A DNA stretch of 33,210 bases. It comes from a virus. Each line of letters opens with the position of its first letter. Position 1 is the first letter of the stretch. The stretch is taken from the IMG/VR virus record IMGVR_UViG_3300007538_000097, positions 1 to 33,210 of that record; one strand, 5' to 3'. The position numbers were made by a program, and so were the translations under genes. Positions 1-33,210 of this stretch are shown here, piece by piece. Under the pieces are notes generated by a model. That model did not search any database and had not been told where the DNA came from. It saw only the letters and a program-made list of their open reading frames with translations.

Positions 1-473
1 AATCTCTTAGCAGCATTTTTCACAGTTTTGAGTTCAGAACGTGCCATGGAATATTCATGATCTTTTTTAGTCTCTTCAGTAGTCACGTTAATTGCTTTCC
101 CTTTTCTGTCTGGATTTGGATCTTGACGATTCTTACGACGGAATGCTGCCTCCTCCTCATCTTTGGAGAGAGCACGCTTCATTTTGCTGGATCCACATTT
201 TGGTTTTGTGGTTTGACCTGGTTGCTTGGCACAAGGTTTACCAGCATATTTACCACCCAGTTGAACCCAACCAGGTTTTCCGTCAGATGACTTACTTTTA
301 CTAAACCAATCACGTAGAGAAGAATCTCCACTTTTATTTGCTTCATCAACAGTCGCACCATTTTCTTTACGGAGCATACCCTCAGGATCCACCATGAACC
401 CCTTAGGAATGGGTTTACATTCCTTATTGGTATAGCAGTAATATTGACCTGCTGGGCAACGTCCGTTTTTCAT
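1..473 (-). CDS. Cys-rich cyanophage protein, N-terminal part (cut by window edge)
   Basis: I read this frame directly: it starts at the ATG complementary to 471-473 and stays open for 157 codons to the left edge, so the C-terminus is missing. The N-terminus has a Cys cluster (GRCPAGQYYCYTNKECKPIP, C6/C13/C19). A second basic Cys segment follows around residues 70-115, with the GKPCAKQPGQ and KPKCGSSKM motifs and then FRRKNRQDPNPDRKGK. These segments resemble modules I know from uncharacterised cyanophage and other marine-phage proteins, where they recur in different combinations; I know no biochemical function. The spaced cysteines could bind metal, but that is inference. The start overlaps the stop of the preceding 51-residue gene as ATGA, which suggests translational coupling. 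The triplet just before the ATG in this frame is TGA, so the start cannot lie upstream. It lies downstream of a fibre gene in the virion block, so a structural or assembly role is possible. Confidence 0.8.
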   Translation of the reverse strand, partial: MKNGRCPAGQYYCYTNKECKPIPKGFMVDPEGMLRKENGATVDEANKSGDSSLRDWFSKSKSSDGKPGWVQLGGKYAGKPCAKQPGQTTKPKCGSSKMKRALSKDEEEAAFRRKNRQDPNPDRKGKAINVTTEETKKDHEYSMARSELKTVKNAAKR

Positions 474-625
474 TCAACTGGTTTAGATTTAGTTTGACCA
501 CCTGCTGCTCTTTTTTTACGTCCAGCACAGTGTGCTTTCTGAGAGAATCCCTTAGGATTTGAACAGTCAATACTCTTTTTATATTTATTAGACCAAGACT
601 CTTGGAATTGTTTAAAGGTTTTCAT
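470..625 (-). CDS. Small basic protein with NPKGFSQKAHCAGRKK module (51 aa)
   Basis: A 51-codon reading frame begins at the ATG complementary to 623-625 and ends in TGA at 470-472. Its centre reads SIDCSNPKGFSQKAHCAGRK, followed by a basic tail (KRAAGGQTKSKPVE). I recognise the CxNPKGFSQKAHCxGRKKR signature as recurrent in cyanophage proteins, often attached to longer polypeptides; its role is unknown to me. Two cysteines (C21, C33), a histidine (H32) and many Lys/Arg residues would suit a small nucleic-acid or metal binding element, but that is only inference. The start overlaps the fibre stop (ATGA) and its stop overlaps the next start (ATGA), so the three genes look co-translated. The frame is too short for many gene callers. 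Confidence 0.8.
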   Translation of the reverse strand: MKTFKQFQESWSNKYKKSIDCSNPKGFSQKAHCAGRKKRAAGGQTKSKPVE

Positions 626-2499
626 ACTTCCAGTGCAGTAAAGACTACTTTAAATGTTGTTGAATTTGCAGATGCTGGATATCCAAGTAATCTTAAAGAT
701 CCTCCACTAATATCAGAAGCAAAAGTTGCTATACCAATTGGTTGATTTATAGTTCCATACTCAGTCATATATGTGTCAGACCCATCATGTATAATATTAA
801 TAGTTGTCATATTATAATTGGATCCTTCAACAGCTTGAACTTGGAATTGTGCAGATCTATAAGTTGATGCACTTATTGACATCACAGTTGCTGCATCAGT
901 TGATGTAGTAGTTAAAATACCGGATTGAATGTCTCCTGCAATAAGTTCTAAATTAGTTGCGGAAACTGGAGCAAAAGTAAACTCACTTGATGAAGCATCA
1001 TATCGTAAAAATCTACCATCACCAAGATTAGATGTATCAACATCTGTCAAATCGACTAGAGCCGTTGATCCACTTAATGAGGTACTTGCAATACCAACCC
1101 ACTTTGTGCCGTTAAAGATAAGTAACTTATTTGTTCCTGTAGTTTGGTCAAAAGTAACATCATCAAGATCTTTGATGAATCCAGCACCACCACCACCAAT
1201 AGTAGCAATCTGTTGCTGAACCCTATTGATGAATAATCTGTAATGACTTGAAAGGTCGTCAAGTGTAGCAAACTTTTGATCCATTGGAGTTAATGGATCT
1301 CTTTGACCATCTACAGATTCTGGTTCACTTGGAGGTTCATTAAGCAATCCCTCCTGAATATTTTGAAGTTCTTTTTGCTCTTCTTTTATAGTTTTAACAA
1401 GATCAAAAAGTTGTTTAATATCGGATTTTACATAATCAATATCTTTATCATAATACTTTACTTCAGGAAGATTTGTAATTTCTTCTCTTAACTCAGTAAA
1501 ATACTTGAGAAGAAGTTCATCAGTTTTAACACTTTCTTGACTTACTTCTTTAAGTTCTTCTTTAATACTTTGCTTTAACTTATTATATTCACCAAGAATT
1601 TGTTTTTTTAACTTACGATCATCATCTTTAAACTCTTTGTGATACTCCCATATTTTCATGGAAGAATTGCGGAGTTCTTTCCAGATTTTATCTTTTTCTT
1701 CTCCTAATTTTTTATCAAGATCTTTTACTTCAGTTCCAAACTGGATTTTATTTTCAAAATTTGAAACTTCATTATCTTCTGAAATTTTCTTAAGATCAAT
1801 TCTTACACTTTCTCTCAGACTTTCAATAGTATCATTGACTTTTATAAAATCATCATCAATAACACTAAAAGTTTTACCAATCCAAGAAAAGTCTGGAACT
1901 TCGTTTACTTCATTTATCCAACTTGGAAACTTGGGGATAGATGCTTTTACAGCATCAATAGCTTCGCAGATTGCTTCAATCTCAGAATCATAATACTTGA
2001 CTTCTGGAAGATTTGCTACTTCAGTTTGAAGATTATCAATTCTATCTTCAATAGCATCAACTTGCTCATCATAATATTTTACTTCTGGTAAATCCTTGAC
2101 CTGTTCTCTAATAAGATCAATCTGATCACATATTGCTTCTACTTCCCTATCATAATATCTAACTTCTGGAAGACTACTAATTTGCTCAGAAAGTTCCTCA
2201 AGTTCTTTGTCGTAATATTTAATTTCTGGAATATCAGGAATTTCCTCTCTGATATTATTGATCATCCTGATCAATTCTGGCCATGGAGGAACAATATCTT
2301 TTACCTCTGCAAAAGTTTCTCCATTTACATCTTGTATAGTTTGTGTTGCTTCAATTAATATCTCTTTTTCTTTCTCAATGTAATCTTCAACAGAAGGGAG
2401 TTCCTCTGCATTCTCTTCTGTGAGATAATCATTAATTGATGGCAAGTTGCTGTTATCTTCAGCAAAATCTTCAATAGAAGGTAAATCTTCCTTAGACAT
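622..2499 (-). CDS. Coiled-coil tail fibre / virion structural protein (625 aa)
   Basis: This is an elongated fibre-type protein. Three copies of LPS(I/V)xD(F/Y) occur at residues 6, 19 and 34. Proline-punctuated coiled-coil repeats follow, starting IPEIKYYD at 90 and LPEV(K/R)YYD at 110, 137 and 164, with another copy near 343. The full repeats are 27 residues long and the first is 20, one heptad shorter. Between about 200 and 390 the chain is highly charged and helical. From about 440 it becomes a glycine/beta-rich shaft: a GGGGAG hinge, then DLDDV...LLIFNGTKWVG and DLTDVDTSNLGDGRFLRY, familiar as tail-fibre repeats. The last 80 residues (STYRSAQFQVQ...HDG...EYGTI...ISGGSLRLLGYPASANSTTF) match the C-terminal domain I know from cyanophage fibres. 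No receptor can be assigned. It sits immediately after gp16, where T4 has gp17. The start follows a late-promoter-like box by 45 bases. Confidence 0.85.
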   Translation of the reverse strand: MSKEDLPSIEDFAEDNSNLPSINDYLTEENAEELPSVEDYIEKEKEILIEATQTIQDVNGETFAEVKDIVPPWPELIRMINNIREEIPDIPEIKYYDKELEELSEQISSLPEVRYYDREVEAICDQIDLIREQVKDLPEVKYYDEQVDAIEDRIDNLQTEVANLPEVKYYDSEIEAICEAIDAVKASIPKFPSWINEVNEVPDFSWIGKTFSVIDDDFIKVNDTIESLRESVRIDLKKISEDNEVSNFENKIQFGTEVKDLDKKLGEEKDKIWKELRNSSMKIWEYHKEFKDDDRKLKKQILGEYNKLKQSIKEELKEVSQESVKTDELLLKYFTELREEITNLPEVKYYDKDIDYVKSDIKQLFDLVKTIKEEQKELQNIQEGLLNEPPSEPESVDGQRDPLTPMDQKFATLDDLSSHYRLFINRVQQQIATIGGGGAGFIKDLDDVTFDQTTGTNKLLIFNGTKWVGIASTSLSGSTALVDLTDVDTSNLGDGRFLRYDASSSEFTFAPVSATNLELIAGDIQSGILTTTSTDAATVMSISASTYRSAQFQVQAVEGSNYNMTTINIIHDGSDTYMTEYGTINQPIGIATFASDISGGSLRLLGYPASANSTTFKVVFTALEV

Positions 2500-2543
2500 T
2501 TTATTAGTAACCTTAGTACTTCGGGATTTCTCTCCCTTTCATA

Positions 2544-2975
2544 TTATTTAGGATCTTCCTTTAGTCCGTCCTTTAACATTTTTGCCAGTTCCGCAGTCGA
2601 TCCAACAAATAATGCATTGTTAACTGTTGATGGTCCGCGGACTTGCTTCTCTTCTTCAACATCTTTTAGTTTTTTCTGAAGATCTAAAAGTTTATCTGTT
2701 GCATCTGCGACATTTTTAATTAACTGCCCAGCAACTTCATATGCTCTTGGCATTTCACTTTCTTGTGCAAGTTCAAGAATACCATTGATTGCTTCCTGAC
2801 CCTTTTCTATAAGAGAGTATAAATTACCTCTTGTATAATTATAATCTTTTCTAATATCATCAACAGAATCTTTTATTTTATCAATTTTCTTTTCTACAAC
2901 TTCTGGATGAACAATATCATCTGAAGTGTTGAAAGTTTCATTTAATTCATCAAAACTTTTTGTCATTTTCATCAT
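2544..2975 (-). CDS. gp16: gp16, terminase small subunit (DNA packaging)
   Basis: The protein has 143 residues; T4 gp16 is a little longer at 164. T4-family small terminases regulate the large subunit gp17 and load concatemeric DNA for packaging into proheads. The chain is almost wholly helical, with a central segment (YTRGNLYSLIEKGQEAINGI...AYEVAGQLIKNVADATDKLLDLQKKLKDVEEEK, residues about 46-110) that I recognise as the conserved gp16 core with its coiled-coil pair. The position directly after gp15 matches T4 order. Its start overlaps the gp15 stop as ATGA, so translation is probably coupled. Three methionines (MMKM) make the exact start uncertain by up to three residues, and no strong Shine-Dalgarno is seen. 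Unlike T4, gp17 does not follow immediately; a fibre gene does. Confidence 0.85.
   Translation of the reverse strand: MMKMTKSFDELNETFNTSDDIVHPEVVEKKIDKIKDSVDDIRKDYNYTRGNLYSLIEKGQEAINGILELAQESEMPRAYEVAGQLIKNVADATDKLLDLQKKLKDVEEEKQVRGPSTVNNALFVGSTAELAKMLKDGLKEDPK
2545..2552 (-). promoter_or_regulatory. Late-promoter-like box before the fibre gene
   Basis: The minus strand reads CCTAAATA, close to the T4-type late promoter core TATAAATA. It overlaps the gp16 stop codon and lies 45 bases before the fibre ATG. The same arrangement of a box at the upstream stop codon occurs before gp15, gp13, gp8 and gp25. No transcript data are available, and the motif is short in AT-rich DNA. Confidence 0.4.
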
Positions 2976-3970
2976 AACGAACCACTAAATCCAAAATCAT
3001 CTCCCTCTGGGATAAGAGCATCATCTGCTGCAGTAATAGTGTAAATTGGTTCACCATTAAGGTGATCTGTGATGGTTGTATTATCTGCTCCTCTAACAAC
3101 TGTAAGTTTGTTTCCAGAGATAGACTTGATAAACAACTCTTCTCCATTAAGATCAATATATGTTTTTGCAGTAAGACCACTGGCATCTGCAACTTCAAAG
3201 ATGGTTGTTGTTTTTGATATGTCTTTTGCCAGTGTTGTTACTGGATCTCCAGTATAAGACTTAATTGCTCTTGGTTCTGAAGAGTAAGATACTTCTCTTG
3301 TAGTATTTGTAATATCTGTGCCAGTAAGATAGCTGACAGTAGCCTTTTTGATAATATCTTTGGTAGCACTGCTTGTAGGACCAAACAGATATGTTTTTGC
3401 AGTAAACCTTAAAGTATAAAGAAGAACTCTTCTTTGACTAAAATCTCCTTCATAATCATCCTGCATCGTGATATTTTCTAACACGATTGGAATGTCTCTT
3501 TTTTCTTGAATTGCCTCCACCAGTTCAACGGTTAAGTTATATGCTGGTTGAAAATATGGTAAAATTTGTTCAACAATTTGAAGTGCATCATCATTGAGTT
3601 TACTCATGATGGACAACTCAAACTGCATATTGTATGGAACTGGCATATATGACTTTTTAGACTCAGTTCCGTCGTTTGGATCTTTTACAGTAAAAGTCGA
3701 TGTGGTTGTTACTTTTCTGCTTGGATCATAAGTCAACCCAATAAATTCAAAAGACATTCTGGGTAAAGTAACGGCAAAAGGTTTGTTCAGATCTGGAGAT
3801 TGATTAATTCTTGCCAAAAACTTTTGAGTAGGACCATATGCAAGAGGAACTTTTACAACACTAACAACGTTGTCAGAAGAGTCCTGATGTTTAATTGAAA
3901 TATTATTGAAGAGTGTGCCAAAAGATATAATGGTTCTCCTCAAAATTTCGTTGTAAAAATACTCAAACAT
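2972..3970 (-). CDS. gp15: gp15, tail completion / sheath stabiliser, with C-terminal insert
   Basis: In T4, gp15 forms the terminal ring at the top of the tail, stabilises the sheath and joins the tail to the neck. The N-terminus (MFEYFYNEILRRTIISFGTL) and body (GPTQKFLARI, PRMSFEFIGLTYDPSRK, MPVPYNMQFELSIMSKLNDD, QILPYFQP, ENITMQDDYEGDF...LYTLRFTAKTYLFGP) are clearly cyanophage gp15. The length is 332 residues against 272 in T4. The excess sits near the C-terminus (about residues 243-318). There, ASGLTAKTYIDLNGEELFI, a GNKLTVVRGADNTT stretch and LNGEPIYTI interrupt the usual approach to the final DDFGF motif. That segment resembles modules in the baseplate proteins of this window. The start follows a 40-base gap with a hairpin and late-promoter-like box; the stop overlaps gp16 (ATGA). 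Confidence 0.88.
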   Translation of the reverse strand: MFEYFYNEILRRTIISFGTLFNNISIKHQDSSDNVVSVVKVPLAYGPTQKFLARINQSPDLNKPFAVTLPRMSFEFIGLTYDPSRKVTTTSTFTVKDPNDGTESKKSYMPVPYNMQFELSIMSKLNDDALQIVEQILPYFQPAYNLTVELVEAIQEKRDIPIVLENITMQDDYEGDFSQRRVLLYTLRFTAKTYLFGPTSSATKDIIKKATVSYLTGTDITNTTREVSYSSEPRAIKSYTGDPVTTLAKDISKTTTIFEVADASGLTAKTYIDLNGEELFIKSISGNKLTVVRGADNTTITDHLNGEPIYTITAADDALIPEGDDFGFSGSL

Positions 3971-3983
3971 TTCTAAGTCCTAC

Positions 3984-4005
3984 AATATCTTTATTTTAAG
4001 ATATT
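3984..4005. repeat. Perfect 8-bp inverted repeat in the gp14-gp15 gap
   Basis: AATATCTT and AAGATATT flank a six-base A/T loop in the 40-base gap between gp14 and gp15. The stem is pure AT except for one G:C pair and has no U-tract of terminator type. It sits between the late-promoter-like box and the gp15 ATG, so it would lie in the gp15 leader of a transcript from that box. It could be an RNA processing or stability element, or chance in AT-rich DNA. Confidence 0.4.
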
Positions 4006-4007
4006 TT

Positions 4008-4016
4008 TATTTAGGG
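4008..4016 (-). promoter_or_regulatory. Late-promoter-like box before gp15
   Basis: The minus strand reads CCCTAAATA, overlapping the gp14 stop codon and lying 37 bases before the gp15 ATG. It matches the CTAAATA form of the box found at other gene junctions here. It is assigned by similarity to the T4 late consensus and by recurrence, not by transcript data. Confidence 0.4.
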
Positions 4017-5465
4017 CATACCGAATGGGTTCTGTTCAGAGAAGTCTATAATTGCATCTGCTTCCGTTTCAATATTAATATTATCTGCAAATCCGTCATC
4101 TGCAGGATTAACATCAATCGTTCTTAATGCATACGATGCCCCAGATGTAGATCCAACAATGTTTTCTCCAACAGCAAATTCTCCAGATACGGTTGCAACT
4201 TCCAGAACACTGGTCGTAGAGTTCCAAACTCTAACTCTTGCGGTTGTTCCACTAGAAGATCCTGTTACAATTTCGTTGAACTGGAAAGTTCCAGATCCAG
4301 AACTTAATGGATTCGCAACAACAACTGTTGGTGCTACAGAGTATCCTGCACCAGTATTTGTCAAATAGATTGCAGAGATTGTTCCTGCAGTACTAACAAC
4401 TGCAGTTGCAGCAGCTGAAACTGTTGTAACTCCACTTTCAAATATTTCATTTGTAAATGTAATTGTTGGTGTTACGGTGTATCCTCCACCACCGGAGGTA
4501 ATTGTAATGATACCAACAACACCATCCCCAATAGTTGCTGTTGCTGCTGCACCTGCTCCACCTTCTCCTCCACCAATAAATCTAACACCGGGTGCAGAAG
4601 TATATCCAGATCCAGAAAGAGCTACATTAACTGCTTGAACTGATTGTAAACGTGGATTTGCATTAAGATTGCATACATTAATTCCACCAATCATGGTAGC
4701 AATACCGATGGCAGTCGTTCCACCTGTAGGTGCAGAGGAGACTCCAACTGTAGGAACACTACTGTATCCACCTCCTCTATTAGTAACAGTAAAGAATCTA
4801 ACACCACCATCAAAGATAGCTGCCGTAGCAGTTGCGGTCACTCCAGAACCAACAAGAGTAAGAGTTTGTGTTTGTCCCTGAATGCTGTTTATTCCATCTG
4901 CAGAAAGTCCATCATAATCACCATCCTCTCCTACAAGATTATTATCGATGTCTAAAACTCCAGTTGCAATAACCTCATCTTCAAGACGGAAGAGTTCGCA
5001 AGAAAGTTCATATACATAAAGACTTTGAAGTTGATAATATGGTCTTGCCCTCTCAACATCTTTTATTTCATAGATTCTATCATCCAGAGGAAACCAGATA
5101 AGATCCCCACCTTTTGGTCTAGTTGATAATTTTATGTTTGATTGATCTTCAATCAGAGGAGTTATATAATTTTCAAATCTCTCTTTTGATATTGTGAGTC
5201 TTATTTCTTCATTTACTTGAACACCGAATTTTGATAATAAAGCACCTGCTCCCTCATATTGATCAAAATTGTTGACATATGCCTCAAGAGGTAATGCCAT
5301 ATCAAATTTTGATTGCACTACCTCTCTTATAACGGTATTTTCTGTTAAATATTTTCTGGGAAGGTAAAAAACCTCAACACCATACATTCTCAGTTGTTCA
5401 TTAATTAAATCCTGAACAAGATTTTGCTCACCTTTTGTACCCTGAGTAAAAAATGGATTTAGCAT
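4011..5465 (-). CDS. gp14: gp14, neck protein, with large Gly-rich beta insert
   Basis: gp14 with gp13 forms the neck that joins head to tail after packaging. The first 160 residues are typical cyanophage gp14: MLNPFFTQGTKGEQNLVQDL, EVFYLPRKY, VNNFDQYEGAGALLSKFG, RPKGGDLIWFPLDDRIYEIK, PYYQLQSLYVYELSCELFRL. The C-terminus (INIETEADAIIDFSEQNPFG) is also typical. The length is 484 residues against 256 in T4. The difference lies at about 190-455: Ala/Gly/Thr/Val-rich repeats with GGGYSSVPTV, GSGYTSAPGV, GGGYTVTPTI and GAGYSVAPTV. Two 'GE.V.GS.SG' units (FQFNEIVTGSSSG and FAVGENIVGSTSG) follow. The same repeat types occur in the gp8 and giant baseplate proteins here. It starts four bases after the gp13 stop, with AGG in the last gp13 codons as a possible weak ribosome binding site. 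Confidence 0.88.
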   Translation of the reverse strand: MLNPFFTQGTKGEQNLVQDLINEQLRMYGVEVFYLPRKYLTENTVIREVVQSKFDMALPLEAYVNNFDQYEGAGALLSKFGVQVNEEIRLTISKERFENYITPLIEDQSNIKLSTRPKGGDLIWFPLDDRIYEIKDVERARPYYQLQSLYVYELSCELFRLEDEVIATGVLDIDNNLVGEDGDYDGLSADGINSIQGQTQTLTLVGSGVTATATAAIFDGGVRFFTVTNRGGGYSSVPTVGVSSAPTGGTTAIGIATMIGGINVCNLNANPRLQSVQAVNVALSGSGYTSAPGVRFIGGGEGGAGAAATATIGDGVVGIITITSGGGGYTVTPTITFTNEIFESGVTTVSAAATAVVSTAGTISAIYLTNTGAGYSVAPTVVVANPLSSGSGTFQFNEIVTGSSSGTTARVRVWNSTTSVLEVATVSGEFAVGENIVGSTSGASYALRTIDVNPADDGFADNINIETEADAIIDFSEQNPFGMP

Positions 5466-5469
5466 GAGA

Positions 5470-6315
5470 TCAACCTATCATGTCTAATGGGGGAAGTTCA
5501 TATGTATTAGACATTTGTTCTCTGATGATTTCCAAATCTTTCTCTGCGTCATCATATATTTGCCTTCCATTAAGTTCTATTCCTCCAGGAAGTTTGACTC
5601 CTTGAAACTTAATTAAGTTTTGTCCCCACTGTCTTTTTACAAGTGCTGTCAAATATTTCTTGAGGAAAGAGTCATTCCAAACTCTTGAAAAATCATTTGG
5701 ATCAAGAAGTCTATAGCAATCAATAATTATATAATCATCCTTTACAACTGATCCCCAATCAATATCCAGATATAATCTATCCTGCCTCTTATTAAATCTT
5801 ATCATTTTTTCAGTGTTTAACAGAAAATCCATATCTTCAAGAAATGTTCTGGTCATAGCATATGTTAAGATCTCAGTAGATCCCCAATAGTATATGTCAT
5901 TTAAAAACATTTGATATTTAACACTAAACATATTGTTTGTTACAGTGTTTGTTCCATCAAACTTGTATATTTTATTGATTCCAGTGATTGATGGAGGAAC
6001 CTGAAGATAGTTGCTATTTTCTTCAAAAGAAAATGTTACTGAAGAACCATCAATTGTGGATGATGCGGTTGTAGTTACAATTCCAACTGCTTTATCATTT
6101 CCTCTTGATCTTCCTCTATCAATATCTTCTTGAGTTATCTTATATTTTAGAAAAGTTTGCACTACACCATCAAAATGTCTTTCATGAAAATATTGTAATG
6201 CGTCATCAACCAGATCATCCATTTGCTCATCGGCAACATTAATCTCAAGCACTGGAGCACCCAGTTGCCTTTTGCAATAGTTGATTAAATCTGTTCTACT
6301 TGCTGGTTGTGCCAT
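5470..6315 (-). CDS. gp13: gp13, neck protein
   Basis: This is the head-completion/neck protein that, with gp14, closes the portal vertex and forms the tail docking site in T4-like phages. At 281 residues it is slightly shorter than T4 gp13 (309). The N-terminus (RTDLINYCKRQLGAPVLEIN, then DDLVDDALQYFHERHFDG) and the segments MFLNDIYYWGSTEILTYAMT and CYRLLDPNDFSRVWNDSFLK, followed by KYLTALVKRQWGQNL, are the signature I recognise for cyanophage gp13. Unlike gp14 and gp15, it carries no evident Gly-rich module insertion. The ATG lies in AATAAATG just downstream of a 16-base palindrome; the only Shine-Dalgarno-like bases (AGGA) are rather far upstream. gp14 starts four bases after its stop. Confidence 0.9.
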   Translation of the reverse strand: MAQPASRTDLINYCKRQLGAPVLEINVADEQMDDLVDDALQYFHERHFDGVVQTFLKYKITQEDIDRGRSRGNDKAVGIVTTTASSTIDGSSVTFSFEENSNYLQVPPSITGINKIYKFDGTNTVTNNMFSVKYQMFLNDIYYWGSTEILTYAMTRTFLEDMDFLLNTEKMIRFNKRQDRLYLDIDWGSVVKDDYIIIDCYRLLDPNDFSRVWNDSFLKKYLTALVKRQWGQNLIKFQGVKLPGGIELNGRQIYDDAEKDLEIIREQMSNTYELPPLDMIG

Positions 6316-6329
6316 TTATTCACAAGTTT

Positions 6330-6345
6330 CCTAAATGTATTTAGG
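6330..6345 (-). promoter_or_regulatory. Palindromic late-promoter-like box before gp13
   Basis: The minus strand reads CCTAAATACATTTAGG, a perfect inverted repeat of CCTAAAT around AC, in the 31-base gap between the 126-residue gene and gp13. The left arm is the CCTAAATA box seen before other genes; the symmetrical right arm puts a second box on the opposite strand. It may be a late promoter, an operator-like palindrome or a small hairpin. Confidence 0.42.
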
Positions 6346-6346
6346 G

Positions 6347-6727
6347 TCAAGAAGAAACTGGATTGTAAACATAAACATTTCCACGAGCCAATGGATATGT
6401 TGTTGATCCAAGAGTAACTAATACATCATAAACATATCTTCCCTCTGTCAGATTTCTAGTTTGAGTATCCGTTAAAGAAAGATTCATTGTACCATCAAAA
6501 GCACTAGTAAATCCAACAGTAAATGCTGTTGTAATTCCGAGAGTGGCACCAACTGCAACACTCTTTGAAATTGCTGCTGATCCTGTGTAACTTGTCAAAT
6601 CAAATGCCGCACTTGATGTAGTTTTTACATTAAACGTGGCAGAAAAATCTGTTCCACCATATATTGTCAGATTAACTCCATATGGAACTCCAGAGGTTGG
6701 GTCAAAAGTAATCGTTTTAGTTGCCAT
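6347..6727 (-). CDS. Small beta-sandwich-like virion protein (126 aa)
   Basis: I recognise no named family with certainty. The sequence is Thr/Ser/Gly/Val-rich with alternating hydrophobic beta-strand patterns: an N-terminal ITFDPTSGVPYGVNLTIYGG, a middle DFSATFNV...LTSYTGSAAISKS, and MNLSLTDTQTRNLTEGRYVY followed by DVLVT near the C-terminus. Such ligand-like beta proteins are common as small head/tail decoration or baseplate-upper-type domains. In T4 the genes at this place, just before gp13, are gp12 and wac (fibritin); this one shows no coiled coil and is much smaller, so it is a positional counterpart at best. The start overlaps the stop of the 60-residue gene by 11 bases and is preceded by ATAGG as a weak ribosome binding site. 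Confidence 0.75.
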   Translation of the reverse strand: MATKTITFDPTSGVPYGVNLTIYGGTDFSATFNVKTTSSAAFDLTSYTGSAAISKSVAVGATLGITTAFTVGFTSAFDGTMNLSLTDTQTRNLTEGRYVYDVLVTLGSTTYPLARGNVYVYNPVSS

Positions 6728-6899
6728 TTGGAATACCTATAACCTGCATGGTTTCTTGTTGTTTATAATATAATTTACAAAATGCTTTTGCGATATTTCT
6801 CAATATATCTTTATCATCACAACTATCTATCTCAGAAGCAAGTTTAGTATATGCAAAACTTTTTGATAAATTTGTAAGTTCAATTTTATCTGGGTCCAT
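6717..6899 (-). CDS. Small conserved helical cyanophage protein (60 aa)
   Basis: The protein is short, acidic to neutral and helical, with the pattern DKIELTNLSKSFAYTKLASEID...ILRNIAKAFCKLYYKQQETM. I recall similar small proteins (IELTNLSKSF...LYxKQQETM) in the same region of cyanophage genomes, but no function is known to me. Its start is well supported: AAAGGAG lies seven bases before the ATG, inside the end of the previous gene, which it overlaps by 14 bases. Its own stop overlaps the 126-residue gene. This tight nesting in a virion operon suggests a small tail or assembly component, by inference only. Confidence 0.75.
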   Translation of the reverse strand: MDPDKIELTNLSKSFAYTKLASEIDSCDDKDILRNIAKAFCKLYYKQQETMQVIGIPNGN

Positions 6900-7113
6900 G
6901 TAACAACTCCTTTAGTAGAGATTTAATCTCATCAATGTCACTTTTCATGTTAGCAACTTCTTGCTCAATTGTTTGTACCTTTTGATTCTTTTCAACTTTG
7001 GTGTTACGTCTCGAAAGGTACTCTTGATACTCTAAAGTGTTAACATTGACAACTGCGTTGGTTTCAGGATCTCTTGCGAGATCCTTATGACCTTCTAATC
7101 CATAAAAATCCAT
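6886..7113 (-). CDS. Small coiled-coil protein in the tail operon (75 aa)
   Basis: The N-terminal half (GLEGHKDLARDPETNAVVNV, then NTLEYQEYLSRRN) resembles short proteins and N-terminal segments of myovirus tail-region genes carrying a KDLxRDxxTxAxxN motif. The C-terminal half (VQTIEQEVANMKSDIDEIKS, then LLKELL) is a regular heptad pattern, so an oligomeric coiled coil is expected. It begins one base after the stop of the DUF4815 protein, and its last 14 bases contain the start and Shine-Dalgarno of the next gene. It could be an assembly chaperone or small structural part. I cannot assign a function. Confidence 0.75.
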   Translation of the reverse strand: MDFYGLEGHKDLARDPETNAVVNVNTLEYQEYLSRRNTKVEKNQKVQTIEQEVANMKSDIDEIKSLLKELLHGPR

Positions 7114-7114
7114 A

Positions 7115-10100
7115 TTATGCTAATGCAATAACTCTAAGATCTTTGACTCTTGGGACAAAGCATTGACTTGTTGAAGTCAGGTTTAACTTGATTCTATACG
7201 TTCTAAATGATGGAAGTTGATCAACAGTAAACGTGTATTCTCTGTAACCTGCATCTCTGCTACTAAACGCATAAGTGTTGGACTTAACTACGTAAGTGTC
7301 AGATTCTCCATTACTATTTTCAGGTGCAATAACCTGCCCTCTGGAGTTTATATTTGAATATCCAGGGAATGGTGTAAATATTGGTTCAAGACCTGGATTA
7401 TTGTTCACGCAATAGAATGCTCTAATATCATTCACTTCCGTTAAATGTCCAGAAAGAATAATCTTGATAGAAGATGCTGGATTTTCCAGTACAATTTCTT
7501 TGGAAATATACTGACATCCTGTAGGATCTTCAATTATACTGTTAACTCTAGAGTCTGCTGCATAATCAGTGATAATATTATTGACTCTATTTGAGGTGAG
7601 AATCGCACTAACTCTTTGAGAGTCAATAACAGGACTGATTCTGGTGTCAGTTGTATTGAGGAACAATCTCATGTTCATGGATTTATTTCCAACAATATTT
7701 GTCAACTTAGCATCTTCATTTACTTTAGATGCAATCATTCTTGGAGAATCAAAATAATTTTTCTGGTTTATGGTGATTTGCTCAAATCCTTTATCAACAA
7801 ATGGAATTTCATTACCACTAAAACTCTTACTGGAAACTGTTCTTATCTCACCAGATATTGATGTTCCAGAAACTGTAAGATTCTGGACATTTGGTGTAAT
7901 AATTTCAAATGGCATGTTTTGAGTAGCTGTCACATGGTATCCACCAGTTGTCTTTGTTTGACCAATATAAAGTTTTGGATGTCCAGTATCAGTGCTTCTA
8001 TCGGTTCCTGTAGTAGAACTTGTATCAAGTTTTATCTTGTAAGAATCAAATGTAAATGGATCCGATTCTGTTACATTACTTAAATCATGTGTTCTGTTGA
8101 TTCTATTAAGACTGACTCCACCAAGTTCATACTTGTGAACTGGTGTACCCACAGGATATGTCTTAGGATTGGATCCTCTTATAATATCACCACCAATTGT
8201 ATTGCCTGAGACATTAGTGTATTGAATAATTTCATTGCCAATTAGTAGATATCCAACATTAGTAGTTCCGACACCAACGTTTTCAAAAGTAGTAAATGAT
8301 GTTGCGGATCCAACCGTTATTCCTCCGGTTGATCCAGCATCATATTGAACAGACAATGTAGTTGGTCTAACGTCACCAGATACTCCGGAGATTGTAACCT
8401 GATTATCTGCAAAATACATTCCATGATTCTTATGATTTACATTAAAATGTAAACCGTCGTTCTCAACGTTAATGGATAAGATTTGCACATCTCCACCAGT
8501 TCCGAGACCAACAGCACCAGAAGAGTTAAGTTCTGTAGTAATACCAGAACTATTAACAAACATCAATGTGTTTGCTGCACCAACAACAAATTCACCTTGT
8601 ACATTATTTAAAATAAGTTCATTGGTAACTCCAATTCCAGAAACGGTCAATCTTGCATTTCTACCTATTGACGCAATACCAATAGTTGTGATTCCAAGAA
8701 CATCTCCAACTTGATATCCAGATCCACCATTTGATATTGTTGCACCACTTGCAACAATAACTCCATCCGTAATGCTAATGTCAGCAGTAGCACCTCTACC
8801 ATTTCCAGTGATTGTAACAAGATTTACACCTGTAAAGGTATAACTACCATCTGCAGGGGTATATCCAAGTCCAGCATTACTAATAGAAAGATTTCCAACA
8901 GCTGACCCTGCAGTTCCTACAAGATCTCCTGTAGCATTTGTTCCTTGCTGAGAGAAAGTGTTTCCAATTTCATAAGCATCAACAACTGTGGTTCCGAGAC
9001 CAACTCTAATTTGTCTAGAAGTAAAGTTCAGTGGATCTGGAATGAGTTTTGGAATTTGTCCATTTCCTTTAGTAAGTTGTGGACTATAGAACTCTACAGA
9101 TCCTCTTTCAATAAAATCTGCTCTGTACAAAGTAAACTTAAGATCTTCCCACTGACTTGCTTCCCACGTTGAAGCATTTTGAGATTTAAACAGAGATCCA
9201 AGATATGGTTGGTTTGAAATAAATGTGTCTGTTAAGAGATCATTTTCACCAACTCTTGAAATATAAACACTGTACTTAGTTGAGTTTGATGCTAAACAGA
9301 TTGCATATTCAGTTCCACCTTCAAGATAAACTGGTGCTTTAAATTGAATATTTGTTGCCACTGATCCATCTGAAGATGTTTGTATATCATTGGGATCTAA
9401 AACAATCTCAGAGAATGGTAAAACCTTTGAAGTTGGAAGACCATTCTTCATAGATCTAAGTTGGAAGACAACAGGAATATCCATATCATCTTTAGATCTA
9501 AAGAATATATCACAACTGGTCATGAACACTCCAGTTTCATCCTCAACTAAGAATGATTGTGCAAGTGGATCATAGTAACTAATAACGGTTTGTGTTCTCG
9601 ATTGAGTTGAAATGACTGTACTACCTACAACTTCAGTTCCAAGATCTCTATTTACATTTCTACTTTCAAACTCATTTTTAAGTTCAACTCTCGCATTTCT
9701 AACAGAAATAATATTTTCCTGAACGGTTTCTAGTGTTCCAGATGCAGTAAATGCTTCTTCAGCAATGGTTGTTGCAGAATCTTGATTATTATCAATATCA
9801 TTAACTAAGGTGAAAGTTTTAGTTCCAGTTTCAAATCTTGGATGACTAATATTATTTGGATTAGGAATAAAGTAACTTCCAATCAGAGTAGCAGAAAGAT
9901 CTGAGACAAGACGGACGTTTGTTATTGTTGCTAATGCTCCACTGGTTCTTCCCTTAAGTATCATTCCAGAATCAACATATCCAAAAAATTCTCCATTAAC
10001 TTGTGAAGAAAGTGAGAATGTGTCAACGTTCAGAATAGTTGAAGTTGATGAATATGTTGCTGATAGATCTTGACTTGTATATGGATTTTGTGGATATGTT

Positions 10101-13100
10101 TTTGTTGGTGCATCATATGGACCTTCTCTATGATTAGATTGAGCAACTCTAAAGATAATAGATGCTGATGTATCAGAAAGTTCTTCAGCAAGACCTGTTC
10201 TGATCATCGTACCTTCCACAGTTTCTCCAACCTGGAAAGTTCCAGATGTCATAGAGATTTCTAACAGTTTTGGTACACAATACTTAGAAATATCAACACC
10301 ATCAAAGAATGCATAAAGCCTTGTAAGAGGTTTAACTCTCTTTGAAACAAATTCAATGTTTCTAGATCTCATATATGGAATAAGATCTCTACTTACAACT
10401 CGGTCTCCAACGGACTCCATGTCAAATTGCTCAGTTACAATAGTTTGGACACCGGATCTAGATTCAGTTCCAACTTCTATCGTGGTTCTAAGTTGTTCTT
10501 CAATAACTTGGTCGGTAACAGTTCTTGTACTTACAGATCTTCCAGGTCTCCAAGTTTCTCCTACATGAATAGTATCTGGTTCATTACCGATAACAGACGT
10601 TCTTGTTTCATCTATAATTTCAACACCAGTCCAGTTAGTTTCCCAAGAGTCCCAAACAATTGGTCCAAATCCAGTTTGAGGATCAATGTCTCCATTATCT
10701 GCAAGTCTGTCAAATGTTGCAGCATAGTCACCTTCAGTCTCAATAATTTTTGCATCAATTCTTGCAGTATCTACCCAGTTATCAGATGCTGGGGTCAATT
10801 CAATAGTTCCGTTCCAGAAACTAATTAAGAAAGGAGTGACGCTTTCTGTTCTAGTTGCAAAAGTTTGTTTAAGGAATTCAACTTCAGCATAGTCAAGAGT
10901 TACAACATCACTTTGTTTTCTGACATTATTTCCCTCAATGGTAGCAAAATTAAGATCATCTGCTGGATTAGTATCAACAACAGGACCGAAGATCATGTCT
11001 ACTGAGTTAGTATAATGTCTTGGTCTAAGTTCATTATATTTTCTATCAATAGAATTGTTGATATTTACACGTTCTTCTTGAGCAGAAAAATCATTAAAGT
11101 TGTCTACAAAGAATCCAGATTTAAATCTGTTTAAACCTTCACTGTCTGGTATAAAGAAGTTTGCAGTTTCTTTTTCCAACAAAGACAATGTAGTATAATA
11201 TTCAAGACTCTTAATTCTATTTTCAAGATTTTTGATATCTCTCATACGATATCTTTTATGCTCTAAGAATGAAAGTTTTGCATTCTTAGTATTATAAAGA
11301 TATGGAGGAAGTCCTACAGTACAAATCTCAATAGCATCATCAATGGGTTCAGGTTTCTGTGGATTGTCGGAAGGAGTTCCATATACAACTTGGAATCTTC
11401 CATCTTTAGATAAAAATACTCTGTCTATTCTTCCCTGATAATATGAAACATCAGTAATAATAGATTCGTCAGATGCTAGTGGATTAGCTGCTGTCTGTCC
11501 GGTTGTGTCAAATGATCTCCCCAAAAATTCAAGAGGTGATCTGGAATCGGTAGTTACTGTATAATTAGCAACTCTTGGTCTGATGTCAATAATATCCGAG
11601 TTTCTGTAAACATTAACTCTTTTTATTTCATTAGCATAATCAAAGTTTCTATACGAATTTACTGTTGTAATATCTCCATTATCAGTAGTATCATATGATG
11701 CACTAGAAAAATATATTTTCAATTGCTTTAGTGGAGCAGAAGAATCCTTCTTCCTCTTAATACGACCATAATCATAGAAAGTAGTTTCCTGCCCAGTTCT
11801 AAATGAATAATTTGGTGATATATTAAAACTTGGTGCTTCTAAAGTAGAGACAACTGCCGAAATATTAGATTCTTGTGACTGAATCGTTTCTCCTTCAACA
11901 AAAACAATTTCATTTTTGTTGATATATGTAACTCTGGAGTTATCTATTTTTTCTGCAATAATCGCAATAGCACCGCTAGTTTGACCGACAATCTGCTCAC
12001 CAATTAAAAATTCAGCAGTGGTTGTTGATGCACTATTAATTGATTGTAAAGTTACTCTTGGTGCAGTTGCTGTAGATGTATTTGCGGATTCGTATATTCC
12101 ATGAATTTCAATGACATCTGGGAAATTCAAAGAGATAATCTCATCTTCAACTCTTGTTCCATATGGATAATTGCCGTAAGTCAATCCGTTATTAAGAGTT
12201 GTTGTCCCAATTCCAGATCCAGATAGTTTTGATTTGTCAACTACAATAGAGTTTACTCTATTTTTAATTTTAACTTTTGCTTTTGGTTTTGATTTTCTCA
12301 GGGTAGCTACTAAGTTTGCACCAGTATCATCAGTTCCCAAATTGCGAATTTGTAACGTAGATCCATCAGCACCAATATCAAACTTATCTGCAGTTAATAC
12401 TTCAGTGGATCCATCTGATCTTGTTAATAAATATCTTTCTTCATCAAATGGTAAGAAAATTTCATTGGTTCCAGCAACTGCCTGTGAGGACAATTGATTG
12501 CTGGAGATATCAACACTAAAAGTTTTTCTAATCGTTAGGGTTGCATCCGAAATATCAACTTCAGAAACATTTGTCTTTGGTAATGGTGTAAAGAGTGAAG
12601 AATCTGAACCTGGTGCGAGATCAGTTTTTAAAACTCTTAGGTCAGTTACATCTAAAGTTGATGATGGGAGATATCCACTAGCAATTCCAGATACTGCAGC
12701 AACAGATGCAATAGTTATTTGAGTTGTGCCTACACTTACAACTCTTGCAAAAATGGGGTCATTTGTTAAAAGACCTGCAGTTGTATCAGTGTATCTGACA
12801 AGATCATTCTCTTTAACTAAAGTTCCTGGGAATAATTGATTCTTAGCCGTAATTGTACTAATACCACCAGAAAGAGCACTAACAGTTGCAATACCTACAT
12901 TGAACTTGGTAGATTGAACTACATCAGCACTGAAAGTATTAATTCCCAGTGTTCCATTATTTGTCCCATAAACAGATTTTACCTCTGAAATTCCATGTTC
13001 AGTAACTGCTATGGCAATTCTACCATCAGCAACTCCATTGAAAAGAAGTTTTTCATTTGGTATGAAAGATCCTTCTGTTTCATAAACAGTAACCGCAGTT

Positions 13101-14650
13101 CCAGCAGTAACTGCATATCTTAAAAATCCAGTAGCACCACTATTATTTCCTTTTACAAAGGTAGGAACAGACAGAGTTGCTGCTTGATTGAGAGTAAGAT
13201 CTGTAGTTGTTTGTACATCGTAAAGAGCAAGATTCCACTCATTTAAATTACCATTCACTGCATCATATGATCCAGACTCAAGTCTAAAATCATATACTCT
13301 TGCCAAACCAACTTCCTTTCCTGGAACTGATTCTTGATCAGAACCAACTCTTTGGTCTCTAAGGCTTACAAAATATGTTCCAAGACCAACAGTTGGTGCT
13401 CTATAAACTCTGTTAACTCTAAATGTTGGTCCTGTATTATAAATGATATTTTGGTTTTCAAGAGTTTTGGTTGTTCTTGGCTTATCTACATCAAGGTACT
13501 GAGCATTTAAGGTTTCTATTTCATATCCCTTTACATATGCCTTTCCGGGAGAAATCTTATACAGTACAAGATCATCATTAGCAGTTACTCCTCCAGGAGT
13601 AAACTGTCCTGCGTTAAAGATACCTCCATTACCCAAACCATCGTTTAATGAGTTAACAACAGTAACATCAAAAGCTTTTACATAATAATGTCCTGATTCA
13701 TCAAATGTTCTTCTTGCTAAAACATCAGTAAGATCATTATAAAATACAGCACCTACACCACTATATCCTTGTCCAGATTTTTTAGATGTCTGAATAACAC
13801 CATTGATTATCGTTGCAAGTAAAATAAAATTATCATCATTAAAATCGTCAAGAGGTTTTTTAAATAAACTTGTTGATATTCTAAGTCTATCTGCTCCTGG
13901 AGCAGCATAATTATTATATCCCTGAGAGTTATCGTTTAAAGTTTCGTCTAAATCTGCTGTTACAATTTCTTCATTAATAAAAAGACCAACTCTATAACTT
14001 GGATTGGACGAATATTGATCTAATATTAAATTTTCTCTATTTACATTTACAAAGTTTCCTCTAATAAAATAAACACCACTTTCTATCTGAAAAGATGAAC
14101 CAGTAGCAGATGCTCCTTCAGCTAAAGTTGATGCAACAGGAGAACCTGCAGAGATGATGGAGTTTCCAAGTAGTCCAGATGAAAGAGTTTCGTTACAAGT
14201 TATAAACTCTCCATCAGAAAAAGTTTGTGTAGAATTATTTGAAGTGCTAGAGGTTAAGTAGTTTACATATAAAGTAAGATTGCCATTTACTGAATCTTCT
14301 GGAAGTAAAATACTATCAACAAACGCAGTTACCCCAGATGTCTGTCCTGTTATCTTTGTTCCAACCAACTGGTCCGCATATGCAGACACAGGAACCCCTT
14401 GATAAGTATTTTCTAATTGAACACAATAGTAAATTCTATTATATCCAGTGTTTCCTGGAATTACCTTAGCACCTTCTTTAAAGAAGTGTTGACCAAATCT
14501 TTCAATTTGATTTTGCAGTATTGATTGAAGAGAAGTTAATTCTCTTGCCTGTACTGGGTATCCTGGTTTGAATAATACCTTGTGATAATCATTAGCTGGA
14601 TCAAAATCATCAAAGTATGGAGATACATTGAGGTTAGTTTGTTGAGGCAT
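7115..14650 (-). CDS. Giant DUF4815 virion protein (2511 aa), gp9/gp10 position
   Basis: The N-terminus (SPYFDDFDPANDYHKVLFKP, PVQARELTSLQSILQNQIER, FGQHFFKEGAKVIPG) is the DUF4815 signature of cyanophage virion proteins. It lies between gp8 and the neck genes, where T4 has gp9-gp12, so a baseplate-periphery or fibre-attachment role is likely but inferred. Residues about 1000-1500 include less repetitive, conserved-looking stretches (YGRIKRKKDS, RNSDIIDIRPRVANYTV, LSFLEHKRYRMRDIKNLENR). Later parts contain 'GE.V.G.TSG' units, GxGY beta-repeats near 1920-2000, and an IGNEIIQYTNVSGN...IIRGSNPKTYPVGTPVHKYE module near 2110-2170. The C-terminal 200 residues are again non-repetitive (LNRINRTHDLSN... 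ending RVKDLRVIALA). It starts seven bases after the gp8 stop with only a weak ribosome binding site. The size is far above any T4 baseplate protein. Confidence 0.88.
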   Translation of the reverse strand: MPQQTNLNVSPYFDDFDPANDYHKVLFKPGYPVQARELTSLQSILQNQIERFGQHFFKEGAKVIPGNTGYNRIYYCVQLENTYQGVPVSAYADQLVGTKITGQTSGVTAFVDSILLPEDSVNGNLTLYVNYLTSSTSNNSTQTFSDGEFITCNETLSSGLLGNSIISAGSPVASTLAEGASATGSSFQIESGVYFIRGNFVNVNRENLILDQYSSNPSYRVGLFINEEIVTADLDETLNDNSQGYNNYAAPGADRLRISTSLFKKPLDDFNDDNFILLATIINGVIQTSKKSGQGYSGVGAVFYNDLTDVLARRTFDESGHYYVKAFDVTVVNSLNDGLGNGGIFNAGQFTPGGVTANDDLVLYKISPGKAYVKGYEIETLNAQYLDVDKPRTTKTLENQNIIYNTGPTFRVNRVYRAPTVGLGTYFVSLRDQRVGSDQESVPGKEVGLARVYDFRLESGSYDAVNGNLNEWNLALYDVQTTTDLTLNQAATLSVPTFVKGNNSGATGFLRYAVTAGTAVTVYETEGSFIPNEKLLFNGVADGRIAIAVTEHGISEVKSVYGTNNGTLGINTFSADVVQSTKFNVGIATVSALSGGISTITAKNQLFPGTLVKENDLVRYTDTTAGLLTNDPIFARVVSVGTTQITIASVAAVSGIASGYLPSSTLDVTDLRVLKTDLAPGSDSSLFTPLPKTNVSEVDISDATLTIRKTFSVDISSNQLSSQAVAGTNEIFLPFDEERYLLTRSDGSTEVLTADKFDIGADGSTLQIRNLGTDDTGANLVATLRKSKPKAKVKIKNRVNSIVVDKSKLSGSGIGTTTLNNGLTYGNYPYGTRVEDEIISLNFPDVIEIHGIYESANTSTATAPRVTLQSINSASTTTAEFLIGEQIVGQTSGAIAIIAEKIDNSRVTYINKNEIVFVEGETIQSQESNISAVVSTLEAPSFNISPNYSFRTGQETTFYDYGRIKRKKDSSAPLKQLKIYFSSASYDTTDNGDITTVNSYRNFDYANEIKRVNVYRNSDIIDIRPRVANYTVTTDSRSPLEFLGRSFDTTGQTAANPLASDESIITDVSYYQGRIDRVFLSKDGRFQVVYGTPSDNPQKPEPIDDAIEICTVGLPPYLYNTKNAKLSFLEHKRYRMRDIKNLENRIKSLEYYTTLSLLEKETANFFIPDSEGLNRFKSGFFVDNFNDFSAQEERVNINNSIDRKYNELRPRHYTNSVDMIFGPVVDTNPADDLNFATIEGNNVRKQSDVVTLDYAEVEFLKQTFATRTESVTPFLISFWNGTIELTPASDNWVDTARIDAKIIETEGDYAATFDRLADNGDIDPQTGFGPIVWDSWETNWTGVEIIDETRTSVIGNEPDTIHVGETWRPGRSVSTRTVTDQVIEEQLRTTIEVGTESRSGVQTIVTEQFDMESVGDRVVSRDLIPYMRSRNIEFVSKRVKPLTRLYAFFDGVDISKYCVPKLLEISMTSGTFQVGETVEGTMIRTGLAEELSDTSASIIFRVAQSNHREGPYDAPTKTYPQNPYTSQDLSATYSSTSTILNVDTFSLSSQVNGEFFGYVDSGMILKGRTSGALATITNVRLVSDLSATLIGSYFIPNPNNISHPRFETGTKTFTLVNDIDNNQDSATTIAEEAFTASGTLETVQENIISVRNARVELKNEFESRNVNRDLGTEVVGSTVISTQSRTQTVISYYDPLAQSFLVEDETGVFMTSCDIFFRSKDDMDIPVVFQLRSMKNGLPTSKVLPFSEIVLDPNDIQTSSDGSVATNIQFKAPVYLEGGTEYAICLASNSTKYSVYISRVGENDLLTDTFISNQPYLGSLFKSQNASTWEASQWEDLKFTLYRADFIERGSVEFYSPQLTKGNGQIPKLIPDPLNFTSRQIRVGLGTTVVDAYEIGNTFSQQGTNATGDLVGTAGSAVGNLSISNAGLGYTPADGSYTFTGVNLVTITGNGRGATADISITDGVIVASGATISNGGSGYQVGDVLGITTIGIASIGRNARLTVSGIGVTNELILNNVQGEFVVGAANTLMFVNSSGITTELNSSGAVGLGTGGDVQILSINVENDGLHFNVNHKNHGMYFADNQVTISGVSGDVRPTTLSVQYDAGSTGGITVGSATSFTTFENVGVGTTNVGYLLIGNEIIQYTNVSGNTIGGDIIRGSNPKTYPVGTPVHKYELGGVSLNRINRTHDLSNVTESDPFTFDSYKIKLDTSSTTGTDRSTDTGHPKLYIGQTKTTGGYHVTATQNMPFEIITPNVQNLTVSGTSISGEIRTVSSKSFSGNEIPFVDKGFEQITINQKNYFDSPRMIASKVNEDAKLTNIVGNKSMNMRLFLNTTDTRISPVIDSQRVSAILTSNRVNNIITDYAADSRVNSIIEDPTGCQYISKEIVLENPASSIKIILSGHLTEVNDIRAFYCVNNNPGLEPIFTPFPGYSNINSRGQVIAPENSNGESDTYVVKSNTYAFSSRDAGYREYTFTVDQLPSFRTYRIKLNLTSTSQCFVPRVKDLRVIALA

Positions 14651-14656
14651 AATTCT

Positions 14657-16210
14657 TTAGAACTGCAAAATAACTTTTATGTCTTCCTTTTGGTTTGACG
14701 ATCTTGTAATAGATGGTCTATTATCAACGTAGATTATACTACCAGAGTGTTTCTTGACCTCAGGATTGGCAATACCACTCGTAAAAGTTTGACCAAGATA
14801 GTATGTACGATTATTTATTACGGTAGATATACCAGTAAAGTTTGAATCAATATTTAAATCAACACCTACGGTTGGAGTGATAGACAATGATCCACCAGTT
14901 CCGGGTGATGCAGTAAATTCTGTTAAATCAAATCCATATGTTGGTTGAGTCTGTGCAGTTCCAACTGTATTAAATCCAGCAAGACTTCTATCTTGCCAAT
15001 ATTTTAAAACTCCTGTGGTTTGATTGTAACTTACAACTCTACCGACAGCAGTCGTTCCTGTTGAAACTGTTTGTGTGAAATAAGAATCCGCAGTGAAAGT
15101 TGCAGTGCTATATCCAACTCCTACAAGTTTCAATGCACCAACTGCACTTGCTTTATCCGCAGATAAAAGAGTTGTTGATCCAAATTGTTGTGGGTTTTCC
15201 ACAACACCAACTCTAGCAATTTGATTTCCAGTTATAAAATCTGGATTTGTATTGTCATTTTCTATTCTGGAATATAGAAGAACATTATATGCACCAAGTT
15301 CTCTGTAAATATCATATCCATGTCCACCTTGAGGAGGTATGATAACATTAAAAGTTGGTCTAGTTGTACCAGTTGGAACTCCGCCAGCAACCAAATCAAC
15401 ATTTCCGTAAGTATATCCAGATCCCTGATTTGAAACGGTAACAGAACTTACTTGTTGATTTCCATCAATTACAATAGTACATTGTGCTCCAGACCCATCT
15501 CCTTTAATAGGAACTGAAGTGTAAATACTATTTGCTGTTCCTAAACCTACTCCTTTATTGGTTACAGTTACAATCTTAATAGAACCATCAACTGCATTAT
15601 CCCTTACTGCAGAGTTATCCGTTGATGTTGCCCAGTCAGAAGGAACTGGCATATAATCAGTAGATTCAAATTTAGCAACGTCACTTGGTTTAATGGTATA
15701 AAGATATTTCCAAATATACCCATCACCACTGGTTCCTGCAGATCTTGGTTCTAAATCTGTAAAAGTTGGTTCGTCAAGAGATGGTCTACCGGAAGTATTA
15801 TCCGGATCAATACCATTTTGAAGGCAAATATAAACTCTAAAATCACTATTCATTACAAAATAGTTTGCCAGATACAGAGAAGTAGATCCAGAAACTACAG
15901 CAGTGTTTGATCTGCTATAGTCATGCCGATACATGTCATATGTTGTTCCAGAAGACCACACTCTTTTAGGAACTACTTGTTTGACATCAGATGAGTTTAT
16001 TTTTTTCAAAGCAACCATTGTATCCCAATAATCGGATTCTTGGTCGAAGTTATCTTTTGGGGAGGGAGGATTTTCATCCCAATCAGTTTGATAATCTGCA
16101 GGATTAGTCAGACCAATAAAAGAGTAGTAAGAGTTGCTAGAGTTGGTCACTCCAGCAACAAAATTACTTGCATTTAATATCCTAATCTGATCAGTTATAA
16201 TAGCAGACAT
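14657..16210 (-). CDS. gp8: gp8, baseplate wedge subunit
   Basis: gp8 is a wedge component that joins gp7 and gp10 in the T4 baseplate. The first 190 residues are the cyanophage gp8 signature: MSAIITDQIRILNASNFVAG, YYSFIGLTNPADYQTDWDEN, DNFDQESDYWDTMVALKKI, YFVMNSDFRVYICLQNG, SGDGYIWKYLYTIKPSDVAK. The length is 517 residues against 334 in T4. Extra material in the middle contains the beta-repeats NKGVGLGTANSIYTSVPIKG and VSNQGSGYTYGNVDLVAGG, and a 'TGTTAVGRVVSYNQTTGVLKYW' type unit near 390-410. The end (SGSIIYVDNRPSITRSSNQK) looks canonical. It is preceded by AATAAATA at the stop of the giant gene. No convincing Shine-Dalgarno is seen. Confidence 0.9.
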   Translation of the reverse strand: MSAIITDQIRILNASNFVAGVTNSSNSYYSFIGLTNPADYQTDWDENPPSPKDNFDQESDYWDTMVALKKINSSDVKQVVPKRVWSSGTTYDMYRHDYSRSNTAVVSGSTSLYLANYFVMNSDFRVYICLQNGIDPDNTSGRPSLDEPTFTDLEPRSAGTSGDGYIWKYLYTIKPSDVAKFESTDYMPVPSDWATSTDNSAVRDNAVDGSIKIVTVTNKGVGLGTANSIYTSVPIKGDGSGAQCTIVIDGNQQVSSVTVSNQGSGYTYGNVDLVAGGVPTGTTRPTFNVIIPPQGGHGYDIYRELGAYNVLLYSRIENDNTNPDFITGNQIARVGVVENPQQFGSTTLLSADKASAVGALKLVGVGYSTATFTADSYFTQTVSTGTTAVGRVVSYNQTTGVLKYWQDRSLAGFNTVGTAQTQPTYGFDLTEFTASPGTGGSLSITPTVGVDLNIDSNFTGISTVINNRTYYLGQTFTSGIANPEVKKHSGSIIYVDNRPSITRSSNQKEDIKVILQF

Positions 16211-16228
16211 TTGACACAGGTTTTTCTT

Positions 16229-16236
16229 TATTTATT
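16229..16236 (-). promoter_or_regulatory. Late-promoter-like box before gp8
   Basis: The minus strand reads AATAAATA, a 7/8 match to the T4 late consensus TATAAATA. It lies in the 31-base gap after the 4048-residue gene, 18 bases before the gp8 ATG. A start about 10-13 bases downstream would give almost no leader, so the gp8 transcript from it would be nearly leaderless. Recurrence of the motif at other junctions supports it. Confidence 0.45.
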
Positions 16237-16241
16237 AAAGG

Positions 16242-19200
16242 TTAAAGGATATAATTTTTAAACTTCAAGAAATTGGATCTAATTATCATTGTTGATGTAG
16301 AAATACCAGTTCCTTCAGAAATACCAATTCCAGATTGAGTATATGCTGTATACGAATTCAATCCAGATCTTGCTGTTAAATCAATTCTTCCCCAACTAAA
16401 TGTTCCAAAATAATCTGACGTTGTTATTCCAGAGAATCCGTATGTAAAGTTATCAACTTTAACAAACAATCTTCTTACATAAGTTGTTATTCCAGATACA
16501 CTGGTAGATATGGACTCTGCACTTGCAACTTCATAAACATTGTCAGCAAAAGAAGTTCCAACACCAACTGTATTGTCAGAGGAATCAAGTGAAGTTACTG
16601 AAGTGGAACCGAGACCAACGTTAGAATTTTTAATGATGAAATAATCATTTGCACTAATAGAACTAATCGTCAAAGCAGTTCCTGCAACAGTTGAATTTCT
16701 TAAGAATGAATCATATGGAATATGTACATCAAATATCAATTGAGTTCCGATACCGACCGTTGTAGTGCCAAATCCAACAACAACTCCATTTTCACCAGCA
16801 TAAGTGTTCACACTCACTTCTTCCTCTACATGAGTAGGAGGTGCAATCAGAACTGGTGGTGGATTTGTATTTGTATATCCAGTACCAGCATTTGATAGAG
16901 TGATTGTTGTAACTATGCCAGCAGTAATGGAAGAAACTCCAACTGCTGTTGTTCCCAATCCAACTGCCTGCAAAGTACTACCAATCGTAACGGTTGGTGC
17001 TGTAATGTATCCAGAACCACCATCGGATATAGAAATAGATGAAATAGTTCCAAATCCAGAAACAATTGCAGTTGCAGCTGCGGATGTCTTAGATTCTTGG
17101 GTTATAAACTTAACTTTCTTCTGGAAAGTTAAATCTGTATCATTTTCATTCTGTGAATTAAATATTGGTCTCAAAGTATCAACATATATTGTTGTTGATC
17201 CTATTCCGACAGACTTGATAATGTATGCAGATGGGTTAATAACTGGTTCATAAAGTTCTCTGTCTTTTCCAACAGCAATCTGGTCGATGAACTTATCTTC
17301 GGTTTGTCGGCACCAAATGACTGGTCTTTCTAATGTCACATCTGTAACATTACCTGGACCTTCATATGGATTTGTTCCAACAATGTTGGTAGATTTGACC
17401 TGATCTACAATCCTTTCATCTTCAGTGAGAGATGATGCTTGTCCAATAGATGGATCATTTACAATCTGCAAGGTGTCACCAACTTTGACAGTTTCAATTA
17501 CATTTCTAAAGACGACATCAGCATCACCACTTCCTTTGTAGAAGAGAATGTTTACAGAATCACCAACCCTCAAAGCTTCGGTGAAAGTAATAATACTTCC
17601 ACCATTAAATGTATATCCATCTCCAGGAACTTGCAATATATCATTAACAAATACAAGTAAAACATCCTGAACATTAATCTTAGAACCTTTTGCTGCTACA
17701 ATAGAAACTTGAGTTCCTGATTGTAGTAATGGGAAGTCTTTTCTTTCTCCATCAATATACTCACCAATATTATCAAATGCTTGTAAGGTTCCTATAGACC
17801 ATCCATTAAATTCATCATTATATATTTCATCGATGGTTATTTGGAATTCATTTCCAGAATAAGATGATGTTGTTGGAATTCCAGTTGTTCCACCAATAGC
17901 AACTGTAAGTATTTCACCATTTCCATAGGCATATCCAGTGTTTTTAATTTCAAAACCAATGACGCTGGAACCTTGACCGACAACTATATCTATGGTTGCC
18001 TCGGTTCCAAATCCAGTAACAGAGTCGGAACTATATTGCAGTGCTATATCAGAATAACTAAGTGGAGCATCAAAGAAGACATATGGTTGATTTGTTGAGG
18101 TGTATCCAGAACCGGGATTTGTAATAGCAACACTGACAATGTGACCACCACTAATAGCAGCAGTTCCAATAAACTCTAAGTTTGAAACTCCAGTACTTGA
18201 AGTTCCAACACCAACATTTACTACAGTTTGAACACCGACTCGATAACCAGATCCACTGTTACCAATACTGATAGATTGAATTGTTCCGAGACCAGAAATA
18301 ATTGCAGTTCCACCAGCAGAAACTAATGGTTGATATCCAAATCCTTCTGTAGATCCAACGGAAACAATAACTCCACCTCTAGGATAACTGGAAATGCCAA
18401 CATCAGGACCTAATGGTGTTGTATTAGTTCCTTGGAAGGTAATTGAAGTTATTCCAGAAGATTCACTTAAAACGTATTGATCCGAAATACCAGGTGCTTG
18501 GAAAATATCATTAATCAGAATGATTGCATTTTCAGTAGAAATTCCTGTTACATCAGATAAATTTTGTTTCAGAGTAAACTCACTCTTAGTTGCATTAAAC
18601 TGATCAGAAATATCGTCAAAGATATAATTTCTATAATAAGACTCATTAGAACTATTTGTAATACCAGATCTAATAAATGTTCTTCCTTGGAAACTAGATG
18701 ATGTAGTAATTCCAGTCCAATCTCTTTCGTCTGGTGGATTTGTTGTACTTCCAATAGGAGTATTTCCATATGGAGCTTCGGTGAAGTTTAAGTGGTTATC
18801 TACAATGTTGTAATTACCAACAATTTTTGTAACCAGATCTCCAGTAGAAGCTGTTCCAATCTTTGTTCCCAACCAAGGTCTACGAACTCTTATCGCATTT
18901 GTGCTGCCAATACCAATACCTTCAATTTTCATAATCTCGTCACCAATCTTAATCAAGTCAGATCCAAAGAATGATGTAATACCACTAAAGTATACAATAT
19001 TGTCCAGAGTAGTTAATTGATCTGACAGAGATGTTGTGACTGCAGTAGAAACAATTGGTGATTGAATAATGTTGTCTAAAGCAACAATAACTTTTGCATT
19101 TTGATTTGTTGCAATAAATCTATGAGAAGTTCCAATACCAACACTTTCGAGGTCAACAACTTCTGGAATAGATTTGAGTGCATTTTCAGCACTGGTTGCA

Positions 19201-22200
19201 ATCTTGATATTGTTATCATCAACCTTTACTGCATAAAGATTTTCACCAGGTAAGAATGTTGTATTAGATGCACCGACAAAACTGGTTGTTGCAATTCCAA
19301 TGGCAGAATCTGTGTTACCAACATGGTTGTATCTGATCTTCTCTCCACTTACAAAGAAGTGGTTTGGTATCTTAATCGTGTTAGTCGTAACATCAACAAT
19401 AGAATTATCATTTGCTTCAAAATATCTTTCAAAGATTTGCAGATTTTCGTGTTTAAGTTCAAATTCTCTCTTAACGTCAGATTCTGTTCCGGTATAATCT
19501 CCAAACCCACTGTTAATAGATCCATTTGTAAAATCTATTTCATTTGATAAAGTAACATCTTCATTGATAGACAGTGCATTCATGTATACATTTACTACGG
19601 TATCAATACTTGCATTAGGAGTAAATACGAGAGAGACTGTTCCAGCAGCAGATACTCTTGAACCAAAAGTTCCTAATCCAGAAACAGTTTCTACAATACC
19701 AAACTCAGTTTGGTATGTTTCATAACTACTTAATGCATCAACATAATCATCAACAACAACAATCTCAGACATTTGGAATCTGGTGTTTGTTGTATCTGCA
19801 ACTTGTACTATAAAGTATGCCGCATCATAATTGTTTGGATATTCTGCAATAGTGTTGATTCCAGGAGATCCAGAAGAAGTTATACTTGTAGTTTTTGCTT
19901 CAATTCTTGATCTAGTGAGATCAACAGTTCCAATACCAGTGAAGGTATCACTTGCAAGTCCAACTTGAATTGTATTAATAACTCCAGTTGTTGCGATACC
20001 AACTGCTGTTGGAATAAAATCAACATTGAGAGAATCTCCACTAAAATATGCATGATATGTTCCAAGACCAGTTGCAGAGTATTCACCAAGATTTGTTGTC
20101 AGTCTTCCATATTCCAGAAGTTCAATATTTGCACCATCATGAACAATATTGAGTTCTATTGCCTCATATTCTTCATTTCTAGTGGTGTCTGGATTAATAG
20201 CAACTAAAATTTTAGCAGTAGTAAATGTATTTGCGATAGAAACAATCGTAGTGGTAACGCCAGAAGTTACTGGAGAACTTGCTGAGTCAATAAGTGCAAT
20301 TCCACCCAGAGATGTTGTTCCAATGCCTAAGAAAACATCATTTAGATTGTATGATAATAAACTTACATCATAATCATTTACAGTGTATCTTGTTGGATAG
20401 AACTGAAGTTGCCCATTAGTGCCTGAAATAGCAAAATCAAAAGATCCCTGATCATAGGCAGTTTCAATTCTTCCATATTGATTTAAATATCCGAAAGATC
20501 CATCATGCAGCAAGTCAACAAGGAGTAACTGTCTTTGTGCAGTGTATCTCTTGTCTCTTACATACGTAATATACTTTTGGAAAGTAATATCAGACAAACT
20601 AAAAGTATTGACAATACTAAATGGAGTAGATCTTGGGTTACTATTAAACTGACCTCCAAGATCATCAATGGAAAGAACTCTATTTCCTACAGACTCAAAA
20701 TAATCAGTTAAAACTCTATTTGAAAAAATAATTTCGTTAGAAACGACTTTTGAGTTTTGATTCAGATTATTTTCCGTAACCAGATCAAAGTCATATACAC
20801 AATGCAAACTTGCAAATCCATCAAGATTATAAACAGAATCCAGATTGGTAGTATTTGTAGTAAGACCTACAATCATACTATTGCTATTTTGAGTTTCTAA
20901 TTGATAATCTGAAAACTTTTTAAATCCTAAGGTGTGGTTCAAACTCGCAACAGTTTCATTCCAAGTATCGTAAGGAATTTCTGATTTAAGAGAATATGAG
21001 AAGTTTTGATAGTAGAAACTATCTTGAATCTTTTGAAGTTCAAAGTTAAGACGACCAGAATCCTCTTGCCATCCTGTTATTACTTTTGATATTGGATTGA
21101 GACTTACATAAGATTCAAAAGATTTAATGGATGATGCAATTCCCTGCAACTTAGAGGTTGATCCTTCTATGATATCTCCAACAACAAAAGAGTCATCGGA
21201 TGAGACAGTTAGGGTGGTAATCTTTGCATCCCAATCATCAACAATTCCAGTTGCATTATCAGAAACTACAATTTCTCCTTTTACATAATTTCTTACACTT
21301 AAAGTAGATTCAAAAATTGGGAAGTGTTTTTCCGCAAGTATTTTACCCGATGAGTTTACCGCATCAAACTGACCTGGAAACTCTCCATTTTCAAACAATC
21401 CAGACATGCTATATGAAACACTTCCAATACCACCAAGATTTTCAGTGACTGCCGTTACAGTAAATCTATTATAACCATACTCTGCTGAATTATACCCCTT
21501 TCCAGTAGACCCAACACCAACACTGACATTTTCAACCAGGACTTTATCCCCAACTGCAAATGGGAAGGAGTTTTGAGTGCTGAATCCAACGGATAAGGTT
21601 GCTGTTGCAACTTCAGTTAAAGAATCAAATGTAATTGTATTAATTCCAACTCCAGCACCACTTCTTGTAGGAATAATTACTGGAGAAACATTACTCATCC
21701 CCTTAGTATTCTCTAATATTTCAACATTATTGCTTCCAAGAGTTACTTTCAGTGCAACGTCAGAAACTACTTCTCCGGTTTTTCCATCAAGAACAACTAA
21801 TGTTGGTGGAACAGAAAATCCTCTACCAAAAGAGGTGATTCCAACACTTTCAAAAGATGCGAGAGAATCAATCTTTATTACTTGTGGTAAAAGAATTGTT
21901 GGATCTAAAGTTGGATCGGAGGGGAAAGTATATCCAATATCTTTCAATCTCATTTTTTTGAGAGATCCAACACTGGAACTCTTAGATTCTAAAATAGCAC
22001 CAGATCCAGAGGAAGTAGTTACTGTTGTTATTCCTGGAAGTGAATAATAGTTTTTACCTGGATTGATAATATTAACACTTGCTATTGGACCATAAGTGTG
22101 AGTACAATCTGTTTCATAAGATATGATAGAAGTGCTACCATATGAGGATTCTTCTGGAACATCTTTTATGCTATAGGTGAATGCATTTGTTGCACCAACA

Positions 22201-25200
22201 CTTATTGTGTGTTTTCCATTGTATACACTCTCCAATACTTCTAGTTTAGAACCAGATACCACTTCATTATCTGATAAAATTTCAGATTTAACTGTTGGAA
22301 GATCACTCTCATAAATTGGGGTTAGTTTGTAATATAAAGATCTTGGAATATTTCCATTGACTGTCAAAGTTGCGGTAGCACCAGATGTTCCTACTTTTCC
22401 AAATCTCGTTAATTCGAAGACATTACTGTCTTTTGATTTATCCCATTCTTTGGTAAATTTTTCATCTGTGTATAATTCAAACTCAAAAGCAGAGTACGTT
22501 GTTCCTTGTTTTACATAAGAAAGTGACCCATCAGATAAATCAAACGTTACTGTTGAATTCTTGTAAAGTTTAATCTGTGGATTTACTGGATTAATAGTTC
22601 CATACGATGCACTTGTTATTCCTACAACATCTGGTTTAGGTTTGACAGAATCGTAATAGGTGTTCGATAGTTTGATAGTATTGTCATCAACTCTAACAAT
22701 ATAGTACATACTATCACTGGAGAGTCCAACTGAAGATGAATCAGATGTGTGTATAATCTTATCTCCAGTCTTAAATCCGTGAGATGCAATTGTTATTTCA
22801 TTTGTAGTTGTATTAACCCCTGCAGTAACAAATCCAACTGGATTGACAACTAACCTTCTATTAAAATCGTTATATTTTAATGTTAATGTTTTTGCATTTT
22901 GTGGATTAACATTTACAAAAACATTATGAAGTGGGCTAAGTCCATGAGTTTCTGCGGTTGATACAGTAACTAAGTTTCTCTTTACTGTGCCAGTAATAAC
23001 ATCATAGTTTGTTGTAAAACTATGCGTATCCCCCGATCCAACAGTTCTAAATGCTAAAGTCGTTGAAGATCTATGAGTACTTGCAATACCGACAAAAGTT
23101 CCTGTTGTACCCAAACCAACTCTGACAGTAGCAATACCGATCAAATCTTCATCAATTTTGGCAACAAATAAAGTTTGCCCATCAGAGAGTGTAGTGCCGA
23201 CACCTACGTTTGTTTCGTCTTGTACTATTATTCCACTCCCACCAGTTCCTGAAGAATATGTGAGTTGATCTCCAGTTCTCAGGTTGTGATTTCTAATAAA
23301 AATAGTTTTTGTTGGAATAAACTTTTGAGTCAATCCAGCACCTGGATTTGAGAAAGTAATAGTTGTACCAATACCCACACCAGAAGTTGTTCCAAGACCA
23401 ACAGACTCTGAAGGGTCAAAGTAGATTTGTTTGTTTAATCTGTAAGAATAATCTGTCTTAAATCCGGCATTTATTTTTATTTTTCTCGAATCTTCATACA
23501 CAAATTTTCCTATTGTATGAGAAGATCCTGTTGATCCATCTACCTCTCTAAGGACTCTGATTCTTGATGACAATGGATCTACATTTAGGACCTTGATCCT
23601 TTCAGTTCCAACTTGGAGAATATCATTTTCTCTAATATTTGGATAAGACAAGTCTCCAGTAACTCTAAAATAAGTTACTATTCCAGTTGTTGCTGTATCT
23701 CCAATAGCAACTCCTGTTGTTCCAACCCCAGCTATTGTCAATCTATTAGTTTGGATTCCTGCAGAATAAAATCCCTCAATGTTAGATGAAGTTGTCGATA
23801 GTCCAGAAATTGATATTGTATCCAGATTGATAAAGTTGTGGGGATTATCTGCAAATAGTAAATATTCTCCTGCAGATTCTCCTGGATAGAATTCAACATT
23901 GTTAATAGTGCTGGAAGCAACACTAATGCTACTTACAGATCTTCCTTTCAGTCTACCAACCTTTGCATATACACTATCACCTTTAGTTCCTTCATTGTCG
24001 AATACCAGAGTTTCTCCAACTCTATATCCACTACCACCAGTAACAATACCAATACTTTCAATCGTTCCTGGAGAAACTGCAGTTATTGTTGCGGTTTGCT
24101 TTAACTCATTTGGGATATAAAGATATTCATATTGAGAATCACCCTCTATAAGATTATGAGGTTGTGTATTTCTACGCCAACCACTACTAATATCAAATGA
24201 CTCTAAATTGGAGTCTGGAGTAAAGTTAAACTGATCTGGAACTCCCTTATAATTTTGTCCAACAATATATGGGAATACTGGTTTACGATATTTTTCAAAA
24301 ACTCCAGACGTTTCCGAAAACTTATCATTGATGGTTGTAAAATATGCATATGTACCATTTGGAAACTCTGGTGTTATACAGAATCTACCATTGTTCTCAT
24401 CAAGCACTGTATCATCAGAAACTTTTCTGTGAGTGTAATCTTCAATAAAAAATCCTTCTGGGAAAATTGATGTTGGTGGTCTATTTTCTTTAATATCTAA
24501 AGAATAACCAGATTTCATTTGTGAAATTACTCCACCATCCTTATTTCTAAATCCATATGGACCATAGATTGGATGTCCATCATAAGCAAATCCTAAAATT
24601 GGAGAATGCTTTCTTGAAGATTCTTCAATTCCATTGACTCTTCTTAAATCCTTTTCTCCATATAAAACATTGCCTGATTGATCTGATGCATAGACAATTT
24701 CTCTAAGTTTTCTGGGAGCATACAAGTGAGAATACTGCAATCCAAAATCATTAGATTTTAATCCATTAACAACAACACCATCATCAGAAGCAAAATATGG
24801 GTAATATTTTTCAAACAGATTAACTCTCCAAGATTGGATGTTTGCTTTAAACTCTGGAAGAATGCGAATAGATCCTGCTGGAATTACATCAATAGTTGTG
24901 CTATTTTGATCATATCCTGCACCAGGTTCTATTACTTTAACTGAAGTTACTGATTCGTTTTCTAAAACTGGTGTAAGAACTGCTCCAACACCACTGCCAT
25001 TGATTCTAAGGTCTGGAGTTGAAAGATATCTACTTCCAGTTTTTAGAACAATAACCTGAGCTATTTTACCATTAACAATAATTGGTTTTAGTTGACACTC
25101 TGATCCAGAATCGATTGATATTTTTGGATGCCTATCAAGATTAAGAACTTCTGAAGATCCATATCCAACTCCATTATTCTCAAGATGAATAGAAGTTACA

Positions 25201-28200
25201 GTTCCTCTGACAATCGGTTGTAAGGATCCCTTGAACGTCTCCAGTCCAATAGAGGATATACCAACATTACCTAAAACGGATACAGTGATTTCTGGATAGT
25301 TAAAGATATGAGTTCCAACCCCAACAGAGGTCATATTAACATATTGTCTGGTTCTATAATAAAACTCTCTATCAGAAGAAACTCCGACCTGAGATAATTT
25401 AAAAGAGTCTTTATCTATTCTTGTTACATAATATTCTGTATCTGTAGTAAGACCAGAAACGGGAGTTCCATTGCAGGTATATTTTACTTTTTCTCCAGAC
25501 TTATAATCATGGTTAGATAATACAACCAAGTTTGATGCTGTATTGATTCCAGTCGATGCTGCAGTGGTTCTTTTCTTATTTTCATATCCAATTCCAGATC
25601 TAGTAATATTAACAGATTGGATTACAGACTTCTTACTTTCAGATTGTAAAGAGTGCTTACCGATACCATAGTCGGTCAAGAATACGGTATTAATTCCTGA
25701 AATTGCATCACCTTCGGTTTTGTGAAGACGAACTGTAATGTTGTCAAGAACAGAAACATAATAAGAAGAATTTGTAACTATTCCACTAATGCCATCTTGA
25801 AGTTTAGTTCTGTATATTACTTTTTCTGCGTTTCTAAACTTGTGATAAGTTGAAAAACCAATTCTTGATTGAGTTGATGCTGTGCCAACAATAATATTAG
25901 CAGAAACTGCATCTGCGAAAAACTCTACCTCATGATTGATCAACTTCATGTTGATCTGTCCAATGGCTCCTGTGCCATTTCCACCTTCAATCTTTAACGT
26001 AGGAGTTCCAATAAAATCAAATCCAGGATCAACAACTCTTATCTCTTTGAATGATCCTGAAACTGCAAGATATCCAGTTGCTCCAGTTCCTACAGCATCA
26101 TTGATTATTAAGTTTGGAACATTAATAACATCGATGTTAGTTCCGGGAGAGAGAACGTCAATACTATTAATTTTTCCGTATTTAATAATATCTTTTGACT
26201 TGTAATTAAGAATCTCTACACCATTGACCAAGATACCCGTAAATCCTGGTTTTGTTTCGGAGGTGGTTTCGTTGATTAATGGAGTGGATAATTTTCTAAG
26301 AAGTTTTTGAGGACCTAATGATTTACCTTTAAACTCAAATGGTCTTATAGTACTGTTAGCAACTGTAACTACATTATCTACGGAAACAAACTTTGAGTTG
26401 TAAATATCATCTCTACTTCTTGAAAACTTTAAAGTAGAAGAATTTACTCTCTTAACAAAATATAGACCATCAGCAAACAGACCGGTGTCTCTTACTTGTC
26501 TGGTGGAACTATTACCAGAATCATCAATGTATGTTTCATTAATTAATTGTGCTTCATAATAAACAGCATCTCCTGTATAAAATCCATGCTCTACACCAGG
26601 AGATATTTCAAACTCATCTCCAACAAATGTTCCTGAAAAAGAAAATACTCTTGGTGAAACGTTCGTTGGTTCAGAATCATAATGTGGTATTGATGGAGAA
26701 GAAATCAGATAATCCCCATTTTCATTTTTATATACATTGTTAACATCAGTGGAATATATTACTGCAGAAGGAAAAGTTGTTGAGGATACTTTTTGAATAT
26801 TTCTTTGGATTTTATATGTTTGATTTGTATTTAATACACCTTGTCCCCTTATTTCAAAAGTTTTTTCTCCAGATATTGATACAATTTTGGTTTGTACTTT
26901 AGTTCCATTGGAGAGAATAATATTTGCAAAATCTCCAGATCTAAACTGATTTGCCACGTTTACAGTGACTTTGTAAGTGTTGTTTGAAGAATCTATTAGT
27001 TCAATTTTGCTGACTTTATACGTTGGTGCAACATTATACAACCACTTATTTGTTTTGAAATTATTTTCATTTACTCCAAGCGTTGTTACATTAACTATGC
27101 CATTATTTCTCAGATTATTTGTATTCTTTGGAAGACGTAAATCTCCCAAAACAGAATTTATTCTTACCTCAATAATCTCATCTTGATCTAAATTAGATCT
27201 TCCATAAGCAAAGGTATTAACTCCAACAACAGATCCATCAGATATGCCCAAATTTAAATTGCTAACACCATAAAATTGAGTTAGAGATTTTGAAGTATAA
27301 GATACTACACCAACACTGTTGTTTGAATAGTTAAAATAAAGTTCTCCTGTTGTTCCAAATCCAACAGTTGAATCGACATCAAGAACTGTAGATCCAGCAG
27401 CAACTTGACCAATTACTCTTGTCGTTGGATTTGCTCTGAACTGACCATAAACAGATCCGTCTACTCTAATGTCTTTATCATATCCACCATCAATACTGAG
27501 TTTATAATAGGTCTTTCCATACCCAACAGATATTTTTTCAACATCTGTAATTGGAGCATATGCTTTTCTTATATTTGTTCCAAACTTATATTCATCTTGA
27601 TATAAAGTAGCATTCTTTAAATTTTCTGGATCTCCTTGAATTGCCTCTACTACTAATTGATTTACAATTTGATATTGAGCATTTGATGGAGTGAACAGAA
27701 AATCTTTTGGTTTTACAATCTTTACTTCTTTATTATAAAGTGCTTTGAATAATATTTCAAAAGAAATATCTGTACCCTTGCTCAGATAAAAGTCTTTTGC
27801 CTGCTTTATAAAAAGATTTTGATTGAGATCTGAAGTTAGTTGCTTGTTTTGCAATCCAGGCAAAACTTGATGTTTTGTTTTAAGTAAAAACTGCTTTAAG
27901 AATAAGCAACTTAAATTGGTAATCGTTGACTGATCCTTGTGATCATCCGATTCAGTTTCTTTAAAAACTACTTCTTCTTTATTAATTTCACTTCTATATG
28001 AAGTTATTCCAACAAATCCTCTAATACATCCAGTGAAGGAAAAATCAGTTTTTCCTGTATAAGTTATTACTTCATCATTTATTTTTAAAAGACCATAAGA
28101 GTTTGGAAATCCTATGGTTCCACTTGGAGACTCTGTAGGATCCACAGGAATCGTTGTTGCATCAAAATCAAGATCTCCTTTCAATACAACAGATTCTGTG

Positions 28201-28388
28201 AGATTTGTTGTGTTATCTAACTTAATATAACGATCAATATTCTGAATTAAGTCAACAGGTCCACCTTGATACTCTTGTCCAAGATAATACTGCTTTAAAA
28301 CTTCTGCTATTAGTGGGAAGTCCTCCCTTACAAATGTAGGAAGTTGATTTGCTACAATAGTATTAAACTGAACTCTGGTTTCTGTCAT
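16242..28388 (-). CDS. Giant YHYH-domain baseplate protein (4048 aa), gp7 position
   Basis: This lies between gp6 and gp8, exactly where T4 encodes wedge protein gp7 (1032 aa), so I infer a gp7-like or wedge-associated role. The N-terminal 330 residues are non-repetitive and cyanophage-typical (LPTFVREDFPLIAEVLKQYY, LSCLFLKQFLLKTKHQVLPG, KDFYLSKGTDISFEILFKAL, QGDPENLKNATLYQDEYKFG). A YHYH domain occupies about 1262-1385: LGFAYDGHPIYGPYG, then NNGRFCITPEFPNGTYAYF. Surrounding it are at least seven 'H.F..GD.V.Y...YYV..VDD..IKLS' modules, about a dozen GxGYxxxP repeats, and many VG(I/V/L)GTT hexapeptides. Near 2606-2941 three tandem HDG/EYG-type domains resemble the fibre C-terminus. No signal peptide or membrane segment is visible. 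The frame is uninterrupted. The ATG is 18 bases after the gp6 stop. Long-fibre or extended baseplate appendage is an alternative. Confidence 0.88.
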   Translation of the reverse strand: MTETRVQFNTIVANQLPTFVREDFPLIAEVLKQYYLGQEYQGGPVDLIQNIDRYIKLDNTTNLTESVVLKGDLDFDATTIPVDPTESPSGTIGFPNSYGLLKINDEVITYTGKTDFSFTGCIRGFVGITSYRSEINKEEVVFKETESDDHKDQSTITNLSCLFLKQFLLKTKHQVLPGLQNKQLTSDLNQNLFIKQAKDFYLSKGTDISFEILFKALYNKEVKIVKPKDFLFTPSNAQYQIVNQLVVEAIQGDPENLKNATLYQDEYKFGTNIRKAYAPITDVEKISVGYGKTYYKLSIDGGYDKDIRVDGSVYGQFRANPTTRVIGQVAAGSTVLDVDSTVGFGTTGELYFNYSNNSVGVVSYTSKSLTQFYGVSNLNLGISDGSVVGVNTFAYGRSNLDQDEIIEVRINSVLGDLRLPKNTNNLRNNGIVNVTTLGVNENNFKTNKWLYNVAPTYKVSKIELIDSSNNTYKVTVNVANQFRSGDFANIILSNGTKVQTKIVSISGEKTFEIRGQGVLNTNQTYKIQRNIQKVSSTTFPSAVIYSTDVNNVYKNENGDYLISSPSIPHYDSEPTNVSPRVFSFSGTFVGDEFEISPGVEHGFYTGDAVYYEAQLINETYIDDSGNSSTRQVRDTGLFADGLYFVKRVNSSTLKFSRSRDDIYNSKFVSVDNVVTVANSTIRPFEFKGKSLGPQKLLRKLSTPLINETTSETKPGFTGILVNGVEILNYKSKDIIKYGKINSIDVLSPGTNIDVINVPNLIINDAVGTGATGYLAVSGSFKEIRVVDPGFDFIGTPTLKIEGGNGTGAIGQINMKLINHEVEFFADAVSANIIVGTASTQSRIGFSTYHKFRNAEKVIYRTKLQDGISGIVTNSSYYVSVLDNITVRLHKTEGDAISGINTVFLTDYGIGKHSLQSESKKSVIQSVNITRSGIGYENKKRTTAASTGINTASNLVVLSNHDYKSGEKVKYTCNGTPVSGLTTDTEYYVTRIDKDSFKLSQVGVSSDREFYYRTRQYVNMTSVGVGTHIFNYPEITVSVLGNVGISSIGLETFKGSLQPIVRGTVTSIHLENNGVGYGSSEVLNLDRHPKISIDSGSECQLKPIIVNGKIAQVIVLKTGSRYLSTPDLRINGSGVGAVLTPVLENESVTSVKVIEPGAGYDQNSTTIDVIPAGSIRILPEFKANIQSWRVNLFEKYYPYFASDDGVVVNGLKSNDFGLQYSHLYAPRKLREIVYASDQSGNVLYGEKDLRRVNGIEESSRKHSPILGFAYDGHPIYGPYGFRNKDGGVISQMKSGYSLDIKENRPPTSIFPEGFFIEDYTHRKVSDDTVLDENNGRFCITPEFPNGTYAYFTTINDKFSETSGVFEKYRKPVFPYIVGQNYKGVPDQFNFTPDSNLESFDISSGWRRNTQPHNLIEGDSQYEYLYIPNELKQTATITAVSPGTIESIGIVTGGSGYRVGETLVFDNEGTKGDSVYAKVGRLKGRSVSSISVASSTINNVEFYPGESAGEYLLFADNPHNFINLDTISISGLSTTSSNIEGFYSAGIQTNRLTIAGVGTTGVAIGDTATTGIVTYFRVTGDLSYPNIRENDILQVGTERIKVLNVDPLSSRIRVLREVDGSTGSSHTIGKFVYEDSRKIKINAGFKTDYSYRLNKQIYFDPSESVGLGTTSGVGIGTTITFSNPGAGLTQKFIPTKTIFIRNHNLRTGDQLTYSSGTGGSGIIVQDETNVGVGTTLSDGQTLFVAKIDEDLIGIATVRVGLGTTGTFVGIASTHRSSTTLAFRTVGSGDTHSFTTNYDVITGTVKRNLVTVSTAETHGLSPLHNVFVNVNPQNAKTLTLKYNDFNRRLVVNPVGFVTAGVNTTTNEITIASHGFKTGDKIIHTSDSSSVGLSSDSMYYIVRVDDNTIKLSNTYYDSVKPKPDVVGITSASYGTINPVNPQIKLYKNSTVTFDLSDGSLSYVKQGTTYSAFEFELYTDEKFTKEWDKSKDSNVFELTRFGKVGTSGATATLTVNGNIPRSLYYKLTPIYESDLPTVKSEILSDNEVVSGSKLEVLESVYNGKHTISVGATNAFTYSIKDVPEESSYGSTSIISYETDCTHTYGPIASVNIINPGKNYYSLPGITTVTTSSGSGAILESKSSSVGSLKKMRLKDIGYTFPSDPTLDPTILLPQVIKIDSLASFESVGITSFGRGFSVPPTLVVLDGKTGEVVSDVALKVTLGSNNVEILENTKGMSNVSPVIIPTRSGAGVGINTITFDSLTEVATATLSVGFSTQNSFPFAVGDKVLVENVSVGVGSTGKGYNSAEYGYNRFTVTAVTENLGGIGSVSYSMSGLFENGEFPGQFDAVNSSGKILAEKHFPIFESTLSVRNYVKGEIVVSDNATGIVDDWDAKITTLTVSSDDSFVVGDIIEGSTSKLQGIASSIKSFESYVSLNPISKVITGWQEDSGRLNFELQKIQDSFYYQNFSYSLKSEIPYDTWNETVASLNHTLGFKKFSDYQLETQNSNSMIVGLTTNTTNLDSVYNLDGFASLHCVYDFDLVTENNLNQNSKVVSNEIIFSNRVLTDYFESVGNRVLSIDDLGGQFNSNPRSTPFSIVNTFSLSDITFQKYITYVRDKRYTAQRQLLLVDLLHDGSFGYLNQYGRIETAYDQGSFDFAISGTNGQLQFYPTRYTVNDYDVSLLSYNLNDVFLGIGTTSLGGIALIDSASSPVTSGVTTTIVSIANTFTTAKILVAINPDTTRNEEYEAIELNIVHDGANIELLEYGRLTTNLGEYSATGLGTYHAYFSGDSLNVDFIPTAVGIATTGVINTIQVGLASDTFTGIGTVDLTRSRIEAKTTSITSSGSPGINTIAEYPNNYDAAYFIVQVADTTNTRFQMSEIVVVDDYVDALSSYETYQTEFGIVETVSGLGTFGSRVSAAGTVSLVFTPNASIDTVVNVYMNALSINEDVTLSNEIDFTNGSINSGFGDYTGTESDVKREFELKHENLQIFERYFEANDNSIVDVTTNTIKIPNHFFVSGEKIRYNHVGNTDSAIGIATTSFVGASNTTFLPGENLYAVKVDDNNIKIATSAENALKSIPEVVDLESVGIGTSHRFIATNQNAKVIVALDNIIQSPIVSTAVTTSLSDQLTTLDNIVYFSGITSFFGSDLIKIGDEIMKIEGIGIGSTNAIRVRRPWLGTKIGTASTGDLVTKIVGNYNIVDNHLNFTEAPYGNTPIGSTTNPPDERDWTGITTSSSFQGRTFIRSGITNSSNESYYRNYIFDDISDQFNATKSEFTLKQNLSDVTGISTENAIILINDIFQAPGISDQYVLSESSGITSITFQGTNTTPLGPDVGISSYPRGGVIVSVGSTEGFGYQPLVSAGGTAIISGLGTIQSISIGNSGSGYRVGVQTVVNVGVGTSSTGVSNLEFIGTAAISGGHIVSVAITNPGSGYTSTNQPYVFFDAPLSYSDIALQYSSDSVTGFGTEATIDIVVGQGSSVIGFEIKNTGYAYGNGEILTVAIGGTTGIPTTSSYSGNEFQITIDEIYNDEFNGWSIGTLQAFDNIGEYIDGERKDFPLLQSGTQVSIVAAKGSKINVQDVLLVFVNDILQVPGDGYTFNGGSIITFTEALRVGDSVNILFYKGSGDADVVFRNVIETVKVGDTLQIVNDPSIGQASSLTEDERIVDQVKSTNIVGTNPYEGPGNVTDVTLERPVIWCRQTEDKFIDQIAVGKDRELYEPVINPSAYIIKSVGIGSTTIYVDTLRPIFNSQNENDTDLTFQKKVKFITQESKTSAAATAIVSGFGTISSISISDGGSGYITAPTVTIGSTLQAVGLGTTAVGVSSITAGIVTTITLSNAGTGYTNTNPPPVLIAPPTHVEEEVSVNTYAGENGVVVGFGTTTVGIGTQLIFDVHIPYDSFLRNSTVAGTALTISSISANDYFIIKNSNVGLGSTSVTSLDSSDNTVGVGTSFADNVYEVASAESISTSVSGITTYVRRLFVKVDNFTYGFSGITTSDYFGTFSWGRIDLTARSGLNSYTAYTQSGIGISEGTGISTSTMIIRSNFLKFKNYIL
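19570..20565 (-). repeat. Three tandem HDG/EYG-type domains inside the giant protein
   Basis: At the protein level three diverged copies lie at nucleotides about 20345-20565, 19990-20230 and 19570-19835. Shared landmarks are a variable strand (AQRQLLLVDLLHDG; YEAIELNIVHDGANIELLEYG; MSEIVVVDDYVDALSSYETY, then QTEFG), a G-T-Y/F turn, and a closing strand of LxVxFxPxA type. The fibre protein at 622-877 ends in a related single copy (NIIHDGSDTYMTEYGTI). Identity is low, so the repeat rests on ordered motifs judged by eye. Confidence 0.55.
24235..24605 (-). other. YHYH domain within the giant baseplate protein
   Basis: The region encodes LGFAYDGHPIYGPYG, a long connecting segment, DDTVLDENNGRFCITPEFPN, GTYAYF, and then PVFPYIVGQ. 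This order matches the YHYH family signature (G-[FY]-A-[YF]-D-G-x-P-[IV]-[YF]-G-P...NGRF..TPE.P.GTYAYF). The family occurs in secreted bacterial proteins and in cyanophage virion proteins; its biochemical activity is not known to me. It is the only clearly compact, non-repetitive domain in the middle of the protein. Confidence 0.75.
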
Positions 28389-28405
28389 TTTATGAATCTA
28401 TCGTC

Positions 28406-30454
28406 TTAGTATGAAATTGAACCTGATGAAGATGCTCCAGCTGTTGATACAGTTGAAGATGTATTTGTGTTTGGAGTGGTTGTCGGAGTAGATGAACTTG
28501 ATGTTGTGGTAACTGAGGTTTCAGGTCCACCTTGACGAACTAAGTTTCCATTAGGATAACTAGAAGACACAATGTAATTGGAAGCAGAAGGATCCAATCC
28601 AGAAGAAATTTCGTCTACAATAGTTTCATAGTTACTGCTACTATTATCTAGCTGCAAATAAAGATCCTGTAATCCGACAACATCATTTGAACTTGGAGTT
28701 GCTTCAATTTCAATGATTGGTTGCCCATCCTTAAGTTTCGCATCAGTAATGTTGACTGGGTTAATTGTTATTAAACCACTACTATAATTAATAATTCCTA
28801 CATTTCTCCTAACAATAGTTGGAGATTGTGAACCAAGACTGGGAACCCTAAAGAAAAACAGAGATCCAGTTACTCTGTTTGTATCTGGAACATCTGCCAA
28901 ATAAACATTTTCTTGTATTCCAGCAACTCTAAATGCACTGGTTTTAATATTATACCCATTTAGTGATTTGATATGAAAAGCATTACCAAATGCAATTTGA
29001 TATTCTGCAAATGCATTTGCAACGATTCTTAAATCTCTTCTCATCGAAATAGTCGTTATATTTGAAGTAATTGATTCATGACTATCATCAATGATTTTCA
29101 ATAATTTACTATACTTAAGTCTAGCACCATACTTATTTAATTCTGATGATTCCGAGTACTTTGCAACGTTATTTTGAACAATTGACGACACAAATGCGGA
29201 AGATGGTGCAAGATTTGTGTTATAGTAAATTTTACTATTGACTTCTAAGTAAAGATATTTAAGATCAAGTATTTCTGGAACAATTCCTGCAACAGAATAC
29301 TTTTTAAGTTTTCTTTTGATATTTTCTTTAATCAGATTTGGGATAAAATCTCCAAATCTTGGTTTTATGCTGATAAAAACTTTGCCGTATTGAGGGGGAA
29401 CTAATTCTTCTCCACCAAAAACAGAAATAGACTCTGTTTCTGGATATATTTTTGAAGGAATTATTGATTCATAATCATTTGAGGTTAATGCTCTGTTTTG
29501 TGATGCATATATTCTTGGAGCAAACTTTTTAATTGATTCAACTCCCTCAATAGATTCACCACCTCTAGCAGTAAGTCCTGTTGTCAACAGAGAAATTCCA
29601 GTAGTAACAGAATATTCTTGAGAATTTCTTGTATATACTAATCTACCTGCAAATGTGAAGGAATTGATTCCGTTTGCAGAATCTCCGTTTGATGTGATGT
29701 AATCTACCGTAATATAATTGTTGTCTTCAAGTTTTTTCCCAAAAATACCATCACCAAATATGACTTGATATCTTTCATCATCAACTTCTTGCAAATAATA
29801 TACTTTAGAGTCGGACTTGACTTCAAATAAACTATCTTGACGACTATATTTTACACTTCTTGTGGATGATTGGTTTGGCCTTACTGTTACTCCAATCAAA
29901 TCGGTGTCAATTCCAATATTATCTAATATAAACTTCTGTTCTGGATTTCTAGCATTATATGTAAAATTAGAGGTTAGTAAACTTCCCTCATAAATTGGAA
30001 TATTGTTAAATTCTGCAATTCCATCATAAACTGGAACCGTTATATCGTCTAAAATAGAAAAGACAAAGGATTGTCCACCAAAAGTTCCTGCAGCAGTGGC
30101 AACAGGTCCTTTTTTAAGGGTAATTGTTGCTGGTGTAGGAGTAATATTTGTTGTACTAATGAAAAATGTTATTGTTGCCGCAGCAGCTTTTCTTGATCTT
30201 GGCAAATATCCAATATTTCTTGCAAGAGAAACAACATTTTCTCTTAATGTTGCACTATCAATAAAAACCTCATTTGCGACCATGTTCGCATTGTATGAGG
30301 TAATGTAGGTATTGTATGCCAGAACATCAAGTATTGCTGAAAGGTTTGAACCCTCAAAATCATAGTCGGTGAAATTGGAGTTTTCCTTCAGATATTCTCT
30401 GAGTGTTGTTTTAACCTGATTAAAATCCAGGTTAGTGAAATTAGCTAACGGCAT
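28406..30454 (-). CDS. gp6: gp6, baseplate wedge subunit
   Basis: gp6 forms the inner iris of the T4 baseplate that links the wedges around the hub. The length (682 residues) is close to T4 gp6 (660). The N-terminus (LDFNQVKTTLREYLKENSNF, TDYDFEGSNLSAILDVLAYN, then ANMVANEVFIDSATLRENVV, SLARNIGYLPRSRKAA) is the conserved gp6 / J-like core. RALTSNDYESIIPSKIYPET and VFGGEELVPPQYGKVFISIK are further hallmark segments. The last 40 or so residues are a Ser/Thr-only low-complexity tail (TTTSSSSTPTTTPNTNTSS and onward), probably disordered. The ATG follows the gp25 stop by three bases, with AAGG seven bases upstream as Shine-Dalgarno, so gp25 and gp6 are coupled. Confidence 0.93.
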   Translation of the reverse strand: MPLANFTNLDFNQVKTTLREYLKENSNFTDYDFEGSNLSAILDVLAYNTYITSYNANMVANEVFIDSATLRENVVSLARNIGYLPRSRKAAAATITFFISTTNITPTPATITLKKGPVATAAGTFGGQSFVFSILDDITVPVYDGIAEFNNIPIYEGSLLTSNFTYNARNPEQKFILDNIGIDTDLIGVTVRPNQSSTRSVKYSRQDSLFEVKSDSKVYYLQEVDDERYQVIFGDGIFGKKLEDNNYITVDYITSNGDSANGINSFTFAGRLVYTRNSQEYSVTTGISLLTTGLTARGGESIEGVESIKKFAPRIYASQNRALTSNDYESIIPSKIYPETESISVFGGEELVPPQYGKVFISIKPRFGDFIPNLIKENIKRKLKKYSVAGIVPEILDLKYLYLEVNSKIYYNTNLAPSSAFVSSIVQNNVAKYSESSELNKYGARLKYSKLLKIIDDSHESITSNITTISMRRDLRIVANAFAEYQIAFGNAFHIKSLNGYNIKTSAFRVAGIQENVYLADVPDTNRVTGSLFFFRVPSLGSQSPTIVRRNVGIINYSSGLITINPVNITDAKLKDGQPIIEIEATPSSNDVVGLQDLYLQLDNSSSNYETIVDEISSGLDPSASNYIVSSSYPNGNLVRQGGPETSVTTTSSSSTPTTTPNTNTSSTVSTAGASSSGSISY

Positions 30455-30457
30455 TTT

Positions 30458-30859
30458 TTACCTTGTTGGTTGCAAAACAAATTGTAACTCTTGTGGAGAC
30501 ACATCTGCTCCAATAATTTCATAAACAATGGTCACATTAAACTCATTGCTATCATAGTTTGGTGTAACATTAACTCTTTTTACGTCAACTCTTGGTTCGT
30601 AATTTTTTAATGAAGATTTAATCTCACCTCTTATAATAGAAGCAGAAATATCATTTATATTCTCAAAAAGAGATTCACTTATCCTGGATCCGAAATTTTC
30701 GTTAAAAAACTTCTCTCCAGGATTTGTAAGAACTATGTTTTTTACAGAACGAGCAATCGCAGATTCATTTTTGAGCGCAATCAAGTCATTTGTCAGAGGA
30801 TGTCTCTGAAAAGTCATGCTAATGTCTTTAAACCCCTGACTGACTCGTTCTAAAGGCAC
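30458..30859 (-). CDS. gp25: gp25, baseplate wedge subunit (GPW/gp25 family)
   Basis: gp25 is the wedge protein that seeds sheath assembly together with gp6 and gp53. The 133 residues equal the family length (T4 132). Landmark segments are FQRHPLTNDLIALKNESAIA, RSVKNIVLTNPGEKFF, NFGSRISESLFENI, and YEPRVDVKRVNVTPNYDSNE. The EPR motif is the family hallmark. The start codon is GTG (complement of 30857-30859); the next in-frame ATG would remove 14 conserved residues, so GTG is preferred. There is no clear Shine-Dalgarno. Upstream is a 40-base gap with an AATAAATA box, which makes gp25 the likely first gene of a late baseplate transcript. Confidence 0.94.
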   Translation of the reverse strand: MPLERVSQGFKDISMTFQRHPLTNDLIALKNESAIARSVKNIVLTNPGEKFFNENFGSRISESLFENINDISASIIRGEIKSSLKNYEPRVDVKRVNVTPNYDSNEFNVTIVYEIIGADVSPQELQFVLQPTR

Positions 30860-30880
30860 AAAAATAGAGCAATTATAACT

Positions 30881-30888
30881 TATTTATT
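30881..30888 (-). promoter_or_regulatory. Late-promoter-like box before gp25
   Basis: The minus strand reads AATAAATA, followed four bases later by TATAAT. It lies in the 40-base gap between the 66-residue gene and gp25, 21 bases before the GTG. It is the clearest T4-late-like box in the window because it heads the gp25-gp6 block. The adjacent TATAAT could also act as a sigma70 -10, but I see no matching -35. Confidence 0.5.
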
Positions 30889-30899
30889 AGGGTATCTAA

Positions 30900-31100
30900 T
30901 CAAAATTCGTTCAGTGGGATGGGTTCAGTGCCATATTCCCAGTCATCATAATCTTCATCATTACGAATTTTTTCATGAAGTTCGTTTTGAACGTGAAAAT
31001 CGTGTTTTTTGGGTGTTAAATCATCATTTGCAATCTCACGGAGCATTTTTTGATGCTGATGATTTGCCAAATTGTCTAAAAAATCGTGTTGAGTGCTCAT
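30900..31100 (-). CDS. Small acidic, His-rich protein of unknown function (66 aa)
   Basis: I do not recognise this protein. It is hydrophilic with an N-terminal helical part containing a His/Gln cluster (FLDNLANHQHQKMLREIAND), a middle HDFHVQNELHEKIRNDEDYD, and an acidic, aromatic end (DWEYGTEPIPLNEF). No membrane segment or cysteine is present. The start overlaps the stop of the 224-residue gene as ATGA, and GAGG lies about eight bases upstream within that gene, so the start is well supported. It precedes the gp25 promoter region, and may belong to the upstream transcript rather than the baseplate block. Confidence 0.7.
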   Translation of the reverse strand: MSTQHDFLDNLANHQHQKMLREIANDDLTPKKHDFHVQNELHEKIRNDEDYDDWEYGTEPIPLNEF

Positions 31101-31771
31101 TTTTCGTCCTCTTGAGGTAAATTTTCTCTTTCTTTAGCAGTTTTCCAGAAATATTCGTCCTCACGACCCATTCCGAGTCGTTCAAAACCATTTTCAACTT
31201 GATAATAACGAGTGGAAACCTTAAAATCGGGCATTTTTGGTTCAACAGGAGTCAAACTATTATCAAAAATACGCATTCTATTGTTTGGATAGAGTGCATA
31301 CTGTCCATTATTCAGTTCAATAAGGTTATGAGACTTATGTTCAGCTGGATTCTCTGCAGTATAGCAGTCAATTGCATCAATGTCTTGATGATAATTGTCT
31401 AAAGTACACACATAGGTGCCTTTTTGAGTACCAAAGTCTCTTGTGTATAGTTCATAGTCCATACTACCAATAAATTGCTTCTGAACAGCAACTACACCAT
31501 AGTCCATACAGTTCCAGAACTGTAGGTTAGGAAGGTCCAGATCGGGGTCTGGAAGGACCGGAGACGAGAGAAACGCACTGATAGGTAGTTTATCATACAT
31601 TGCAGCGTATTCTGGTAAATACGTCTCAAAATAAAAAGTGCGTCCAGGTATCGACTTTGCCGATACCCAAACGCCTTTAACAAATTCACCATGACCACTT
31701 TGATGGTCAGTAAGATATTCTTTTCGTACCCATACTTCAACTGAAGGTAGGTTACAGATAAGAGCAGACAT
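31097..31771 (-). CDS. Conserved cyanophage protein of unknown function (224 aa)
   Basis: The sequence looks like a compact globular protein, with no low-complexity repeats, signal peptide or membrane segment. Notable stretches are SVEVWVRKEYLTDHQSGHGE, VKGVWVSAKSIPGRTFYFET, YLPEYAAMYDKLPISAFL, and LQFWNCMDYGVVAVQKQFI. I recall related proteins as unnamed conserved genes in cyanomyoviruses; I cannot give a function. Five cysteines and many Tyr/Trp residues are noticeable. It begins 18 bases after the stop of the 44-residue gene, and a GTAAATA box overlaps that stop. No strong Shine-Dalgarno precedes the ATG; the stop overlaps the next gene (ATGA). The fold differs from the Gly-rich virion proteins downstream. 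Confidence 0.8.
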   Translation of the reverse strand: MSALICNLPSVEVWVRKEYLTDHQSGHGEFVKGVWVSAKSIPGRTFYFETYLPEYAAMYDKLPISAFLSSPVLPDPDLDLPNLQFWNCMDYGVVAVQKQFIGSMDYELYTRDFGTQKGTYVCTLDNYHQDIDAIDCYTAENPAEHKSHNLIELNNGQYALYPNNRMRIFDNSLTPVEPKMPDFKVSTRYYQVENGFERLGMGREDEYFWKTAKERENLPQEDEK

Positions 31772-31789
31772 TAAATCAACGTAACTGTC

Positions 31790-31924
31790 TTATTTACCCT
31801 GCCCACGATAACGTTTCTTTGCTTTATTACGAGAAGTCGCAGAGAGTAAAGTATTCTTTGACTTTCCTTGACGAGTCTTTTTGGGTTTACCTGGGGTATA
31901 AGTACCACCTTTCATCATTGCCAT
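31790..31924 (-). CDS. Tiny basic protein, TPGKPKKTRQG type (44 aa)
   Basis: I read this 44-codon frame directly: ATG complementary to 31922-31924, TAA at 31790-31792. It is strongly basic (GGTYTPGKPKKTRQGKSKNT, then SRNKAKKRYRGQGK) with no acidic residue. Very similar tiny proteins are, to my memory, widespread in cyanomyoviruses but without assigned function. The composition fits nucleic-acid binding or packing inside the capsid, which is inference. AGGAG lies seven bases before the ATG in the 14-base gap after the glycosyltransferase-like gene, so the start is well supported. It is below many gene-caller length limits. Confidence 0.8.
   Translation of the reverse strand: MAMMKGGTYTPGKPKKTRQGKSKNTLLSATSRNKAKKRYRGQGK
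31791..31797 (-). promoter_or_regulatory. Possible late-type box before the 224-aa gene
   Basis: GTAAATA on the minus strand overlaps the stop codon of the 44-residue gene and lies 19 bases before the next ATG. It is a weaker match than the AATAAATA boxes and could be a chance result of the Gly-Lys-stop codons. Confidence 0.25.
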
Positions 31925-31938
31925 AATAATCTCCTATA

Positions 31939-32709
31939 TCAAATAATACGAGTCTTTTCGTGACCAACCCTAATACGAGGGTCACACCAGATATCAAATC
32001 CTTTCTCCTTGGCATCAAGACAGAATGAGACATCCTCACCACACATGTCCTGAACGTTCCCACTTTCAAAGACTTGCATCTTAGGAGCAAACCAAGGATA
32101 TTCGAGATTCTCAAATACACCTTTCTTAATCAGTACCCAACCAAAACCAGTGTAGTCAACAGTAAATGGTACACGACGTTTCTGAATGGAATCGACAGTT
32201 TCGTGATTCATCACTCCACCATTCTTACGGAAATCATCCTCTTCTAACCAGTGTGCGACAGAAGTTGTGTGTCCATCTTCAGTGGCATACCAACCAGCAA
32301 CGACTTCCTTCTCCGAACCATCTTCTGCAATTGCCATATCGCACAACTGCCAGAACTTGTTAGTGTCAAAAACGATGTCTGAGTCAATCCACAGTTGATA
32401 GTCATATTCCAGTTTACCATCCCAGGGAATCTGGTTAGGTCCACGAAGAACATTTGCACCAAGACACTTACAACGTGCAAAGTTAACCATAGAAGAGTAA
32501 TCCTGACTAATCTGAATACTCATTCCGTTCTGTACCATATCAAAGCACAGTTGCACAAAGTTCTTCAAAAATGTGAAAGAACATCCACGTCCTGGAAGGC
32601 AAAATACAATGGTCTTACCTCTCATTCGTTCTTTAATTGCTGCAATGTCCCACTCCTCTGCCTTCTTGGGTTTGGGTGCAGTTGCCTTTACAGTAAATCC
32701 TTTTGCCAT
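31939..32709 (-). CDS. GT-A-type glycosyltransferase-like protein (256 aa)
   Basis: The protein probably transfers a sugar, but donor and acceptor are unknown. A basic Pro/Lys N-terminus (residues 1-30) leads into TIVFCLPGRGCSFTFLKNF, an opening beta-strand/loop as in nucleotide-sugar enzymes. YDYQLWIDSDIVF follows, with a DSD motif at 109-111 in the place of the metal-binding DxD. Then come VVAGWYATEDGHT (138-148), VDYTGFGWVLIKKGVFE and CGEDVSFCLDAKEKGFDIWC with an acidic ED pair at 225-226. VGHEKT near the end resembles the late His of GT-A enzymes. Length is typical for a bare GT-A domain. A near-consensus sigma70 promoter precedes it, so it may be expressed early as well as late. Possible targets include virion proteins, host surface or phage DNA; none can be chosen from sequence. 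Confidence 0.78.
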   Translation of the reverse strand: MAKGFTVKATAPKPKKAEEWDIAAIKERMRGKTIVFCLPGRGCSFTFLKNFVQLCFDMVQNGMSIQISQDYSSMVNFARCKCLGANVLRGPNQIPWDGKLEYDYQLWIDSDIVFDTNKFWQLCDMAIAEDGSEKEVVAGWYATEDGHTTSVAHWLEEDDFRKNGGVMNHETVDSIQKRRVPFTVDYTGFGWVLIKKGVFENLEYPWFAPKMQVFESGNVQDMCGEDVSFCLDAKEKGFDIWCDPRIRVGHEKTRII

Positions 32710-32731
32710 AAGTCTTAAAAACTTCAGTTCA

Positions 32732-32760
32732 ATTCTATCAGTGTCTATCTATAATGTCAA
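32732..32760 (-). promoter_or_regulatory. Sigma70-type promoter before the glycosyltransferase-like gene
   Basis: The minus strand carries TTGACA (32760-32755), a 17-base spacer, and TAGAAT (32737-32732). The -35 is a perfect match, the -10 matches five of six, and the spacing is ideal. The -35 overlaps the stop codon of the 71-residue gene. A start near 32725 would leave a 15-base leader before the ATG at 32709. It would be read by host RNA polymerase without a phage factor. Confidence 0.6.
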
Positions 32761-32972
32761 TAAGAGTCGGATCCTTCTGGTTCTGTTCTGTTAACCGAAC
32801 CACCTCCATGGGTGCGCGCACATTCCTCATATGACAAATCCTCAGGTTGATAATCAGTCTGCATAAGACCAACCATCCCCTTGAGGGAGTTCCATATATT
32901 TTTAAATTGCTCTTCTGTTAGATTGTTATATAAACACTCTTTCTTTGCATAGATGTGATAAACCTTTTCCAT
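32757..32972 (-). CDS. Small conserved cyanophage protein (71 aa)
   Basis: The N-terminal 50 residues (VYHIYAKKECLYNNLTEEQF, then KNIWNSLKGMVGLMQTDY and DLSYEE) match a small protein I recall from many marine cyanophages (YHVYxKxxCLYxNLxEEEFxxxWxxLxxMVGLxxTDY). No function is known to me. The tail GGGSVNRTEPEGSDSY is polar and probably flexible. A strong GGAGGT ribosome binding site lies nine bases before the ATG, the best in the window. The stop overlaps the -35 of the next promoter. The upstream non-coding stretch has a possible -10 box, so this could be the first gene of its transcript. Confidence 0.82.
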   Translation of the reverse strand: MEKVYHIYAKKECLYNNLTEEQFKNIWNSLKGMVGLMQTDYQPEDLSYEECARTHGGGSVNRTEPEGSDSY

Positions 32973-33010
32973 TGGTTTTTTACCTCCGGGAATTTTTTTT
33001 CTTAAATGAA

Positions 33011-33041
33011 ATCGACTTTCGCATTATATATCAAGGTCGAT
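33011..33041 (-). promoter_or_regulatory. Inverted repeat around a -10-like box
   Basis: ATCGACTTT (33011-33019) and AAGGTCGAT (33033-33041) form an inverted repeat matching at eight of nine positions. The 13-base spacer contains TATAAT on the minus strand (33028-33023). GTGACA lies upstream but at 14 bases, too close for a standard -35. The geometry suits an operator over a promoter reading into the 71-residue gene, or a hairpin if transcribed from further up. Confidence 0.35.
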
Positions 33042-33083
33042 CTGTCACCTCTGTAGGTTAGGGTAGTTAGAGGTTTTTATATA

Positions 33084-33117
33084 CGGGGGCAACGCCACGT
33101 TTATTATAATAACCCCG
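33084..33117. other. GC-clamped, branched foldable element in non-coding DNA
   Basis: A CGGGG/CCCCG stem (33084-33088 with 33113-33117) encloses two smaller symmetric units: AACG-CCA-CGTT (33091-33101) and the 12-base palindrome TTATTATAATAA (33101-33112, sharing one base). It is GC-rich at the clamp in an otherwise AT-rich gap. No U-tract follows on either strand, so a simple terminator is unlikely. The rest of 32973-33210 has no reading frame I can support. Confidence 0.35.
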
Positions 33118-33210
33118 CAATAATAATACTGTCTATAACGAATAACAAACCAATCGTAATTACTGGTTTATACTAATATCATACCACATTTAATTGCTGA
33201 TGTAAAGAAT

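Follow-up and report, generated by a model that had tools for sequence, protein, structure and literature searches.

The window (the whole stretch of DNA that was analysed, 33,210 nucleotides) is a fragment of a T4-like cyanophage, in which gp15 sits in the gene order gp13-gp14-gp15-gp16, with the adaptor Ad2, the head closure protein Hc2 and the small terminase as neighbours. The gp15 product is assigned by profile searches to Pfam family T4-gp15_tss (residues 4-245, E 1.3e-85) and to PHROG 227 (E 3.7e-96), and its nearest named relative is that of phage S-SM2 (Kyanoviridae), with 78% identity over the full length. The gene, its parts and the adjacent neck gene, together with the evidence for each, are as follows.

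2972..3970, minus strand: gp15, tail terminator / tail sheath stabiliser, 332 aa (Pfam T4-gp15_tss, PHROG 227, AlphaFold core against T4 gp15)
3275..3970, minus strand: conserved gp15 core, residues 1-232 (alignment of 80 gp15s; AlphaFold model against T4 gp15)
3245..3274, minus strand: upstream linker PRAIKSYTGD, residues 233-242 (matches the first half of an EF-hand-like loop in module-free gp15s)
3035..3244, minus strand: predicted beta-barrel module, residues 243-312 (AlphaFold pLDDT, module HMM, fold matches)
3002..3034, minus strand: downstream linker TAADDALIPEG, residues 313-323 (matches the second half of the EF-hand-like loop; short predicted helix)
2987..3001, minus strand: conserved DDFGF motif, residues 324-328 (alignment of 80 gp15s)
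4011..5465, minus strand: gp14 neck protein, 484 aa (Pfam T4_neck-protein over residues 1-198; PHROG 460)

By sequence search, T4 gp15 (272 aa) aligns to residues 1-208 of the window protein (E 2.8e-28). The core of the AlphaFold model has the same fold as T4 gp15 (PDB 4huh and 4hud; Z 16 over about 165 residues), and model residues 2-198 superpose on T4 residues 3-201. T4 gp15 has neither the module nor the DDFGF arm, the compared 4hud chain covering 211 of its 272 residues. A sequence-only reading of the window had pointed out that gp15 is 60 residues longer than its T4 counterpart, which is correct (332 versus 272 aa), and had drawn attention to a GEELFI...GNKLTVVRGADNTT...LNGEPIYTI segment ahead of DDFGF, which is present as quoted. 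The discrete module that it placed at 3015-3245, i.e. residues 242-319, was also recovered, with boundaries refined to residues 243-312. Within the terminal motif, D324, F326, G327 and F328 are invariant among the 80 aligned sequences.

Structure prediction confirmed the segment between core and DDFGF, about 70 residues in length, as a putative independently folding domain. In the full-length AlphaFold model, blocks of residues 241-310 have pLDDT values of 93-97, and the module folded alone gives mostly 94-98; the predicted structure is a small six-stranded beta-barrel. One glutamate, one valine and one arginine are invariant among 48 gp15 modules. Among relatives of the window gp15, dN/dS is about 0.27 for the module versus about 0.11 for the core, values that are rough because dS averages near 1. 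As judged from these ratios, the module is under purifying selection and evolving faster than the core.

The closest relatives of the barrel are found in phage virions. A profile of the module matched the minor tail protein of phage Chi at E 2.5e-7 and the K64-1 capsule depolymerase 9k4a at E 1e-3, and virion and tail families of PHROG were matched with a best E-value of 6e-10. The Pfam family K1-lyase_Rider was weakly matched by 10 of the 48 gp15 modules (best E 3.3e-4); the window's own module had no Pfam hit. An Ig-like identity was considered and dropped, as the window's module had no Ig-like Pfam match and the 25 of 34 families listed for the 48 modules did not include one. The seven best fold matches among solved structures, with Z 8.5-10.9, all come from phage virions: VP1 capsid (9in6; Z 10.9), JBD30 baseplate (8rk3; 10.2), Chi tail tip (8vjh; 10.0) and Mystique tail tube (9n71; 9.8), each of which shares the fold over nearly the whole module, followed by GP4 portal-tail (9.4), LKA1 tailspike (9.1) and K1 lyase (8.5). 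The N-terminal barrels of F1-ATPase rank below them, at Z 7-7.7, which makes some of the fold signal generic. From profile and model comparisons, the module is best described as a putative rider-type barrel, a domain that recurs on a wide range of phage virion proteins. The copies in the Chi, JBD30, Mystique and VP1 proteins and in PHROG 4406 and 1101 differ from that of gp15 in the protein that carries them and in their place on the virion.

The best characterized of these relatives is the rider of the Klebsiella phage K1 lyase (PF24149; PDB 7w1d, 7w1c), which like the gp15 module is a small barrel-like domain set into a loop of a virion protein that forms oligomers. The two folds superpose with Z 8.5 and an rmsd of 1.9 A over 69 residues, a match that is unspecific in that other phage domains score higher and F1-ATPase barrels reach 7 or more. 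The rider belongs to a trimeric tailspike enzyme, whereas the carrier of the gp15 module is a hexameric tail terminator, with the module in its C-terminal arm. A second parallel is offered by the additional domains of phage tail sheaths, which are likewise optional beta-rich additions to a conserved tail core, away from the tube contact; unlike the gp15 module, the domains in that survey belong to gp18-type sheath proteins and mostly have Ig-like folds (PMC9230969).

The module is widespread in cyanophages. When the C-terminal part of gp15 was used as a tblastn query against 50,697 phage records, the module was found in the gp15 of about 58, including S-SM2, Bellamy, P-TIM68, S-CAM9, P-SSM4, P-RSM1, Syn30, Syn19, P-HM1 and S-SSM7, and numerous other cyanophage gp15 records lack it. 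In S-SM2, P-TIM68, P-SSM4, P-HM1, Syn19, S-CAM9 and S-SSM7 (Kyanoviridae and relatives), module, site and flanks are as in the window, with sequence divergence as the only difference. The earlier statement that the core of cyanophage gp15s leads straight to DDFGF is true of S-RIM2, S-CAM7, ACG-2014f, S-T4 and S-SRM01 and fails as a general rule, given the many isolates with the module. Retrieved database entries for module-bearing gp15s are named gp15 or tail sheath stabiliser and do not mention the domain; no prior account of a barrel domain in gp15 was found in the literature searched, mostly open-access journals.

Our gp15 collection comprises 647 complete ORFs taken from named phages and IMG/VR, reduced to 102 representatives; it was gathered by chosen queries, so its proportions are no census. 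Lengths in the 647 ORFs are bimodal with no true intermediates, and D[DN]FG[FL] occurs near the C-terminus in 644 of them. The two length classes and the near-universal DDFGF-type motif show that the extra segment is no product of chance. Seventeen representatives are short, 23 have a linker loop without the module and 59 have the module; three distant gp15s stand outside these classes. The reading frame is open and the module is present in each of the 34 representatives of the window's clade, and on these grounds a frameshift, a stop codon or an assembly artefact was rejected as the origin of the segment. An insertion special to the window phage was also rejected, by the refuting condition set in the sequence-only reading, since the same module is found at the same site in these 34 representatives and in many isolates. 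The module is thus an old and optional part of cyanophage gp15 that is kept, lost or swapped by lineage, a modest variation on known biology and no oddity of this phage.

One set of gp15s without the module has its two flanks fused into an EF-hand-like loop, for example DYNDDGVVNATDD in DSL-LC02 and DKNNDGVIDSADD in S-PM2. We compared these loops with the 13-position EF-hand pattern of PROSITE (PS00018). Positions 1-12 were matched by 20 of the 23 loop-type gp15s and position 13 by none. A true EF-hand or dockerin was rejected on the failure of position 13 in all 23 and on the Pfam results for S-PM2 and DSL-LC02, in which T4-gp15_tss was the only family found, with no EF-hand or dockerin. In module carriers the module lies between two half-loops; aspartate occupies position 1 in 48 of 59 (serine in the window), and the aspartate of the C-terminal half-loop is kept in 59 of 59. 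We conjecture that the loop may bind calcium. On a wider reading, which we regard as distinctly unlikely, the C-terminal arm of cyanophage gp15 would serve the head-tail joint as an EF-hand-like hinge that binds calcium, with the loop either closed or, in other lineages, split by a rider-type barrel at whose base the half-loops still pair. If this were the case, sea-water calcium would help to secure the joint, and lineages would replace the bare hinge by one that bears a barrel.

The history of the site was traced on an unrooted core tree of 99 rows, from which the module columns had been excluded. Presence of the module requires seven changes on this tree, five of which are imposed by branches with good support, and all three states of the site together require nine; module carriers form one group in none of 200 bootstrap core trees. 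Because the tree is unrooted, it does not distinguish gain from loss. The clades of the core tree reappear in the module tree at the lowest possible number of changes, six, and identities of module and core are correlated (Mantel r 0.71; as high in 0 of 2000 permutations). When compared with modules from other proteins, 51 of the 59 gp15 modules form one supported group (95/93), while those of the P-SSM4 lineage fall outside it; a single clade of all gp15 modules is not rejected by the topology test (p-AU 0.44). Most gp15 copies therefore probably descend from a single old acquisition in cyanophage gp15, and the simplest reading of the trees, although unproven, would be one old acquisition followed by several losses and some exchange. 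By these sequence comparisons, the gp15 that we designate L214 is a clear case of module swap: its core is 85.5% identical to that of P-SSM4 and its module only 33%, whereas compared with P-RSM6 the values are 63% and 61%, as expected of a P-SSM4-like core with a P-RSM6-like module.

Such repeated loss or gain of an optional segment at an apparently flexible arm, together with its swapping between lineages, would be expected if the module were a nearly neutral passenger that is exchanged by recombination and tolerated by assembly. The dN/dS of about 0.27, the invariant glutamate, valine and arginine, and the retention of the module in 34 of 34 representatives of the window's clade argue against a passenger, and we consider this explanation very improbable.

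The window itself contains further copies of the module, both in a 4048-aa baseplate-wedge-like protein (16242-28388; PHROG 2885).

18813..19043, minus strand: second module copy, in the 4048-aa baseplate-wedge-like protein (module HMM, i-Evalue 5e-07)
23496..23642, minus strand: weaker third module copy, in the same protein (module HMM, i-Evalue 0.0012)

Near its C-terminus the 4048-aa protein also has a stretch matching the gp14 family PHROG 460. Elsewhere, two tandem module copies were detected in the tail sheath protein gp18 of P-TIM40 (L666:952-3183), and a fibre of S-SM2 is among the predicted viral proteins with the module fold. The gp14 of metaG-MbCM1 is listed in BFVD as a fold match; a search of the fetched gp14s with the module HMM gave no significant hit. 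The C-terminal arm of gp14 carries a separate, lineage-variable beta insert with GG.GY repeats, as seen in an alignment of the window gene (4011-5465), L081 and L180 with L164, L176 and L178. In S-RIM2 and ACG-2014d, both without the gp15 module, gp14 is about 80 aa longer than in their module-bearing relatives Syn19, Syn30 and P-SSM4. The idea that gp15 and gp14 trade decorations reciprocally was nevertheless rejected: over the set as a whole, the length of gp14 does not vary with the state of gp15, so such a trade can have been one event at most. The gp14 of S-SSM7 (L175:176-2464; 762 aa) has a LamG-like segment just below the Pfam cut-off (E 7.6e-6), and genes for HNH or homing endonucleases lie amid the neck genes of S-SRM01 and MA10 (L165:1947-2474, L181:751-1404).

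What the module does may be approached through two precedents. In T4, the C-terminal arm of gp14 binds gp15 residues 203-245 on tail docking (PMC12270204). The rider of K1 lyase is inserted in a loop and packs on the neighbouring subunit, its quadruple mutant loses thermal stability, and its loops help to line the glycan site (PMC8822698). The gp15 module sits in the C-terminal arm of the tail terminator, just past the stretch matching the gp14-binding region of T4 and before DDFGF. In the hexamer, six copies would be arranged around the periphery of the head-tail joint. There it may act mainly as a rider-like clamp that packs on an adjacent gp15 or gp14 subunit and stabilises the joint, possibly with weak glycan binding as a side role. 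This proposal is drawn from the T4 contact between the gp14 arm and gp15 203-245, the gp14 insert and the K1 lyase precedent. We give a clamp at the joint about an even chance of being the module's role, which makes it the likeliest one, with adhesion second. The full reading, i.e. a rider-type barrel, mostly from one old acquisition, serving as a peripheral clamp with a possible weak glycan-binding side role, seems to us slightly better than even. The many cyanophages without the module show that gp15 function does not generally depend on it.

The faster evolution of the module relative to the core suits a surface that meets something variable better than it suits a clamp. Together with swapping between lineages, the abundance of module relatives in tail fibres and tailspikes and the contribution of the K1 lyase rider to a carbohydrate site, it would fit a role as a weak adhesin, in which the barrel on the virion surface attaches to glycans of the cyanobacterial envelope or of particles and thereby helps to keep the phage close to its host. 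We consider this role rather unlikely: the module is on the neck, distant from the baseplate, no conserved surface site was identified on it, and a carbohydrate module in the neck fibre of phage A-1(L) did not bind its host (PMC10966104). Another conceivable role is that of an anchor for a neck appendage, either replacing the fibritin (wac) of T4 or holding folded-back tail fibres. An older cryo-EM study of T4 set the fibritin loop against gp15 (PMC3004832), and the adjacent gp14 is likewise heavily decorated; newer work has assigned fibritin binding to domain III of gp13 (PMC12270204). No partner gene is known to track the module, and its presence and absence alternate among close relatives with similar local gene order; both points speak against an anchor, and we regard this role as highly doubtful. 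The clamp at the head-tail joint remains our preferred reading.

The module of gp15 is a genuine and well formed surface domain of known type, evolutionarily labile and widespread in cyanophages. Its occurrence means that the tail terminator, a core assembly ring, also carries an exchangeable surface module, at a single optional site that has three states across cyanophages: no insert, an EF-like loop, or a loop split by the barrel. The same barrel in neck, baseplate and sheath suggests that cyanophages draw on a shared pool of virion surface domains. Natural pairs with and without the module, such as Syn19 and S-RIM2, respectively, would be useful for testing neck decorations, and these pairs, together with the loop-or-barrel site itself, are the most useful part of the finding.
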